Assembly (NCBI RefSeq): GCF_002487355.1
Contig: NZ_NTMG01000027.1
Location: 1-64,000, forward strand
DNA from: Candidatus Methanoperedens sp. BLZ2
Lineage (GTDB): Archaea; Halobacteriota; Methanosarcinia; Methanosarcinales; Methanoperedenaceae
Length of the DNA: 64,000 nucleotides
Direction of reading: 5' to 3'
Under the pieces are notes generated by a model, which saw only the letters and a program-made list of their open reading frames with translations, searched no databases and was not told the DNA's origin. The position numbers and the translations under genes were made by a program. Shown here one piece after another: positions 1 through 64,000 of this stretch (position 1 is the first letter of the stretch; every line of letters starts with the position of its first letter).

Positions 1-366
1 TAAAATAATTTCAAGTTATTTGAAGCTATCATAATGGCAATAAATAGATTAGACTATTATATTTATCTTTCTCTGGAACGGTTCTGTCAAGTTGAGGTTG
101 ATGGAACAAAATCAAATGACAACGAAATTTCCTAGCGCCGATATGCCCCCAGGCAATCACCCCACATCAAACCCGCGCCGTCAGGCATTACATGGACAAC
201 AAAAAGAAGAGGCATGTCCTCATAAACGAGAGGACTGGGAAAAGGCCAACCCCGGCATTTTTGGACATTTTTTATGTTATATCATTTTGGAATTTATTCC
301 CACATTTTGTTTAACCATTTTTCTTCCATTGCATGCGTTGTCATTTAGTTGCTTCGTGTTAAACAT
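1..366. other. Leading intergenic stretch, no supported gene
   Basis: This stretch lies downstream of the hsdR stop codon. The only long open frame on the plus strand (92-451) runs antisense into the hsdR 3' end and has no domain, ribosome binding site or protein-like composition that I can support. The first 90 bases are AT-rich and bases 130-250 are GC-richer, which hints at a decayed gene, but I cannot name it. Confidence 0.5.
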
Positions 367-3300
367 TCACATTTCAGCCAGATCTTTGCATATTAATTTT
401 GCCTGTTCCAACACGGTCTCTGTTGCTTTCTTTTGTTTATCCGGAGGATAACCATATTTCTTTAATATCCTTTTTACCATAACTCTAAGTTTTGCCTGGA
501 CACTTTCTTTCAATGTCCAGTCGATTGTCACATTATTTCGTACAGTATCAACAAGTTCTCTTGCGATGATTGTTAATTTTTCATCACCCAGAACCTTTAC
601 TGCACTATCATTTACTTCCAGGGCATCATAAAAAGCAAGTTCTTCATCATTTAAATTTAATTTTTCTCCCCTGAGTCTTGCTTCACGCATCTCTTTTGCC
701 AGTTCTATTAATTCCTCAATGATCTGCGCGGTCTCTATGCTTTTATTCTGGTATCTTTTGATAGCTTTTTCAAGCATATTGGCGAAAGATTTGCTCTGGA
801 TCAGATTCTTTTTTGATCGAGTTTTTATTTCATCATTCAGGAGTTTTCTGAGCAGTTCAAAAGCAAGATTCTTATGAGGCATCCTTTTAACATCTTCTAA
901 AAATTCATCGGATAATATTGAGATATCCGGTTTTTTCAATCCGACAGAATCAAAAATGTCAATGACCTTATCTGAGACAATAGCTTTGGAGATTATCTGC
1001 CTTATAGCAGAGTCCAGTTCTTCCTGTGTTTTACCTGCAATTACTGTGGTTTTAATAAGCCCTGACCTTATCGCCTGGAAAAATCCAACTTCATCACGAA
1101 TCCTTAAAGCTTCTTCATGCGGGACAGCAAGAGCGAACGCCTGTGATAATCTGGTTACATATTCTAAATATCTTTCTTTACCATTCTCCTGCTTTATTAT
1201 GAAATCCATAGCAGCAGGGATAAGTGACATTTTTTCCCTTGACGATGCTGTGAAGAATTTTGTATAATCAAATCTATGGAATAAAGCTGCCGTCAATTCA
1301 TATTTTTCTAGCATCAGTGCAACAGCTTCTTCTTTATCCAGTGTGGTTTTACCCCTTCCACCGCTTTCAGTATATTCCGATAGTGCTTTCTTCAATTCAT
1401 CAGCTATTCCAAGGTAATCAACAACAAGTCCTCCAGGTTTATCCTTGAAAACACGGTTCACCCTGGCGATTGCCTGCATCAATCCATGACTGCGCATTGG
1501 TTTATCGATATACATTGTATGAAGGCTTGGCGCATCAAATCCTGTTAGCCACATATCCCTCACTATCGCAATCTTAAGAGGGTCGTCAGGGTCTTTCATG
1601 CGGTCTCCCAGAGCTCTTCGCCGGGGTTTAGTCCGGATATGTTCCTGCCAGCTTAGATCATCACTTGCAGAACCTGTCATGATAACCTTAATAATTCCTT
1701 TGTCATCATCCCGATCATACCATTTGGGTCTCAATTTGACAATCTCATTATGAAGGTCAATGCATATGCGCCTGCTCATGCAGACTATCATGCCTTTGCC
1801 ATCGAGGACTTCAAGCCGTTTCTCAAAATGGTCTACAATGTCCTTTGCGATAATTTTTATGCGTTTTTCACTGCCCACTATTGCTTCAAGTCTTGCCCAT
1901 TTGCTTTTCAGCTTTTCTTTTTTCTCTACTTCTTCGCCCTCTGTGACTTCTTCAAATTCAGGATCGATCTTGGGGCGCTCATCCTGCTTTAATTCCAGTT
2001 TTGCAAGCCTGCTTTCATAATAAATCCTTACGGTTGCGCCATCTTCAACCGCCTGCTCTATATCGTAGATATCGATATAATTTCCAAATACGGCAGGTGT
2101 GCTCCTGTCTGATTTTTCGATGGGCGTCCCTGTGAATCCGATAAATGAGGCATTTGGCAGGGCGTCCCTCATGTGTTTGGCAAACCCATCAATAAAGTCA
2201 TACTGGCTCCTGTGCGCCTCATCCGCTATGACGATGATATTTCTTCTTTCAGAGAGCAGGGGGTATCTGTTACCTTTTTCTTCAGGGAAGAATTTCTGTA
2301 TCGTTGTAAAGACTATACCCCCTGATGCAACCCTGAGAAGATCCTTTAATTGATCTCTTGAAGTTGCTTGTTCCGGTTTTTGTCTTAGAAGTTCATGACA
2401 CCGGCTGAAAGTACCAAATAACTGGTCATCAAGGTCGTTTCTGTCCGTCAATACAACGATCGTGGGATTGTCTAATGTCAGAACAAGTTTTCCCGTGTAA
2501 AAAGCCATTGTCAGGCTTTTTCCAGAACCCTGTGTATGCCAGACAACGCCGCAGCGCTTATCTCCCTGTGGGCTTGATGCCCTGAATGTTGTTTCAAGCG
2601 CTTTGTTCACAGCATGGTACTGATGATATGCAGCGAGTTTTTTATGGATATCCTGTCTTTCCTGCTCAAAAACTATGAAGTGCCTTATCAGATCAAGCAG
2701 TATTTTTTTATCTAACATCCCCTGAAAAAGAACTTCTAACTGCGGCATAGCCGAAGGTGCAATTTCTTTTCCCTCGATCGTTTTCCAGGGCATGAACCTC
2801 TCTTTGTTAGAGGTTATAGTTCCTGATCTTGCTTCTATTCCATCGCTTATAACCATAATCTCATTGTAAGGGAAAAGCGTCGGGATCTGGTTCTTGTAAG
2901 TTTCAAGCTGGTTAAAAGCAGTCCATAGCGTTGCATTTTCATCAGCGGGATTTTTCAGTTCAATGACAACGAGAGGCAAGCCATTTATGAAAAGGATTAT
3001 ATCAGGTCTTCTGTTATTGTTGTTTTCAATAACAGTGAATTGATTTACAGCAAGAAATTCATTATTGTGCGGGTTTTTGAAATCAAAGATCCAGACCTTA
3101 TCATTCGCAATGCTTCCATCTTTTCGCCTGTATTCAACATCCAGTCCCTCAACCAGCTTCTTATGAAAGTTCTGGTTGTTAGTGATGAGCTGCGGGCTTT
3201 CTGTTCGTAATACCTTTTTCACGGCTTCTTCCCTTGTTTCTCCGGGTATATCGGGATTGATTCGATTAACGGCATCTCTTAGCCGTTTGACAAGAACAAC

Positions 3301-3429
3301 ATCTGAATAGCTTTTTCTTTCAGGGGAGATCCCATCAGGCGCAATATCAGGTCCATAAAGGATTTTGTATCCCATTTCTGAAATTATCTCAAGAGCTGCG
3401 GTTTCGACTTCTGATTCAGTCATTTTCAT
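367..3429 (-). CDS. hsdR: Type I restriction enzyme subunit R (HsdR)
   Basis: This is the motor and nuclease subunit of a type I restriction-modification complex; it translocates DNA with ATP and cuts unmodified DNA at a distance. The 1020-residue length is normal for the family. An N-terminal HSDR_N nuclease domain (about residues 1-250) carries the PD-(D/E)xK signature around VIELKNP. A superfamily 2 helicase core follows, with Walker A (QGSGKS, near residue 300), a DEAH box ([10 protein letters not shown]) and the later TGFDAPS and QAIARVNR motifs. The C-terminal helical domain should bind HsdM and HsdS. The start codon overlaps the stop of the upstream nucleotidyltransferase gene as ATGA, so the two are translationally coupled. 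It is the last gene of the hsdM-hsdS-hsdR order on this strand. Confidence 0.96.
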
Positions 3430-3998
3430 TTTATACCGCTTCCATTGAGCAGGATGTGATTTTCAACAACCCTTTTATAAAATGCATCACCCTTTTTTGC
3501 CATAGCTCTCCATTCTGATAATTTTAAAACAGATAAACTTACCTCTTTTTCCAGTTCTTCCTCAAGTCGTTTTGCCGCTTGTATGAATATTTCTTTCCTT
3601 GCAGATGTCACAATCAGAAAATCGATGTCACTTTTTTCGTCAAAATTACCTTTTGCATAGCTTCCAAAAAGAGCAAGGGAAATTATATTCGAGTCAATTT
3701 CAAGGAATTTCTCTTTTGGTTTTGAGGATAGCACAAAAGCAATACCGTATGCCTTTTTCAGCGGCTCAACCATGCTATTATCGGAATCCAGCCTGTAAAT
3801 ATGAGCCAGGCCTTTTTCTTCCTTAGACAGCAGCCCGTATTCCTCGAAGGACTTTACAGCACCGCTCACGCTTGCAGGGCTGACATTAAGTATCCTTGCA
3901 AGCTGTTTAATATGGAAAGAGGTATTTGGATTTGCAAGGAAATGAGCCAGGATTTTCCATTTTACATATGTTCTGAATAGTTCAATCAAATGAACCAC
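3426..3998 (-). CDS. HTH-nucleotidyltransferase fusion protein
   Basis: This 190-residue protein has an N-terminal ArsR/MarR-like winged helix (about residues 10-75, including [20 protein letters not shown]) joined to a minimal nucleotidyltransferase domain (about residues 95-180). The catalytic pattern [19 protein letters not shown] carries the GS-x10-DxD residues of the pol-beta superfamily. Archaeal members are typically standalone NTases or MntA-like antitoxins that AMPylate a HEPN partner, but no HEPN gene is adjacent here. It overlaps hsdR by 4 bp and could modulate expression of the restriction subunit. Function beyond the fold is inference. Confidence 0.85.
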
Positions 3999-4056
3999 CG
4001 TTCAATATATTAAACGCAAGTTCAGTATAAAAAACTATTCCAAGAAAATAAAGCAA

Positions 4057-4437
4057 TCAATTTGCCTCTACAGACATTTCATATGCCTTTTTCATTAACT
4101 GTCTAACGAGTGTTTCATCTTTACCTGATGCTGTATATTTTTCTGAGAGAAGAAAATTTCGAATATTTTCAATATGCATTTGAGTCTTTCGAATTTCGGA
4201 TTCATATTCTATGATTTCGGAATCCGGTATATTCTTGTTATACCGCATTCGAACTCCTTTTGAAAATGTTTCCCATAATAATTCTTCGAGTTCCTTAATG
4301 AGTTCATATTGCTTTTTTCCAGATAAAAGATCAAGGCATAATCGTGTGGTATCGTCCCATTCCAAATAAGTATCATACAATTCAGAGAATTCTTTGTCTG
4401 GAAATTCTGAGAGTAATTTATCAAGTACAGGTTCCAA
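4057..4437 (-). CDS. Hypothetical protein, possibly 5'-truncated
   Basis: I do not recognise this 126-residue acidic, helical protein. The annotated start is a TTG. The reading frame stays open upstream for about 37 codons (to about 4546) and reads like protein (FNSIFQEYIDIVNR and onward), but contains no ATG or GTG. Either the gene has lost its 5' end or it uses an unusual start. It lies between the decayed hsdS 3' fragment and the HTH-nucleotidyltransferase gene in a locus full of rearranged pieces, so a remnant is plausible. Confidence 0.55.
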   Translation of the reverse strand: MEPVLDKLLSEFPDKEFSELYDTYLEWDDTTRLCLDLLSGKKQYELIKELEELLWETFSKGVRMRYNKNIPDSEIIEYESEIRKTQMHIENIRNFLLSEKYTASGKDETLVRQLMKKAYEMSVEAN

Positions 4438-4568
4438 AGTCTCTTTTTTTGAAATTAATCCTGCTTCAGTCCTGTTTACAATATCAATATATTCCTGGAA
4501 AATAGAATTAAATTTGTATGGCGCGTTAATCCCTCTATCATTACTTAATTTTCAATTTTTCAATCCTG

Positions 4569-4760
4569 CTAATATGCTTTTTCAAGCCGAGTGAGCGTAT
4601 CCTTGCTTATTTTCCATAATTCCGCCATTGTTTCTTTCCAGTCTTCATCTGCAAGTATTCGCAAACCCACAACATCCGCGATGCGCTTGTGTCTGATGGC
4701 ACTCCTTATATGATGACTCTTTTTTCGTACCAATGGACTGGTTTGAACGCTTCTGGACAT
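4569..4760 (-). CDS. Small hypothetical protein
   Basis: This 63-residue ORF has a basic N-terminus (SPLVRKKSHHIRSAIRHKR) and an acidic, aromatic C-terminal half (ADEDWKETMAELWKISKDT). I recognise no domain. It is on the same strand as the surrounding operon, and the region just upstream of its start (4760-4790) is AT-rich enough to hold a promoter. It could be a DNA-binding small protein or a remnant. Confidence 0.4.
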   Translation of the reverse strand: MSRSVQTSPLVRKKSHHIRSAIRHKRIADVVGLRILADEDWKETMAELWKISKDTLTRLEKAY

Positions 4761-4808
4761 ATTTATTAATAAACCGTATTTATAAATAAACTTCCCTTTG
4801 TGAAATAA

Positions 4809-4872
4809 TCATCCCACGTTTACCCGAATCTCACACGACACCAGCTTCGGGAGGAGGGCATCGCGGATTTAA
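4809..4872 (-). pseudogene. Decayed duplicate of the hsdS 3' end
   Basis: Read on the minus strand, this stretch encodes IRDALLPKLVSCEIRVNVG and a stop. The intact hsdS ends its conserved region with IRDALLPKLMSGEIRVN. At DNA level, 4819-4869 and 5612-5662 agree at about 45 of 51 positions in the same orientation. The vapBC pair at 4902-5542 therefore lies between two direct copies of the hsdS 3' end. Only this short piece of the second copy remains. Confidence 0.8.
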
Positions 4873-4901
4873 CAACTAATCTCCTGAGTTGCATCATATT
4901 A

Positions 4902-5321
4902 TTATCGTTTCGCCAGTTTCAAAGCCTGCTTCATGTCGATTGGTTTTAATAAATTTACAAGTGGATTAAAATGATCATCATCTGTTAAAATATGCCTGAC
5001 ATTTTCAACTATGCCCGTCGCCGCTATCAGCGAATCAATTGTCGGTATGTCATATCTCAGGCGCAACTCTCCTGCACGCGCTGCAATTTCCTGAGTTACA
5101 TTAACTAGAACGATCTCGGATGATTTAAGCTGCCTGACCGTAGTTTTCATCCGATTTGAATCTTTCATACCAAGATTCTTGATCAATTCTGTAAGTGAGA
5201 CCGTTGAAGCAATACCAATAATTTTTCCATCATCTATGGCATCCGCAAAATCCGTATATGGAGGCTCATTTTTGCAGAGCATCGCCTCAATATACATAGT
5301 ATCTACCAGGACTGTATTCAT
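4902..5321 (-). CDS. vapC: VapC-family PIN-domain toxin (pair 1)
   Basis: This 139-residue PIN-domain ribonuclease is the likely toxin of a type II toxin-antitoxin pair; such proteins cut tRNA or rRNA when free of antitoxin. The acidic metal-binding positions are visible: Asp7 in LVDTMYIEA, Glu in LTELIKN, Asp in IDSLIAATG and the late Asp residues in LTDDDHF. It overlaps the vapB antitoxin gene by 4 bp (ATGA). It is clearly paralogous to the VapC at 24987-25394. The pair sits between two copies of the hsdS 3' end. Confidence 0.9.
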   Translation of the reverse strand: MNTVLVDTMYIEAMLCKNEPPYTDFADAIDDGKIIGIASTVSLTELIKNLGMKDSNRMKTTVRQLKSSEIVLVNVTQEIAARAGELRLRYDIPTIDSLIAATGIVENVRHILTDDDHFNPLVNLLKPIDMKQALKLAKR

Positions 5322-5542
5322 CGATCTCTCTTGCGATCTTCTATTATTTCTTTTGTTACAGCTTTAATATCAAGATCCGGCCAGGTTCCGCAAAGTGATC
5401 TGAGTTTTGTCCGCGGCATTAATTTAATACTACCCTCTTCTTCCTCTAAAAATAGCATATGCCCTTCTTTCAATTTGTATTTTTTCCTGATCTGAGCAGG
5501 TATGACTACCTGCCCTTTTCTGCTCATCCTTATTTTTTGCAT
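5318..5542 (-). CDS. vapB: VapB-family AbrB antitoxin (pair 1)
   Basis: This 74-residue SpoVT-AbrB antitoxin has the swapped-hairpin DNA-binding domain at residues 1-48 (RMSRKGQVVIPAQIRKKY) and a C-terminal acidic/basic segment that should wrap the VapC active site. It should repress its own operon. It is paralogous to the antitoxin at 24754, and both have AAC(A/G)TAGT motifs just upstream of the start. Its promoter region overlaps the 3' end of hsdS. Confidence 0.9.
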   Translation of the reverse strand: MQKIRMSRKGQVVIPAQIRKKYKLKEGHMLFLEEEEGSIKLMPRTKLRSLCGTWPDLDIKAVTKEIIEDRKRDR

Positions 5543-5568
5543 TGTTTCACCATGGTCGATTCAGTTGT

Positions 5569-5586
5569 ACTATGTTAGACTACGTT
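5569..5586 (-). promoter_or_regulatory. Candidate VapB operator half-sites
   Basis: On the minus strand two direct copies, AACGTAGT (5579-5586) and AACATAGT (5569-5576), are spaced 10 bp apart, one helical turn, upstream of vapB. A TATA-like ATATAT element lies just beyond. The same AACATAGT core occurs upstream of the paralogous vapB at 24731-24738. The motif overlaps the hsdS stop codon. Confidence 0.4.
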
Positions 5587-6858
5587 GGACATAGATATAT
5601 GTTTTATCGTATTCACCCGAATCTCGCCCGACATCAGCTTCGGGAGAAGGGCATCTCGGATTGCAGCGAGCGTGCGGGATTGTTTTTCGTTGATTGTTAT
5701 CTGTTTATCCAATGTTTGGACTAATGAACCAAACCAGTTACGTAGAGTTTCAGGTGGTAAAATAACCTTAAAATCATGTACGTCTGACTTGGTTACCGAG
5801 CCAAAAACCGTTCCTTCTGCTTCAAATTTATTCCATCCAGTCTGAGTAGTATGAAGCAAATAATAGAGGTATCCAGAATGCTTTCCTTTTAAGCGAAGCG
5901 CTGCAACTCCTCGCCCAATTGCACATCGTTCATCTGCTATATTAAAAGTTCCAACAGGCGCACGAACACTTAACAGAACATCCCCTTCTTCAGCAAAGCG
6001 GGTTGGCACTGTGCAGTAAACCCTCCTACTTGGAAATCGGAAGCCAAAATCGCTGATTCCTTGATAAAATGGTAATCCATCCCCTATTTCATTATAAGTT
6101 TCGCCAGGCGGTGATTGTCCCATTGTAATCTCGCAGATGTCTCCAAGCGTCCCAACTCTCCACCCCTTCGGCACCTCCCCAAGCTCCGTCTCCACCATCT
6201 CCCCGCCACTCGACCTGTAGGGCTTGCCCTCCTCATCCGGGAACTCAAAATCAGCGAACCAGAGCCTGAAAAGCGCCTGCCCGATGGCTTCGAGGGTGGA
6301 GTTCATCGAGCGGTTGAGGGCGATTTTTTCATCGAGAGCGCCCAAGGTATTAGCAATTTTATTTTGTTCATCTTCAGAAGGTAAAAGTATATCTGCATTC
6401 TCTATAACATCAGGATTGAATGCTGGATAGGTAGAAGTATGAGTGTCAGCGATTTGTGTAAGAAAATTTGTAAACTGGTCGGTTGTCAGATAGTAGTATA
6501 AATATTGCGGATTCGCTTTATAAGATGTTATTACTGCAAAACCTGTAGATGCGACTGTATTTTCCTTTGCTTTCTTTATAAATGTGAAATGTTTTAAATT
6601 TGGTCTGACGGTAGAAATTAAAATATCATTATCTCTTACAATTCTTTTGGCTCGACTTGGTGCTTCAGAAATAGATAACTTTTGTGTGTTCAAAATTTGT
6701 CTATTTTCTATCGATGAAATATCTATGTATTCTATCAGATCATATTGATAGTTCTTGTATATTGATAATTCATTAATTCTGGCGACGTCTTTAACTTTTA
6801 CAACTTGCCAATCATCCGAAATGTCTTCGGTCTCAGTTTCCTTTAACTCTTGCTTCAT
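5575..6858 (-). CDS. hsdS: Type I restriction specificity subunit (HsdS)
   Basis: HsdS reads the bipartite target sequence for the methylase and restriction complex. The 427-residue protein has the standard layout: target recognition domain 1 (about 1-150), a central conserved helix (NKIANTLGALDEKIALNRSM), target recognition domain 2 starting near GWRVGTLGDICEITMG, and the second conserved helix near the end (LDKQITINEKQSRTLAAIRD). The start follows a TAATG overlap with the upstream 168-residue ORF. The 3' end is duplicated at 4809-4872, and a separate broken hsdS lies at 57205-57707, so target-specificity exchange may have been active here. Confidence 0.95.
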   Translation of the reverse strand: MKQELKETETEDISDDWQVVKVKDVARINELSIYKNYQYDLIEYIDISSIENRQILNTQKLSISEAPSRAKRIVRDNDILISTVRPNLKHFTFIKKAKENTVASTGFAVITSYKANPQYLYYYLTTDQFTNFLTQIADTHTSTYPAFNPDVIENADILLPSEDEQNKIANTLGALDEKIALNRSMNSTLEAIGQALFRLWFADFEFPDEEGKPYRSSGGEMVETELGEVPKGWRVGTLGDICEITMGQSPPGETYNEIGDGLPFYQGISDFGFRFPSRRVYCTVPTRFAEEGDVLLSVRAPVGTFNIADERCAIGRGVAALRLKGKHSGYLYYLLHTTQTGWNKFEAEGTVFGSVTKSDVHDFKVILPPETLRNWFGSLVQTLDKQITINEKQSRTLAAIRDALLPKLMSGEIRVNTIKHISMSNVV

Positions 6859-7358
6859 TATCCTTCTATTTTACATTGTCTATTTCCTAACGTAATCTGA
6901 TCATTTATTTCGTATAGGTCAGAATTAATATCATAATTTATTGTGACTGTTGCTGATAAGTCTCTACTATCTTTGATAGTTTTTAAGAATTTAGTTTGAT
7001 AATCATTTAACTCTGTCGTCCAATATAACTCCGCTGTTCCCTTTTTTTCAATTCTTTTACGCGATATCATCTTACCCTGATAAATAACTGGTTGTTCGCC
7101 TCTATCCGACCTAATCCAAATTTCAAGAAGAGCCCTATCAAAAGTAATTTCAAGATACTGGGATTTATTAATTATCTTAAGATATAGTGTTGCATGTGGT
7201 ATTTGAGAATTTAAGATAAACGTGAGAGGATTACTACTTCTCACATCAAATTCAATATCTTTTACAAATTTATCTTTTCGATAAATCCTTTTCCTTAGCC
7301 ACGGCCAAAATCTGCCAATTGATTGAAAAAATATTTCATTAATTACATCTTGAATCAT
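6858..7358 (-). CDS. Hypothetical protein between accessory ORFs and hsdS
   Basis: This is a soluble, beta-rich protein of about 166 residues that I do not recognise. I chose the ATG at 7358 because an AGGA ribosome binding site lies 7 bases before it; a GTG two codons upstream is possible. An N-terminal amphipathic stretch (INEIFFQSIGRFWPWLRKR) could associate with membrane. It overlaps hsdS as TAATG, so it is co-translated with the specificity subunit. The position suggests an accessory or anti-restriction role, but nothing in the sequence proves that. Confidence 0.6.
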   Translation of the reverse strand: MIQDVINEIFFQSIGRFWPWLRKRIYRKDKFVKDIEFDVRSSNPLTFILNSQIPHATLYLKIINKSQYLEITFDRALLEIWIRSDRGEQPVIYQGKMISRKRIEKKGTAELYWTTELNDYQTKFLKTIKDSRDLSATVTINYDINSDLYEINDQITLGNRQCKIEG

Positions 7359-7476
7359 TTTCACTTCCTATTTCAAAAAATATTTTGAGTTTGTCTCCTT
7401 TGATTTGGGTTACAAAATCCATATCCAACCCTTCCAAAAAAATTCTTATACATTCTTTTCTCGCCTATCTGTTTTT

Positions 7477-7557
7477 TCATCCCCCCACCACCTCCCAGTA
7501 CCCGCCCCTGTCAGCGCCGATGCGATGAATCAATCCTATATTCTCAAACTCGAACAT
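7477..7557 (-). CDS. 27-codon mini-ORF carrying the RIGADRGGYWEVV tail
   Basis: An ATG at 7557 opens a 26-residue peptide that ends HRIGADRGGYWEVVGG and stops at 7477. It begins 4 bases after the stop of the 294-residue gene upstream. Its last 40 bases or so are identical to the tail of the ORF ending at 10017. The stop overlaps a following ATG as ATGA. It is most likely the leftover 3' end of a RecG-like/AlbA_2 accessory gene rather than a working protein. Confidence 0.55.
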   Translation of the reverse strand: MFEFENIGLIHRIGADRGGYWEVVGG

Positions 7558-7560
7558 CTC

Positions 7561-8445
7561 TCACTTCCTGCCATGCCTGAAAACATGCACACCTGCTCTT
7601 TTATCCTGCTGGACAACAGCATATGCCCGCTCTCTTGCTTCTTTCTCGCTCTGCCCTGAAGCAATAATGATCTCTTCAAAAACCGCAAACCATGCTGTTA
7701 ATGAATCGATTTCGCTTAATTTTTTTCCGGCATATTTTGCATATGCCCTGCCGATCTCAAGAGAATACACACTTTTAAGAGCCGGATTCTTTTCCAGGAT
7801 ATTATGTATTTCTCCTCCATATTCCATCCTGCGGTCAGCGCTTCTCAAATAATACCTGAGAAGCTCTTCATCAGATTCCTTTTTTTCCACAACAGGCTCA
7901 TCCAGAGATGTTATTATGCCGAACATGCTTTTTGTTTTTTGGTACTCATCTTGAATACTCCGCCTCATATTAGGGCCAATAAGTATCCCGTAAGAGCTGA
8001 TTTGCCCGCAGTATGTTATTTTTCCCCTAAATTGAAGAAGGATTGTATTAACATATTGAGGTAGAAATGGAGGCATTACATCCTTGATTTCATCGCGCAG
8101 CCCAACAACACCGTAAGCTTTCTGTTCTTTCTCTGTAGTTAAAAAGATAGTATGGTTCTTTAAATGAGTAACTATCAGGAACTTACCTTTTACAAACTTC
8201 TTCCAGCTTTTTATTATCTCAAGCTCTTCATGAGTGAAGCTAAATGGATTTTCAGCAGCAAAAGAATCGATAAGTTCAGGATTAGTGAAGAGCTTCTCAT
8301 GAAGATTAAAAATATCTTCAGGTTTCTCATTCTTTAACATGGGTTCTTTCAGATTTTTAATAACATGGAATTTCTGGTTTGTATAAAACAAAAGCGACCA
8401 GATTAACCTGTAAAATAGATCCGTGTCTTCTTTACTTAATTTCAT
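7561..8445 (-). CDS. Hypothetical accessory protein of the RM locus
   Basis: I do not recognise this 294-residue protein. The N-terminal two thirds look like a single alpha/beta domain (LSWSLLFYTNQK-like helix, then FVKGKFLIVTHLKNHTIFLT). The C-terminal third is helical and charged (residues 185-290), with IIASGQSEKEARERAYAVV near the end. The start codon overlaps the stop of a decayed fragment encoding EEYQKARKKFGVITSLDKP, which matches this protein's own segment DEYQKTKSMFGIITSLDEP. The gene has therefore been partly duplicated in tandem. Confidence 0.65.
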   Translation of the reverse strand: MKLSKEDTDLFYRLIWSLLFYTNQKFHVIKNLKEPMLKNEKPEDIFNLHEKLFTNPELIDSFAAENPFSFTHEELEIIKSWKKFVKGKFLIVTHLKNHTIFLTTEKEQKAYGVVGLRDEIKDVMPPFLPQYVNTILLQFRGKITYCGQISSYGILIGPNMRRSIQDEYQKTKSMFGIITSLDEPVVEKKESDEELLRYYLRSADRRMEYGGEIHNILEKNPALKSVYSLEIGRAYAKYAGKKLSEIDSLTAWFAVFEEIIIASGQSEKEARERAYAVVQQDKRAGVHVFRHGRK

Positions 8446-8570
8446 TTTTGTATTCCTCCTGAAGCGGGCTTATCCAGAGATGTTATTACGCCAAACTTCT
8501 TTCTTGCTTTCTGGTACTCCTCCTTTTCGATATTATCCAATTTTTTATTAAATGCTTTGTCTGCTCCGTC
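8442..8570 (-). pseudogene. Remnant of a second copy of the 294-residue gene
   Basis: A minus-strand frame reads DNIEKEEYQKARKKFGVITSLDKP and then stops. It matches the middle of the neighbouring 294-residue protein (about residues 165-185) and has no start or upstream part. Its stop overlaps the next gene's start as ATGA. It is probably a deletion relic of a tandem duplication. Confidence 0.65.
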
Positions 8571-10020
8571 ATTTTTTCACCACTTCCCAAATTCCACCTT
8601 TATCAGGTCCGATTCGTTTAATAATATTGTCTTTTTTCAATTTCGCAATTTGCATCTCAATAGCCCGTGATGATAAGCCCATCTTTTCTGCAATCTCATT
8701 TGCACTGATAGCTGGATTTTCCTTTATAAGCAGAATTATTTTCTCCGAAGTTTTCTCCGAAGTTTTCTCCGAAGTTTTCTCCGAAGTTTTCTCCGAAGTT
8801 TTCTCCGAAGATTCTCCAGCCTTAACTAATGGGAATGTAATCTTATAAAAATCAATGCCACCTGAAACCACTGGTTCATCATAATACGTTTTCCAGCCAT
8901 TGATCATCTTATCAAAACCAGAACCTGCATTCTCAGCAAGTTTTATGACCCTGAAAATTCTTGTAACAATAGGATTTCTTGGCATAGTGAAATCTTCCTT
9001 CATGATGGATTCTATGTCCTTGGGCAGACTTCCAGGGTTTAAGAATTCGATCCTGTCAAGGAAAACCCTGATCCTGGGTTTCATAGGGCTGAAATAATCA
9101 GAATGCATCAAAAGATTCACCAGCGCCTCCCGTATAGCGACAAGCTGGGGCAGATTATCAGTTGCCAAACCGTCTGCCCTCAATGTAAAAGGCAGATCGA
9201 TCTTTTTCATCAGGCGCTCAAATATGCTGAAATAGAACCTGAATAGATTCTCTTCCTCAAAAAGCCTGTAACTGTACCGTGTCGGCGCATCAGAATAGGA
9301 CGTTCCCATAATCTCCAGATAATCAACCCTGAAATCTGTAAGCATACGATTGATATTGTCCTCCCTGCCAAAGACAAGCATGCCACCGATTGTGATTTTA
9401 CTATCTACCACAACCTGCAGCTTTTCAAGCAGTTCTATTGTCGACAGTTTATTATACCTGTGCTCCCGATTAACATTCTCCATATAGGTTCTATAATCTG
9501 AGATCGTTTTCCCATCCAGGTCATCAATTGTAAAATCTGTCAGTTCCTTATCCTTCAGACCAAAAGCAGAATCCCGATACATTGCATCAATTTCCACATC
9601 CGTTGCCTGCTGATCTCCGCTACCGGTTCTGATAAACGTATTTTTTCTTGAATTAAAATAAACAGGTTTCTGTTCAGATGCAGGAATATAGAAAGCAAGA
9701 ACGATTTTTCCATCAATATTGTACTTTACACACCTGACCTTTATCTTTTGATTAAACTTTTCCCCTCTAAGGGTAGTTGTAAAATCCTGCTCGATCTTTT
9801 CAGCACCCTCAACACCAATGATCTTGAAGGTCTTGTCAACCTGACTTACTCCAAAAACAAGCCAGCCACCATTTGTATTCGAAAATGCGCTGACCGTTTC
9901 AAAACTGCTTTTAGGAATGGAAGTCTTCGCCTCTTTCACCTCGAAATCTTCCCATTCAAGTTCTTCCAACCGGTCGAACAATTCCTTCTGATCCATGAAC
10001 TGATTTGTTCGCTCCTTCAT
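8569..10020 (-). CDS. AlbA_2/HATPase-HTH protein (RecG-like accessory)
   Basis: This 483-residue protein has an N-terminal Schlafen-type AlbA_2 domain (about 10-130, FETVSAFSNTNGGWLVFGVS), a C-terminal HATPase_c_4 region (about 270-390, with REALVNLLMHSDY and ENAGSGFDKM), a Ser-Glu-Lys-Thr repeat linker, and a winged helix (NEIAEKMGLSSRAIEMQIAKLK). It ends KRIGPDKGGIWEVVKK. Such proteins are common next to type I restriction systems and are often mis-named RecG; their role is uncertain, perhaps regulatory or defensive. A start at MDQKELF (residue 9) is possible. The ORF overlaps the upstream gene by 4 bp. Confidence 0.88.
   Translation of the reverse strand: MKERTNQFMDQKELFDRLEELEWEDFEVKEAKTSIPKSSFETVSAFSNTNGGWLVFGVSQVDKTFKIIGVEGAEKIEQDFTTTLRGEKFNQKIKVRCVKYNIDGKIVLAFYIPASEQKPVYFNSRKNTFIRTGSGDQQATDVEIDAMYRDSAFGLKDKELTDFTIDDLDGKTISDYRTYMENVNREHRYNKLSTIELLEKLQVVVDSKITIGGMLVFGREDNINRMLTDFRVDYLEIMGTSYSDAPTRYSYRLFEEENLFRFYFSIFERLMKKIDLPFTLRADGLATDNLPQLVAIREALVNLLMHSDYFSPMKPRIRVFLDRIEFLNPGSLPKDIESIMKEDFTMPRNPIVTRIFRVIKLAENAGSGFDKMINGWKTYYDEPVVSGGIDFYKITFPLVKAGESSEKTSEKTSEKTSEKTSEKTSEKIILLIKENPAISANEIAEKMGLSSRAIEMQIAKLKKDNIIKRIGPDKGGIWEVVKK
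8741..8810 (-). repeat. 12-bp in-frame tandem repeat encoding SEKT
   Basis: The plus-strand unit TTCTCCGAAGTT is repeated five times perfectly and a sixth time partly. It encodes consecutive SEKT tetrapeptides between the HATPase region and the winged helix. Because the unit is a multiple of three, copy-number change would alter linker length without a frameshift. Confidence 0.95.
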
Positions 10021-10406
10021 TTATCCACCACCTCCCAGTACCCGCCCCTGTCAGCGCCGATGCGCCGGAACCATGGAATTTGTGCAGCAAGTTGCTGCAT
10101 AAATTCAAAGTCGGAGTAAGTTTCAGCAAACTTTTTCATATATTTCAGGTTCCTCGGAGAAAATCCTTTCAATTCCGGGAAACTTATTTTCAAGTCATGT
10201 GATAAGCGGTCAACAATCTTGGAACCCCACCCTTCATTATTCTGCTTATCAGATATCGTTTTCCCGATCTCCCAATACAAAATAATCATTTCTGCATTTA
10301 CTGAAAGGGCAGCTTTTACCTGTGCTGTTTTTATTCGATGTTTCAGTTTATTTAATACCTCTAAATAACTAAAATCAGGTACAGATGAGTTCATAATCTT
10401 TTTCAT
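10017..10406 (-). CDS. Truncated DUF1016 (YhcG) N-domain with foreign tail
   Basis: Residues 1-112 match the N-terminal half of DUF1016/YhcG proteins (ILYWEIGKTISDKQ, GWGSKIVDRLSHDL, GFSPRNLKYMKKFAE, QQLAAQIPW). In intact members this leads into a PD-(D/E)xK nuclease domain. Here it stops at IPWF and continues into RRIGADRGGYWEVVDK, the tail seen on neighbouring ORFs. The nuclease half is absent, so the product is probably inactive as a nuclease or acts only as a DNA- or protein-binding fragment. Both ends overlap their neighbours as ATGA. A broken C-terminal half of a DUF1016 gene lies far away at 56742-57121. Confidence 0.75.
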   Translation of the reverse strand: MKKIMNSSVPDFSYLEVLNKLKHRIKTAQVKAALSVNAEMIILYWEIGKTISDKQNNEGWGSKIVDRLSHDLKISFPELKGFSPRNLKYMKKFAETYSDFEFMQQLAAQIPWFRRIGADRGGYWEVVDK

Positions 10407-10699
10407 CCCCCTGCCACCTCCCGGTACCCACCCCTGTCGGCGCCGATGCGCCAGGGCAACATCTCAAATTGTGGGGACAACATACCCACTATTCCAGAAG
10501 TAGAAATATTATCATCCATTTTGATTTTGCCTAAAAACCGCGGGTCTTCGCAATAGCCATGTTTGGTCTGGCAATTAATTTCAAAAGAGACCCTTCCAGA
10601 ACAGCCGGAACTATGAAAAGAATCAAGACTATTTACAGTGACATCATTAAGGTTAAGAATGATATCTGCATCTTCAAGATATTTTTCTTTTTTTTTCAT
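10403..10699 (-). CDS. Hypothetical ORF with the same C-terminal tail
   Basis: I do not recognise the first 80 or so residues, which include several Cys (SGCSGRVSFEINCQ, HGYCEDPRF). The last 18 read LPWRIGADRGGYREVAGG, a third copy of the locus-specific tail with Trp changed to Arg. The ATG at 10699 is preferred over upstream TTG codons because GGAGGT lies 8 bases before it. The stop overlaps the next start as ATGA. It is probably a chimera of an unknown fragment and the tail. Confidence 0.5.
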   Translation of the reverse strand: MKKKEKYLEDADIILNLNDVTVNSLDSFHSSGCSGRVSFEINCQTKHGYCEDPRFLGKIKMDDNISTSGIVGMLSPQFEMLPWRIGADRGGYREVAGG

Positions 10700-10736
10700 T
10701 TTCAACAACCTCCATTTAAAGCTTCATATTCTTAAT

Positions 10737-12287
10737 CTAAACCTTAAATCCCAGCCCTGCAAGATTCTTCCCTATCTCCCCTTCAAGTTCTCTCGACCTC
10801 TTGAACTGCCCCGCCAGTTCCCCCGTCAGCCTCGCCATCTTCTCCTCAAAAGGCTCCCCATCCTTCTCAACCTCCTCCGCGCCCACATACCGCCCCGGCG
10901 TCAGGATATGCCCATGCTTCCTGATCTCATCCAGCTTAACCGCCATGCAGAACCCCACCACGTCCTCATACTTCCCGCCCTCCCCGCGCCATGCGTGATA
11001 TGTAGAGGCTATTTTCTGGACTTCATCATCAGTTAGTTCCCTGTGCCTCCTATCCACCATAACTCCCATCTTTCGCACATCAATAAAAAGAACTTCTCCG
11101 CGCCTGTCCCTGAATTTATGGTTTTTCTTATCCCGCGAAACAAACCAGAGGCAGGCAGGGATCATGGTATTGTAGAACAATTGCGATGGCAGCGCCACCA
11201 TGCAGTCAACAAGATCAGCCTCGATGATATTCTTTCGTATCTCGCCTTCTCCCGAAGTATTTGAAGACATCGAGCCATTAGCAAGCACAAACCCTGCAAT
11301 ACCTGTTGGCGATAAATGATGAATGAAATGCTGCACCCATGCAAAGTTTGCATTCCCTGTGGGTGGGACTCCGAATTTCCATCTGATATCTCCCTTAAGA
11401 AGTTCACCTTTCCAATCGCTGTCGTTAAAAGGCGGATTGGCGATCACAAAATCCGCTTTCAGGTCCTTATGAGCGTCATTCAGGAAACTCCCTTCGTTGT
11501 TCCACTGCACATTTGCATCAATACCCCTGATCGCAAGGTTCATCTTGCACAGGCGCCAGGTGGTCCGGTTTGATTCCTGTCCATAAACCGCGATATCTCC
11601 AATTCTTCCTTCGTGCGCCTTCACGAATTTCTCACTCTGCACGAACATGCCGCCTGAACCGCAGCATGGGTCATAGATACGTCCTTTGTACGGCTCAAGC
11701 ATCTCGACCAGGGTTTTGACTATTGATCTCGGTGTATAGAATTGCCCGCCTTTCTTGCCTTCTGCGTCTGCAAATTGTCCTAAAAAATATTCATAGACCC
11801 GCCCCAGGATGTCCTTGGATCTGCTTTCATAATCCCCAAGACCAATCGTGCCTATGAGGTCTATCAGCTCTCCCAGCCTTTGCTTATCAAGAGCAGGCCG
11901 CGCATAATTCATGGAAGAAAGAACACCTTTCAGTGAAGGATTATCTCTTTCGACAGCATCCATAGCTTCGTCAATAATTTTGCCGATGATTGGCTGCTTT
12001 GCGTTTTTCTTTAGATGCTCCCACCGCGCTTCTTTTGGAACCCAGAAAACGTTTTCTGCCCTGTATTCGTCAGGATCTTCAGGGTCTGCGCCAAGGACAG
12101 ATTCTCTGGTCAAAAACTGGTTTTTCTCTTCAAAGGCATCAGAGATATATTTGAGGAATATTAAACCAAGAACCACATGCTTATATTCGGCAGCATCCAT
12201 GTTATTTCTCAGTTTATCGGCTGTTTGCCAGAGCTTTTCTTCAAAACCCAGATTTGCGCCATTGCCATTGGTTTTACCTTTTGCCAT
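10737..12287 (-). CDS. hsdM: Type I DNA methyltransferase subunit (HsdM)
   Basis: HsdM transfers methyl groups from S-adenosylmethionine to adenine N6 in the HsdS-defined target. The 516-residue protein has the helical HsdM_N domain (about 10-140, [20 protein letters not shown]) followed by the N6_Mtase domain. Motif I is [11 protein letters not shown] and the catalytic motif IV is NPPF in [12 protein letters not shown]. It is the first gene of the locus on this strand. Hsd accessory ORFs separate it from hsdS, unlike the usual hsdM-hsdS adjacency. Confidence 0.96.
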
Positions 12288-12601
12288 TTTTGGTGCCCTC
12301 TTATTTTATCAAATTCACGCCTTTGTCCTCTATCACCATAAAACCACAACCCTATATAGTTTAGATAATAATAAAATCTTTGTATAAATTAAATTTCTGA
12401 AATCTAATTTTTACCAGAATCGGCTGTCTATGACTGTTTCCTAAAAAATACGGTAGATATGACAAGAATACTGAAGTTGAATTATAAATGGCGTCAAAGT
12501 TTAATTTACTGAAAAGATAACTGGCCTGACGATAATGGATTATCATACAGTGCAAGTTGGGATATTTGTGATATTATGCAACCGGTGATATCTTGTTAAA
12601 C

Positions 12602-12650
12602 CCGCCAGTGGCGGCGCTTCCATCGGGGGGTCTGGGGTTCACAACCCCAG
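12602..12650. repeat. Twin GC-rich hairpins
   Basis: Two perfect short hairpins with 3-base loops lie 17 bases apart in an otherwise AT-rich gap of about 410 bp (12288-12696): CCGCC-AGT-GGCGG at 12602-12614 and CTGGGGTT-CAC-AACCCCAG at 12632-12650. They lie beyond the 3' end of the pilin-like operon and upstream of hsdM. No T-run follows on either strand, so an intrinsic terminator is unlikely. They could be a REP-like or MITE remnant. I see nothing else in the gap. Confidence 0.5.
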
Positions 12651-12696
12651 CGCGGTAAAGCAATGTTGACTGAATGTGTTAATTGTAAGCTCCATC

Positions 12697-13278
12697 TTAC
12701 GATTTTTTCAAGCGCCATGCAAGCAAAAGTGCGCTGACCGTGAATATAACCGGAAGGAATGGTGTTGCCTTCGCCGAAGTTCCCGCAGGGGAGGGGGTCT
12801 TTTCAGGCACGGTGACGGTGTACTGCTCATCGAGGATGTAGGGGTTGACGATGGTGAATTGGATTATCTCATCATTCTTAGTTTTGAGATCATGAAACTG
12901 AACAATTATATTTATGGGTGCATTTCCATTTTTCCATGCTCCATTCGGAGCTAGTGACCATGTATATGTTTTAGACCAATTAGACTCTATGTTTAAATTG
13001 GATATCTTTTCATCTATTTTACTAGGTCCACTTAAAACGTCATAAGCAGTAGTTACTCCTGGCTCTTTTAATTTTAACGACACATGTCCATTAACTTTTG
13101 ATAATACATCCAATTTCAATTCTATGGGTTCTCCGATCTTTAATTGAACACCATTTACGGTTGCATTTTCTCCATTAAACCACGCTCTAACACTACCATA
13201 TTTATTTTCTGCACCTGCCACAATTTCAAAATTTAAAAATAATAATATTAAAATTAGAATTAATATTTTAAATTTCAT
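12697..13278 (-). CDS. Sarcinarray-like secreted surface protein
   Basis: This 193-residue protein has a strong signal peptide (about 1-22), one beta-rich domain, a Pro/Thr/Ser linker (VPEKTPSPAGTSAKATP) and a C-terminal membrane segment (FLPVIFTVSALLLAW) followed by basic residues. The phrases VRAWFNGENATVNGVQLKIG and WKNGNAPINIIVQF recall the sarcinarray family of Methanosarcinales surface proteins; that assignment is from memory of the family. It would be anchored outside the cell. It overlaps the upstream DUF7286-like gene by 4 bp and ends the operon, so it may be assembled with the pilin-like proteins. Confidence 0.72.
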   Translation of the reverse strand: MKFKILILILILLFLNFEIVAGAENKYGSVRAWFNGENATVNGVQLKIGEPIELKLDVLSKVNGHVSLKLKEPGVTTAYDVLSGPSKIDEKISNLNIESNWSKTYTWSLAPNGAWKNGNAPINIIVQFHDLKTKNDEIIQFTIVNPYILDEQYTVTVPEKTPSPAGTSAKATPFLPVIFTVSALLLAWRLKKS

Positions 13279-15947
13279 TTTTTCACCTTAAATCCTGTGG
13301 ACTCTTCGATAATTACCCAATCTTTGTCCCCTACTCCATCAACTTTACCCGGAGGTACAACTATGAAAGTTCCTGTCGTAAAATTGAATTTAATTGGTAG
13401 ATTGCTTCCAATAGATAAACCTGTTACAGGATCATACACATCCAGAACATCTTGTCTCACATACACCTGCGCCTCATGTCCGAATATCGGATCAGGATGC
13501 ACCTCATTATCCACATCCTGCACCTCAAACTTCACGAACTCACCCTCAACATCAATAGACCATGCATTGAAAGTCGCGATCCACGGCTCAAGAGATGGCA
13601 GAATATGAACTCCATTTCCTCCCAGCAAATTAATATTCCTCAATTTCAACGTATAAAGCTGCTCCTCACCGTATGGCATCTCCGCATCCAAGAAATTCGG
13701 CTCCTGGTTGATCAACAAAGTCACGCTCTCATTCCACGCCTGAAGCTTCCCTGGCTCATAAATATTCCCATTCTCATCCACATGATATGCCCTCATACTC
13801 ACAGCAAGAGGCAGCTTGAACCCGCGAGACAGGAACTTTGTAGCATCACGGTTTGCCTGCTTCACTTTATCAGGTTCGGAAAAGTTAATCTTAATCTCAT
13901 CATCAATCCTTTTACTCCCTTCAGAAAACTTCTCCCGTATCTGGTACTTCACCTGGTCAACATACCACTCCCGGATAACAGAAATCACCTTTGCACCTGC
14001 GCTATTATATTTCCCTGAATAATAATCCGGCCTATTCACATACCCCGCCTCTCTCACAGAAATCTTCCCAATCAGGTCATCCCGCGCAGCATTGATCAGG
14101 TCAGAAGGAACAGGATAATTCTCATAATTGATATCAGGGTCAAGATGAATATCATTCCTCATCCGTTCAGTAATATCATCAACCGCATAATGCGACTCCC
14201 CAGAGACCCATGAAGGTTCATCCACTGTAAACGATTTTCCATCAGTATCACCATTTAAGCCCATGTTCTTCAGGTTCGATATTTTATTAGAATCGAAAAT
14301 GTTCCTGTATTGCAGGTATGCAGGTTCAAGATTCGGGTCTATGTAATCAACCCCATTCAAGAGATTCAATCCGTATGTCACATTCTTTGAAACATAAGTC
14401 CCGAGCAAATCGTTCTTAGAAGCAAGAGATTTCCCTGCAAAATCAAGATTAATATTGGTATTCGAGTTCTCAACAGCCTTCAACGTGATCGCGACCCTAT
14501 CCATGCGCGAATCAGTAGTGGTCATATAATTATACTGCGGCACCTGCTTCGTACAACCTGCCCCGCAAGATACCGTGATCCAGTACGTGTGCCTCCAGAC
14601 ATGGTTTCGCGTCCATGTGAGTTCCCAGGTTTCACCATACAGGTTTCCGGGAATATACGAGTCTTTTGCTATCGTTCCTGTCTGCGTCATGCTGTCAGGT
14701 TCGCCCCATTCCTCAATACTGTCACTTTCCTCATATCCGTCATGAGATCCAGGATAATCCGTTGTTTGCCTTGCAACACCTGTTGCAAATAAAGTACTGT
14801 AAACCGGGATAATGACAGCGCTTATCTTCTTGTTCACGATCGAGCCCTCAGGCTTTGAATCATTGTTGAGGTAATCAGTAATAACCGTGGTATTAAAATC
14901 GTATTTTCCTTTCTGTGATTCTTCCTTTGCCTTATCAGGATCATCAGTTGAATTATACGCATCCTCCTTCGGGTCAACTTTGATAGAATTATTATCAAGC
15001 ATCACATCCTCGTATTTCTTTTTCTTTCCCGAAATCGTGTATGCGGTCTGGTTTGCATATTCAACAAGGCTCATCGGGTCAATTGAGTTAAAAACAAAAC
15101 CCTGGTCAAGAAGCAGTGCCCCGTTAAGGATCAGGGAAAGGTGCGTATTATTAACAATGTTAAGAGGCGTGTGTTTTCCATATTGCATATATCCCCGGCC
15201 CCATGTGTATGCCATGGCAAACGCAGTTGTCTCGGTCATCACTGCATTTGTACCGTTAACTCTTTGTTCGTATTCTTCAGTAAGATCATGCAAAAGCGGA
15301 TATCTGGATGTGATAAGTGTTTCCACGATTGTGTTCTCGCTCAAAAGTTCTGATTTCATATCAAGATCATTAAGATGAATTTTCACAGGTATGGATACTT
15401 TCCAGTATGTCTCATAACCATTTCCATTCTTTCCAGGTTCAAATAGCGGCGGACGTATAGTCCTGTTGAGTTTTGTTCTTATCGGAGTAATGGTTATTTT
15501 TTCCCATGAATCAGGAGGTTCCACGTTCACTGAATATTTGCCGTATGTGAAAGTATCGTACATGTAGTTTGATACCATATACTCATCAAATGTTTGATTT
15601 GTCATGGCTCGCGCCCAGTTCATGTTGAATTTATAAGTGTCACCGTTTGTTCCGTTGTAGTACTGGCTTGTATTATCAGGGTTGATAACAGGTGTTTCTC
15701 CAAGTTTCTTGAGTGCTTCCATAGCCGCATAGTTTAAAGCACGTTTCAGGTCTGCCTTTGCATATGCCAGCGCCTGGTCCGGTGCTGATATTTCAATATT
15801 TGATGACATGGTCTTTGCCATTTTTATATCCATGCGTGTGAGATTGAGTGAGATGATGGTGGACAGGATTACGAGGAATATGCCGATAACAACGAAGGGA
15901 ACGCGGGCTGAGTCATCGCGGAGGAAACGGGTTTTATTCATTTTCAT
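13275..15947 (-). CDS. Large DUF7286-like pilus-operon membrane protein
   Basis: This protein of about 890 residues has one N-terminal membrane segment right after a charged DDSARVPF motif (RVPFVVIGIFLVILSTIIS), and the rest is predicted outside the cell. The same start pattern and size mark DUF7286 proteins in haloarchaeal pilin-like operons. The ectodomain has many Asn-linked glycosylation sequons and a Cys pair region (CGAGC). I use the ATG at 15947 because it overlaps the upstream stop as ATGA; an earlier ATG at 15962 is possible. It may form the shaft-tip or scaffold part of a surface assembly, which is inference. Confidence 0.7.
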   Translation of the reverse strand: MKMNKTRFLRDDSARVPFVVIGIFLVILSTIISLNLTRMDIKMAKTMSSNIEISAPDQALAYAKADLKRALNYAAMEALKKLGETPVINPDNTSQYYNGTNGDTYKFNMNWARAMTNQTFDEYMVSNYMYDTFTYGKYSVNVEPPDSWEKITITPIRTKLNRTIRPPLFEPGKNGNGYETYWKVSIPVKIHLNDLDMKSELLSENTIVETLITSRYPLLHDLTEEYEQRVNGTNAVMTETTAFAMAYTWGRGYMQYGKHTPLNIVNNTHLSLILNGALLLDQGFVFNSIDPMSLVEYANQTAYTISGKKKKYEDVMLDNNSIKVDPKEDAYNSTDDPDKAKEESQKGKYDFNTTVITDYLNNDSKPEGSIVNKKISAVIIPVYSTLFATGVARQTTDYPGSHDGYEESDSIEEWGEPDSMTQTGTIAKDSYIPGNLYGETWELTWTRNHVWRHTYWITVSCGAGCTKQVPQYNYMTTTDSRMDRVAITLKAVENSNTNINLDFAGKSLASKNDLLGTYVSKNVTYGLNLLNGVDYIDPNLEPAYLQYRNIFDSNKISNLKNMGLNGDTDGKSFTVDEPSWVSGESHYAVDDITERMRNDIHLDPDINYENYPVPSDLINAARDDLIGKISVREAGYVNRPDYYSGKYNSAGAKVISVIREWYVDQVKYQIREKFSEGSKRIDDEIKINFSEPDKVKQANRDATKFLSRGFKLPLAVSMRAYHVDENGNIYEPGKLQAWNESVTLLINQEPNFLDAEMPYGEEQLYTLKLRNINLLGGNGVHILPSLEPWIATFNAWSIDVEGEFVKFEVQDVDNEVHPDPIFGHEAQVYVRQDVLDVYDPVTGLSIGSNLPIKFNFTTGTFIVVPPGKVDGVGDKDWVIIEESTGFKVKK

Positions 15948-17155
15948 TTCCTTTTCTCCCATAAAGACAATGTCGCCTGCGCGCGATTAATGTTTATTCG
16001 TGAAAAAACTTCAATAATGATCCTGTCTTTTGCCTCAACTATCGTGATGGCATTATTCACATACATATCCGCAAGTTCAGTAGAGAATGATCTGATCTCT
16101 TCACCGGTTGCAGCCTGTATTTCTTCTTTTGCAGCTACTTTAAGATAATCTTTGAGTTTATCTGCCATTGTTCCTGATAAGTCGGCGCTCACGTTATTCA
16201 GTGTATTATTTATCCCGTCATTTATTTCCTGGTTAAAGGATGTTTCAGAATCCAGCAGGAGGCCATTGACATCTTCGATCATCTTGTTCCTGGACTCATC
16301 AAGAACTGGGCCCAGCTTTTGATCTACTATCAGGTCAACGGAATCATCGACTGTATCATTAATTATATTATTTATTTTATTAGAGATCTCCATCTCTATC
16401 ACATTCCGGGCCGATTCATTGTTTTTCAATTCTTCCAGTGTAAATGAAAAGTTTCCGAACCTGCTGTTATTGAAATTATTCTCGATAATATCCTCCACTT
16501 GTTTTCGTGAAATTACGATATGATAAGGCATCGTGATATATGCTGATTCCACGTATGCATTATCAGGTACAGGTTCCCCGATATCCAGGTCTCCCCCGAT
16601 GGGTACGCCGGTAAAAGGCCGCCACAATACTGTGAAATTATAACCATACCTGTCCCCGATCTGCTCATCAAGATAATTTTTCATGATACTTTTTGAACTG
16701 TTTGAATAATTTGTCATCATGAAATTCAATTGTGTTCTTGTCCCATTGTAATAAATAACCCACTGCACTGCCGCATTTTCAGCCGCAATATCAGAAAAAG
16801 TCTTATGTCTTAATTCTTTTCCCGCGATTATTTTTTTACCCGTTGTAAAAACCGGGGAATTATTCAATGGGCCGGCAACTGCATCCAGCTGGTCGCCTGC
16901 TACTATGTATTCAAATTCATACACCTTTCCATTCAGAAGCGTGAGCAGTGTATCCCCCGAATTCTCCTGGCTCTTTGATTCAAGCGCCGATTTGATCTGG
17001 GTGTTGCCTGTTATTGACGGAAGAAGTATCATTGCTGAAATAGAGATCATGATAAGGAACAGGAATATATCAAAAGTTGTAGAGAAACCCCCTGTATCTT
17101 TATAAAAACCGTTCTTCCTCTTCCCCTTCCTGTTCTGCTTCACTTTCATCATCAT
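15944..17155 (-). CDS. Pilin-like operon membrane protein, coiled coil
   Basis: This protein of about 403 residues has a basic N-terminus, a DTGGFSTTFD motif and one hydrophobic segment (IFLFLIMISISAMILLPSI), then an extracellular part with a long helical stretch near residues 240-370 (repeated NNIINDTVDDSVD-like heptads). The layout, a short cytoplasmic tail and single N-terminal anchor, is that of archaeal minor pilin-like proteins. The ATG at 17155 overlaps the upstream stop as ATGA. I know no function for it. Confidence 0.6.
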   Translation of the reverse strand: MMMKVKQNRKGKRKNGFYKDTGGFSTTFDIFLFLIMISISAMILLPSITGNTQIKSALESKSQENSGDTLLTLLNGKVYEFEYIVAGDQLDAVAGPLNNSPVFTTGKKIIAGKELRHKTFSDIAAENAAVQWVIYYNGTRTQLNFMMTNYSNSSKSIMKNYLDEQIGDRYGYNFTVLWRPFTGVPIGGDLDIGEPVPDNAYVESAYITMPYHIVISRKQVEDIIENNFNNSRFGNFSFTLEELKNNESARNVIEMEISNKINNIINDTVDDSVDLIVDQKLGPVLDESRNKMIEDVNGLLLDSETSFNQEINDGINNTLNNVSADLSGTMADKLKDYLKVAAKEEIQAATGEEIRSFSTELADMYVNNAITIVEAKDRIIIEVFSRININRAQATLSLWEKRK

Positions 17156-17619
17156 TTTCTCCATATTTTAACAGTAAGTATACCTGGCTGCTCTTCTACA
17201 TCATTGAACCTGACCGTTACTGGTATTGAAGCAGAGACACCGATCTTTGATTCGCTTAAGTCCGGGTTTTTGATAATGATGTTATATGCCCTGTTTTCTG
17301 AATTTGAATCGATCTTGAACATGAAATTGTAATAAGAGCCGTATTGCTGGAATATTTCAGCAGGGTCGAGTTTTTCCATTTTTTCCGAATCAATCACACC
17401 AGGGTAGCCGCCAGTCAATGCACTATCCCTGCCAAGCTTCTTAGCAAGATTTGCTGCATCCTCGTAATGCCCTGCGATGAAGGATTTTTCCTGGTATGTC
17501 GTATAAGCCTGGGTAATGACGGCGATAAAAACAATAAATCCAACAACAGCCAGAGCCATAGCTGGAAGCTCAGTATATGGCTCTATCATTCCTTTTTCAT
17601 CACTGGTAAACGAAGACAT
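17152..17619 (-). CDS. Pilin-like operon membrane protein, 155 aa
   Basis: The N-terminus has DEKGMIEPYTELPAMALAVV followed by the rest of a membrane segment (GFIVFIAVITQAY), then an extracellular domain. The charged residues just before a hydrophobic helix resemble class III (type IV pilin-like) signals, although a canonical prepilin peptidase site is not clear. It overlaps its upstream neighbour by about 20 bp and its downstream neighbour by 4 bp, which implies coupled translation. Confidence 0.6.
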   Translation of the reverse strand: MSSFTSDEKGMIEPYTELPAMALAVVGFIVFIAVITQAYTTYQEKSFIAGHYEDAANLAKKLGRDSALTGGYPGVIDSEKMEKLDPAEIFQQYGSYYNFMFKIDSNSENRAYNIIIKNPDLSESKIGVSASIPVTVRFNDVEEQPGILTVKIWRK

Positions 17620-18256
17620 AATCTCTTTTTTGAATTTCCGTTTGATTCTTATAATGGATTATTACCTTTTCGATGAACAAAGGCTTATTAAGGTCAGGGA
17701 TAAAAGGGCTCACAGCAAGCTCTTTTCGTGTTGATTCAAATATCGTGTCCACTTTTTGTTTATCAACCTCAATATCAAGAGGACTTGATACGTCCCCATT
17801 TCTTCCGCCACCTATCGCATCGCTTACATATTTTCGAAAACCGGATGTATTGCTCCAAATACTGTTCGGGGGATAGACATGCGTTATCACAGGTTCGGCA
17901 TGTATCAGTTCCCTGTCTCCCCATATGGGAGAGCTAAGATTCGAGTGTACAGTAATATATTCCGTGGATATTTCTATTCTCATATCCCTGTTATTCTCTT
18001 CGAAAACATAGTTGTATTTATATCCCGGTATAGTAATACTGTCAATAGCTTCTATTTTTGAGGTTATATCAGAGGCTATGGTATCAAGATCCAACCTGCT
18101 CTCCCGCTCCTGGAACATCGGGTATATTTTAAAAGCTGCAAGAAGCAGTATTGCTGCAAAAAGGATCAATCCGATCCGCGTAATAAAAAAATCAGCCCAT
18201 GCTCTATCATTTCGTATGAAAAATGCAAATCTTCCGGTTTTATTCGATCTTGACAT
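17600..18256 (-). CDS. Pilin-like operon membrane protein, 218 aa
   Basis: The protein starts with a basic tail and RAWADFFITRIGLILF, then one membrane segment (ILFAAILLLAAFKIYP) and an extracellular beta-rich domain of about 160 residues. The RAWADF-type motif before the helix recalls DUF728x pilin-like proteins of haloarchaea. It overlaps both neighbours, so the operon is very compact. Confidence 0.6.
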   Translation of the reverse strand: MSRSNKTGRFAFFIRNDRAWADFFITRIGLILFAAILLLAAFKIYPMFQERESRLDLDTIASDITSKIEAIDSITIPGYKYNYVFEENNRDMRIEISTEYITVHSNLSSPIWGDRELIHAEPVITHVYPPNSIWSNTSGFRKYVSDAIGGGRNGDVSSPLDIEVDKQKVDTIFESTRKELAVSPFIPDLNKPLFIEKVIIHYKNQTEIQKRDYVFVYQ

Positions 18257-18773
18257 AGGTACCGTTTTTGTTTTTTACAAGTTCCATCGTCAGGTCATAC
18301 TCTCCGGGATAAAGCACGAACGGCCTGTCCAATCCCGTAGTGTTTGAGGAAAAACGGGCGATCGATGATCTTGTTTGCACCCGGCCGTCATTCAGGACAT
18401 AATAGAATACATTATCAGTGTGCAGATTTCCTGATTCCGGAGGACTAACATTACCATCAGTGGTAGGCATTCCCCCAAAAACAACAAATGCGGCATTATC
18501 CGGTATTTCTACATGTATGTTTTCCACAGTTCCTGAGAAGTCTGCAGGATCATCGATATCCTGCGCTCCTCCCTGGATATATATCAAAGAAGCGCGCTTA
18601 TCGATCAGATCAAGCTGCCCTTTGAGCTTTTTTTCATTTGCATTGTCTATGAAAAGATATACAGCCTTTGCAGACAGGCCGATAATAACCGATAAAAGAA
18701 TAACAGTAACCACAAGTCGCATTGGCAGGCCTTCGGCAGCTGAGTCATTATCAAGGAAATTATCAGGGGTCAT
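18240..18773 (-). CDS. Pilin-like operon membrane protein, 177 aa (first gene)
   Basis: The N-terminus reads DNDSAAEGLPMRLVVTVILL and leads directly into one membrane segment (to about residue 45); an extracellular domain follows. It is the first gene of the six-gene overlapping operon that ends at 12697. No clear Shine-Dalgarno site precedes its ATG. It starts 62 bp after the stop of the vapC gene on the same strand, so read-through from the vapBC promoter is possible. Confidence 0.6.
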   Translation of the reverse strand: MTPDNFLDNDSAAEGLPMRLVVTVILLSVIIGLSAKAVYLFIDNANEKKLKGQLDLIDKRASLIYIQGGAQDIDDPADFSGTVENIHVEIPDNAAFVVFGGMPTTDGNVSPPESGNLHTDNVFYYVLNDGRVQTRSSIARFSSNTTGLDRPFVLYPGEYDLTMELVKNKNGTYVKIE

Positions 18774-18835
18774 AAAGCAGGTTTATTCATTTTTCAAACG
18801 ATTTTGCCGCCAAAATAGCCTGATACAATAAGAAT

Positions 18836-19243
18836 TTATCTATCTTTCAAAAGGTCTATTCTGTTAATACCCTTTAAATCATCGAAGTGAGCGTCATCAG
18901 AAACAATCTCATTTAAATCATTCTTGACCATAGTCGCATAATGAATTGCATCCCCCAGTTTCCAGCCTTTATCCGGCATCGGAAGTGCTTCTGTGAAAAT
19001 TTCCGGATTAAAGGGTAGCAGCATCACTCCATGCTGGTTTATCTCTTTCAATATTCCTGCTATTTTTTGTCCTGAAAGCTTTTTGCCTTTCAGGAATGCA
19101 TATATCTCGACCATTGTATGAACAGATGTCGCTGCGGTCTCCTTTCCTGAAGCTACAGCTTCAAGGTACATCTGGGCTGCGTCTCCCAGCCTGTTATCCC
19201 CTATAAGGTTGGCTATGAATATGTTTGTATCTACGTATTTCAT
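18836..19243 (-). CDS. vapC: VapC-family PIN-domain toxin (pair 2)
   Basis: This 135-residue PIN-domain ribonuclease starts MKYVDTNIFIANLIGD, with the first catalytic Asp; Glu appears in HTMVEIYAFL, and later Asp residues in LGDAIHYATM and IVSDDAHFDDL. It belongs to a different VapC subfamily from the other two in the window. The start overlaps the vapB stop by 4 bp. Confidence 0.88.
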   Translation of the reverse strand: MKYVDTNIFIANLIGDNRLGDAAQMYLEAVASGKETAATSVHTMVEIYAFLKGKKLSGQKIAGILKEINQHGVMLLPFNPEIFTEALPMPDKGWKLGDAIHYATMVKNDLNEIVSDDAHFDDLKGINRIDLLKDR

Positions 19244-19476
19244 TCCGCCCCCATAGCCGCATATCCTTCTTCAATACCCTCATCTATTGTGCCTTCATGC
19301 CTGATTATCCCGTGAACTCTCTTTACAGACTGGGTACTTCCACGGTGAGGATAAAGTACTGCCCTCCCTTTCTCGATAACGAATTCCACAGTTTCCCCTA
19401 TATTGATCCCCAGTGCCTTACGAACATCTTTTGGAATAACTACAAGATATTTTTCATGGACTTTAACTTCAGTCAT
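19240..19476 (-). CDS. vapB: VapB-family AbrB antitoxin (pair 2)
   Basis: The likely start is the ATG at 19476 (MTEVKVHEKYLVVIPKDVRK), giving 78 residues; the longer frame upstream crosses the promoter and is not protein-like. The SpoVT-AbrB domain occupies residues 1-48 and the C-terminal part should bind VapC. A perfect 16-bp palindrome lies 7 bases before the start and is probably the autoregulatory operator. Confidence 0.85.
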   Translation of the reverse strand: MTEVKVHEKYLVVIPKDVRKALGINIGETVEFVIEKGRAVLYPHRGSTQSVKRVHGIIRHEGTIDEGIEEGYAAMGAE

Positions 19477-19483
19477 AGTTAAA

Positions 19484-19499
19484 CGTATAACGTTATACG
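19484..19499 (-). promoter_or_regulatory. Perfect palindrome, candidate VapB operator
   Basis: CGTATAACGTTATACG is identical to its own reverse complement. It ends 7 bases before the vapB start codon. Its position would let the antitoxin complex block transcription or, if the mRNA is near-leaderless, initiation. Confidence 0.6.
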
Positions 19500-19618
19500 A
19501 TAAAAACTTTATTGTGTCATGAAGACCCTCCTGATAAAAACCACCTTTCATCATAACATAATTATTTAACCTTTGATGCAAGTACTGATTTCAATGATTT
19601 ATATAAAGAGGTAGGACT

Positions 19619-19855
19619 ATGGTACGGTTAGAACGAGAGGGAAATTCGTTCGTATTCATAACAGGGAAAACTCAACCTGTGCAGGATATAAATATCCTGA
19701 TAAATGCGTTATCTGAATTGCGAAATGGTTCTCCCGATGCCTCAAAAATAAAGGAAGGGCTTTTGTATATTGATAATTCGAACGAGTCTGATATCCGGAA
19801 TGAAATTAAGAACATACTCAAAAAAGCCCTGGAGAGTAAAGGAACAAATGTATAG
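19619..19855 (+). CDS. Small hypothetical protein
   Basis: This 78-residue ORF (MVRLEREGNSFVFITG) is followed 39 bases later by the next plus-strand gene. I recognise no domain. A beta hairpin at the start and a helical end are likely. The AT-rich region before it (19500-19610) is shared with the divergent vapB promoter. Confidence 0.5.
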   Translation: MVRLEREGNSFVFITGKTQPVQDINILINALSELRNGSPDASKIKEGLLYIDNSNESDIRNEIKNILKKALESKGTNV

Positions 19856-19894
19856 ATAAGAAACGTATAGATAAATCTCATATTTTAGGTATTG

Positions 19895-20998
19895 ATGCCA
19901 AAATTGTTCCTTATACCTGTCATCAATGTTCTGGATGTACATGATGCGGCAGTGAGGGAATGGCTTAGCGGTCTTGATGACGCCGCCCTCAAAGAACATC
20001 TTGGATATCCATTCAAACTTGAGAGATTTTTTCCTGAAAGCGCGAGGTTCGCGCTGATAAATGGGAACAAAGTTCACGATGAGATCCTTTCCCTGTTCAA
20101 TAATATTGATCCGCAGGCGGTTTTTCTTAATATTTCAACAGATTTCTATGAGCTTGAAAATAAATACAATAAAAGGCTTATATCACCGCATGAATTCTGG
20201 CTGGAATATTATGAGAACATCTCAAATGATATAAGCGAACCTGCAAGAACACTTTACAGGATTTACTTAAATGAGATCATCTATAAGAATATCAGGCTCA
20301 TAGAAAGTAAAGAGCGCCTTCCTTTGAATGTACTTTTTTATGGGCTAAATATGAGATCAAGAGATGAACTTATTCCGGTTTATGAAGAAGTTTTCAACCT
20401 TGTCGAGGAATTCACGTTGCAGATAGCAAGGGCAGTCAATGAGATCATGAATCTTCGTGAAAAGCCAAAACGCCTCTGGCATAGTTCATTTAATGCCACG
20501 CGAGTGGGGATCTCATATGAAGAAACTGAAAAATTTTATGATGAGCTACTGATCAGGCTTAAAAGACTTCTTAAATACAAAACAAGAGATTATTTCGTAA
20601 AAAGCTTATTGGAACATGCGAAAATATATGTAGAATCGCATGAAAAATTCCTTGATCATAAGATACGGGAAGATGAAATTAAATTTTCAAATATTACAGA
20701 ATGTATGAAAATATTGGGATCACAAATAGAGCTATCTGAAATTGTGATACTTTGCGAGCCTGTGGATTATACTGCAATTTTTAATTGTTTAAAAAACAAT
20801 ATGGATCCGGCTCTTTCAGGTTTTTCCATGCAGGAAATAAGCCTTACCGGGCTATTTGAAAAAATGAAACCATTTATTCAGAAGAACAGGATAATGCGAT
20901 GCAATTATGAAATTGCCATGGATATTCTTGGGCGCGAAATACCAAAAAAATTCACAGGTCCGGGTGCTATTCTTGTTCCGAAAATTTCATGGTGCTAA
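19895..20998 (+). CDS. Hypothetical protein, 367 aa
   Basis: I do not recognise this mainly helical soluble protein. The ATG at 19895 is preferred over a TTG one codon earlier. The N-terminus (MPKLFLIPVINVLDVHDAAV) and conserved-looking YGLNMRSRDELIP and LWHSSFNATRVG segments suggest a real enzyme or scaffold. The 3' end overlaps the convergent MgtC-family gene by 4 bp. Confidence 0.65.
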   Translation: MPKLFLIPVINVLDVHDAAVREWLSGLDDAALKEHLGYPFKLERFFPESARFALINGNKVHDEILSLFNNIDPQAVFLNISTDFYELENKYNKRLISPHEFWLEYYENISNDISEPARTLYRIYLNEIIYKNIRLIESKERLPLNVLFYGLNMRSRDELIPVYEEVFNLVEEFTLQIARAVNEIMNLREKPKRLWHSSFNATRVGISYEETEKFYDELLIRLKRLLKYKTRDYFVKSLLEHAKIYVESHEKFLDHKIREDEIKFSNITECMKILGSQIELSEIVILCEPVDYTAIFNCLKNNMDPALSGFSMQEISLTGLFEKMKPFIQKNRIMRCNYEIAMDILGREIPKKFTGPGAILVPKISWC

Positions 20999-22290
20999 AA
21001 ATAGGTAATGAGCACTCCCCATATTACAAGAACAATCCCTCCTGCAATAATGAGACGTGTGAATGTCTTATTGACCAGATCGCTTAGTATCGAGGGACCC
21101 GACCATTTAACGAGCAACATTTTATTCCCCGTACTTACAAGGCTTGCAAGAATTGCAGTTATCGCACCTGTGCTATATGAAACATCGCCGTTCACTGCAA
21201 GCGCGGCTGCTGATGCCGTTACTACGGCGCTGCTTATAAAGCCGCCCAGCGCAGTAGCATAAACACCTGCTGCACCAGCCCAGAGGTTAACATATTTTGA
21301 AACGATAGATAATCCTGTAAAGCCAAGAGCAAATCTTATTGCGGGTGAAAGCGCGAATGGTGATTGAAGTTTGATCGATTCGCTAACATATTCATTGTCT
21401 TTTGAACCCAGAACTGCACCTGCAGAGTAAATAATAATAAACATCTGGGGAATTGCCATCAGAAAGGCTACCTTTCCAGTCGGATCCACGATCAGGGCGA
21501 TTATGAGGTTTCGAATGAGCATTGAAGAATTACACAAAATAATCCCTGTAAAACTGGATTCAATCAATTCGTGTCTATTTTTTGCCATAGCTGCAAGTGC
21601 TGCTGTTGTGGCTTCGCTGTTAACAAGCCCGCCCAGCATTCCGGAAATGGGGATCCCTTTTTTCGACCCCATGTTTTTCATTATTACAAAGCTGACAAAG
21701 CTTATGGTGGCAACAAATATCACAATTAAAAGGATCGTTCTCGGATTTATGACTCCCAGATAAACTGCATCAGGAGTTAATGGAAAGAGTATGAAAACAA
21801 CAGCGAGAAATCGGACCGCGCTTAATATTTCATCGTCCGTGAGTTTTGTTGCAAAAGAATGTAAAGGTTGTTTTTCTGCAAGGAGAAGTGTGATAATAAC
21901 AGCCCCGGCGATAGCAGGGAGGAATAGTTCATAAGATATTAATACACCAAGAAGAAATGTGCAATATAGTGCAATTGGACCTGTTATACCTGGCGCATTT
22001 AACACTACATTTTTAATATATATAAATAATGCTGATATTATTGCAAAAAATGCAAGGGATATAAGAAGAATACCGGGATTGACTTTCAATGCAATGAATG
22101 AGGATATCATACCTGCGATACAGGCTATGGTAAATGAACGAACCCCGGCGATCAATTCTATTTTCTCAGGCCGCCTGTGTTCCCTTTCAATGCCAATAAG
22201 TATTCCAATAAGCATAGCCAGGGCTAATTTCTTAAAGAAATCAAAATTGACATCCATATTATTGAAAAATTGTGGTACCGGGTCAAACAT
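20995..22290 (-). CDS. MgtC/SapB-DUF4010 membrane protein
   Basis: This 431-residue polytopic protein has an MgtC-like N-terminal part (LALAMLIGILIGIEREHRRP, GVRSFTIACIAGM) and a DUF4010 C-terminal part (GGLVNSEATTAALAAMA, GGFISSAVVTASAAALA). About 12 membrane segments are visible. Family members are linked to magnesium homeostasis or unknown transport. It stands alone, convergent to the 367-residue gene and divergent from nothing close. Confidence 0.85.
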   Translation of the reverse strand: MFDPVPQFFNNMDVNFDFFKKLALAMLIGILIGIEREHRRPEKIELIAGVRSFTIACIAGMISSFIALKVNPGILLISLAFFAIISALFIYIKNVVLNAPGITGPIALYCTFLLGVLISYELFLPAIAGAVIITLLLAEKQPLHSFATKLTDDEILSAVRFLAVVFILFPLTPDAVYLGVINPRTILLIVIFVATISFVSFVIMKNMGSKKGIPISGMLGGLVNSEATTAALAAMAKNRHELIESSFTGIILCNSSMLIRNLIIALIVDPTGKVAFLMAIPQMFIIIYSAGAVLGSKDNEYVSESIKLQSPFALSPAIRFALGFTGLSIVSKYVNLWAGAAGVYATALGGFISSAVVTASAAALAVNGDVSYSTGAITAILASLVSTGNKMLLVKWSGPSILSDLVNKTFTRLIIAGGIVLVIWGVLITYF

Positions 22291-22322
22291 TTGTAATCTA
22301 ATATTAATACTTTTATAAATAC

Positions 22323-23351
22323 TTAATTTCTTTCATGAATGTCAGCATCAACCAGTCCGAAACAGCCAGTAAGCATCATATCCCCGTATGGCGAAGCAAA
22401 ACTGAACTTCAGTTTTGAGCCGCGCATGATCTTGCGCCGCGGACCTGTGACCAATATCTGGCCGATATTTTCAAAGCCAATCGCTTCTTTCACATAACAT
22501 CCGTGCCCGCCATCATTAAAAACTTCATCAAACCCGAGTGTTCCATTACATAATCGCCTCAGGTAATCATCAAGCTTCCTTGAGGTCATCTGCTGTGTGT
22601 GATGCTCCATTAATGCGATGAGTTTCCCATTATCAATGATCCCGGAAAGTGTGTGGCCATTGCCGATATTTACAACAAGATGCGGCTCGCGGGCGCGCTC
22701 ATCAAGAAGAGCTCCCCGTATTGCAGCCAATCCTGTATCCATTAGCATTGCACCCGGCAAAGTTCTCTCAACAGCGATCATCCTTGTAAAGCGCTCCGGG
22801 ATTTTTTTCTTATATGCAAAAGAATCAAGTGTTGCGCCTTTTTCAATGATTTCTCTGAAATATTCAAACCGGAAAACGCGATTGCTTTTGGCTGGAGAAA
22901 ATCCATGATCCTGGACAGCTATGGCAAAATTTTCCGGAACATGAACACCAAAAAGAGCAAAGGCTTCCTTAAGGGCGACTTTATCTATATCACACATTTT
23001 GATAACTGAGGCGTTCAGTTCGGTTACTTCATTCTCTTTTACAATGACAACACCCATTTCCTTTGTCTTTTCAAGATCGTCATTCAGGGTGAGAGCTGCT
23101 CTTTCTGTAGCAAAAACGGCCAGATTTGCCTTTAAATGCCTTTTTACTGCGGCTGAACATGGTCCACCACCCATTGTTTCACCCGTAAGGACAATATCTT
23201 TTTTTGAATTTGTCTCTTCAATGATCCTCCGGGCGATGATCCGGGTCTGCGATGGCAGCACCATCTTAAAGCAATTTTCGATATTTTCCTGGCTGTCATA
23301 GAGAAGAATATCCTGTGTTCCCATTCCGACATCAATGGCAAGAAGCTTCAT
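22323..23351 (-). CDS. DUF1786 family ASKHA-fold protein
   Basis: This 342-residue protein starts MKLLAIDVGMGTQDILLYD, the phosphate-1 motif of the actin/Hsp70/sugar-kinase fold, and has a second glycine-rich motif in VVNIGNGHTLSG. It matches archaeal DUF1786 proteins, sometimes mislabelled as pyruvate formate-lyase activating enzymes although there is no radical-SAM CxxxCxxC here. Substrate unknown. Confidence 0.8.
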   Translation of the reverse strand: MKLLAIDVGMGTQDILLYDSQENIENCFKMVLPSQTRIIARRIIEETNSKKDIVLTGETMGGGPCSAAVKRHLKANLAVFATERAALTLNDDLEKTKEMGVVIVKENEVTELNASVIKMCDIDKVALKEAFALFGVHVPENFAIAVQDHGFSPAKSNRVFRFEYFREIIEKGATLDSFAYKKKIPERFTRMIAVERTLPGAMLMDTGLAAIRGALLDERAREPHLVVNIGNGHTLSGIIDNGKLIALMEHHTQQMTSRKLDDYLRRLCNGTLGFDEVFNDGGHGCYVKEAIGFENIGQILVTGPRRKIMRGSKLKFSFASPYGDMMLTGCFGLVDADIHERN

Positions 23352-23508
23352 CGAACATTCCCTACGATTTGATTATATTTATATTGTTAACTCATTCTGG
23401 GATAAAATTTCATGTAAAAAGTGTTAAATAGCAAACAGGTTATACAGAAACACCCAAGAGCTACTTCTAAATGATGTATATTGCTTATGCAATTTATCAG
23501 GTCGGAGT

Positions 23509-23594
23509 GACGAGATAGCCAAGCCCGGTATGGCGCAGGGTTGCTAACCCTGTGTTCCGCAAGGAGCTCGGGGGTTCAAGTCCCCCTCTCGTCG
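23509..23594 (+). tRNA. tRNA-Ser (anticodon GCT)
   Basis: The acceptor arms GACGAGA and TCTCGTC pair fully. The anticodon stem CAGGG/CCCTG encloses TTGCTAA with anticodon GCT. A long variable arm (GTTCCGCAAGGAGC) and the GGTTCAAGTCC T arm are visible. No CCA is encoded, as is usual in archaea. Confidence 0.96.
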
Positions 23595-23712
23595 TCCTGT
23601 ATCAATAGCGATTTTTCAAATAACCCTCCTGATTACATATTGATGGGAAGCATATCAAACTCATTCAGTGCGCATAAAATTAATATCAATAAACCAGATA
23701 TCTACAATTCAT

Positions 23713-24057
23713 ATGTTAAATCAACAAAAAAGCAAAAAACAAGAACTTTATGATCCGTTCAAAGATGACGACATCAAGCAATATCACGAAGAAGTAAAAC
23801 AGCGCTGGGGAAACACAGATGCATACAAGCAGAGCATGAAGCGGGTACAAAAAATGACAAAGGGAGAAATGGAAAAAACAAAAGAAGGGGCCCGACTGCT
23901 TACACAAAAGCTGGCTTGCAGTATGGATAAGGGAATTCGGGACAAAGAAGTACAGGCGCTAATCGCAGAGCATTACAATAAGCATCGGCCAGGCCTTAAT
24001 CTATTCATGCATGATGCGATTGCGTATTTCTGTGATATGGAAAAAGATCTGATATGA
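23713..24057 (+). CDS. Shortened TipAS-domain protein
   Basis: This 114-residue protein matches the TipAS antibiotic-recognition domain (YHEEVKQRWGNTDAYKQSMK, then EVQALIAEHYN). The end (PGLNLFMHDAIAYFC) corresponds to the family's last helix, but the roughly 25 residues normally between these parts (the YVADERFTAYYD-like segment) are missing. No MerR DNA-binding domain is present. I chose the ATG at 23713, though an earlier GTG at 23668 is possible. It may be a degenerate gene. Confidence 0.65.
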   Translation: MLNQQKSKKQELYDPFKDDDIKQYHEEVKQRWGNTDAYKQSMKRVQKMTKGEMEKTKEGARLLTQKLACSMDKGIRDKEVQALIAEHYNKHRPGLNLFMHDAIAYFCDMEKDLI

Positions 24058-24106
24058 AGATCAAACCCTACATGGATGTCTGATATCATAAGAAAAGGTG
24101 AACAAA

Positions 24107-24658
24107 ATGTATTTTGAGAAAGCAGGTAAAGAGAACACTGAACGAACTCTACAAATTGCTAAAGAAGAGGCATTAAAGCGCGGGATAAGTCATATCGTTG
24201 TTGCATCAACTTTTGGGAATACAGGACTTGCCGCTGCCCTGATGTTGAAAGGCACAGGAATAAAACTGGTAGTGGTTACCCATAACACTGGTATCAGAGA
24301 GCCAGATCTTCAAACGTTTGATCCTGAAATAAAAAAGAAAATCGAGAGTATGGATGGAAAGGTTCATACAGGAACCATGGTTTTGAGAGGTCTTGGGACA
24401 GCACTTAAGGAGAGAGGCTCTCAATCTTATGAGCAGACTGTGGCTGATACCCTGAGAATTTTCGGCCAGGGAACAAAGGTGGTTGTTGAGATCGTGGCTA
24501 TGAGTGCGGATGCCGGGCTGATCCCGTTCTCAGATGTTATTGCAGTAGCTGGAACAGGAAGGGGAGCGGATACCGCTGCCGTTATTAAAGCGAGTTCTTC
24601 AAATAAATTTTTTGACATTAAACTGAGAGAATATATTGTAAAGCCAATTGATTTTTAG
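24107..24658 (+). CDS. Pyruvate-kinase alpha/beta-domain-like protein
   Basis: This 183-residue protein resembles the standalone C-terminal (allosteric) domain of pyruvate kinase found in archaea and bacteria (ISHIVVASTFGNTGLAAALM, VIAVAGTGRGADTAAVIKAS). The catalytic barrel is absent, so it is not an active pyruvate kinase. The ATG at 24107 has AGGTGA in front. Its ligand and role are unknown. Confidence 0.8.
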   Translation: MYFEKAGKENTERTLQIAKEEALKRGISHIVVASTFGNTGLAAALMLKGTGIKLVVVTHNTGIREPDLQTFDPEIKKKIESMDGKVHTGTMVLRGLGTALKERGSQSYEQTVADTLRIFGQGTKVVVEIVAMSADAGLIPFSDVIAVAGTGRGADTAAVIKASSSNKFFDIKLREYIVKPIDF

Positions 24659-24730
24659 GACAAGATCAAAACAATTCTTCCGAAGGCTGGCCCCGATCAG
24701 GATATAGATAGATATATGCATATATAGTAC

Positions 24731-24738
24731 AACATAGT
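24731..24738 (+). promoter_or_regulatory. Candidate VapB operator core (pair 3)
   Basis: AACATAGT occurs 16 bases before the vapB start, just after TATATGCATATATAG, a TATA-like run. The same 8-mer precedes the paralogous vapB at 5542. Confidence 0.35.
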
Positions 24739-24753
24739 AAAACGGTGTAAAAA

Positions 24754-24981
24754 ATGCAAACTTCAAGAATAAGCAGGAAGGGGCAGGTAGTAATACCAGC
24801 TAGACTCAGAAAAAAATATGGGCTTAAGGAAGGAGATAAACTTGTTTTTATAGAACAGGACCAGCAGGTTATAATTAAGCCGGAAACGAAACTTACCGAC
24901 CTTTGCGGTTCGGTAAAGCCGATATATACAAGGGAAGAAGTAAGAAAGAAAATAAGAGAGGGGCGGGAAAATTGGAGATAA
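24754..24981 (+). CDS. vapB: VapB-family AbrB antitoxin (pair 3)
   Basis: This 75-residue SpoVT-AbrB antitoxin begins MQTSRISRKGQVVIPARLRK and is closely related to the antitoxin at 5318-5542. The C-terminal segment (YTREEVRKKIREGRENW) should bind the toxin. The vapC start follows 5 bases after its stop. Confidence 0.9.
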   Translation: MQTSRISRKGQVVIPARLRKKYGLKEGDKLVFIEQDQQVIIKPETKLTDLCGSVKPIYTREEVRKKIREGRENWR

Positions 24982-24986
24982 CTTGA

Positions 24987-25394
24987 ATGAAAAAAATTCT
25001 TTTGGATACAATGATCATATACGATATTCTCACTGAAGAGAACAAAGCTGGTCCTTATCATGAGCTTTCACAGGCAATAGAGGATGAAAAAATCACCGGG
25101 GTTGTCTCAGTTATTACTTTGACTGAAATAATCAATTTCCTTGGGGACATTTACAAGGAAAAAATAAATGGATTACTTTCTTCGAAACTGGATATCATAG
25201 ATATTGATCGTACAATAGCAATACGCGGCGGAGAATTCCACAGGGACTGCGGTCTTTCGACTGGAGACACATTGATAGCTGCAACCGGTGTTTTAGAAAA
25301 TGTTAAGCATATTTTAACAGACGACACTCATTTTGATGACTTCAAATATTTGAAAAAAATTAACCTGAAAACGGCTTTAAAAATGGCAAGATAA
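24987..25394 (+). CDS. vapC: VapC-family PIN-domain toxin (pair 3)
   Basis: This 135-residue PIN ribonuclease has its acidic sites in LLDTMIIYDIL, LTEIINFL, TGDTLIAATG and LTDDTHFDDF. It is paralogous to the VapC at 4902-5321 (shared IAATGxxENVxHILTDDxHF pattern), so two pairs in this window arose by duplication or from related mobile cassettes. Confidence 0.9.
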   Translation: MKKILLDTMIIYDILTEENKAGPYHELSQAIEDEKITGVVSVITLTEIINFLGDIYKEKINGLLSSKLDIIDIDRTIAIRGGEFHRDCGLSTGDTLIAATGVLENVKHILTDDTHFDDFKYLKKINLKTALKMAR

Positions 25395-25649
25395 GTTTTC
25401 AAGTCGAACCGACCTAAAATATTCATTCACGATCATGAAAAAAAGATCAGTCTGATGTTCTTCTTTTTGGATACATTCCTTTTTCCCCTATCCTGCATGA
25501 CTTGCCATTTTTCCTTCACTCCCTCTTACCCCAGTCTTATCCCATAAAACTCCAGGTATATCTGATACACTTCTCCAACTGTCACAGAAAAGTTCATATG
25601 CTCATAAACATAATAACCATGACCTTAATGTCAGGAGGCGAACAAACTC

Positions 25650-25706
25650 ATGTCCAATAAGGAGAAAAAGAAATCCAAGGATAAACCAGCACCTAAGAAG
25701 AAATGA
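25650..25706 (+). CDS. Candidate 18-residue lysine-rich micropeptide
   Basis: An ATG with AGGAGG 10 bases upstream opens an 18-residue peptide (MSNKEKKKSKDKPAPKKK), half of it lysine. A T-rich stretch follows (25718-25738), as an archaeal terminator would need. It is the only gene-like signal in the 25395-25773 gap, and is far below normal annotation length. It may be a real small basic protein or a chance ORF. Confidence 0.35.
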   Translation: MSNKEKKKSKDKPAPKKK

Positions 25707-25773
25707 TGGTTTAAAGCTTAATTTCTTTTTTATTTTTTCGCAGCTTACTGAACTGCTTTTTCTTTAGTTTCCT

Positions 25774-26292
25774 TCAGTGACCACTCTCACCCATTTTTAC
25801 TTCCCGCACGCTTACATCTTCGAGCTTTGAACCGCTTCCTGCCCTGGTGGGTTTTTCAGCGATCTTTTTCACTTTAGATACAATATCTTTTCCAAGTCTC
25901 TTACATTCATCAAGATCTTTTTCAGTAGGTTGATATTGAATACGTAATACCGGATCTATTACATTCATTCCAAGCTCACGCATTTTTTCTGCGATCATTA
26001 TAGGCGCCTCACCGCTCCATCCATAAGATCCAAAAGCTGCCCCTACTTTGCCTGCTACGTTTGCCTTTTTAAGATCTTCAATGAATTTTTCCATAGGAGG
26101 CAGCATTTTATAATGGAATGTTGAAGAGCCGATCGCAATGGCATCCGCAGCAATTATGTCCTCTATTTTTGCTTCATGGAAATTCACGGCTTTGGCGTTG
26201 GCATTTCTTGAATTTGCACCATCGACGATGGCATCTGCCATCGCTTTTGTATTACCTGATGTACTGAGATATACAACAACTACTTTTGGCAT
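25774..26292 (-). CDS. Flavodoxin-family protein
   Basis: This 172-residue single-domain FMN protein has the phosphate-binding loop YLSTSGNTKAMA near the start and the FGSYGWSGEAP motif contacting the isoalloxazine ring. It resembles the flavodoxin part of A-type flavoproteins but lacks the metallo-beta-lactamase domain. It should act as a one-electron carrier in the cytoplasm. A C-terminal extension (about 145-172) is basic. A shorter flavodoxin lies at 49149. Confidence 0.9.
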   Translation of the reverse strand: MPKVVVVYLSTSGNTKAMADAIVDGANSRNANAKAVNFHEAKIEDIIAADAIAIGSSTFHYKMLPPMEKFIEDLKKANVAGKVGAAFGSYGWSGEAPIMIAEKMRELGMNVIDPVLRIQYQPTEKDLDECKRLGKDIVSKVKKIAEKPTRAGSGSKLEDVSVREVKMGESGH

Positions 26293-26453
26293 ATTTTTCT
26301 CTCCTTATCTTTTAAATGAGTGATTTATTGATCCCACTCACACATTAATGTTAGATGTTCTGTGGATAAAAGCTTTCGCTTAATGAGAGCCATTGGGTAT
26401 TGGGTAAATTGAAATCAATCTTTCGGTGTACTGCACCAGTCGATGTGCCCTTA

Positions 26454-26867
26454 TTATCTAAGGAGCTCCCTTTCACGTATCCTGTCCAGGTTCTCTTTTG
26501 CATGTTGATGAATGGATAAAAAGCCATTCAGCATACTGCACGTTTCATATTCATTACAACCCGCACACGAGATGATCTTCTTCTCTTGACCGCATTTCCT
26601 TATCGGGCAGTTCATGCATCCTATGAAAAGGCCGCTTTCCGACTGACAACCGCTGCAATTCATATCTTCTGGTGAAAGATTGTTCTTTCCGGAATACTCC
26701 CTTAATTGGCCAGCATAAAGTTTAGACCATTCTCTGGCGGTTTTTTGCCTCAATCCGTTGTCGTTATTTGCTGTGGCAACGAATACGGGACATGCTTGAA
26801 AAATCTGCCGGAAAATGAAAATCGCCCGGATTGACTCCTTCCCTATATTAAGTATTAGAGACATCAT
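26454..26867 (-). pseudogene. Degenerate DUF3795 cysteine-rich protein
   Basis: The C-terminal part keeps the DUF3795 cysteines (CSGCQ, GCMNCPIRKCG, CAGCNEYETC), which probably bind metal. The conserved start of the family (CGLxCxxCPAF) is not in frame; the frame instead enters through IFRQIFQACPVFVA, and nearby DNA looks like the missing CGLDCS segment with frameshifts. It is probably a decayed gene, though the ORF remains open. Confidence 0.6.
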
Positions 26868-26875
26868 GGAATTTC

Positions 26876-27409
26876 ATGGTTTCGAACAGAAAAATAGTTC
26901 TCTACATTGCTACGAGTCTTGATGGTTATATTGCACGTGAAAATGGTGACATTGATTGGTTGTCGATGGTTGAATCCCGGAATGAGGATTACGGTTACAA
27001 AGACTTCTTGAAGTCAGTTGATACGGTAATCATGGGACGCAGGACATATGATCAGGTGCTGACATTTGGGGATTTTCCTTACAAGGACAAGAAATGTTAC
27101 GTCATATCAAGAACTGCCAGGCCCAAAGATGATTATGTTGAGTACTGGAGCGGCGATATTTGTAAGCTTATTTCCGAAATTCGGCAAAAAGATGGCTTAA
27201 ACATCTGGCTTGTCGGCGGGGCTCAGATCGCAGGGGAATTCTTAAGAAAGAACTTGATTGACAGGTACATAATTTCCGTTCTTCCAATTCTACTGGGTAA
27301 GGGAATTCTGCTTTTTCACAGTGGCATGCCAGAAATCAGGCTGCAGCTTCGTCGAAATGTTGCCTATCCATCAGGGCTGGTTCAGCTTTCTTATGAACGA
27401 TCAAAATAG
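26876..27409 (+). CDS. Dihydrofolate reductase family (RibD C-terminal) protein
   Basis: This 177-residue protein has the DHFR/RibD_C fold markers SLDGYIARENGDIDWL, DTVIMGRRTYDQVL and IWLVGGAQIAGEFL. Such YyaP/YwjB-like reductases use NAD(P)H, but their substrates are mostly unknown. It is divergent from the DUF3795 remnant and sits in a cluster of small accessory genes of bacterial character. Confidence 0.88.
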   Translation: MVSNRKIVLYIATSLDGYIARENGDIDWLSMVESRNEDYGYKDFLKSVDTVIMGRRTYDQVLTFGDFPYKDKKCYVISRTARPKDDYVEYWSGDICKLISEIRQKDGLNIWLVGGAQIAGEFLRKNLIDRYIISVLPILLGKGILLFHSGMPEIRLQLRRNVAYPSGLVQLSYERSK

Positions 27410-27473
27410 ACCTGAAACGATTGATGCTCTGGCAACATGACCTTTTTCCATAAATATCCCCTGTTTTTCGAAG

Positions 27474-27914
27474 TTACTTGCGCTTCTCCACCTGTGCTTT
27501 CACCCTCGGATTGTCTGCAGCTTTCTGGACATCAGATGGGAAGTCTGACATCTTGAACACCTGGCGAATCTCGATCACATCGCCATCTTCTGCAGGGATT
27601 CGCGTTGCCCAAACGATGGCTTCTTCTTTTGACTTTACATCTATCATCCAGTAGCCGCCGATTACTTCTTTTGCTTCGATGAGGGGTCCATCTGTCACTT
27701 TTTGTTTACCGCCGGAAAAAGCGACACGTGCACCTTTCGAGATCGGATGAAGCCCGTCGAGTGAGATCAGCACGCCAGCTTTTGCCAGTTCTTCGTTGAA
27801 CTTCATCATCCTGGCGACAGACTCAGCAGAAGGGGTGAATCCTTTCACGGCTCTCTCTGCGGATGGCGTATCAGGTTGGTAGACTTTCGGGATCATAAAC
27901 ATCATGAATCGCAT
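27474..27914 (-). CDS. YCII-related (DGPF) protein
   Basis: This 146-residue protein carries the DGPF-like signature (TDGPLIEAKEVIGGYWMIDV) of YCII/PhnB-associated proteins. It lies 11 bp downstream of the broken VOC gene on the same strand, a pairing common in bacteria. Function unknown. Confidence 0.85.
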   Translation of the reverse strand: MRFMMFMIPKVYQPDTPSAERAVKGFTPSAESVARMMKFNEELAKAGVLISLDGLHPISKGARVAFSGGKQKVTDGPLIEAKEVIGGYWMIDVKSKEEAIVWATRIPAEDGDVIEIRQVFKMSDFPSDVQKAADNPRVKAQVEKRK

Positions 27915-27925
27915 TGTATCTCCTT

Positions 27926-28183
27926 TTAATTTATGAAACTACTGAATCTCCTGGAAAGAAAAATTAAGGTTTCCTGGCCTGCAAGGGGCATGGTTACTTT
28001 GGCGCCTGCGGAAACAGCCTTTGTAAAGACAGAATCCACATCATCAACATACAGGAACATGCTGGAACTTGTGCCGCCTCCTGGCGATTGGGGTGAGAAC
28101 ACGTTCATTTCAGGGGCCACATCGCGCACAACCAGATCAGGTATAAGCGAATGAAAAACTTCAGGAATGTCTTTTGTTCTCAT
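27926..28183 (-). pseudogene. Internally deleted VOC (glyoxalase/PhnB-like) gene
   Basis: The start (MRTKDIPEVFHSLIPDLVVR) and middle (GTSSSMFLYVDDVDSVF) match VOC-superfamily PhnB-like proteins, but about 35 residues between LVVRD and APEMNVFSPQS are missing, and the C-terminus after MPLAGQ is not family-like. Metal and substrate sites cannot form. It is probably a decayed gene. Confidence 0.75.
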
Positions 28184-28376
28184 ACTAACCTCCAAATTTT
28201 TACTTCCTATTATAAAATGGTTCTCATTCTATTTTAATTTATTTCTTGTTCTTGCAGCACTTCGCCCGAAACAGTGGGAGCTATTCCATTGACATCAAAT
28301 ATGCGGACTATGTTGCGGCAGATTTTTACGCCTTGCTTGCCATTATTGCCTTACCAGTTATAGCTTTCAGGTGAAT

Positions 28377-29315
28377 ATGAGTTCGATTATTTTTACCCAT
28401 GGCGATTGCGATGGTATCTGCGCTGGAGCTGTTGCTAAAAGTGCGTTTCCAGATTCCAAGGTATTTTTTACAAGCCCTGTGAGCCTGCTCGGGGAACTGA
28501 ACAATCTTGCCGGGAATTATGACAACATTGTGATATGCGATATTGCTATCGATGAGAAAACCTCCCCTCAATTGAAAATTAAATTAAATGAGCTTGATAC
28601 CGAATCAAATGTGATATACATGGATCACCACCCTGTGCCTGAAAAGAACTATAATAAAAGCTGGTTTCATCACGACAACTGTTCATCTTCGGAACAGGCA
28701 TACCGGATTCTTGAGAGAAAACTCAGCCGGGATATGAGGCGGGTGGCAATTTACGGAGCCATAGGTGATTTCAGCGAGACATCTCTCATAAAAAAATGGG
28801 AGCGCGACTGGGATACGAGAACGCTGTATTTCTATGCTGGAACACTAATCCAGGGAATAACACACGTCGGCAGGGATTATGATTATAAGAGGAGGATATT
28901 GGATGCACTTTCCGGGGATACTCCTCCTCCTGAAATTGCAGGTCTTCTTGAATCGGCTGTCATCGCATCAAGAAAGGAAGAGGGGATAAAAGACGATGTC
29001 AGGCATAAAGTAGTGAAATTGAAAAACCTTGCTTATGTCCAGGATATTAACGGGTATATGTCAAAAGCTGCAATATATGCCGCCTCTATCGGGAATGCGA
29101 ATGTGGGTGTATCCTGCGAATACAGGTCGCAAAAACATGTGTATGATATCAGTATCCGCAGGCGCAACGGTGATATGGATTTAAATACAATACTGCGCCG
29201 TGTGGCGCCATATCACGGAGGGACAGGAGGAGGTCATCCATTTGCAGCAGGAGCACGCATTCCGGAAAAAGAACTGGAAGCATTCTTATATAATCTGGAT
29301 GAAGCGATAGGCTAA
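28377..29315 (+). CDS. DHH-family phosphoesterase (RecJ/NrnA-like)
   Basis: This 312-residue protein has the DHH motifs HGDCDGICAGA, VICDIAIDE and MDHHPVP, and the DHHA1 glycine-rich GGTGGGHPFAAGAR at the end. It should be a Mn-dependent exonuclease or phosphodiesterase on short nucleotides or DNA, in the archaeal RecJ/GAN-like group. The ATG at 28377 follows AGGTGA. Confidence 0.9.
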   Translation: MSSIIFTHGDCDGICAGAVAKSAFPDSKVFFTSPVSLLGELNNLAGNYDNIVICDIAIDEKTSPQLKIKLNELDTESNVIYMDHHPVPEKNYNKSWFHHDNCSSSEQAYRILERKLSRDMRRVAIYGAIGDFSETSLIKKWERDWDTRTLYFYAGTLIQGITHVGRDYDYKRRILDALSGDTPPPEIAGLLESAVIASRKEEGIKDDVRHKVVKLKNLAYVQDINGYMSKAAIYAASIGNANVGVSCEYRSQKHVYDISIRRRNGDMDLNTILRRVAPYHGGTGGGHPFAAGARIPEKELEAFLYNLDEAIG

Positions 29316-29401
29316 TGAAGCGATGCAAATGGGGCTGGATAGATAAAATACAGGCGCTGAAATGTGAAACCGTATATCGGATTCATACTAAAATTATAAG
29401 G

Positions 29402-29473
29402 AGCCCCGGGAGGGAATTGAACCCTCGACCTCGTCCTTACCAAGGACGCGCTATACCTCTAAGCCACCGAGGC
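29402..29473 (-). tRNA. tRNA-Thr (anticodon GGT)
   Basis: On the minus strand, acceptor arms GCCTCGG and CCGGGGC pair with one G-U, the anticodon stem CGTCC/GGACG encloses TTGGTAA, and the T arm GAGGGTTCAATTCCCTC is clear. The anticodon is GGT. The discriminator is U and no CCA is encoded. Confidence 0.95.
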
Positions 29474-29511
29474 GCTTTTGATTTTTGATTTCTGCCGGAT
29501 ATATTTTTCAG

Positions 29512-29586
29512 CGGGCCCGGAGGGATTCGAACCCTCGACATCCGGGTTAGAAGCCCGGCGCTATATCCAAGCTAAGCCACGAGCCC
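29512..29586 (-). tRNA. tRNA-Arg (anticodon TCT)
   Basis: On the minus strand, acceptor arms GGGCTCG and CGGGCCC pair with one G-U, and the anticodon stem CCGGG/CCCGG encloses CTTCTAA, giving anticodon TCT. The T arm is GAGGGTTCGAATCCCTC. It lies 38 bp upstream of tRNA-Thr on the same strand, so the two may share a transcript. Confidence 0.95.
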
Positions 29587-29632
29587 AGCGAGGAACTCCA
29601 AGATGTTTTGTTTATTTAAAAAGCTTTGTGCA

Positions 29633-30676
29633 TCAAATCCCGTATTCATTTTTCAATGTTTCTATTTCAGGCAATAATATATAATCCAGTGATGTTCCTT
29701 TAGCTTCCTTTATCTGAAGCGTTTCAATAAGCTGCGAATAGCTCCCGCCTGCAAGCCCGTTTGCAATGATCGCAGCGCCCTGGGCAGCTTCCTTGACGGT
29801 TTTTGTCCCAAAACCCTCGATCCTCCTGACTGGCGCAATATCAAGCCTGCGTTTTAATTCTTCAAAAAGACCCTCAACTCTTGATATCCTGCCGGAAACA
29901 AGTATCTCTCGCGGATCAACAGATACCGTAAGTTGCAGGATATCTTTAATTGCGCCTTCAAGATATGCATTCAAAGCATCATCATTATCCATCAGTTCTT
30001 CCGGCGTTCTTGCAAATTTTTCAACTCCTCCCTTAAAAACAAGTTCCTTATTGAAACCGCCCAACAGATAAGCAAGCTCCGAATCCATTCCACCGAGTGA
30101 GAGATAACCGATATTACCTGTACTTCCACCGATACCATCCACGATTTTTCCATTATTTACTGCAACAGCGGCAGTATATCCGAATCCCATTTCGAGTATT
30201 ATGAATGAGGTTTCACTGTACCCGATATTATACTTTAATGCCTGGTCACGTATTCCAAGAGCAGTACAGCATAGTTTATCCGCTGTACCCATATCGATCT
30301 TATTCAACTTCCTGTAGGATGGGATAGTAGGAAGATGTATTACCCCCGGAATAAAAATGACAGGGAGTTTGTTGTGTTGCATCCGCATTATGGATGTACG
30401 AAGTCCAAGGAGACTTTTCCTGTCATCTTTCTTAATAAGCGACATAAGAAATAATTCCCTCTGACCTATATCTTTGATATTAGTGATCGGAATGCCAAAG
30501 CCCGAAGGTCCCACAACAAGATTTGCCTTTGTTTCTTTTACGATATTTGAAATCAGCTCAGGCTCTTTGATTATGTCCTTCGTGGATATTGAAATATCCA
30601 GAATTATTTTTTCATCATCAAGACCGCAAAAATCAAAACTTTTTGTTCCCGGGTCTATGCCGATTACTCTTACCAT
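29633..30676 (-). CDS. DUF1464 family protein
   Basis: This 347-residue archaeal protein has the ASKHA phosphate-1 motif at the N-terminus (VIGIDPGTKSFDFCGL) and later glycine-rich motifs (ILEMGFGYTAAVAV, ILVSGRISRVEG). It is related to butyrate and acetate kinases in fold and is annotated DUF1464. Its substrate is unknown. Confidence 0.85.
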   Translation of the reverse strand: MVRVIGIDPGTKSFDFCGLDDEKIILDISISTKDIIKEPELISNIVKETKANLVVGPSGFGIPITNIKDIGQRELFLMSLIKKDDRKSLLGLRTSIMRMQHNKLPVIFIPGVIHLPTIPSYRKLNKIDMGTADKLCCTALGIRDQALKYNIGYSETSFIILEMGFGYTAAVAVNNGKIVDGIGGSTGNIGYLSLGGMDSELAYLLGGFNKELVFKGGVEKFARTPEELMDNDDALNAYLEGAIKDILQLTVSVDPREILVSGRISRVEGLFEELKRRLDIAPVRRIEGFGTKTVKEAAQGAAIIANGLAGGSYSQLIETLQIKEAKGTSLDYILLPEIETLKNEYGI

Positions 30677-30708
30677 ATCCCCAAGTTATCATACTATCTA
30701 ATTAATGT

Positions 30709-30891
30709 TTATGTTTTTGCCGGCCTGCGTTCAATTACTTTTACCCAGTGACCCGGAGTGACCTCGGCAAGAACAGGGACATTGGGCGCAAGTTCATCAA
30801 AATAGATAGTCTCATCAACCAGCGGGTGATCCTCACCACCGCATACCGGACATTTTTCAAAATATGTCTTTCTTTTACTATGAGCTGACAT
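30709..30891 (-). CDS. Small CxxC protein
   Basis: This 60-residue protein begins basic, then has one CPVCGGEDHPLVD zinc-binding half and an acidic middle, and ends VKVIERRPAKT. Only two Cys and one His are available, so a metal site would need a dimer or partner. It sits between DUF1464 and gatD with its own short gaps. Confidence 0.55.
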   Translation of the reverse strand: MSAHSKRKTYFEKCPVCGGEDHPLVDETIYFDELAPNVPVLAEVTPGHWVKVIERRPAKT

Positions 30892-30997
30892 AAAACCTCC
30901 CTTTCATATATTCCTGCCCTGATGAATAAGAGTATTGGTTGATCTGGCACAAGTTTTTTATTATCTATGGCTATTATGAAATAAGAACGGGATTATC

Positions 30998-32248
30998 ATG
31001 CAAGCAGAAATCTACGATAAAGTAAGCCTAGAGACTAATGGCGTGAAATATGAGGGGACTCTGATGCCTTCTCAGACAGACAGGATAGTTTTAAAATTAA
31101 AAAACGGATACAATATCGGGATAAAAAAAGAGTCAGCGTCTTTGAAATTGCTTGATAAGAAAGAAGAAAAAATATCCCATACTGGAACCGGTCAAGTGGA
31201 TAAGAATAAAAAAGAAAAACTTCCCAGCATCTCAATTCTTTCAACTGGCGGCACCATTGCAAGCAAGATAGATTACCGCACCGGAGCCGTAACGTCACAA
31301 TTCTCAGCAGACGACGTTCTTTCTGCGATCCCTGAACTTGAAGAAATAGCTAATTACAACTGCCGGATGATTTACAGCATCCTGAGCGAGAACATGCGAC
31401 CATCTTACTGGGTGGAGCTTGCACGCGCCGTATATGAGGAAATAAAGAACGGAGCAGACGGTGTCATCATCACTCATGGCACAGATACCATGATGTATAC
31501 AGCTGCAGCGCTTTCTTTTATGATAGAAACACCTGTTCCAATCGTGCTTGTCGGCTCGCAGCGAAGTGCTGACAGGCCAAGCAGCGATAATGCCATGAAT
31601 GCAATATGTGCAGCTAAAGTCGCAACAAGTAATATCGCCGAGGTATGCGTAGTGATGCATGGCTCTACGAGTGATGATTTCTGTTATATTCACAGGGGAA
31701 CAAAAGTCCGCAAGATGCATACCTCACGGCGCGATGCTTTCCAATCGATTAACGCGCGCCCAATAGGACGTGTGGAATATCCTTCAGGGGAAATTAAAAT
31801 GCTCTCTCCATTTATAAAAAGAGGAGAAAAAAAACTTGCTATAAATGATAAACTGGAATCAAAATGCGCCCTGATAAAATATACTACGGGCGCAAGTGAT
31901 GAATCTCTTTTATTCCATTCAGGTTCCGGATATAAGGGTATTGTAATAGAAGGAACTGGTCTTGGACATGTTTCCACGGAATGGATCCCGCTTATAAAAA
32001 CAGTAACGGATGCCGGAATCCCTGTGGTCATGACTTCACAATGCATAAACGGCAGGGTATGCGATCGTGTTTATGATACAGGCAGGGATATCCTGAAAGC
32101 AGGTGCTATCGAAAGTGAAGATATGCTTTCTGAGGTAGCTCTTGTAAAATTAATGTGGGTATTGGGGCAAACGAAGGACATCGAAAAAATAACTGCCATG
32201 ATGCACACCAATATCGCAGGCGAGCTCACTCGAAGTACTCGTTCATAA
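30998..32248 (+). CDS. gatD: Glu-tRNA(Gln) amidotransferase subunit D
   Basis: GatD is the asparaginase-like glutaminase that feeds ammonia to GatE, which converts Glu-tRNA(Gln) to Gln-tRNA(Gln) in archaea. The 416-residue protein has an N-terminal tudor-like domain (about 1-70) and an asparaginase domain with [17 protein letters not shown], the nucleophile Thr region, and [14 protein letters not shown]. The conserved GTGLGHVS motif near residue 310 is present. The ATG has almost no leader. gatE is not in the window. Confidence 0.95.
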
Positions 32249-32322
32249 TGAGCATAATAATAATTATTTTTTTTTAAGAATATATAGGTAAATATTAAAT
32301 AGTAGCAGAACATTATGATAGT

Positions 32323-32417
32323 TGCTGTAGAATCAGGCGCCTAATGCCTTTAGTACCCTCAGTCTCCTTCGACCCATCGTTTTTATTAGGCGCCTGAAAA
32401 CTACACCATTTTTCCTA
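32323..32417 (+). ncRNA. Candidate small RNA, copy 1
   Basis: An AATATTAAAT box (32291-32300) lies 42 bp before a 65-nt hairpin (32333-32397) with a perfect 13-bp stem (TCAGGCGCCTAAT with ATTAGGCGCCTGA) and a 39-nt loop. A T5 run in ACACCATTTTTCC, a typical archaeal termination signal, follows about 15 bases later. The start is set from the usual 25-27 bp TATA-to-start distance and is approximate. The open, C-rich loop includes GTCTCCTTCGACCC. CTCCTT could pair with Shine-Dalgarno sequences, which is inference. I know no matching RNA family. Confidence 0.6.
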
Positions 32418-32537
32418 AGAACAGGTTTTCCGGATTGTTTTATTAGCACTTTAATACAATTATGATAATGAGCATAATTATTCATATTGAAGAATATAAC
32501 AGATAATATTAAATACTTTCAAATTCATCATTAATAT

Positions 32538-32632
32538 TGCTGTAGGATCAGGCGCCTAATGCCTTTAGTACCCTCAGTCTCCTTCGACCCATCGTTTTTA
32601 TTAGGCGCCTGGTAACTACACCATTTTTCCTA
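32538..32632 (+). ncRNA. Candidate small RNA, copy 2
   Basis: The box is at 32505-32515 and the hairpin at 32548-32612, with the same loop and stem except that the last base is G instead of A, leaving a 12-bp stem plus a G-U pair. The same downstream T5 run follows. Flanks match copy 3 closely and copy 1 less well, as expected for duplicated genes under constraint on the hairpin. Confidence 0.6.
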
Positions 32633-32761
32633 AGAACAGATTTTTCATGAAATTTTTTTGTGAATTACTATTACTTTAATACAATTATGATGATGAGCAT
32701 AATTATTCATATTGAAGAATATAACAGATAATATTAAATACTTTTAAAACATCATTAATAT

Positions 32762-32842
32762 TGCTGTAGAATCAGGCGCCTAATGCCTTTAGTACCCTCA
32801 GTCTCCTTCGACCCATCGTTTTTATTAGGCGCCTGACCTGCA
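32762..32842 (+). ncRNA. Candidate small RNA, copy 3, running toward moaC
   Basis: The box is at 32730-32740 and the hairpin at 32772-32836, identical to copy 1. The downstream conserved ACTACACCATTTTT is missing; the moaC stop codon lies only 7 bases beyond the hairpin. A transcript would run into the antisense of the moaC 3' end unless it stops at the hairpin. The 3' end given is therefore uncertain. Confidence 0.55.
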
Positions 32843-33313
32843 CTATTCTATTTCTTGCTTGATCTTCTCAAGTACCAGGATATTTTTGATCCTTGTAGAT
32901 GGATAGTTTCCGGTCTCATCTTTTTCCACTGATTTTACCATGTCCCATATTGTCAGGAGCGCTACGCTTACTCCATGAAGTGCTTCCATTTCTACCCCGG
33001 TTTTTCCAATGGATTTTACCTCAACTGTCACTTTCACCTTTCCCATTCCAAGATCAAATTGAACATCAATCCCCGTTATCGGTATTTGATGACACATGGG
33101 GATCACAGAAGAAGTGTTTTTTATTGCGATAACAGAAGCGATGCGTGCAGTTTCAAGAACCGCCCCCTTCTGAATTTCCATATTCTTGATAGCTGCAATT
33201 GTTTCCGGCCTTAATTGTATCTCGCCTGTGGCTGTTGCGTATCTAAAAATATCATGCTTTTCGCTGATATCAACCATTTTAGCCCTGCCATCCTCGATAT
33301 GTGAGAATTTCAT
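32843..33313 (-). CDS. moaC: Cyclic pyranopterin monophosphate synthase
   Basis: MoaC closes the pyranopterin ring in molybdopterin biosynthesis, with MoaA. The 156-residue protein has the family motifs KNTSSVIPMCHQIPITGIDV and MEALHGVSVALLTIWDMVKS, including the catalytic Lys region near the C-terminus. It overlaps the upstream nnrD/nnrE gene as ATGA. Its 3' end abuts the small-RNA array. Confidence 0.96.
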   Translation of the reverse strand: MKFSHIEDGRAKMVDISEKHDIFRYATATGEIQLRPETIAAIKNMEIQKGAVLETARIASVIAIKNTSSVIPMCHQIPITGIDVQFDLGMGKVKVTVEVKSIGKTGVEMEALHGVSVALLTIWDMVKSVEKDETGNYPSTRIKNILVLEKIKQEIE

Positions 33314-34767
33314 GCTTTCATCACAGCCGGGATGTAATCAATGATATCAGTAGCCAGAAGACCATATCCAAATTCCTTAAATGCCATGTCTCCGGCTGCG
33401 CCATTAATAAATGCTCCGCATGCAGCAGCTTCAAGAGGAGATTTGCACCGTGCAAAAAGGGCTCCTGTCAGGCCTGCAAGGACATCTCCTGTTCCGCCAA
33501 CGGTCATGCCTGCATTGCCAGTCCTGTTGGCTCTGACTTCTAACCAATCGGAAATTAGATCAATTGCACCTTTTAATAGTACTGTGACTTCATTTTTTTG
33601 TGCAAAACTTTTTATGAATTCAATTCTTTCTTTCTGCTCATCCGGGACATCATTACCAGACAACCTTTTCATCTCGCCAGCATGGGGCGTCAGGATCATA
33701 TTTTTATCCAGGAAGGGGACCAATTGCGGGGATAGAGCATCGGCGTCAATAACTGCTTTCGTGCATAGTGGAACTATTTTTTCAATGGCCAAAAGGGTCT
33801 CATCTGCATTCCCAAGACCCATACCCATGACAACCACATCGTGTTTTTCAATAAGCCTCGAAATAATCGGTATATCATCTTCAACAAGTATCTCTCCAGT
33901 AAGCTTTTTTACAATGAGATTTGGAGAATACGAGGCGATGATGTCCGAAACATTCTTTGGCGCAGCAACTGTAACGATATCAGCGCCAGCCCGAAGTGCA
34001 GAAAGTGCAGAAAGTGCGGGTGCTCCTGAATATGGCCCGCCCCCGATAACAAGGATTCTTCCTGCATCGCCCTTATGGCTTATTGCAGGTCTTTTCAAGA
34101 AGGGCTGGATATCACCGGGCCCGACATAAAATTCTGCTTCAATTGGTATTCCGATATCAACAACACGGATTTCACCTGTATATTGTTGGGCATTTTGTGA
34201 AAGGAAACCTGTTTTCATTTTATGAAACGTAAGTGTCAGTCCTGCATGCACTGCTTTGTCAAATTCCCCACCATCAGGATCAAACCCTGATGGCACATCC
34301 ACGGAAAGCACGAAAGCGCCGGAGCCGTTTATCAGATCAATAATAGTGGATTCAGGTTCATGTATTCTCCCCCGCACGCCTGTTCCAAAGATCCCGTCAA
34401 TGATAACCTTTGCATTCTTTAATATGGAAGGATCGAAGAATGTTGAATTCGTGAATTCCACGAGCGGAATTGATGTTTTTTCAAGGACATTCCAGTTATG
34501 CAGCGCTTCTGGTGTTTTGAGATCTTCTTTTTTTCCAATCAGGATCACGGTGACATCATAACCACCGAGATGTCGCGCAGCAACGAAAGCATCTCCGCCG
34601 TTATTACCCCTGCCTGCAATGATCACAACCTTTCCTGAACTTATTCTTTCTTTAACAGCACTGGCAACTGCAGCACCGGCATTTTCCATGAGCTGGAGAC
34701 GTTTTATCCCCAGGTATTCACAATTTGTGTCTATGGCTGCCATGCGGGCTGAAGTGATTGTTTGCAT
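33310..34767 (-). CDS. nnrD/nnrE: Bifunctional NAD(P)HX epimerase/dehydratase
   Basis: This enzyme repairs hydrated NAD(P)H: the N-terminal YjeF_N epimerase domain (about 1-205, GRGNNGGDAFVAARHLGGYD) and the C-terminal carbohydrate-kinase-like dehydratase (about 220-485, VIGGGPYSGAPALSALSAL, VTVLLKGAIDLISD, NAGMTVGGTGDVLAGLTGAL). The 485-residue length is typical of the fused form. It is translationally coupled to moaC. A short ALSALSAL direct repeat is visible in the dehydratase part. Confidence 0.95.
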   Translation of the reverse strand: MQTITSARMAAIDTNCEYLGIKRLQLMENAGAAVASAVKERISSGKVVIIAGRGNNGGDAFVAARHLGGYDVTVILIGKKEDLKTPEALHNWNVLEKTSIPLVEFTNSTFFDPSILKNAKVIIDGIFGTGVRGRIHEPESTIIDLINGSGAFVLSVDVPSGFDPDGGEFDKAVHAGLTLTFHKMKTGFLSQNAQQYTGEIRVVDIGIPIEAEFYVGPGDIQPFLKRPAISHKGDAGRILVIGGGPYSGAPALSALSALRAGADIVTVAAPKNVSDIIASYSPNLIVKKLTGEILVEDDIPIISRLIEKHDVVVMGMGLGNADETLLAIEKIVPLCTKAVIDADALSPQLVPFLDKNMILTPHAGEMKRLSGNDVPDEQKERIEFIKSFAQKNEVTVLLKGAIDLISDWLEVRANRTGNAGMTVGGTGDVLAGLTGALFARCKSPLEAAACGAFINGAAGDMAFKEFGYGLLATDIIDYIPAVMKA

Positions 34768-34856
34768 ATATTGATAATCAGCACATGAACACTTATAATT
34801 TATTAAATGTTTAAGGGATATAATGAAATAAGATATACTCTATTTAAGGGTATTAA

Positions 34857-35369
34857 ATGGATCAAACACCTCAACAAATGGATATTAAACAATCTCACAT
34901 AAAACGCGTCCGCACAATTGCTGATTACCAGTTCGGCCGCGGTGCTGGCGAAATCCTTTTTTCGGATGAGGTCAAATTCCAGTTCTCAACCACAAAAAGG
35001 GTCCGCCAGATACTTCTTGATAACGAGCGTATAGCAACGGTCAGGGCAAAGGACGGTATGCTGACCCTGAGCATGAAAGGAGCAGGGAAGCTACATGGAT
35101 TTATCAAGTATCCTGGACAAAGAGTTGTTGTAAACAGCGATGCTGCGCCATTTGTTGCAAAAGGCAAGACCGCTTTTTCGCGTCATGTTGTGGCAGTTGA
35201 TCCTGAAATCCGGGCAGGGCAGGAGGTTCTTATAGTGGATGAAAATGATCGCCTGCTTGCAACAGGAAAAACTATATTGTCCGCTATTGAAATGCAGGCT
35301 TTTAAGAAAGGTATTTCAGTAGATGTAAGAAGTGGAATTGATACAAAAGACAAACCTGATATTGATTGA
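34857..35369 (+). CDS. PUA-domain protein (archaeosine-transglycosylase-like)
   Basis: This 170-residue protein has a pre-PUA part (IADYQFGRGAGEILFSDEV) and a C-terminal PUA domain (about 90-165, NSDAAPFVAKGKTAFSRHVV, AGQEVLIVDENDRLLATGKT), the RNA-binding module of tRNA-guanine transglycosylases and pseudouridine synthases. It lacks a catalytic domain, so it probably binds tRNA or rRNA. A promoter-like CTATTTAAGG lies just upstream of the ATG, so the mRNA may be nearly leaderless. Confidence 0.85.
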   Translation: MDQTPQQMDIKQSHIKRVRTIADYQFGRGAGEILFSDEVKFQFSTTKRVRQILLDNERIATVRAKDGMLTLSMKGAGKLHGFIKYPGQRVVVNSDAAPFVAKGKTAFSRHVVAVDPEIRAGQEVLIVDENDRLLATGKTILSAIEMQAFKKGISVDVRSGIDTKDKPDID

Positions 35370-35462
35370 ACGTTTTTTTTGTCCCTGATTATTACTATGG
35401 GTTATCAATCGGTATAGTAAATATTATATATGGTAATGTAGTAATATGCAGAGGTGAAGTTA

Positions 35463-36728
35463 ATGAGTCACGTCATCGGATTAAAATGCAGGGAATGTGG
35501 AACTGAGTACCCTGCAGGTATCCAGAATACATGTTATGAGTGCTTCGGGCCTCTTGAAGTCAATTACGATTGGGATTATATTTCAGATCATATAAGCAAA
35601 GAGAAGATTGCTGCGGGTCCAAAATCCATATGGAGATATGCGGATATGCTGCCCCTTGAATCGGAGAAGCGTGTCGACCTTGGTGCTGGTTTTAATAAAT
35701 TGCATCGGGCCCGGCGTCTGGGAGCAGCGCTGGGGCTTGATGAACTCTATATCCTTGATGAGTCGGTAAATCCCACAAATTCATTTAAGGACAGGGTAAC
35801 ATCTGTTGCAATTTCAAAGGCTCTTGAATTCGATATCAAAGCCGTGGGATGCGCAAGTACAGGAAACCTTGCAGCAGCAGTAGGCGCCCATGCGGCAAAG
35901 GCAGGACTTCCTGCATATATTTTCATACCAGCCACGATCGAGCTTGGCAAGATCGTGCAGATGCTCATCTACGGGCCAAATGTCATTGCTGTGGAAGGTA
36001 CATACGACGATGCCAACAGACTTGCAAGCGAGGTTGCAGATTCCCATCCTGACTGGGCTTTCGTGAATATCAATATCCGCCCATATTATACTGAAGGTTC
36101 AAAGACGCTGGCTTATGAAACTGCCGAACAGTTGAACTGGCAGGTTCCTGACCATGTTGTTGCACCCCTGGCCAGCGGAGCGCTACTTTGTGCTATTTCC
36201 AGAGGATACAAGGAACTTGAACGCGTTGGCCTCGTTGACAAAGCAGATTTCAAGATATCAGGGTCACAACCGCTGAACTGTTCCCCTATATCCACTGCTG
36301 TCCAGAGCAACAGCGAAGTCGTTCCTGTCCGGAATTTCGAGACCGTTGCTCACAGCCTTGCAATAGGCAATCCTGCAGACGGCTATTATGCAAAGAAGAC
36401 CATCCTTGATTCGGGCGGTTTTGCGGCATCACCTACTGATACTGAGATAATTGAAGCGATACATCTTCTTGCAAGAACAGAGGGCATATTCACAGAACCG
36501 GCAGGCGGCACAACAGTTGCAGGTTTAAAGAAGCTTGTTGAAAGCGGGCATATCCAGAAAGATGAAAGGGTCGTTGTCTATGTGACCGGAAATGGTCTTA
36601 AGGCACAGGATACCCTGCTCAAGTCATTGCAGCGCCCGCCTGTGATAAAACCCATGATCAGCGAGTTTGAACGTCTTTTTGCGCCAAAACTTGATATTCA
36701 TGAACAGAAGGCGGCTGTAGCGATATAA
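35463..36728 (+). CDS. thrC: Threonine synthase
   Basis: The enzyme converts O-phosphohomoserine to threonine with PLP. The 421-residue protein has an N-terminal zinc-like CRECGTEY/CYECFG pair, the PLP lysine in NPTNSFKDRVTSVAIS, the phosphate-binding GCASTGNLAAAVGAHAAKAG loop and EPAGGTTVAGL. The ATG at 35463 is preceded by GAGGTGA. It is followed by the ubiquitin-like gene. Confidence 0.95.
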   Translation: MSHVIGLKCRECGTEYPAGIQNTCYECFGPLEVNYDWDYISDHISKEKIAAGPKSIWRYADMLPLESEKRVDLGAGFNKLHRARRLGAALGLDELYILDESVNPTNSFKDRVTSVAISKALEFDIKAVGCASTGNLAAAVGAHAAKAGLPAYIFIPATIELGKIVQMLIYGPNVIAVEGTYDDANRLASEVADSHPDWAFVNINIRPYYTEGSKTLAYETAEQLNWQVPDHVVAPLASGALLCAISRGYKELERVGLVDKADFKISGSQPLNCSPISTAVQSNSEVVPVRNFETVAHSLAIGNPADGYYAKKTILDSGGFAASPTDTEIIEAIHLLARTEGIFTEPAGGTTVAGLKKLVESGHIQKDERVVVYVTGNGLKAQDTLLKSLQRPPVIKPMISEFERLFAPKLDIHEQKAAVAI

Positions 36729-36759
36729 AGATGTAAAGGTAAAGATAAAGGTGATTTAA

Positions 36760-37035
36760 ATGGTTAAAATAAGATTCTCTTCAGCATTAAGCAATGTGAC
36801 ACATGCACGCGAAACGATACTTGAATTAGGGGATACGACTGTAAAAGCAGTTCTTGATAAGCTCATCCAGCAGTTCGGCCCTGATTTTGAGAAACGTATT
36901 CTTGATAAGGGCGAAGTACGAAGATTCGTGAATTTATACGTGAACGGCGAGGATATAAGACACTTAAGCGGTCTTGACAGTCCTGTTAAGGATGCGGATG
37001 AGATATCAATTCTCCCTGCTGTTAGCGGTGGATAA
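36760..37035 (+). CDS. MoaD/SAMP-like ubiquitin-fold protein
   Basis: This 91-residue beta-grasp protein ends SILPAVSGG; the C-terminal Gly-Gly is the site for adenylation and thiocarboxylation. In archaea such proteins serve as sulfur carriers for molybdopterin or thiolated tRNA, or as SAMP protein modifiers. It lies near moaC and in the same window as a mobB-moaE fusion, so a molybdopterin role is plausible. Confidence 0.85.
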
Positions 37036-37058
37036 AATTTTCATTTCTTTTGAGGCTC

Positions 37059-37424
37059 ATGGATATTAAGGATTTGAAATTTGAAGATGGACTGATCACG
37101 GCTATAGCCCAGGATCACAAAACCGGGGAAGTTCTCATGGTCGCATTCATGGACAGGGAAGCTCTCCAAAAGACCATCGAGACAAAAAGAGGTTATTACT
37201 GGAGCAGGTCAAGGCGCAAACTCTGGAAGAAAGGAGAAAGCTCAGGACATGAGCAGATCGTTCATGATATTTTGATAGACTGCGACGCTGACGCTATTGT
37301 GCTCAAGATCGAGCAGATAGGAGGCGCCTGCCATACCGGATACAGGTCATGTTTCTACAGGACGATCGATGGTGAGATTATCGGGGAGAAGTTATTCGAG
37401 CCAGAGGATGTTTATAAGAAATAA
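37059..37424 (+). CDS. hisI: Phosphoribosyl-AMP cyclohydrolase
   Basis: HisI opens the purine ring in histidine biosynthesis and needs zinc and magnesium. The protein of about 121 residues has the family motifs [34 protein letters not shown] and [18 protein letters not shown] at 37050 could add three residues. It is a single-domain form without HisE. Confidence 0.95.
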
Positions 37425-37427
37425 TCC

Positions 37428-38084
37428 TCACTTAAGCCGTCCTGTATAAAAGCGAACTCTCAATAATATATATAGTATCAACCAGCCGATAATTATCAAA
37501 ATAAGATTACCGAGATATCTATTAACAAACTGCATGTTAATTGTAATGCCATAGGCTAAAGATATTATAAGGAATACAGAAAGAAGAATCGCGGTATTCC
37601 AGGAAATATCTGATATCAGGGAAATGTTTTTTCCAGGTTTGACTATATAGATGCGCTTTAAATATTGCAGCTTGATGACACTTATTTTCGTTCGAATCTG
37701 TGTGCCTATCGGAGGATGTTGTTTTTCAAAACCTGAAATACTTACCTTTATTTCGAATATAGCCCTGCGTAAATATAATTGTAGTGTAGAGTACAGATTT
37801 TTTAGAATGATGTCCATATTTCTAATAAATTTTGATCCATGATGTCCTATGAAATCCGAACCAACTGAAATGCGTTCCTTAGCAGGGTTGAGCCTTTCCA
37901 TGTTACCTTCAGGCAGCGCAAGCTCAAAAAAACGAATTGCTATGCCTAAGATAAGGGAATAATAAACATATATGGCAAGATTTTCAGCGAGTTCATCATC
38001 ACCAATAGCAAGTGCTACAGCAGTAACTGTAAGAATCAAAAGTGCAATTAAAAACGGGTAGTTTGAAGGGGGCCAGTCATTCAT
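37428..38084 (-). CDS. Hypothetical four-helix membrane protein
   Basis: I do not recognise this 218-residue protein. It has two N-terminal membrane segments (FLIALLILTVTAVALAI, IYVYYSLILGIAIRFF), a basic cytoplasmic middle of about 80 residues, and two C-terminal segments (TAILLSVFLIISLAYGI, ILIIIGWLILYILL). It converges on hisI with a 3-bp gap. Confidence 0.6.
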   Translation of the reverse strand: MNDWPPSNYPFLIALLILTVTAVALAIGDDELAENLAIYVYYSLILGIAIRFFELALPEGNMERLNPAKERISVGSDFIGHHGSKFIRNMDIILKNLYSTLQLYLRRAIFEIKVSISGFEKQHPPIGTQIRTKISVIKLQYLKRIYIVKPGKNISLISDISWNTAILLSVFLIISLAYGITINMQFVNRYLGNLILIIIGWLILYILLRVRFYTGRLK

Positions 38085-38112
38085 TGTAACTCAACCATAC
38101 ATGATGTGGAAT

Positions 38113-38141
38113 GAACTCGAAGCCCGTAAGGGAATTGAAAT
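38113..38141. other. Orphan CRISPR-repeat-like sequence
   Basis: GAACTCGAAGCCCGTAAGGG followed by AATTGAAAT resembles archaeal CRISPR repeats, with a CCC-GTAA-GGG mini-hairpin and the GGGAATTGAAA(C/T) ending. It occurs once; there are no spacers or cas genes. A second hairpin-like CCCTTCCGATAGGG lies 20 bases later. It may be a dead repeat, or chance. Confidence 0.3.
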
Positions 38142-38222
38142 TGAACCTAGTCATAAAGCCCCTTCCGATAGGGAGTGGTAGTTTACAATATTAACTAAAC
38201 ATTTATAAGTCATAAATGCCAC

Positions 38223-40364
38223 CTAATCCATCTTTTGATAATTTTTATATATCAATATAATAAACATCAAAAAAATTGATAGATAATAATATAAAACTAC
38301 CGGTTTATACAAATCAAATCGTTCTTGATACACATAAGAAATGGAAAAATTTTGGTTTTCACTGACATTAATATTCCAGGAATTATATCCTCTATTTTCT
38401 TTTATTGCATAATATTTATTATGGGTATCTTTTAGTATCCAGTTATTATCAAATTTATTGTATAGAATAATTGATTTAGTGTCTTTAGAAACAAATAAGT
38501 TATATTTTGTCGGCTTTAATTGCACATAATCTACACTAAGTGGAACTTTTTCTGCGTTAAACATTTGAATTTTATTATTGTTTTTCAAATGAAATATGGT
38601 GTAATCTTTTGTATCATCTATACTATAAGTTAAATTACTATTTTTTAAAAATGATACAAAATCATTTGTTAATCTTACATTATTGGGGTCAAAAAAAGCG
38701 TCATTTGTATGTTTATCAAATAAAATATAGTTTATATCTGTATCTTTAATTGCATCAAAATTACCATTCCATAATGAAACAATTTGATCTGTAGGATCGT
38801 ATTGACCATATACATTATTAGTCGTTGGTAAATAATATTTAACTATAGAAGCACCACCATATCCCCAATCATAAAAATAGTACACATTACTTATAGGTAC
38901 ATAAAGTATAGAATTTATATCGTCATAAGAATTAAATTTGGCATTAAATTCATCATAATAATATGGTATTTTAATAGTTGAATTGTGACGGATATCGGCT
39001 TGATTTGGATTTGGTTGTATTACAGTGTAATTAAAATATGCATCGGTAAATAAAGGGGTCATAATATAAATTATATTAATAAAAAGTATAATTCTAAATA
39101 GTTTCACATTTTTTTTATATAATAATATAAACCAATAATATAAAATAGGAATAAATACAACTCCCCAAAAAATCATTGTTTTTACATAAGCATTCCTGAA
39201 AAATTGATAAAAACCTATGTCATATAGAAAGTGATTGATAAAACCAAACGGTTCCCTGAAACCCATTACGAATCCCAGCATTGTCAAGTAAATTATTATT
39301 AAAAACAGGATTGTTTTTCTGTGTTTTTTTGAATATAATAAAAGCAAAGTAGGTTGAACAGTATATACAAAAAAACCAGTAATAATAAAAAATATATTCT
39401 CATTATATAGACTGATCAGTTGTGTAAAATATCTTCCTTGTGAGTCTTTTAAAAGCCACCCTAATCCTCTAAACTGATATAATAAAGTTGAATATTCAAA
39501 GTTTCTCTTGAAATATTCAAGATTTGAAACCGTTGATATAAGCTCTTGATTTATAGGACTACTCCAGAAATAAAAATAATTAACTATCCAGTAGAGATTG
39601 GGGATGATAAAAAAAATTGCCAATAGAACATTAATGGTAATTATAAAAAATTTTAATCTAATATCTTTTCTGATAAAAAAAATACCATTTAAAATTAATA
39701 TAGCAATGCCAAGTATTAGATGAGGGGATATATCTGGAATACTAACTGAAAACAGCGGAGTGATCAGGGCTAACAAAACTATTTTTAAGGTGTCAATCTT
39801 TTTATGCAAATAGTAACTATTGTATATCTTATAGAGCAATGAGAAAAATAATGGAATTAATGTATAAATTATTACTATCTGGATATATCCAAACTGCAAA
39901 TTTATAAGAGTGTATAAATTGAAAACAAAAAAAAGCGGTAATATAATATTTTTTAAAAAAAAATTTCTGAATTTGAAGATTGATAAAAAATAACTAAAAA
40001 ATATAAACTGTAATACAAACAAAACACCTATGATAAATCTCTGATAAATTTCAAAACTATTAAAAAAACTGTAAATTAAATTTAGTACATAATATGCTAT
40101 ATACCTGCCCTGGAATAAATTGAAACCCTGGCTATAAATACTCCAGGAACTTTCAATAAAAGATAATTGTTTTGCCGGATTTAATCCTAAATATTCCCAA
40201 TCATTGTTATAAAGAATGTAACCTTTTGGAATTAATAGGAATGGCAAAATAAAAAGCAACAATGCTGTAAATATATAATAACATTTATTGTATTTTGATC
40301 GTTTTATAGAATTTTTATTTGTCATAGAGAAATTGGCTCTATTATTTTTCTTTTCAACTGTCAT
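38223..40364 (-). CDS. Large polytopic membrane protein of glycan operon
   Basis: This 713-residue AT-rich gene encodes about 12 membrane segments (for example YIFTALLLFILPFLLIPKGY, FIIGVLFVLQFIFFSYFLSI), then a long extracellular C-terminal part of about 250 residues and a last membrane helix. The topology resembles GT-C glycosyltransferases or YfhO-like proteins, but I cannot see a clear catalytic motif. It overlaps the upstream methyltransferase-glycosyltransferase gene by 4 bp. Likely works on lipid-linked glycans. Confidence 0.6.
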   Translation of the reverse strand: MTVEKKNNRANFSMTNKNSIKRSKYNKCYYIFTALLLFILPFLLIPKGYILYNNDWEYLGLNPAKQLSFIESSWSIYSQGFNLFQGRYIAYYVLNLIYSFFNSFEIYQRFIIGVLFVLQFIFFSYFLSIFKFRNFFLKNIILPLFFVFNLYTLINLQFGYIQIVIIYTLIPLFFSLLYKIYNSYYLHKKIDTLKIVLLALITPLFSVSIPDISPHLILGIAILILNGIFFIRKDIRLKFFIITINVLLAIFFIIPNLYWIVNYFYFWSSPINQELISTVSNLEYFKRNFEYSTLLYQFRGLGWLLKDSQGRYFTQLISLYNENIFFIITGFFVYTVQPTLLLLYSKKHRKTILFLIIIYLTMLGFVMGFREPFGFINHFLYDIGFYQFFRNAYVKTMIFWGVVFIPILYYWFILLYKKNVKLFRIILFINIIYIMTPLFTDAYFNYTVIQPNPNQADIRHNSTIKIPYYYDEFNAKFNSYDDINSILYVPISNVYYFYDWGYGGASIVKYYLPTTNNVYGQYDPTDQIVSLWNGNFDAIKDTDINYILFDKHTNDAFFDPNNVRLTNDFVSFLKNSNLTYSIDDTKDYTIFHLKNNNKIQMFNAEKVPLSVDYVQLKPTKYNLFVSKDTKSIILYNKFDNNWILKDTHNKYYAIKENRGYNSWNINVSENQNFSISYVYQERFDLYKPVVLYYYLSIFLMFIILIYKNYQKMD

Positions 40365-42190
40365 GATATCATTGATCTAATAATGGAACTTTCTCTCAAT
40401 ATCGTTTCTTTAAGATCAAAATTCGAAGCTTCTAACTGGGCTTTTTTAAATAACAAATTTAGTTTATCTTTGTCACTTAAAATATCAAATGTTGATTTCT
40501 TCAGTTTATCATAATTTTCACACAATATAACACTATTCAAACTTCCAAATACCTCTTCAAAGATTCTGTTCTTATAGGTAACTACTGGAGTACCGCATGC
40601 TATGGCTTCAGCTATTACAAGTCCTAATCCCTCTTTTGCGATCGTAGGGAAAATTAATAAACTGGATTTACCTAAATAAATAAATCTTTTTTCAACCATA
40701 AAACCAAGCACTTCAATATTGTCATTAAGTTCCAATTCCTTAATTTTGTTTTTAACAGAACTGAGACATGAACCATCCCCAATAACGATTGCTCTGAACA
40801 AAGGATTTATTTTTTGATATTCTTTACAGAGTGCAATAAAATCAAATATACCTTTATATTCTTCAATTCTTGACATGAAACATAAGTCATAAACTTTTTC
40901 ATTGTATGTGTACATGCCCATTCTGGCAATATCAATTCCATGATAATTAACTTCAAATTTTTCATAAGGAATATCTTTATTTGAAAGTGATTTTTTTACT
41001 CCGTCTGTAAGACAAATTATAACATCACAACGCCTCAATAATACTAATGTTATATATGCAGAAATAGACCTGATACAACTATCTGTTAAACTATTATTTT
41101 CATGTCTGTAGTTTGAATATATATTGAAATAGCTATTTCCATTACCTTCATAAATGGTAATCTGACATTTTGCTATAAGCTTTTTATTAAATAATTTAGC
41201 TACAACAAAACATGGCAAAAAATCAGCAGCATTGGTTGTTGGGGAGTAGACTAAATCTATAATTTTTATTTTCTCGATGAGCTTAACTGATGCAAGGAAA
41301 AACCAATAGATAAAGTCAATGACATCCAATAACGGATGAAAAGTTTTTTCTATTGGTAATTGTAATTCTGAAATATTTATATTATCTTTTTTTGTGAAGA
41401 TTCCATTTTTTGTTTGAACAATTTCAAAATTATACTCTTTTAGACCTTCAAATGTATCTTTAGTTATTTTTTCACCACCACCGAAAGTGCCAGGATTTCT
41501 CCATCCATTAGGATTAGCTAAACACGATCCTATAGTAAATTTAGATTTTTCGTAAACTGTATACATATTCTGAGGCATCAGGCCGTACCAGGTTAAACCC
41601 CACTTATAAAAAACTTCTTTGAAATTATGTTTTTTCATAATATTTTTCATCGATTTTCGAGTGAAAAAACGAACATGGGGATTATTAGGATAAAAGAATT
41701 TCTCCCAAAAAAATATTGATATTATCATTTTTTTTAATAAATTAAAATCTGGCGTAATTAAAATCAATTTTCCACCAGGTTTTAAAATTCGATAACATTC
41801 AGAAAGTGTCATATCGACGTCCAGGAGATGTTCGATCACATCTGTCATAATAATTGTATCAAATTGTTCCTCCTTATAGGGTAGTTTAGTATCAGCTGAA
41901 CCCTGGGTATATTTAAGCCATGGATGCTTTTCTTTTCCTCTTTTTATTGCATTTTCTGAAATTTCTAAAGCTTCAATTGATTTAATTGATTTATGATTGT
42001 CTTTTAAAAAATTGATAAAGATTCCTTCACCTGCTCCAATATCTAAAACATCTTCACCAATGAACCTTCTAATATTTAAATAAAATATTTTAAGTTCTTT
42101 TATTGGCCATTTTGGAATATCTGCTACATGCATATCATTATCTGATTGAGGATTGCTCCAATATTTTTCATAATAATTTGATTTTTTCAT
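40361..42190 (-). CDS. Methyltransferase-glycosyltransferase fusion
   Basis: The protein has an N-terminal class I SAM methyltransferase domain (about 1-240 from the ATG; motif I VLDIGAGEGIFINF, then IIMTDVIEHLLDV) and a C-terminal GT4 glycosyltransferase (about 320-600; LCFMSRIEEYKGIFDF and LIFPTIAKEGLGLVIAEAIA with the E-x7-E pair). I use the ATG at 42190; a TTG at 42229 would add 13 residues. A fused enzyme could add and methylate one sugar. It is part of the AT-rich operon. Confidence 0.85.
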   Translation of the reverse strand: MKKSNYYEKYWSNPQSDNDMHVADIPKWPIKELKIFYLNIRRFIGEDVLDIGAGEGIFINFLKDNHKSIKSIEALEISENAIKRGKEKHPWLKYTQGSADTKLPYKEEQFDTIIMTDVIEHLLDVDMTLSECYRILKPGGKLILITPDFNLLKKMIISIFFWEKFFYPNNPHVRFFTRKSMKNIMKKHNFKEVFYKWGLTWYGLMPQNMYTVYEKSKFTIGSCLANPNGWRNPGTFGGGEKITKDTFEGLKEYNFEIVQTKNGIFTKKDNINISELQLPIEKTFHPLLDVIDFIYWFFLASVKLIEKIKIIDLVYSPTTNAADFLPCFVVAKLFNKKLIAKCQITIYEGNGNSYFNIYSNYRHENNSLTDSCIRSISAYITLVLLRRCDVIICLTDGVKKSLSNKDIPYEKFEVNYHGIDIARMGMYTYNEKVYDLCFMSRIEEYKGIFDFIALCKEYQKINPLFRAIVIGDGSCLSSVKNKIKELELNDNIEVLGFMVEKRFIYLGKSSLLIFPTIAKEGLGLVIAEAIACGTPVVTYKNRIFEEVFGSLNSVILCENYDKLKKSTFDILSDKDKLNLLFKKAQLEASNFDLKETILRESSIIRSMIS

Positions 42191-42236
42191 AAAATCTGTC
42201 TCTACTTCGTATCTTAGTGCAGCAATCAATTATTTT

Positions 42237-43400
42237 TTATATTGTCTCGAATAACTTAATGATATCTTTACAATGATTTTCCCACGAGTTTTGTAAAGCC
42301 ACATTATAGTACACATTCATTAGATCATTATATTCAGTTGTCTTCAGATTCAAAATATAATTTATACTAAACATGTAGTCATTGATATTATTCTCTTGCG
42401 GTAATTTAGTTTTTATGCTTTGTGGGAACAAATCCGCTACACCAGAATTAATAGTAAAAATCGATGGACAACCACTTGCTGCTGCTTCTAATATAGTCAT
42501 ACCGAAGGCTTCTCGACATGGATGAACCAAAAATAAAGCATTTTGATAATATTTTCCCAGGTCTTCCTCATTGACTGGCCCGATCAGCTCAATCCATTTT
42601 TCAAGTCTATTTTTGAATATTAATGTTTGATACTCTTCCCTCAGTTCAACCGGATAAAAAGCGCCAATAATCTTTATTTTTATTTTATTATTAAGTTGTG
42701 TCCACATATCAATAAGAAATTGAAAATTCTTACCTTCATCCCATTTCGTAACAGCAATCGCATAATTTTCTTTATTATATTTAACTTGACTCAAATCAAT
42801 AACTTCACAACCGTTATAGACCGGATGATATTTTTCATATCGTGGAAAATTTTTTTTCATTTCAGAAATCATGTTGGGGAATGCTAAAATCGTTTTTGAA
42901 TTGTTAATAATTTCTCCATCTAATTTATTTGCTATTGGTGTCAAAAATGGTAGAAATTTTCCTAATACTTTAGTTCCATACTTTTGATTTAAAATGTAAA
43001 TAATAGAATCATGAATAAAGCAAATATAAGGAATATGCTTTTTTCTCCAGATAGATATTGAAGAAAATGCTGTGTAAGTCCCATGAGTAATAAATACATC
43101 AAATTCCTGGTTTTTAATAAATTTGTAAATTATAAAATAATAAAAAACATGGAAAAATGAAAAAAAAGAAAATAAAGGAAACTTGAAATTAAACTTGTAG
43201 TACCAGGGAAGTCGATCGCTCAAATATATTGTTCTGATTTTGTTTTCATTAAGTAAATCATGATAACCTGGCTTTTTATTGCGCCTTAAGACAACAAGAG
43301 TCGCATTATATCCCATCTTTCTGAAATATTTTGTTTCCATAATAGCAACCTTTTGGAATCCTCCGGAAATCAGTTCATCAATCAGGATTGCTATTTTCAT
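42237..43400 (-). CDS. GT4-family glycosyltransferase
   Basis: This 387-residue GT-B fold enzyme begins KIAILIDELISGGFQKVAIM and has the donor-binding NYAIAVTKWDEGKNFQFLID and FLVHPCREAFGMTILEAAAS motifs. It should transfer a sugar from a nucleotide donor to a lipid-linked or surface glycan. It starts 2 bp from the upstream GT2 gene. Confidence 0.88.
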   Translation of the reverse strand: MKIAILIDELISGGFQKVAIMETKYFRKMGYNATLVVLRRNKKPGYHDLLNENKIRTIYLSDRLPWYYKFNFKFPLFSFFSFFHVFYYFIIYKFIKNQEFDVFITHGTYTAFSSISIWRKKHIPYICFIHDSIIYILNQKYGTKVLGKFLPFLTPIANKLDGEIINNSKTILAFPNMISEMKKNFPRYEKYHPVYNGCEVIDLSQVKYNKENYAIAVTKWDEGKNFQFLIDMWTQLNNKIKIKIIGAFYPVELREEYQTLIFKNRLEKWIELIGPVNEEDLGKYYQNALFLVHPCREAFGMTILEAAASGCPSIFTINSGVADLFPQSIKTKLPQENNINDYMFSINYILNLKTTEYNDLMNVYYNVALQNSWENHCKDIIKLFETI

Positions 43401-43401
43401 T

Positions 43402-44229
43402 TCAGTCGTTCCTCATGAAATTAAACATCCAAATTTTAATTTTATATGGTATAATATATTTAGTCGTACTTATACCGAAGTTATATATTTTATCAGATAA
43501 TGTCATCGAATAACCATAGCCACTTGAGTATTTGTTCCTTATTTCCAGAGTCATAGTCTCCATTTTCTGGATTTTTGAAATCGTCGTAGAATTTTTATGT
43601 ACCCTATATTTAAGCAAAATCTCCTGTATGTTGGCAAATTTGTATCTCATACCAATCCTGAACCATAAATCCAGATCCTCAGCCAGAGGGTATTTTGGGT
43701 CATAATATCCAATATTATTAAAAACCTCTTTTCTAATCATACTAACAGGCTGTGCAATAGGGCAATATAGAAAAATTCTATTTCGCAAGTTTGAATCATC
43801 TTCATAGTATTTTCTCACTCCAATAATCTTACCACTCTCAGTGTCAAACAACTCTATAAATCCGCCTACGACTCCACAATCATTGTGTTTCTCCATATAT
43901 TTGTATTGTTTCTCGAATCTTGTAGATATTGAAATATCGTCAGCATCGGCTACAGCGATATATTTTCCCTTAGCATATTTCGTCCCTTTTGTTCTGGATT
44001 CGGCTAATCCTAATATACTTTCATTTCTTAGGATTATAATTCTTTTATCTATCTTCGAAAAATCCTCTATTATTTTGTAACTATTATCGGTAGAAGGGTC
44101 ATAAACAATAATAAATTCAAAATCAGTAAATGTTTGGTTTAAAATACTTTTAAATGCATCTTTGAGATACGCTTCTGCATTATAGACTGGCATTACTACT
44201 GATATTTTAGGTGACTCATAATTCATCAT
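43402..44229 (-). CDS. GT2-family glycosyltransferase
   Basis: This 275-residue GT-A enzyme begins PKISVVMPVYNAEAYLKDA and has the metal-binding DADD in YIAVADADDISISTRFE and a later EDLDLWFRIG base region. No C-terminal membrane helix is present. A second ATG follows the first directly. Confidence 0.9.
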   Translation of the reverse strand: MMNYESPKISVVMPVYNAEAYLKDAFKSILNQTFTDFEFIIVYDPSTDNSYKIIEDFSKIDKRIIILRNESILGLAESRTKGTKYAKGKYIAVADADDISISTRFEKQYKYMEKHNDCGVVGGFIELFDTESGKIIGVRKYYEDDSNLRNRIFLYCPIAQPVSMIRKEVFNNIGYYDPKYPLAEDLDLWFRIGMRYKFANIQEILLKYRVHKNSTTISKIQKMETMTLEIRNKYSSGYGYSMTLSDKIYNFGISTTKYIIPYKIKIWMFNFMRND

Positions 44230-44299
44230 TTAATATACTCCTCCTAAAAGAATGGTTAGTTTTAATTTCCAAAAGTTGAAAATAAGGATCTTCATGTTA

Positions 44300-45232
44300 T
44301 TATTTCTCAAATTTCTTTGCAAGGGATTCATATGGTAAAGTCACAATAATTATTATAAAGCCAATAATAAATAAGGCTATTAAACCTCTTGATTCTATTC
44401 CTGGAAATATATAGGGATTAATTAATTGTTTGAAGAGATACATCCCTGCCACAAATGCTGTTAGCATAATAGTTGAGTCGCGAAACATTTTTGTATAATA
44501 TTGTAATACGCCGAAACGTGATGCTACTGCAACAGTATCAAGAAAAATGTTGAGTACGGTCTTGAAATTTATCCTCCCAAATCCTTTTCTTGTGAATTTC
44601 AAAATTATAGGTGCTTCCACGATTTTATAGCCAAACCGGGTGGCATAAGCTAAAAATTCCACATCAAAAGCATATCTTTTAACGCGCATCATTGGAAAGA
44701 TTTTTTGCACGGTTTCTCTTCTCATCAACTTGAAGCCTGCCTGTGTATCCCTGATTTTCAGTTGCAGCAGTAATCTTAAGACGATATTGTACATCTGGCT
44801 CAAGAATCTCCTGATTAATGGATAATATTCTATCGCGGAAAAGGGATGTCTCTTACTTCCAACTACTATATCCGCATCGTTTTTCAACATGTACTCAAAT
44901 AAGATGCTTATCTGCCCCGGATCAAGTTCCATATCAGCATCAAGAAATGTGACCAGATCCTTTGTTATAAAGGTTATTCCATATTTTATAGCATAGCCCT
45001 TACCTCTGTTTTGTTTAGAACCTACAATTTTAACATTATCAAATCGTTCTGAGGTCGCCTCATTAAAAGTACCATCTGTAGATCCATCATCCACCACAAT
45101 TATTTCATGGTCTATTCCAATTTTGTTGAAAAGATCCCTGACGTGTTTTATTGTTTTAAGAACCCGTCCCTCTTCATTGTAAGCTGGAATTATTACCGAA
45201 AGTCCTTCTGTTTTGATTTCCAAAAACGCCAT
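44300..45232 (-). CDS. Membrane-anchored GT2, dolichyl-phosphate type
   Basis: This 310-residue protein has a GT2 domain (LSVIIPAYNEEGRVLKTIKH, IVVDDGSTDGTF, VTFLDADMELDPGQ) like dolichyl-phosphate glucose or mannose synthases and archaeal AglD-like enzymes, then two C-terminal membrane helices (STIMLTAFVAGMYLF, GLIALFIIGFIIIIVTL). It probably makes a lipid-linked sugar donor for the operon. Confidence 0.88.
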   Translation of the reverse strand: MAFLEIKTEGLSVIIPAYNEEGRVLKTIKHVRDLFNKIGIDHEIIVVDDGSTDGTFNEATSERFDNVKIVGSKQNRGKGYAIKYGITFITKDLVTFLDADMELDPGQISILFEYMLKNDADIVVGSKRHPFSAIEYYPLIRRFLSQMYNIVLRLLLQLKIRDTQAGFKLMRRETVQKIFPMMRVKRYAFDVEFLAYATRFGYKIVEAPIILKFTRKGFGRINFKTVLNIFLDTVAVASRFGVLQYYTKMFRDSTIMLTAFVAGMYLFKQLINPYIFPGIESRGLIALFIIGFIIIIVTLPYESLAKKFEK

Positions 45233-45299
45233 CTCCCTACTCTTGGTACTCCAACATTTTTAGAAATAATCTCATATATGAAAAAATTAAATTTTTTAA

Positions 45300-45340
45300 A
45301 AGATTATCAAAAGAAGGAATGGAGAGTAACATCTCCATCC
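45300..45340 (-). terminator. Hairpin terminator of the PGF-pre-PGF gene
   Basis: On the minus strand, GGATGGAGATGTTACTCTCC and the following bases form a stem (TGGAGA with TCTCCA, extended by GGA/TCC) just beyond the stop codon, with a T-rich stretch after it (CTTCTTTTGATAATCTTTT). Confidence 0.6.
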
Positions 45341-45352
45341 TTTAAATTGATG

Positions 45353-46774
45353 TTATTTCCTCCTGAGGTACACTGCGACCCCAATAACGATCAAGATCAC
45401 AACAACGATCGCAATAAGCGAAAGGTTTGCCGGAGCCGCGGGAGTTGCCTGAGTAACGCCAGAAACTGCCGGAGTAACTCCGGAGCTTGTTATCCTGGAC
45501 GTTGCCCTGGGCGTTACCCTGGGCGTTGCCCCGGTCACAGCGTCTTTCGATCCTGTTATCGCGAAACTTGAGAATGATTCTGTCTTTGCCTCGAAATAGG
45601 TATAAGTGCTGTCTTTGTCCTTTTCTGTGGTTTCAAGCTGAACCCACCTGCTACCATCCCATCTGACCATATTCACATCGCTGCTTGAAAGACGGTTACT
45701 TTCTATCCAGGAATTCTCCACTTTGAGCCTGATAAGAGCATCTTTAATTCCACTTGAGCTTGAAAAGATGTTTATATTCTTGGATACTATGCCGTCAGGT
45801 GCAGCTGTTACAAGTCTGGATGTCCCTTTTAGAGCTTCAATCCTCAAGCTGACACCATTTTCATTTTCTTTGCCAACAACTGCGACTTCATATATTCCGG
45901 GTACATTAGAGAACTTGTATGTTACGGGCTGGTCTGCCAGTAGATCCATTTGTGCTGTTTCAGACGATTCTACATTGTCAAACGGTTCTGAAGATACTAT
46001 ACCGCTTCCCGTGCTTCCACTGGATCCGCGGAATGAGGTTGTTGATGCTGGTGTAATCGTGAATTGGCCGGTGGCTGAAGTAAATATTTTGGTAACTGCA
46101 TTATTTTCTGCCCTGAGGCTTGCAACTACGTTATAATCTCCAACCGGCAGGGTCGCTGTTTCTATTGTTACGTTATAAATATAAGTGAGGTTTCCGTATC
46201 CGTAGCCATATCCGTATCCGTAACCATATCCTGTTTCTGCATTATATCCGTAACCATATCCTGTTCCAAAATTGGGTCCATATCCGTAACCATACCCTGT
46301 TCCCCTGTTATATCCATAACCATATCCGTACCCGAAATCAGTTATTCTTCCATATCCATACCCGTAGCCATAACCGAAACTTTCATAACCATAGCCGTAG
46401 CCGATACTATCTTTGCCATACCCGTAGCCATACCCAAAATCAACTGCTTGAGGGATTTGAAAGCCTGTTATTTTGATAATGGAGTCACCTGAGATCTTTT
46501 TTCCATCAAGGGAAAAAACTGCACCTGGATTAGCAGGTCCTGTCAAATTTAGTGTAATGTCTTTCGCAGGAACAAACTGGTCTGGATCATTAATATCAAT
46601 TTTTACTTGAAACTGAATATTGCTGCCCTGTCTATATGGGCCCTGAAGCCCTAAAATACTGACCGACACCGCTTGTGCCGGCCCGGAAATTATCAGCATT
46701 ACAACGATGAATAATGTTATAATTGTACTTGCTAGAAATGGTCTCTTCTGATTGCTATGTTTTACTTTTACCAC
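45353..46774 (-). CDS. Gly-Tyr-rich PGF-pre-PGF surface protein
   Basis: This protein of about 473 residues has a signal peptide (FLASTIITLFIVVMLII then SGPAQA), a beta domain, a block of about 80 residues of GYGYGY repeats with short spacers, a PGF-pre-PGF domain (about residues 250-410, VNMVRWDGSRWVQLE and FSSFAITG), a Thr/Pro-rich stalk and a C-terminal membrane anchor (IAIVVVILIVIGVAVYL). I prefer the GTG at 46774, which has AGGAGT upstream and puts the signal peptide near the start; the frame is open to 46819. It is exposed on the cell surface. The repeat block is unlike anything else here. Confidence 0.8.
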   Translation of the reverse strand: MVKVKHSNQKRPFLASTIITLFIVVMLIISGPAQAVSVSILGLQGPYRQGSNIQFQVKIDINDPDQFVPAKDITLNLTGPANPGAVFSLDGKKISGDSIIKITGFQIPQAVDFGYGYGYGKDSIGYGYGYESFGYGYGYGYGRITDFGYGYGYGYNRGTGYGYGYGPNFGTGYGYGYNAETGYGYGYGYGYGYGNLTYIYNVTIETATLPVGDYNVVASLRAENNAVTKIFTSATGQFTITPASTTSFRGSSGSTGSGIVSSEPFDNVESSETAQMDLLADQPVTYKFSNVPGIYEVAVVGKENENGVSLRIEALKGTSRLVTAAPDGIVSKNINIFSSSSGIKDALIRLKVENSWIESNRLSSSDVNMVRWDGSRWVQLETTEKDKDSTYTYFEAKTESFSSFAITGSKDAVTGATPRVTPRATSRITSSGVTPAVSGVTQATPAAPANLSLIAIVVVILIVIGVAVYLRRK

Positions 46775-46866
46775 ACTTATCACTCCTGAACTGGATATAA
46801 TTGGAAATTTATCTCCCACAATACCTTATCTTTAAAGATATTTAAAATCATCGATTTCCTTGCCTG

Positions 46867-46891
46867 TAGGGTGGTGACCAGAGCCACCCTA
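46867..46891. promoter_or_regulatory. Hairpin in the divergent gap before RuBisCO
   Basis: TAGGGTGG and CCACCCTA (8 bp, 9-base loop) form a perfect inverted repeat in the 345-bp gap between the divergent surface-protein and RuBisCO genes. It lies upstream of the TATA-like TTTAAATAT (near 46840, minus strand). It could be an operator. Closer to RuBisCO, TTTAATTTATAAAA (47082-47095) is its likely TATA box. Nothing else stands out in the gap. Confidence 0.4.
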
Positions 46892-47119
46892 GAACCATTG
46901 GTAGATGATACTTTTTCCGTTTAGATGTACCTCAACCCCATTTCAACATGAGCGAATGCAATGTTCTTGTTTCCATTATTCAGCTCTAATAATAATTGTC
47001 ACAGTTTACTGCTGGCATGAAAAATAGTTAAATTTAAATTGCGAACTTATGAATTGATAACTACCAACGAACAACAAATGTTTTAATTTATAAAATAATA
47101 ACTGAAGAATGGTGATAGA

Positions 47120-48412
47120 ATGACCGCGAAAATTGATTGGTACAACGAATTCGTAGATTTTAATTATACTCCCGCAAAAGACGATTTGATCTGTTTATAC
47201 TATTTTGAACCTGCAAAAGGAATTACAGAAAAAGAAGCGATAGGAAGGATAGCTTCCGAAAGTTCTGCAGGCACATGGACCACTCTTCATGATCTACCTC
47301 CACGGGTTGAAAAGATAAAAGCGCGCGCATTTGAATTAAATGGTAAATATGTAAAGATCGCTTACCCAATAGACCTCTGGGAGCCTGGAAACGCCCCTCA
47401 GCTCCTGAGCGGGATCGCAGGTAATATTTTCGGGATGAAAGCTCTTCGGAATCTAAGACTTATTGATTTATCGTTTCCACGACAATATATTAAGTCTTTC
47501 AAAGGTCCAGGACAGGGTATCGAGGGAATAAGGTCTTTATTGAAGATCAAAGAACGCCCCATAACGGGTGCAGTGCCAAAACCCAAGATCGGTTTTAGCG
47601 CAGCAGAACATGCCGATGTTGCATACGAAACCTGGATGGGAGGATTTGATCTTGTAAAGGATGATGAGAACCTGACTTCTACGTCTTTTAACCGCTTTGA
47701 AGACAGGCTTATGCGAATGGCCAAACTGCGTGATAAAGCTGAAAAAGAGACGGGCGAAGAGAAAGATGCCCTTTTGAATATCACAGGTGAGACAAAAGAA
47801 ATGATCCGAAAAGCAAAATTGCTTCATGATTCGGGCTGGAGGTTCGCAATGATCGATGTTGTTACTTGTGGAACAGCGTCTGTCCAGACAATGCGGGATG
47901 AATGCGGCGACCTTGGATTAGCCATACATGCCCATCGTGCGATGCATGCGGCTTTTGACAGGAACCCGAGACATGGGTTGAGTATGTATTTCCTTGCAAA
48001 ACTTATGCGTTTAATAGGAGTGGATGAAATTCATTCAGGTACTGCAATAGGAAAACTTGTGGGGAGCAAAAAAGAGGTCACACAGATCGCCAGAGTGCTG
48101 CGTGACTATAAAATAGAAGATGGTGACATGCTTTCGCAGGATTGGGGCTCAATAAAACCGGCTCTTCCGGTTTCTTCAGGTGGTCTTCATCCGGGATTGA
48201 TACCATCTGTCATGAGTATCCTGGGAAATGATTGTACATTGCTTGTAAGCGGCGGCATTCACGGCCACCCGGAAGGAACACGAGCTGGCGCAAAGGCAGT
48301 GATGCAGGCAATAGAAGCCTCAATGGATGGTACTGACCTTAATGAATTTGCGATAAAAAACAAGGAATTGAAGCAAGCGCTTGGTAAATGGGAATATTAC
48401 AGGCCAAAATAA
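47120..48412 (+). CDS. rbcL: Form III ribulose-bisphosphate carboxylase
   Basis: This archaeal RuBisCO carboxylates RuBP made from nucleoside monophosphates in the AMP pathway. The 430-residue protein has ASESSAGTWTTL, the catalytic AVPKPKIGFS, the carbamylated lysine in GGFDLVKDDENLTS, HAHRAMHAA, loop 6 HSGTAIGKLVG, SSGGLHPG and GGIHGHPEG. All catalytic residues I can check are in place. The ATG has GGTGAT 4 bases upstream. The AMP-phosphorylase and isomerase partners are not in the window. Confidence 0.95.
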   Translation: MTAKIDWYNEFVDFNYTPAKDDLICLYYFEPAKGITEKEAIGRIASESSAGTWTTLHDLPPRVEKIKARAFELNGKYVKIAYPIDLWEPGNAPQLLSGIAGNIFGMKALRNLRLIDLSFPRQYIKSFKGPGQGIEGIRSLLKIKERPITGAVPKPKIGFSAAEHADVAYETWMGGFDLVKDDENLTSTSFNRFEDRLMRMAKLRDKAEKETGEEKDALLNITGETKEMIRKAKLLHDSGWRFAMIDVVTCGTASVQTMRDECGDLGLAIHAHRAMHAAFDRNPRHGLSMYFLAKLMRLIGVDEIHSGTAIGKLVGSKKEVTQIARVLRDYKIEDGDMLSQDWGSIKPALPVSSGGLHPGLIPSVMSILGNDCTLLVSGGIHGHPEGTRAGAKAVMQAIEASMDGTDLNEFAIKNKELKQALGKWEYYRPK

Positions 48413-48414
48413 AA

Positions 48415-48792
48415 TTATTCGAGGACTTGCTTTATCTTTTCAGATGCTTTTTTCATTTCGACAAGTACCCATCCAAGATTTGTTTCAGGTCTTGTCATAA
48501 CAAGGAGTATTGCTTTTGGTCCGGCTCCATATCCAATAATTTTTCCATTTTTTGATTCCACTATGGTTGTCTCAGGAATGCCGTTTCCAAGTTCGTTCGA
48601 AGCTGCTTCTGCTGCGCCTACCATAGTAGCAGACATTGCTACCAGTACTTCTGCGCGTTTCTGGTCTCTTAATGTTGAGCATATCAATAAGCCGTCTCTG
48701 CTTGCTATTGCTGATGATTCTATCCCGCCAATTTTATTAATTTCTTTCAGTGTGCTTTCCATCATTTGTATTGTCCGTATTTTATTTATCAT
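48415..48792 (-). CDS. Roadblock/LC7 domain protein
   Basis: This 125-residue protein has the roadblock fold (INKIGGIESSAIASRDGLLI, then ATMVGAAEAASNEL). Such proteins regulate small GTPases or act in gliding and signalling in prokaryotes. GGAAGGTG precedes the ATG at 48792. It converges on RuBisCO with a 2-bp gap. No GTPase partner is adjacent. Confidence 0.88.
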   Translation of the reverse strand: MINKIRTIQMMESTLKEINKIGGIESSAIASRDGLLICSTLRDQKRAEVLVAMSATMVGAAEAASNELGNGIPETTIVESKNGKIIGYGAGPKAILLVMTRPETNLGWVLVEMKKASEKIKQVLE

Positions 48793-48854
48793 TACAGCAC
48801 CTTCCTCAATTTAATTGACTTCAAATAACAATATGTTCTTCAACTATTTAAAAG

Positions 48855-48879
48855 TGTGCAAAAAAGCAACAGTTGCACA
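48855..48879 (-). promoter_or_regulatory. Inverted repeat upstream of the roadblock gene
   Basis: TGTGCAA and TTGCACA are perfect inverted repeats separated by 11 bases, just upstream of a TATA-like CTTTTAAATAG (minus strand). The position suits a repressor or activator site. Confidence 0.4.
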
Positions 48880-49005
48880 TTTTGGTATTTTTGGTGGAAA
48901 ATGTTTTATAAATTATTAAATTAAAAAAGTAAACTGATATTAGAAAAATTTTCGAGTTATCAGACTGTTATCTTTCTTTTGATTTCAGTCCATGCAATTT
49001 TATAT

Positions 49006-49161
49006 CTATTCAATACATTTGATGTCTGTCGAAAAGCATTTCGGGCATTTCAAATTGGTGCCAATGCCTTTGAATGTCTTGCTGCAATGGTTGCATAAAT
49101 ATATATGCGGTTCCATTCCACCTTCGAGTTCTACACCGAACGAATCACCTACGCTGCACAT
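49006..49161 (-). CDS. Small zinc-ribbon protein, 51 aa
   Basis: The ATG at 49161 follows GGAGGT by 3 bases and overlaps the flavodoxin 3' end by 13 bp. The product has two CxxC knuckles (YLCNHCSKTF and LKCPKCFSTD), a rubredoxin- or zinc-ribbon-like arrangement, plus two other Cys. Being co-transcribed with a flavodoxin suggests a redox or metal role. Confidence 0.7.
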   Translation of the reverse strand: MCSVGDSFGVELEGGMEPHIYLCNHCSKTFKGIGTNLKCPKCFSTDIKCIE

Positions 49162-49598
49162 TTTACCTCCTTATTATTTATCTTACAGGCAAGAAGCGAG
49201 CCAACCCTCCTGCATATCTCAAGTTCTTCATCCCCGGGCATCCTTTTTATACCCAGATCTTTTATCATATCAACACCGTATGATGTCAATTGCTTACTGA
49301 TCGCCTGTATAGCTTCAAGACCCCATCCATAAGACCCGAAAGCAAGCCCGATTTTCCCTGCCAGGTCAACATCAGCCAGCTCATTCAGGAATTTTTGCAC
49401 AGATGGCATCATTGCGTCACGATAATTCGGTGAACCAATGGCAATGGCATCTGCATCAATGAGCTGGTTCTTTTCAGCAAAAGAGACATTTTTCAGTATT
49501 GTTTCAATGCCTTCAGCTTTTGCACCTTCTTCTATAGCCTTAGCTATCCTCTCAGTATTATGTGACCCCGTACCATAGATAATTACAAGTTTTGGCAT
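49149..49598 (-). CDS. Flavodoxin-family protein
   Basis: This 149-residue FMN protein has IIYGTGSHNTERIAKAIEEG as its phosphate loop, GSPNYRDAMMPSVQKFL and LAFGSYGWGLEA. It is related to the flavodoxin at 25774 and to the flavodoxin domain of A-type flavoproteins. It is followed by the overlapping zinc-ribbon gene. Confidence 0.9.
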   Translation of the reverse strand: MPKLVIIYGTGSHNTERIAKAIEEGAKAEGIETILKNVSFAEKNQLIDADAIAIGSPNYRDAMMPSVQKFLNELADVDLAGKIGLAFGSYGWGLEAIQAISKQLTSYGVDMIKDLGIKRMPGDEELEICRRVGSLLACKINNKEVKCAA

Positions 49599-49683
49599 GC
49601 TCCCACATATTTATAATTATCATTCGTGGTATTTGTACTTTACCAATTACAATCAACCAAAACCGTTTACAATTATGATGGGA

Positions 49684-50118
49684 TCATTCAAATGTCATCG
49701 GTGAAAATCCTATTTTTTCATTAAATACCCTTCGCGCAGCAATATCCATCTCAACAATAAATACCTCAAGCACCATGAATGCCTGCGCCGCTTTCCTGAT
49801 GCAACCCATAGTAATTCCCATGCTGTTCCCGGCGGCCCCGTGGAGATGAATCTTTGGAGCGGCGTTTTCCCAGAAAATATCACCTGCGCCTAATATTTCG
49901 CGTGCGTCATCGAATTTTGACCACACTGTTGTGGGGGGAACAACCTTGTCTTTTGGCCCTGTAACGAGGTCTGCGCTTCCCATTGCGCCAAGCATGATAA
50001 AAAAAGCGGATCTAATTTCCTCTTTGACCGCAAGCCCTGAAAGCTCTGCAAGCACATCTTCTCCATGATCAATCCTTACAGCAAATATACGTCCGATCGA
50101 ACCTTTGCGATAATCCAT
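49684..50118 (-). CDS. PPC/DUF296 domain protein
   Basis: This 144-residue protein has the DUF296 (PCC) fold seen in plant AT-hook and prokaryotic standalone proteins: a REILGAGDIFWENAAPKIHL segment with HLHGAAGN. Those histidines may bind metal. Its role is unknown. Confidence 0.85.
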   Translation of the reverse strand: MDYRKGSIGRIFAVRIDHGEDVLAELSGLAVKEEIRSAFFIMLGAMGSADLVTGPKDKVVPPTTVWSKFDDAREILGAGDIFWENAAPKIHLHGAAGNSMGITMGCIRKAAQAFMVLEVFIVEMDIAARRVFNEKIGFSPMTFE

Positions 50119-50225
50119 GCATGGGGTATGTCTATCATGATTTTAAAACTTGTGATTTCTGTTTATCCGGTGATTTGACCGTAACATTTTTTTATTCCAT
50201 GTCATATATGAAGGCAGGAGAAAAT

Positions 50226-50735
50226 ATGTTAAAAAAAATAGCTGTGTTATTTTTGTTCTTAGCCATAGTGGTTTTTATTTCCGGCTGTATTGATAATACT
50301 ACTGATGATCCGGTAAATAAAACCGACCCGGTCACATCCGATCAAATCCCTACTGTCAATTTGCCTTCAGGATTTACATTCATGGCAAAACACGAAACAA
50401 ATATTGAAATTGGGAACTTCTCAAGAAATGCTATTGAAGGAGTTTACAGGACAGATACTGGAGATGATATATATATCCAGGTCTTCAAAACAGATTCGCC
50501 AGAGGCTGTCATGGAAGAATATAAGGCTACGTATAAGGATGCAGGTTATGATCCTTTCACTGAGATTTACTTTAATGGTCACAAAGCAACAAAAGTTACG
50601 AGTCAGTTCATAAGTAATGGGAAGCCCGTCGATAAATATAATCTCATCTGGACAACCAAAGATTCAATGATTAAAGTCGGGTCATCAACCGATCCCCAGA
50701 AAGTGATCAACCTGGCCACAGCAACCAATAGTTAA
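50226..50735 (+). CDS. Predicted lipoprotein
   Basis: The ATG at 50226 follows GGAG and starts MLKKIAVLFLFLAIVVFISG, continuing into Cys of a lipobox (ISGC). A Thr/Asp-rich linker and a domain of about 120 residues follow (DIYIQVFKTDSPEAVMEEYK), resembling archaeal surface lipoproteins. The frame extends upstream to 50121 without support. The 3' end overlaps queE by 4 bp. Confidence 0.8.
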   Translation: MLKKIAVLFLFLAIVVFISGCIDNTTDDPVNKTDPVTSDQIPTVNLPSGFTFMAKHETNIEIGNFSRNAIEGVYRTDTGDDIYIQVFKTDSPEAVMEEYKATYKDAGYDPFTEIYFNGHKATKVTSQFISNGKPVDKYNLIWTTKDSMIKVGSSTDPQKVINLATATNS

Positions 50736-51460
50736 AGAAGGTTCATCATCTTGTGCGTCTGCCCAATGGCACGCACATCTTTTAATTTTTCGCCGGCAAA
50801 ATCCATCAGTTCAAACAATAATGATGAAGGGACTTTTTTATCTGAAGTTACAGGCTGAAGTATAAAAGGTATATTATCATCGATTGATTTGACACCTTCG
50901 ATAGCAAATGATAATGATTGTTTTGTAGTCTCTGGCATGATTATTACTTTTACAAAGGTCTTTGCAGTCTCATTCAGAATAGAAATCGTTTCAAGCTCAT
51001 TTTTCAAAAGTTGCGAATAATGATCGGTACAATCATGTTCTGGCAATTTAATGTCGCATGATGCTATTGCGATAATATCCTTTAATTCCCGCGCTTTTTC
51101 AGGACAGCCGGAATTAGTTTCAAGGTATAAGGGATATTCCAGGTCAAGCGTCTTGATAAAATCTGCATGCAGCAATGGTTCCCCGCCTGTCAGGCTGACA
51201 TGTTTTGTTGAGGATGTCCACAATTTCCGGATAAAATCTGCAACCTCTTGCCTATAAAGCGGTGTTTGCGCAAAGATGAATTCTCCACTTCCTGCATGTG
51301 TCTCAATCCTGCATGAGCATGAAATTTCACGTGTTTGTGGTGTGTCGCAATAAGAACAGTGCAGCTGGCATTTTTCAAACCTGACAAAAACCTGGCGCAT
51401 GCCTGCATAAGGACCTTCGCCCTGTATGGAATTGAATATCTCGTTTATGTGTGCAGGCAT
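50732..51460 (-). CDS. queE: 7-carboxy-7-deazaguanine synthase
   Basis: QueE makes the 7-deazaguanine core of archaeosine and queuosine. The radical-SAM motif is CQLHCSYCDTPQ and the GGEPLL motif follows. About 243 residues from the ATG at 51460 (MPAHINEIFNSIQGEGPYAG). An insert between residues 45 and 80 (ISCSCRIETHAGSGEF) is larger than in bacterial enzymes. Confidence 0.93.
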   Translation of the reverse strand: MPAHINEIFNSIQGEGPYAGMRQVFVRFEKCQLHCSYCDTPQTREISCSCRIETHAGSGEFIFAQTPLYRQEVADFIRKLWTSSTKHVSLTGGEPLLHADFIKTLDLEYPLYLETNSGCPEKARELKDIIAIASCDIKLPEHDCTDHYSQLLKNELETISILNETAKTFVKVIIMPETTKQSLSFAIEGVKSIDDNIPFILQPVTSDKKVPSSLLFELMDFAGEKLKDVRAIGQTHKMMNLL

Positions 51461-51489
51461 TAATACCAATATTATAGTATTGATTTCAA

Positions 51490-52581
51490 CTATTTTACAA
51501 AATCAATCCCGTATTTAGCCGTAGAAATATTTCCTTTGGTATTCTTACCAAGGATCTGCGGTGATGTAACACCTGTAACAACGACCATTGTGCGTACAAC
51601 ATTTTCAAGGTCAGGATCAACCATTGCGCCCCATATCAGCCTCGCTTTGGGATCAATGCGTGTGTAAAGCTCATTGACCACACTTTCAGCTTCAGCTATG
51701 GTCATATCCGGCCCTCCGACTACATTTACAAGTGCGCCTGATGCGCCTGATACATCAACATCAAGGAGTGGGCTCCTTAGCGCTCTCTGGACGGATTCCA
51801 GTGCTTTGTTCTCGCCTTCGGCTTCACCAAGACCTATCATCGCAACGCCACTCTTTTGCATAATAACCCTGACATCAGCAAAATCAAGATTCACAAGACC
51901 GGGTTTTGTGATCAATTCGGTTATTCCTTTTACTGAGCGCATAAGGACCTCATCACATACTTTAAAAGCTGTCTGCAAAGGAAGATGAGGGACAACTTCA
52001 AGCAATTTGTCATTCGGGACGACTATTACGGTATCTACGGCATCACGGAGGCGCTCAAGTCCTGCTTCAGCATTATCCATGCGGATTTGCCCTTCGACTG
52101 AGAATGGAAGTGTTACAACAGCTATTGTCAATGCCCCTGCATCACGCGCAATTTCTGCAACAATAGGCGCAGAGCCCGTTCCCGTTCCTCCGCCAAGTCC
52201 GCATGTTATGAAAACAAGATCTGCATTCCCCACAGCTTTTTCAATCGCAGGTTTTGATTCCTGGGCTGCATCCTGCCCTATCTGGGGCAGGCTTCCAGCG
52301 CCAAGCCCTCTGGTCCTGTTTCTCCCGATAAGGATCTTCTTTTTGACCTGGATATTTAATAAATGCTGGGCATCTGTATTGATAGCGTACAGCTCCGCCC
52401 CGATTATTCCTTCATCGGAAATTCTCTGGATCGTGTTCGAGCCAGATCCTCCACATCCTATAACAACAATATTTGTCTTTAATTCCTTTAATATTTCCAG
52501 AAGTTCCTTGTCCGTATCCCCAATTACTGGCATTGGAGATTCGCCTGCTCTTGATATTGCCTCTTTGATTATTGATTCCAT
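51490..52581 (-). CDS. ftsZ: Cell division protein FtsZ
   Basis: This tubulin-like GTPase forms the division ring. The 363-residue protein has the N-terminal [13 protein letters not shown], the tubulin signature [14 protein letters not shown] and the [18 protein letters not shown]7 region. An archaeal N-terminal extension (about 1-38) is present. It overlaps dtdA by 13 bp. Confidence 0.96.
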
Positions 52582-53969
52582 GCTTCTTCTCCATCGTTTA
52601 TTAATTTAATGGCTCTTTTATTTGTTTCATACACCATCTCTGGATTTATAGTTTTTCCGTCTATTATCACGGATTCACCCCGCGCCAGCCGCCCATACAA
52701 TTGCATATCCGCAATCCCGAGTGATTTAGCCAGTTCCGGACTAAATTTTTTATCAGATATTTGCAGTATTCCTTTATCCAGAGAGACATCATAATTTTTT
52801 TTAATAATTTCCACGCATTTATCCCTTAATTCTTCCGCAGCCAGCCTGGCGCATGAATCATCAATCCCGATAAGGATATGAGCAAATCTTCCATCTTCAT
52901 ATTCGATATAAGCTATATTATGGTCCGATAGGAAAGTTTTAAGTCCGATCTTATCAAGTTTTTCCGCTTCGGATAAAAGTGCAGGATTGATCTTTGCGAT
53001 CTTGACCCTCGGGCAGATGCATGTCTGGCAGGTGGATAGGGCACATTTTATCCCGTCAGTAATCACAGGTTTCCCGGCAGGGCATATCTCCTTTACTCTT
53101 TTTCGCAACTGCATGCAAAATTCCCAGGGTACCCCATCCATTTCCCTGATATCGCTTTCCTTTAACACTTCAAAACCGCTGGCTTCAATCATCTTGTTCA
53201 GCTTCTCACGCTGCTCACCCTTCATGGATTTGCGGTCAACATATGCAAAATCAGCTCCACTTCTCACAAAGGCCTGGCGTATCATTGTCTCATCCAGTTC
53301 ATCGAGGGCATAGGAGGGAAAAATGTGACCGAAAGTGACATCCGTAGAAAGGATCAGCGAAGTTTGTCTTGGCGCATAATGCGTACCCCCGAAACCCACA
53401 GCTACAGGTGAATCACTATCTTTAAAAAGAAGTATGGCTTCCGCAACTATTCGGCCTGCAACGTCATCAAGCCATTGGCCTATGCTGCTTCCCACTTCAA
53501 TAAAAACGGATGGAACATCAAGGTCGCTTGGGCCATGGTGCGTACATTCCAGAGTAACTTCATAATCTTCATTTCCAACAAGAATTTTCAGTGAGCGAAG
53601 AAGCGACCTGACAGCTTGAGGGGCAGCGGTTGAAAGTTTCCGGGGAGTTCCTCCGAATTTTGCTTCATTAACATTACCCGTAGAATGTACAGTAAGAATA
53701 GCGCGTAAATCTTTGCTTCTATGTTTGGAAGCAAATATCATAAGCGATGCAGGATAACCCAATCCGGCTAACTTTTTATCAAGACCATCTTGAAAAATCA
53801 GGGATTCTTCTATTTCCACTATCCTGAAATCTTTATACTCAAAAACTGGAATACTTTCTTCAGATGATATGTTGTTCCATTTTCGAAGGGAGAAAAGGCA
53901 ATTCTTAATATTCTGGCTTGCCCTGTCCTGGGTTGAACAGACAATCGTGATTTTTGGTTCACCTTTCAA
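52569..53969 (-). CDS. dtdA: D-aminoacyl-tRNA deacylase (archaeal DtdA type)
   Basis: DtdA hydrolyses D-aminoacyl-tRNA. The 466-residue protein has the core domain (about 1-270, including [20 protein letters not shown] and [10 protein letters not shown]) and a C-terminal extension of about 190 residues with Cys-rich [13 protein letters not shown] that may bind metal. The longer form occurs in Methanosarcinales. It overlaps ftsZ. Confidence 0.9.
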
Positions 53970-54004
53970 AACACTGCCTTCTGCAACTCTTATATAATAA
54001 AAAA

Positions 54005-54268
54005 TTAATCAAAGTCGCTGCCAGTGATCATCTTCTTATCAACAATTGCATAGTCCTTGGCGGCCCTTACTGCTTCGAATGGTATCAATACATAATTATT
54101 TTGTTTCTTGTATTTTGATAGGTCTATACTATTCGTTGGTTTCACTACAAGATATATCAAAGCTCCACCCTGCATATCCATTACAACATCGGTAGCATAT
54201 CCCAGCTCTGACCCGTCAGTAAGCATCACTCTCTTATTAGCTAAATTTTTTGCAAGTATTTTTGCCAT
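54005..54268 (-). CDS. PRC-barrel domain protein
   Basis: This 87-residue single PRC-barrel protein (LANKRVMLTDGSELGYATDV) is of the kind often found near ftsZ in archaea, where CdpB-type PRC-barrel proteins organise the division ring. The adjacency to ftsZ makes a division role plausible; this is inference from known family members. Confidence 0.88.
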   Translation of the reverse strand: MAKILAKNLANKRVMLTDGSELGYATDVVMDMQGGALIYLVVKPTNSIDLSKYKKQNNYVLIPFEAVRAAKDYAIVDKKMITGSDFD

Positions 54269-54311
54269 AGTAATCCCTTCATGAACCTTGGGTTCATCTA
54301 GTATGCTTTTT

Positions 54312-56543
54312 TCACCTGTAACCTATATAAGACTTCTGTTCCTGTTTTGTTCCGCCTTTAAATTGTTCCTGAAGCTTCTGGTAATATTCCACCATATCTT
54401 CGGCAAGAGCAGGCCTCACTTTCTTAAGAGCGTCACGGAAATGTTTCATTTCCACGATATCTGTATCGAAATTCTCCCTGAGAGCAAGCATTGCCGCTTC
54501 CCTGCACAGGGATTCAATATCAGATCCCACATAATTTTCCGTAAGATCTGCAAGTTCTTCAATATCCACGTTATCGGAAAGATGACCGTTTTTCAGGTTT
54601 TTAAGATGGATATTGAATATATCGATCCTTCCAGCCCTTTCCGGGGGCCCTATAAAGACAAGCCTGTCAAACCTGCCTGAGCGTATCAGGGCAGGGTCTA
54701 TTATCTCAGGCCTGTTGGTCGCTGCAATAACTACCACATTCTTTAAGACTTCTATTCCATCAAGTTCTGTGAGAAGCTGGTTGATCACCCTTTCTGATGT
54801 CTTTGAGCCATACTCAGTGCCACGGATTGGGGCGATAGCATCAAGTTCGTCAAGAAAAATTATTGCCGGTGAAACCTGGCGTGCTTTTTTGAATACTTCG
54901 CGTATGGCTTTCTCGGATTCTCCGACCCATTTGGATAGAAGCTGAGGGCCGCGTACACTTATGAAATTAGCAGAACTTTCATTGGCCACTGCTTTTGCCA
55001 TAAGCGTTTTTCCAGTTCCGGGAGGGCCATAAAGGAGTATTCCTCTTGGCGGACGGATGCTCATTTTTTGGAATCTCTCAGGGAATTTTAATGGCCATTC
55101 CACTGCTTCTTTTATTTCCTGCTTGGCGTCATCAAGACCTCCAACATCATCCCAGACAACATCCGGCACCTCGATCATTACTTCCCTCATTGCCGAGGGT
55201 TCAACTTCTTTTAATGCTTCTTCAAAATCGTTGGCTGTTACCTGCATGCTTTCCAGCATTTCGCGGGGAACGATCTCTTCAAGTTTTATCTGAGGAAGAT
55301 ATCTTCTTAGCGCTTTCATAGCTGCTTCCTTGGCAAGAGCCGAAATATCCGCACCTACAAACCCATGCGTCCTGTTGGAGATGTATTCAATATTCACTTC
55401 ATCGGAAAGCGGCATACCTCTTGTATGTATCTGAAAGATCTCGATCCTGTCAAGCCTGTCCGGGACACCGATCTCTATCTCGCGATCAAATCTTCCGGGT
55501 CTGCGAAGCGCCGGGTCAATAGCATCAATGCGGTTTGTTGCGCCGATCACAACCACCTGGCCTCTTTCTTCCAGCCCGTCCATCATTGTAAGGAGCTGTG
55601 CGACCACGCGCCGCTCAACTTCACCAGTTACTTCTTCCCTTTTCGGGGCAATGGAATCCAGTTCATCAATGAATATAATGGAAGGCGCAGCTTTGTTTGC
55701 CTGATCGAATATCTCCCGAAGCCGCTGCTCGCTCTCCCCGTAATATTTGCTCATGATCTCAGGACCCGCAATAGAAAAGAAATTGGCCCCGGATTCATTT
55801 GCTACTGCTCTTGCAATGAGTGTTTTTCCAGTGCCGGGAGGGCCATGCATCAAAACACCCTTGGGCGGTTCGATACCCAATCGTTCAAATACTTCAGGGT
55901 GTTTCATGGGAAGTTCTATCATCTCGCGCAGGCGCTGGATCTCATCACCCAGGCCCCCGATGTCTTCATAAGTGATCCCTGTCCCTGTTACATCAAGAAC
56001 AACAGGTTTCTCCCTGAGTGTTATTTCTGTCTTATCAGTAACTAAAATGATACCTTCGGGTTCGGCTTCAATAGCGATCAGGGGTATTGCCTGCCCTGTA
56101 ACGACCCTGCCCAGAAATGGATGCGCCATCGTACTCATTACAGGGATTATATCTCCTTTGCTGATAGGGCGTTTCATGATCTGGCGTTTTACCATTTCTT
56201 CAGCATCCCCGCCGAATTGTATGGAAGTACCTTCAGGCGGCGCAAGAATTACCTTTTGTGCAGGCTGGACATTTGCTTTTCTCAGTTTGATTGTATCACC
56301 GATACCAACCCCTGCATTCTGCCGTATAAAACCGTCTATACGAATGATATTTTCTTCCCAGTCATTCCGGTCAGCTCGCCAGACCTTTGCAGCGGTTGAT
56401 TTTTTCCCTTCGATCTCAATTATGTCACCGGGTATCAGCTGCAAGACCATCAGGGTATGCGGGTCAAGCCGTGCTATTCCTCTTCCCGAATCATTCGGAT
56501 ATGCTTTTGCAACAGTAAGTTGTTTTCCATCATTTTCGTCCAT
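54312..56543 (-). CDS. cdc48: CDC48/VAT AAA ATPase
   Basis: This protein-unfolding ATPase feeds the proteasome. The 743-residue protein has the N-terminal double-psi barrel (about 1-180), D1 with [17 protein letters not shown] and [14 protein letters not shown], and D2 with [17 protein letters not shown] and [12 protein letters not shown]. The C-terminus ends SYIGYR; a hydrophobic-Tyr-x end for proteasome docking is plausible but not exact. Confidence 0.96.
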
Positions 56544-56741
56544 TTTTATATCCCCTCAGATATATTCCTTCTCAGATATTTTCTTAATAGATTTTATCAG
56601 GTTATCTAATTGTATCACATGGATAAAAATATATGCCAGAGGTTTTAAGGGTGCTCTAAAGGAATAGTGCGGTGAGCATCTACCTGGCTTAATATGCTCG
56701 TACCATTTTTGATATGAGATTAGAATCTAATTTATTTGGTT

Positions 56742-57121
56742 GTGTTTGCCTTTCTTGGCAGTCACAGGCTTGAGGTCAGCGGTGAGGAATACTTCATTGA
56801 CCTTTTGCTTTATCACAGGGCGTTGAAATGCCATGTGGCAATCTAACTCAAGATAGGTAAATTCATCCCGGAATATGTCGGAAAGATGCAGTTTTATCTT
56901 GCTGTACTGGATGATAAAGTCAGGATGGAAGATGAAAAGCCCTCTATTGGCATTATCCTGTGTAAATCAAGAACAAGACCATAGTGGAATACGCATTGAG
57001 GGAGTCGAATAAGCCCATCGGCGTGGGTGCGTATCGCATGGTTACAACTCTGCCAAAGGAATTGAGGGGTCAGCTTCCTGCACCTGAGCAAATTGCGAAG
57101 CTGCTGGGGGATGTAGAGTGA
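56742..57121 (+). pseudogene. DUF1016 (YhcG) nuclease C-terminal pseudogene
   Basis: The plus strand reads FAFLGSHRLEVSGEEYFIDL, then LLYHRALKCHVAI, a TAA stop where the family has Glu, then LKIGKFIPEYVGKMQFYLAV and GIILCKSRT; a frameshift follows, and the frame resumes as TIVEYALRESNKPIGVGAYR down to a stop at 57121. This is the PD-(D/E)xK half of a DUF1016 protein. The N-terminal half is missing, while a lone N-terminal half occurs at 10017-10406. Confidence 0.85.
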
Positions 57122-57204
57122 ATCAAATTCGCCAGACAGTGTCTGTCAAATCTAAATTCGTGAGCAAGTCAAATACTTGAAACCAATGCCAATAACTCAG
57201 AGTG

Positions 57205-57707
57205 GGAATTCGGAAATATTCCACAATTCGCAGAAGTTAATCCTTCAAGAAGAGGGAAAACTGATTTGTATCGAAAGGTTATACTTGGTTTAATAATGGT
57301 GATATCATATTTGCTCGAATCACTCTTTGTATGCAAAACGGTAAGATCGCCATAGCAGACGGGCTTGCAAACAGTATTGGCTTCGGTTCAACCGAATTCC
57401 ATGTTTTGCGACCAGGACCTAAAATTATAGGACGGTGGCTCTATATTTTGATGCGCCATAAAGATTTCAGAAAAGATGCTGAGACCCATTTCAAAGGGAC
57501 GCAGGGCAACAGCGTGTGCCACAGAGCTTTTTACATCAAAAAGTTATTCCAATCCCGCCCCTTCCCGAACAGCTCCTTATCGTCGCCTACCTCGAGGAGC
57601 TTCAGGCAAAGGTGGACGCACTCAGGCGCCTCCAGGCAGAAACCGGCGCCGAACTGGATGCGCTGCTGCCGGCTGTGCTGGATAGGGCATTTAAGGGGGA
57701 GTTGTGA
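57205..57707 (+). pseudogene. Broken type I specificity gene (hsdS)
   Basis: The fragments read EVNPSRRGKTDLYRK, then in another frame WFNNGDIIFARITLCMQNGK and FHVLRPGPKIIGRWLYIL, and after a one-base deletion near 57500 VPQSFLHQKVIPIPPLPEQL and AVLDRAFKGEL with a stop at 57707. An internal deletion (about between the first two fragments) and the frameshift remove any function. No hsdM or hsdR lies next to it. Confidence 0.85.
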
Positions 57708-57747
57708 ATCAATAACTTCAATCTTGATATAAAATAAAAATTACATT

Positions 57748-58125
57748 TCATAATTGTTCTTCCTCTTCTTTACGCCTTGTTATCGCCCAACCATATCCTC
57801 CAAAAGCTGCTCCCCCAATACCTACAATTAACTTAATCAAATCCATAGCTATTGAATCCCGTCCAAAATAAAAGAGAATTCCAGCATTAATAAGAACTAA
57901 ACCTAAGACAGCAAATAAACCAAAAGTAATCAAACGATTTTGTTTTGCCACAATTTGAAGCCGATTATTTTCATACTCAAGCTCACGCCGATGTTTTTCA
58001 TTTTCAGCTTCAGTCCAACTTTTTAGAAGAGGTTCACCAAGTTTTATAAGATCTGCAAGAGTTAGTTCGTTGGCCGTTGGTTTCTGCATTATATCTGACG
58101 AAACCGTTTGTATTTCTTTGCTCAT
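57748..58125 (-). CDS. Small two-helix membrane protein with coiled coil
   Basis: This 125-residue protein has a charged helical part (EPLLKSWTEAENEKHRRELE), two membrane segments (LITFGLFAVLGLVLINAGIL, IKLIVGIGGAAFGGYGWAI) and an acidic end (RRKEEEEQL). I do not recognise it. It lies beside the pseudogene region. Confidence 0.6.
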   Translation of the reverse strand: MSKEIQTVSSDIMQKPTANELTLADLIKLGEPLLKSWTEAENEKHRRELEYENNRLQIVAKQNRLITFGLFAVLGLVLINAGILFYFGRDSIAMDLIKLIVGIGGAAFGGYGWAITRRKEEEEQL

Positions 58126-58197
58126 AAATCGGCACTTTTTGATATTACATATTTTATAAAATAGTCTGCAATTTGCATTTTAACGCCCCCATCCCCC

Positions 58198-58443
58198 CTA
58201 ACATCCCGTATATCCGCGCCCATGCGGAATAGATGAAACAATCTTCTTCGCAAGCCACGTCCTTTCCTCTTTTGGCATATCCTCAAGGTTCGCAGTATCA
58301 AAATAAGATAGTTCCTCATCAGTTGTTTCAACTGTTGAGGCTATCTGCCTTGCCATTTCCATCCGTTCTTCTTTTGAGGCTTTATATAACCAGGGACGAA
58401 GGTTATTGTTCGTTGGCTTATTTCGAAACATTAAGGCTCCCAT
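58198..58443 (-). CDS. Hypothetical protein ending in a decayed tail copy
   Basis: This 81-residue acidic ORF is unknown (SKEERMEMARQIASTVETTD). Its last residues (PHGRGYTGC) come from DNA that, in another frame and with a small deletion, resembles the RIGADRGGYWEVV tail of the 7.5-10.4 kb locus (CGCATGGGCGCGGAT, then ACGGGATGTTAGGGGGGATG). It starts 2 bp after the nrdD stop on the same strand. Confidence 0.5.
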   Translation of the reverse strand: MGALMFRNKPTNNNLRPWLYKASKEERMEMARQIASTVETTDEELSYFDTANLEDMPKEERTWLAKKIVSSIPHGRGYTGC

Positions 58444-58445
58444 CC

Positions 58446-60845
58446 TTACGCCCCCACCCCATATCTCTTCCTGTCCAGAAGCTCCTGCTTCTTTCCCTCA
58501 TTCCATCCGCTCACAGCCTGGATATAGCCGGTCACACGTGAAAGATGCTCCACATTATCGCTCTCGCAATTGGGGCATTCATCAAGAAGCCCTGAAGCCA
58601 CATGGAAATCATCCATGCAAACAGTCATGTCCTTCGTGAAGGCAAAATAACCGACCTGCGTATTCTTCGCAATGTTCATGGCAAATTCCTGAAGGCCATG
58701 CGGGTCTGGAGCAGCTTCGCCAAGCCAGATATCAAGAATATTGCCTCCATCCACTATCGGGAAAAAGGTCTCCTCAAGCTTGATGCGCGCCGGGAGTGAC
58801 ACATCTGCATTGGGCGGAATATGCGTACCATTTGTGTAATAGATCGGAAGGTCTCTTGTTTCCGAGATGTGCTTCAATGCTTCCGGAACATTGCCTTTTA
58901 TAATCGGCTGGGCGCATTTCCTGTATTCCTTGTGCAGGATATCAGATACCGCAAACCTCTGGGCTGTTGTTTCGGCCGGGGTTCTTGCAAGCGCTATCTC
59001 CATGCCAAACTTCCCTGAGAGCTCCTTAGCATAGAACTTCATCTCGAACATAGCGCGGATAGCAAGACGGCGTGCATCGTCACTTTCATGTATCTGCTTT
59101 CCGGTATGGTGCTGTACCATCTCGTTTATTCCAACGACACCTATAGTATAGACAAGCCCTTTTGTATCAACAGCGATCTGCCCATGGGTCATTGTGAATG
59201 GGTCCTTTGGCCTCTGGGTCACAAAAGGCATCCTTCCATTTGCGATCACAATGTCCATCCACCTCCTTTTCACCTTGAAGAGATCCATGCACTGGTCCAT
59301 CATGTTCTTCAATTCCCGGAAGAGTGAATCATCGTCCTTTTTGGCTTTGTAGGCCGCACGCGGACAGTTCAGTGACACAACCTGCCATGCGCCCATCGAG
59401 AAATGCTTTCCTTCACGGAAATATAACTTATCCTCAAACTCGCTGTCCTTATCGTGCGAAGATGAGAAATTGTAGGCACAGCACTGGTAGCAGCTAATGC
59501 CTTTTCCTGCGCCCCTGTATTCGGGAAGCTGGTTATCAAAATAAGGAGTTCCATAGCGTGCCGCAAGCTCAAATGCTTTGGTGTAAAGTTCATTGTAGCT
59601 CAGGAGCTCAGGATGTGTGCGGTTAAACTCTTCATCCTCGGTCATGAAATCAGGCTCAAGGCTTATCTCAGGCTTGGGGAAATTGAAGGGTTTTCCCCAG
59701 TAATCGCCTTTTAGCATTACGTTCATCATGGCTTCAAAGCCAAGCCTGACCTCGCGCTCGAACTCACCATACGTGCGCTTTGGAGCCTGTACGCCGTCCC
59801 ATACCTTTCCTTTATAAACTACAGGTTTATCGCGCCAGAGTAAAGGGACACCTGGGGAGAGCTGGACTGAGGAGAAGACCAGCTGCCCTCCGCGGGCCAC
59901 CATCATCTGGGTCATTTCATAAACGAACATCTGTGTGAGCTGCTCGACCTGGTCATAGCTCATGCCTTCAAAATAAGGTGCTATGAATGTAAGGAAATTA
60001 TAGAAACCCTGGCCTCCGGCAAAATTCGTCTGGGCGCTGCCAAGTGCTTTCACAGCGTGAAGGATTGCCACTTCTGCTTTCTTTGCAGGTCCTGCAACAC
60101 TTGCTTTTGTGCCGCTGCCATCTGGCATGAGGCCGTAATAGAAGAAATACCGCAAGTCCCAGTCCTGGCAAAACGCGCGTGTCCCGAAGTATTCAAGATC
60201 ATGAATATGTATATCGCCATTAAGATGTGAGTCCGCAAGTTTTGGCGGTATCATGAGGAGGTATTGTTCCTTGCTCATCTTGTCCGCTTTTTTCTTGTGG
60301 CTTGTCTCTGCATTCTCCTGGAGGTTTGCATTGTCCCGGGCCTCAAAACCTGAACCCATATCTATGCGGTAAGCGTCAAAAACAGGCGTTCCCACTCTTG
60401 TTGAAATGTTTCTCCATTCAGTATGGCCATGCTCAAGCAGTATAATATTGACCAGTTCCCGGACAAGAGGACCTGAAAGGAACTTTACGTTCATGTCCTT
60501 TATCCTTTTCTCGGTTTCTTTGGCGATACCTTTTGCTTCTTCCTCGTTGATCCCGGAAGTTCCATAGAACTGCTCGCAAAGCTTTGTTTCTTTAAGAAGC
60601 TGTTTTACGATCGTATCCCTGTCCCAATCCATAAGGTGGCCATCTGTTGTCCTGACCTTCGGGATAATTGAAACAAGAGAGCCTCCGAGTGTTTTCTGGA
60701 TCGTCTGGACTTCTCTTGATTTTTGTTTTGCTATCGGTTCCGGATTTGCCTGTTTTTGCTCCTTTCTTGCAGCAAAAGCGTTATACAGCTCTTCCTTATG
60801 TTCTTCCATAAGATCCGTTATCTGTACTTCTATATATTTGCCCAT
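58446..60845 (-). CDS. nrdD: Anaerobic ribonucleoside-triphosphate reductase
   Basis: This class III reductase makes dNTPs anaerobically with a glycyl radical. The protein of about 799 residues has an N-terminal ATP-cone region (about 45-140, TTDGHLMDWDRDTIVKQLLK), a catalytic barrel, and a C-terminal zinc-like CPNCES and the glycyl radical motif RVTGY. The expected first Cys pair reads CMDD, so only three zinc cysteines are clear. The ATG at 60845 follows GAGGTGA. The activase nrdG is not in the window. Confidence 0.94.
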   Translation of the reverse strand: MGKYIEVQITDLMEEHKEELYNAFAARKEQKQANPEPIAKQKSREVQTIQKTLGGSLVSIIPKVRTTDGHLMDWDRDTIVKQLLKETKLCEQFYGTSGINEEEAKGIAKETEKRIKDMNVKFLSGPLVRELVNIILLEHGHTEWRNISTRVGTPVFDAYRIDMGSGFEARDNANLQENAETSHKKKADKMSKEQYLLMIPPKLADSHLNGDIHIHDLEYFGTRAFCQDWDLRYFFYYGLMPDGSGTKASVAGPAKKAEVAILHAVKALGSAQTNFAGGQGFYNFLTFIAPYFEGMSYDQVEQLTQMFVYEMTQMMVARGGQLVFSSVQLSPGVPLLWRDKPVVYKGKVWDGVQAPKRTYGEFEREVRLGFEAMMNVMLKGDYWGKPFNFPKPEISLEPDFMTEDEEFNRTHPELLSYNELYTKAFELAARYGTPYFDNQLPEYRGAGKGISCYQCCAYNFSSSHDKDSEFEDKLYFREGKHFSMGAWQVVSLNCPRAAYKAKKDDDSLFRELKNMMDQCMDLFKVKRRWMDIVIANGRMPFVTQRPKDPFTMTHGQIAVDTKGLVYTIGVVGINEMVQHHTGKQIHESDDARRLAIRAMFEMKFYAKELSGKFGMEIALARTPAETTAQRFAVSDILHKEYRKCAQPIIKGNVPEALKHISETRDLPIYYTNGTHIPPNADVSLPARIKLEETFFPIVDGGNILDIWLGEAAPDPHGLQEFAMNIAKNTQVGYFAFTKDMTVCMDDFHVASGLLDECPNCESDNVEHLSRVTGYIQAVSGWNEGKKQELLDRKRYGVGA

Positions 60846-60923
60846 CTTATTTTTCACCTCATTTGTTGAGTCATGCAGTTTTGTTCAGAGCTTAGGGAAC
60901 CTGTACCCTTGGTTCCTTTCGCT

Positions 60924-61187
60924 CTATGCGACGTCTTTAATTATGGATTCAACCGTACCCTGGTTGATCCTGTCTTGCGTGAATAACTCATTATATGTAT
61001 GGAATTTATTGCCTATTTGCAGCACCGGCGCAGCCATTGTAAATACGCCGTTCATCCTCAGTTCTGTTAATGCCGCCGGGGTAGCCATATCTACCTCTGT
61101 GAATTCTACCTTTGTGTTTTCCAGGAATTGCTTCAATACCCTGCAATTCGGACAGTTTTTTGTTGAATATATTATGACGCCCTGCAC
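60924..61187 (-). CDS. Glutaredoxin-like protein (NrdH-type)
   Basis: This 87-residue thioredoxin-fold protein has a CPNC active site (YSTKNCPNCRVLKQFLE) and the cis-proline in TMAAPVLQIG. It lies 79 bp upstream of nrdD on the same strand, so it is probably its electron donor or regulator. Confidence 0.88.
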   Translation of the reverse strand: MQGVIIYSTKNCPNCRVLKQFLENTKVEFTEVDMATPAALTELRMNGVFTMAAPVLQIGNKFHTYNELFTQDRINQGTVESIIKDVA

Positions 61188-61270
61188 GCTTTAATCTCCT
61201 TATAATTCATCCATTAATTTCATAGCTTATAACGGTTTTTTAAACTATATCTGGATACTAATTGTCGTTG

Positions 61271-61374
61271 TTTGTTATCATATACTTTATCCAATCTGGT
61301 TGTTTTTAAATCATATTTGTTATCATATTGTATATCAAATAAGATAACAATATGACTTATAATTTGATGATAAC
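61271..61374. promoter_or_regulatory. Cluster of TGTTATC motifs between nrd genes and argS
   Basis: TTTGTTATCATAT occurs twice (61271-61283 and 61316-61328), and GATAACA, its core inverted, occurs twice more (61343-61349, 61368-61374). The cluster sits in the divergent promoter region and may bind a regulator of the reductase genes. Confidence 0.45.
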
Positions 61375-61462
61375 ATTTGGTTTTAATTTAGAAAATGTGA
61401 TGCATCAAAACGATGCTATCAGCAAAAATTATGTACTTTGCTTGTGTGTACTCCTCGATTTT

Positions 61463-63181
61463 ATGTTCCTTAAATTCAAAGATGAAGTTTCATCAATATT
61501 ATCCGGTGCTGTAGAAAAAGCAGGATTCAAGACTGAAGACCTTGCTTTGACTGAATCGCCTCATGCAGACCTCGCGTCTTCTGTAGGATTCAAGCTGGCA
61601 CCGAAATATAAGAAAAGCCCTAAAGAAATCAGCGAAAAAATTTACAAAAATATCTCTATACAGGCAGGTTCTTATATTGCCCGGGCCGAAATGACAGGGC
61701 CTTATATCAACTTCTTCATAAGCCGCACTTTCCTGAATGAAACCGTCCTTCGCGTACTCCATGACAGGGAGAACTTCGGGAATCTTAACAATAAGGGAAA
61801 AGTTATCCTGGAACATACTTCGGCCAATCCTGATGGCCCGCTGCATATCGGCCACATCAGGAATTCCGTAATTGGCGATACCCTTGCCCGGATACTCAAA
61901 CGTGCCGGGTATGACGTGGAGACGCAGTATTATATTAACGATATGGGGCGGCAGATCGCTGTAGTTGTCTGGGGACTTGAGAATTTCCAGTTCGATACAA
62001 CAAAAAAGAAAGACCATGCGATCGCCGAAGTCTATATTAATGCCAATAAGACTCTCGTTGATGAAAAAGAACATTCGCCAGAAGTGGATGCCATAATGAA
62101 AAAATACGAGATAGGCGACCCCGGTATAGAAGCAAAATTCAAAAATGCCATCGATACATGCATGGAAGGGATAAAAGAATCCCTGACGCGCATGAATATC
62201 CGCCATGATAAATTCATCTGGGAATCACAATTCGTTCGCTCCGGGGAAGTGAACAGGATCATGGATGAAGTCAAGGCGCTTGACCGCACTGCGTTGAAGG
62301 ATGGCGCTTTCATGGTTGACCTGAAAGATATGGGAATACAAAAGTCACTCGTGGTCCAGCGCTCGGACGGGACTTCTCTTTATACCACCCGCGATCTCTC
62401 CTATCATGAATGGAAGGCAACGCAATGCGACAGGATGATCGATATCCTTGGAGCTGACCACAAACTTATTTCATCACAACTAAAAGCAGTGCTTCGGATA
62501 CTGGGTCATAAAGAACCTGAGATCGTTATTTTTGAATTCGTATCGCTGCCCGAAGGTTCCATGAGCACCCGGCGCGGTGTTTTCATTTCGGCTGATGAAC
62601 TCATTGATGAAGTTGAGAAAGCGGCTTTTGAAGTTGTAGATAAAAAGCTTCCGGATAAGGATCTGGATTTCAAGAAGAAAGTAGCAGCTTTTGTGAGCAT
62701 CGGTGCGGTGCGATATGATATTATCAGGATATCCCCTGAGAAAGCCACAGTATTTGATTGGAAAGAAGCTGTGGACTTTGAAAAACAGGGCGCTCCATTT
62801 ATTCAATATGCCCATGCAAGAGCATGCAGCATAATAAAGAACGCGAAGGATGAAGGTTACTATGGGGATTTTTCTAATCAGTATAGTCCCTCGAAGTTTG
62901 ACCCCAATGTGCTGCTTGAAGAACAGGAAATCGCACTTATCAAGAAGTTATCTGTCTTTGAACGTGTCATTGATGACGCATCGCGTGAATTGAAACCAAA
63001 CCTTCTTGCCATATATGCAAGGGAACTTGCGGATTCTTTCAACCAGTTTTACAGGTTCGTACCTGTTCTATCCGCCGAGCCTGAATTCAGGTCAGCGCGC
63101 CTCGAGCTTGTTGAGTGTTCCCGCATCGTTCTTGCTAATGCGCTTGATACACTGGGTATATTTGCCCCTGAATCAATGTAA
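61463..63181 (+). CDS. argS: Arginyl-tRNA synthetase
   Basis: ArgS charges tRNA-Arg. From the ATG at 61463 (MFLKFKDEVSSIL) the product is 572 residues. It has the N-terminal Add-1 domain (about 1-95), the HIGH motif as GPLHIGHIRNS, the ADHKLI region, the KMSKS-like SMSTRRGVF and the DALR anticodon-binding domain. The frame is open 37 codons upstream without a protein-like start. Confidence 0.95.
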   Translation: MFLKFKDEVSSILSGAVEKAGFKTEDLALTESPHADLASSVGFKLAPKYKKSPKEISEKIYKNISIQAGSYIARAEMTGPYINFFISRTFLNETVLRVLHDRENFGNLNNKGKVILEHTSANPDGPLHIGHIRNSVIGDTLARILKRAGYDVETQYYINDMGRQIAVVVWGLENFQFDTTKKKDHAIAEVYINANKTLVDEKEHSPEVDAIMKKYEIGDPGIEAKFKNAIDTCMEGIKESLTRMNIRHDKFIWESQFVRSGEVNRIMDEVKALDRTALKDGAFMVDLKDMGIQKSLVVQRSDGTSLYTTRDLSYHEWKATQCDRMIDILGADHKLISSQLKAVLRILGHKEPEIVIFEFVSLPEGSMSTRRGVFISADELIDEVEKAAFEVVDKKLPDKDLDFKKKVAAFVSIGAVRYDIIRISPEKATVFDWKEAVDFEKQGAPFIQYAHARACSIIKNAKDEGYYGDFSNQYSPSKFDPNVLLEEQEIALIKKLSVFERVIDDASRELKPNLLAIYARELADSFNQFYRFVPVLSAEPEFRSARLELVECSRIVLANALDTLGIFAPESM

Positions 63182-63208
63182 TAAAATAAGAGAAGTGCTC
63201 TCAGGTCT

Positions 63209-64000
63209 ATGAAAATAATATCGGTAGTAGGTTATAAAAAAACTGGAAAAACAACATTAGTGGGACAGCTGGTCAAAGCTTTGAAAAAACATGGGACAGT
63301 TGGGACGATAAAACATCTCCATGAACATGATATTATTAATGCGCCAGATACCGATACCTGGAAACATGCACAGGCCGGCGCTGATGTTGTGGTCGCAGTT
63401 ACTCCGAATGAGCTTGTGAAATTCTCGCGCAACAATGATCTGACAACCGCACTGGATGAGCTTGCAAATGCAGGAATGGATTTTGCAGTAGTGGAGGGTT
63501 TCAAGGACAGCAAGCTGCCTAAAATCGCACTTGGTGATGTTGAGGCCACTGAAATTGTAAGAAGACTGGACACTTTTGAAAGTGCAGATATTGATGAATT
63601 GGTAAATATCATAATGAAGCAACCCGAATTTCACACACTTGATTCTTTGCTCACAAAGCTCAAAAATTCGAAATCAATTGAAAAAGCAGGCGCTATCGGA
63701 ACATTTACCGGAATTGTCAGGGCTGTTACGGATGAAACAAGCACCGAATTTTTGGAATTTGAAGCGCATGGCGAACTTGCCCGGAAAAAAATGGATGAAA
63801 TATGCAAGCAGCTTATGGAAAAAGAGGGCATAGTCGATATACTGATGCATCACAGAACAGGAATAATCCCCGCGGGTGAGGACATTGTTTATATTGCTGT
63901 TGCCGCAGGTCACAGAGAAGAGCTCTTTCCGGTATTGAGGGAAGCAATAGAACGCCTGAAGGCTGAAGTTCCTATCTGGAAGAAAGAGCATACTATTAAA
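63209..64000 (+). CDS. MobB-MoaE fusion, cut by the window end
   Basis: The first about 145 residues are MobB, a P-loop GTPase that binds molybdopterin guanine dinucleotide (VVGYKKTGKTTLVGQLVKAL), and the rest is MoaE, the large subunit of molybdopterin synthase (GAIGTFTGIVRAVTDE, ILMHHRTGIIPAGEDIVYIA, PIWKKEH). The fused form is known in Methanosarcinales. No stop occurs before the window end, so the last residues are missing. Confidence 0.9.
   Translation, partial: MKIISVVGYKKTGKTTLVGQLVKALKKHGTVGTIKHLHEHDIINAPDTDTWKHAQAGADVVVAVTPNELVKFSRNNDLTTALDELANAGMDFAVVEGFKDSKLPKIALGDVEATEIVRRLDTFESADIDELVNIIMKQPEFHTLDSLLTKLKNSKSIEKAGAIGTFTGIVRAVTDETSTEFLEFEAHGELARKKMDEICKQLMEKEGIVDILMHHRTGIIPAGEDIVYIAVAAGHREELFPVLREAIERLKAEVPIWKKEHTIK

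What the first reader, a model, noticed from the sequence alone, without database searches (positions are those of the whole stretch)
12697..18773. Six-gene overlapping surface-assembly operon with a sarcinarray-like protein
Five single-anchor pilin-like proteins including a DUF7286-type large protein and a secreted sarcinarray-like protein overlap by 4-20 bp each. This joins a haloarchaeal-type pilin-like set to a Methanosarcinales surface-array family, without the assembly ATPase or platform protein in view. They may build one surface structure together.
Basis: partly seen in the sequence, partly recalled or inferred. Interest (0 to 1): 0.6.

Follow-up and report, generated by a model that had tools for sequence, protein, structure and literature searches.

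The report
Archaeal pilus operon with swappable tips
This is the pilin half of a type-IV-pilus-like machine in a methane-eating archaeon (its motor genes sit elsewhere in the genome), and its last two genes carry a surface tip that looks exchanged between copies and species like an interchangeable cassette, a trick known from bacterial surface proteins but which I did not find described for archaeal pili.

Summary
The six overlapping minus-strand genes are real. A-B-C-D-E match, gene by gene, the haloarchaeal cluster DUF7311-[PilB-PilC]-DUF7283-DUF7285-DUF7284-DUF7286, but PilB/PilC are missing between A and B. The cognate PilB-PilC pair is in the same genome on contig C28; across 186 Methanosarcinales genomes its presence follows D or E (Fisher p=7e-35). 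F (sarcinarray) lies directly 3' of E; E and F co-occur in 85 genomes (p=2e-36).

The larger result: E's C-terminal tip plus F behaves as an exchangeable cassette. This genome has five E-F pairs. Their E bodies are nearly alike (dS 0.10-0.32), but after E residue 756 divergence jumps (tip dS 0.5-2.2; F 0.6-1.3). Tip and F trees reject grouping by genome (AU p=0.003, 0.0007); the body tree does not. At the orthologous locus of a sister genome the flanks are 88-95% identical in protein, the tip 70%, F 59%. In Methanosarcina and ANME-2, full E-F is followed by tandem arrays of 5'-truncated E' plus F', still open and constrained, with E-derived direct repeats at cassette edges. No switching, filament or adhesion was observed; function is inferred.

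The parts
18240..18773 (-). Gene A: single-anchor pilin-like protein, DUF7311-like (below the Pfam cut-off, identified by position in the cluster)
   Evidence: (PF23993 1.2e-4)
17600..18256 (-). Gene B: single-anchor pilin-like protein, in the position of haloarchaeal DUF7283 (no Pfam match of its own)
17152..17619 (-). Gene C: single-anchor pilin-like protein, in the position of DUF7285 (own match only E=0.24); class III prepilin motif KGMI
15944..17164 (-). Gene D: DUF7284 pilin-like protein; only copy in the genome
   Evidence: (PF23955 1.3e-8)
13695..15962 (-). Gene E, body (residues 1-756): DUF7286 with N-terminal anchor; nearly alike in the five genomic copies (dS 0.10-0.32 over the stretch shared by each pair)
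13695..13745 (-). E segment LQAWNESVTLLINQEPN (residues 740-756) at the body/tip junction; copies of this DNA recur at the F stop codon of copies C28, C46 and C45L, but not downstream of F in the window copy
13275..13694 (-). Gene E, tip (residues 757-895): most of the C-terminal all-beta region; variable, exchanged part
12697..13278 (-). Gene F: sarcinarray (MAST) protein; signal peptide, Ig-like beta domain, linker, C-terminal membrane helix
12847..13694 (-). Inferred exchangeable cassette: E tip plus F signal peptide and beta domain; the F tail (12846-12697) is again conserved among the other copies

Best explanation
A-F encode the pilin-like half of an archaeal type-IV-pilus-like system of the haloarchaeal PilB2/PilC2 kind. 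A-E are inserted and assembled by a dedicated PilB ATPase and PilC platform encoded elsewhere in the genome (contig C28). E is a large single-anchor pilin-like protein whose C-terminal beta region, together with the anchored Ig-like protein F, forms the exposed variable tip. The tip of E and F form one recombining cassette: homologous recombination between many E-F copies keeps the E body alike and lets the cassette be exchanged among copies, loci and species. In Methanosarcina and ANME-2 the spare cassettes are tandem 5'-truncated E'-F' units behind a full-length E-F. The likely use is to change binding specificity or escape recognition (partner cells, surfaces or viruses). SHOWN by computation: gene order, cognate PilB/PilC, co-occurrence, copy number, sharp junction, incongruent trees, constrained truncated copies, direct repeats. 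INFERRED: export by this PilB/PilC, tip location, E-F contact, switching in living cells, adhesive or recognition function.
For: Gene-by-gene synteny with haloarchaeal DUF7311-PilB-PilC-DUF7283-DUF7285-DUF7284-DUF7286. PilB on C28 scores 231-278 bits against the haloarchaeal cluster PilBs, the other PilBs of this genome at most 117; its neighbour matches the haloarchaeal PilC profile at 4e-77. Presence of this PilB tracks D or E: 99 both, 73 neither, 14 discordant (p=7e-35); in genus g1 15 of 15 E-positive genomes have it and 15 of 16 E-negative genomes lack it. Five E-F pairs in this genome but one D. Synonymous divergence jumps at residue 756. AU test: own-genome copies as one group not rejected for body (p=0.086), rejected for tip (p=0.0027) and F (p=0.0007). 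Orthologous locus in G045: A-D dS 0.20-0.24, hsdM 0.41, E body 0.37, E tip 0.85, F 1.37; the window tip is closer to its own C28 copy (83%) and to a G064 copy with other downstream neighbours (84%) than to its G045 orthologue (70.5%). Truncated E' have dN/dS 0.14-0.41 against the main E, and open frames that neutral drift would break (P at most 0.005 each). Direct repeats between E and the DNA after F score up to 368 against shuffle maxima of about 20-34. One array-end F in G152 is nearly identical to the main F (dS 0.06) while most others differ at dS 0.5-1.2.
Against: No expression, proteomic, filament or switching data. The window genome is a draft assembly, and four of its E pieces end at contig ends. 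In the window's own genome the E-F copies appear full-length, so a 'silent donor' reading applies only to other genera. The window's F lacks the trailing E repeat. Cassette start points differ between clades (window-E residues about 437-634 in ANME-2, 757 here, inside a clade-specific insertion in Methanosarcina), which argues against a site-specific recombinase and for plain homologous recombination. The data cannot say whether the body is homogenised or the tip is swapped; both need recombination ending near the junction. In one genus (g22) F occurs with no E, D or this PilB. Tip location rests on fold and analogy only.
Confidence: 0.62

Rival explanations
1. The same pilus system, but the E tip and F diversify in place by strong selection (old balanced alleles) without exchange of cassettes; arrays are ordinary tandem duplications that decay.
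For: The tip and F are surface-type domains; some array E' remnants in G152 have decayed to 64-bp pieces; F-F pairs reach dN/dS 0.74 within loci.
Against: Synonymous sites jump about 2-10 fold at a sharp junction inside one gene, which selection on protein does not give without recombination; dN/dS stays at or below 0.43 in the tip and F beta domain of the own copies; truncated E' frames stay open and constrained; tip and F trees are scattered across species.
Confidence: 0.2
2. A-F is a secretion or DNA-uptake type pseudopilus rather than an adhesive pilus; the variable tip and F handle substrates.
For: No major pilin gene was sought or found here; the five pilin-like genes are all of minor-pilin type; type IV filament machines include uptake and secretion forms (general knowledge).
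Against: A variable, anchored Ig-like tip protein fits recognition better; the related haloarchaeal regulon is described as a pilus system (PMC4858521, PMC9856176).
Confidence: 0.25
3. The variation is made by a diversity-generating retroelement or by a dedicated site-specific recombinase (shufflon-like).
For: Variation is confined to the C-terminal part of a surface protein, as in those systems; the window genome has four reverse transcriptases.
Against: None of the reverse transcriptases is on an E-F contig; the cassettes are about 850 bp with indels and synonymous changes; arrays are in direct orientation and their breakpoints differ by clade. Recombinase genes near the loci were not searched for by profile.
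Confidence: 0.04
4. The mosaic is an assembly or binning artefact of a metagenome.
For: Draft genome; E pieces coincide with contig ends.
Against: Arrays are present in single-contig Methanosarcina genomes (G151, G154, G156, G157); the window locus itself is contiguous and matches G045 on both sides.
Confidence: 0.05

Closest known systems
Archaeal type IV pili of subclade 4F (PMC4858521) / haloarchaeal pilB2-pilC2 regulon next to cetZ2 (PMC9856176)
   Same: Same kind of PilB (cysteine-rich N-terminus), PilC, and a set of single-anchor pilin-like proteins in the same order; an S-layer-like protein is often reported in such loci.
   Different: PilB/PilC are split off to another contig; F (sarcinarray) is added 3' of E; E-F is multicopy and recombining. 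That the DUF7283-7286 cluster is the pilB2/C2 regulon is my inference from the papers' descriptions.
Neisseria pilE/pilS antigenic variation (general knowledge)
   Same: Truncated partial copies that keep open frames and can feed variable sequence into a full gene by homologous recombination.
   Different: Here the cassette spans the end of one gene plus a whole second gene and lies in tandem behind the full copy in some genera; in the window genome the copies are dispersed and full-length; switching not observed.
PilV shufflon of conjugative plasmids (PMC9045228)
   Same: Type IV pilus minor pilin with a conserved body and exchangeable C-terminal adhesive tips.
   Different: No inverted cassettes seen; variable breakpoints; no recombinase identified.
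TIGR04209 sarcinarray / MAST-domain proteins
   Same: F scores above the family cut-off; tandem arrays in Methanosarcina.
   Different: The family name gives no function; here it is tied to DUF7286 and to a specific PilB/PilC.

Membership tests
Archaeal T4P, haloarchaeal PilB2/PilC2 (subclade 4F) kind | PilB ATPase of this lineage | tested here: met
   C28 PilB 231-278 bits to haloarchaeal cluster PilBs, other PilBs of the genome at most 117; five cysteines in residues 35-77. Placement in the published ATPase tree was not done.
Archaeal T4P, haloarchaeal PilB2/PilC2 (subclade 4F) kind | PilC/TadC platform next to PilB | tested here: met
   647-aa neighbour, haloarchaeal PilC profile 4e-77; pair conserved in Methanosarcina.
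Archaeal T4P, haloarchaeal PilB2/PilC2 (subclade 4F) kind | Syntenic pilin set DUF7311-DUF7283-DUF7285-DUF7284-DUF7286 | tested here: met
   Same order in the window; but only D and E pass Pfam cut-offs, A and C are below, B has no match.
Archaeal T4P, haloarchaeal PilB2/PilC2 (subclade 4F) kind | PilB/PilC within the pilin operon (haloarchaeal arrangement) | tested here: not met
   Absent between A and B in the window; on contig C28. Pilins encoded in trans are reported for other archaeal T4P (PMC4858521).
Archaeal T4P, haloarchaeal PilB2/PilC2 (subclade 4F) kind | Dedicated major pilin (arCOG02981) | not tested
   No arCOG profile available.
Archaeal T4P, haloarchaeal PilB2/PilC2 (subclade 4F) kind | Builds a filament | not testable with these tools
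   Needs microscopy.
DUF7286 (PF23957) | Score above gathering cut-off | tested here: met
   E: 143.3 bits against 27.
Sarcinarray (TIGR04209) | Score above curated cut-off | tested here: met
   F: 98.8 bits against 45; MAST domain TIGR04204 61.6 against 150, below cut-off for the window copy, above it in Methanosarcina copies.
PGF-CTERM archaeosortase substrate | PGF-CTERM C-terminal signal | tested here: not met
   No TIGR04126 match in the window F; two ANME-2 F copies match weakly, 16.6 and 19.7 bits against 24.5. An exosortase/archaeosortase gene exists on C40.
Silent-cassette antigenic variation (pilE/pilS type) | Truncated donor copies that keep open frames | tested here: met
   In Methanosarcina and ANME-2 arrays; not seen in the window genome.
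Silent-cassette antigenic variation (pilE/pilS type) | Exchange between donor and expressed copy in living cells | not testable with these tools
   Only indirect: mosaic dS, incongruent trees.
Shufflon | Inverted cassettes switched by a site-specific recombinase | tested here: not met
   Cassettes are in direct orientation with clade-dependent breakpoints; recombinase genes not searched.
Diversity-generating retroelement | Reverse transcriptase beside the variable gene | tested here: not met
   Reverse transcriptases only on contigs C84, C44, C68, C15, none of which carries E-F.

The most novel reading that the evidence does not exclude
Methane-cycling archaea carry a dedicated, programmed tip-switching system on a type-IV-pilus-like machine: a conserved pilin-like shaft protein (DUF7286) and its partner (sarcinarray) exchange a joint cassette from genomic stores, giving single lineages a changing repertoire of surface recognition, for example for partner bacteria, surfaces or escape from viruses.
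Probability: 0.35. Interest if true: 0.85.

Novelty: new variant of a known kind. Interest (0 to 1): 0.68.

Why it matters
It gives two uncharacterised families (DUF7286, sarcinarray) a machine, a motor and a joint role, and names the exact PilB/PilC to delete. If the cassette exchange is real it would be, as far as my limited paper search shows, the first recombination-based tip variation described for an archaeal pilus, and it would make partner choice and surface recognition in methanogens and ANME archaea testable in genetically tractable Methanosarcina.

Tried and rejected
C33 and C29 PilB/PilC were first taken as the motor; rejected because both are far less like the haloarchaeal cluster PilB than C28, and C33-type PilC relatives are present in 172 of 186 genomes whether or not the operon is. 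A site-specific recombination site was considered; rejected because repeat positions differ by clade. DGR rejected. Viral carriage: one scan of viral contigs found no relative. Whole-E fold search in the PDB gave nothing significant, so the fold gives no function. F resembles many Ig/PapD-like beta domains (best E 6e-5, TM 0.43), too generic to name a function. The first genome-contig scan failed for lack of conserved stretches. Paper searches on archaeal cassette or antigenic variation found nothing on point; subscription papers are not held. Correlated evolution of E tip with its own F was not tested formally.
Full report
WHAT IS THERE. Six minus-strand ORFs overlap by 17, 20, 13, 19 and 4 bp at 18773..12697. 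A-E have one N-terminal hydrophobic segment each. Pfam: D DUF7284 1.3e-8, E DUF7286 1.5e-41, A weakly DUF7311, C only E=0.24 to DUF7285, B none. F is TIGR04209 sarcinarray, 98.8 bits.

WHOSE GENOME. The genome is G000, 3.7 Mb in 85 contigs, window on C47. I infer that the window is Methanoperedens; the record of the window itself is not named.

THE SYSTEM. Haloarchaeal loci show DUF7311-PilB-PilC-DUF7283-DUF7285-DUF7284-DUF7286, with no F. The window has the same order without PilB/PilC. Another family (L103-L105) has A-B-C-D-E-F like the window. In several Methanosarcinaceae A-D stand divergent from, or far from, E-F. Among the PilBs of this genome only that on C28 (28094-30382, minus strand) is close to the haloarchaeal cluster PilBs: 231-278 bits against at most 117 for C33, C29 and C14. 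Its neighbour matches the haloarchaeal PilC profile at 4e-77 though Pfam T2SSF does not see it. This fits what Makarova et al. 2016 call subclade 4F (PMC4858521), with a cysteine-rich ATPase N-terminus and a frequent S-layer-like protein, and the pilB2/C2 regulon near cetZ2 (PMC9856176); I did not place the ATPase in their tree.

CO-OCCURRENCE. In 186 genomes of the order, E is found in 90, D in 95, F in 93, this PilB in 107. E and F together 85 (p=2e-36); D-or-E and PilB together 99, neither 73, discordant 14 (p=7e-35); in genus g1, 15 of 15 E-positive genomes carry the PilB and 15 of 16 E-negative lack it. These p values ignore shared ancestry. By contrast C33-type PilC relatives are in 172 of 186 genomes. 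Exception: genus g22 has an F-like gene alone.

E-F IS A MULTICOPY MODULE. The genome has one D but five E-F pairs: C47 (window), C28, C46, and two at the ends of C45; E starts that fit the latter lie at the ends of C6 and C73. Copies start alike at FLRDDSARVPF. E bodies share dS 0.10-0.32, then at residue 756 (window 13695) dS rises to 0.50-2.17 in the tip and 0.60-1.30 in the F beta domain, falling again to 0.28-0.58 in the F tail among the four other copies; the window copy stays at 1.3-1.75 there (DNA profile). dN/dS is 0.09-0.58. A permutation test finds unusually long shared runs between copies, as gene conversion leaves; uneven constraint along the gene also adds to such runs.

TREES AND ORTHOLOGUES. 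With the body, own copies and sister G045 form one supported group and grouping of the own copies is not rejected (p=0.086). With the tip and with F it is rejected (p=0.0027 and 0.0007); F of the own copies scatters as if shuffled among species. At the orthologous locus of G045, A-D are 88-94% and hsdM 95% identical, E body 88%, tip 70.5%, F 59%, with dS 0.20-0.24, 0.41, 0.37, 0.85 and 1.37. The same island appears at C45R against its syntenic locus in G070.

ARRAYS. In Methanosarcina and ANME-2, E-F is accompanied by tandem units of a 5'-truncated E' and an F', also in single-contig genomes, where a full-length E-F leads the array. Thirty-four of 93 F-bearing genomes list two or more F (my count). 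Cassette edges are marked by direct repeats: a stretch inside E recurs just after F, scoring up to 368 against shuffle maxima of about 20-34. In the own genome E-derived DNA (NESVTLLINQEPNYLDA) recurs at the F stop of C46 and C45L, and a shorter piece at C28, and this stretch ends where the own copies begin to diverge. Truncated E' show dN/dS 0.14-0.41 against the main E; eleven such frames would stay open under neutral drift with P at most 0.005 each. The simulation assumes half of the divergence fell on the orphan, and the frames were found as ORFs, so some bias remains.

STRUCTURE. E folds with good confidence (mean pLDDT 81): long N-terminal helices, mixed body, all-beta C-terminal region from about 716 to 895; no PDB match. 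F: signal helix, eleven-strand beta domain, linker, membrane helix, pLDDT 85, generic Ig/PapD-like matches.

READING. Recombination has exchanged material with an edge near residue 756; whether bodies are homogenised or tips swapped cannot be told apart. The most economical view is a pilus-like machine with an exchangeable recognition tip. Export, tip position, E-F contact and real-time switching are inferred. I found no description of this in the held papers, which is a limited search.

Noticed in passing
window 8739-8810: Six perfect copies of a 12-bp unit inside the coding frame of the 483-aa ORF 8569-10020 (repeated SEKT), a possible length-variable stretch.
   Followed up: no
window 10028-10066 and 10414-10452: A 39-bp near-repeat (92%) at the 3' ends of two neighbouring ORFs that both end in RIGADRGGY; the next gene ends in a similar RIGPDKGG, as if C-terminal ends had been duplicated.
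   Followed up: no
window 18836-19581: PIN-domain gene and a small gene before it that looks like an AbrB-type antitoxin, directly upstream of A; missing in G064 and METP1 (G070), where homology skips from 18845 to about 19550.
   Followed up: partly
window 10737-12287: Type I restriction-modification HsdM gene directly downstream of F, conserved at that place in G045 (95% protein identity).
   Followed up: partly
L116 (G000:C33): A second PilB-PilC pair with CxxCH cytochrome-like genes a few kb away, related PilC present in nearly all genomes of the order; no pilin genes adjacent.
   Followed up: partly
L223, L224 (g22 genomes): F-like MAST protein standing alone, in genomes without DUF7286, DUF7284 or the PilB of this system.
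   Followed up: partly
L225 5535-7214: An F-like domain at the start of a longer 559-aa protein that ends in what looks like a dockerin-type region.
   Followed up: no
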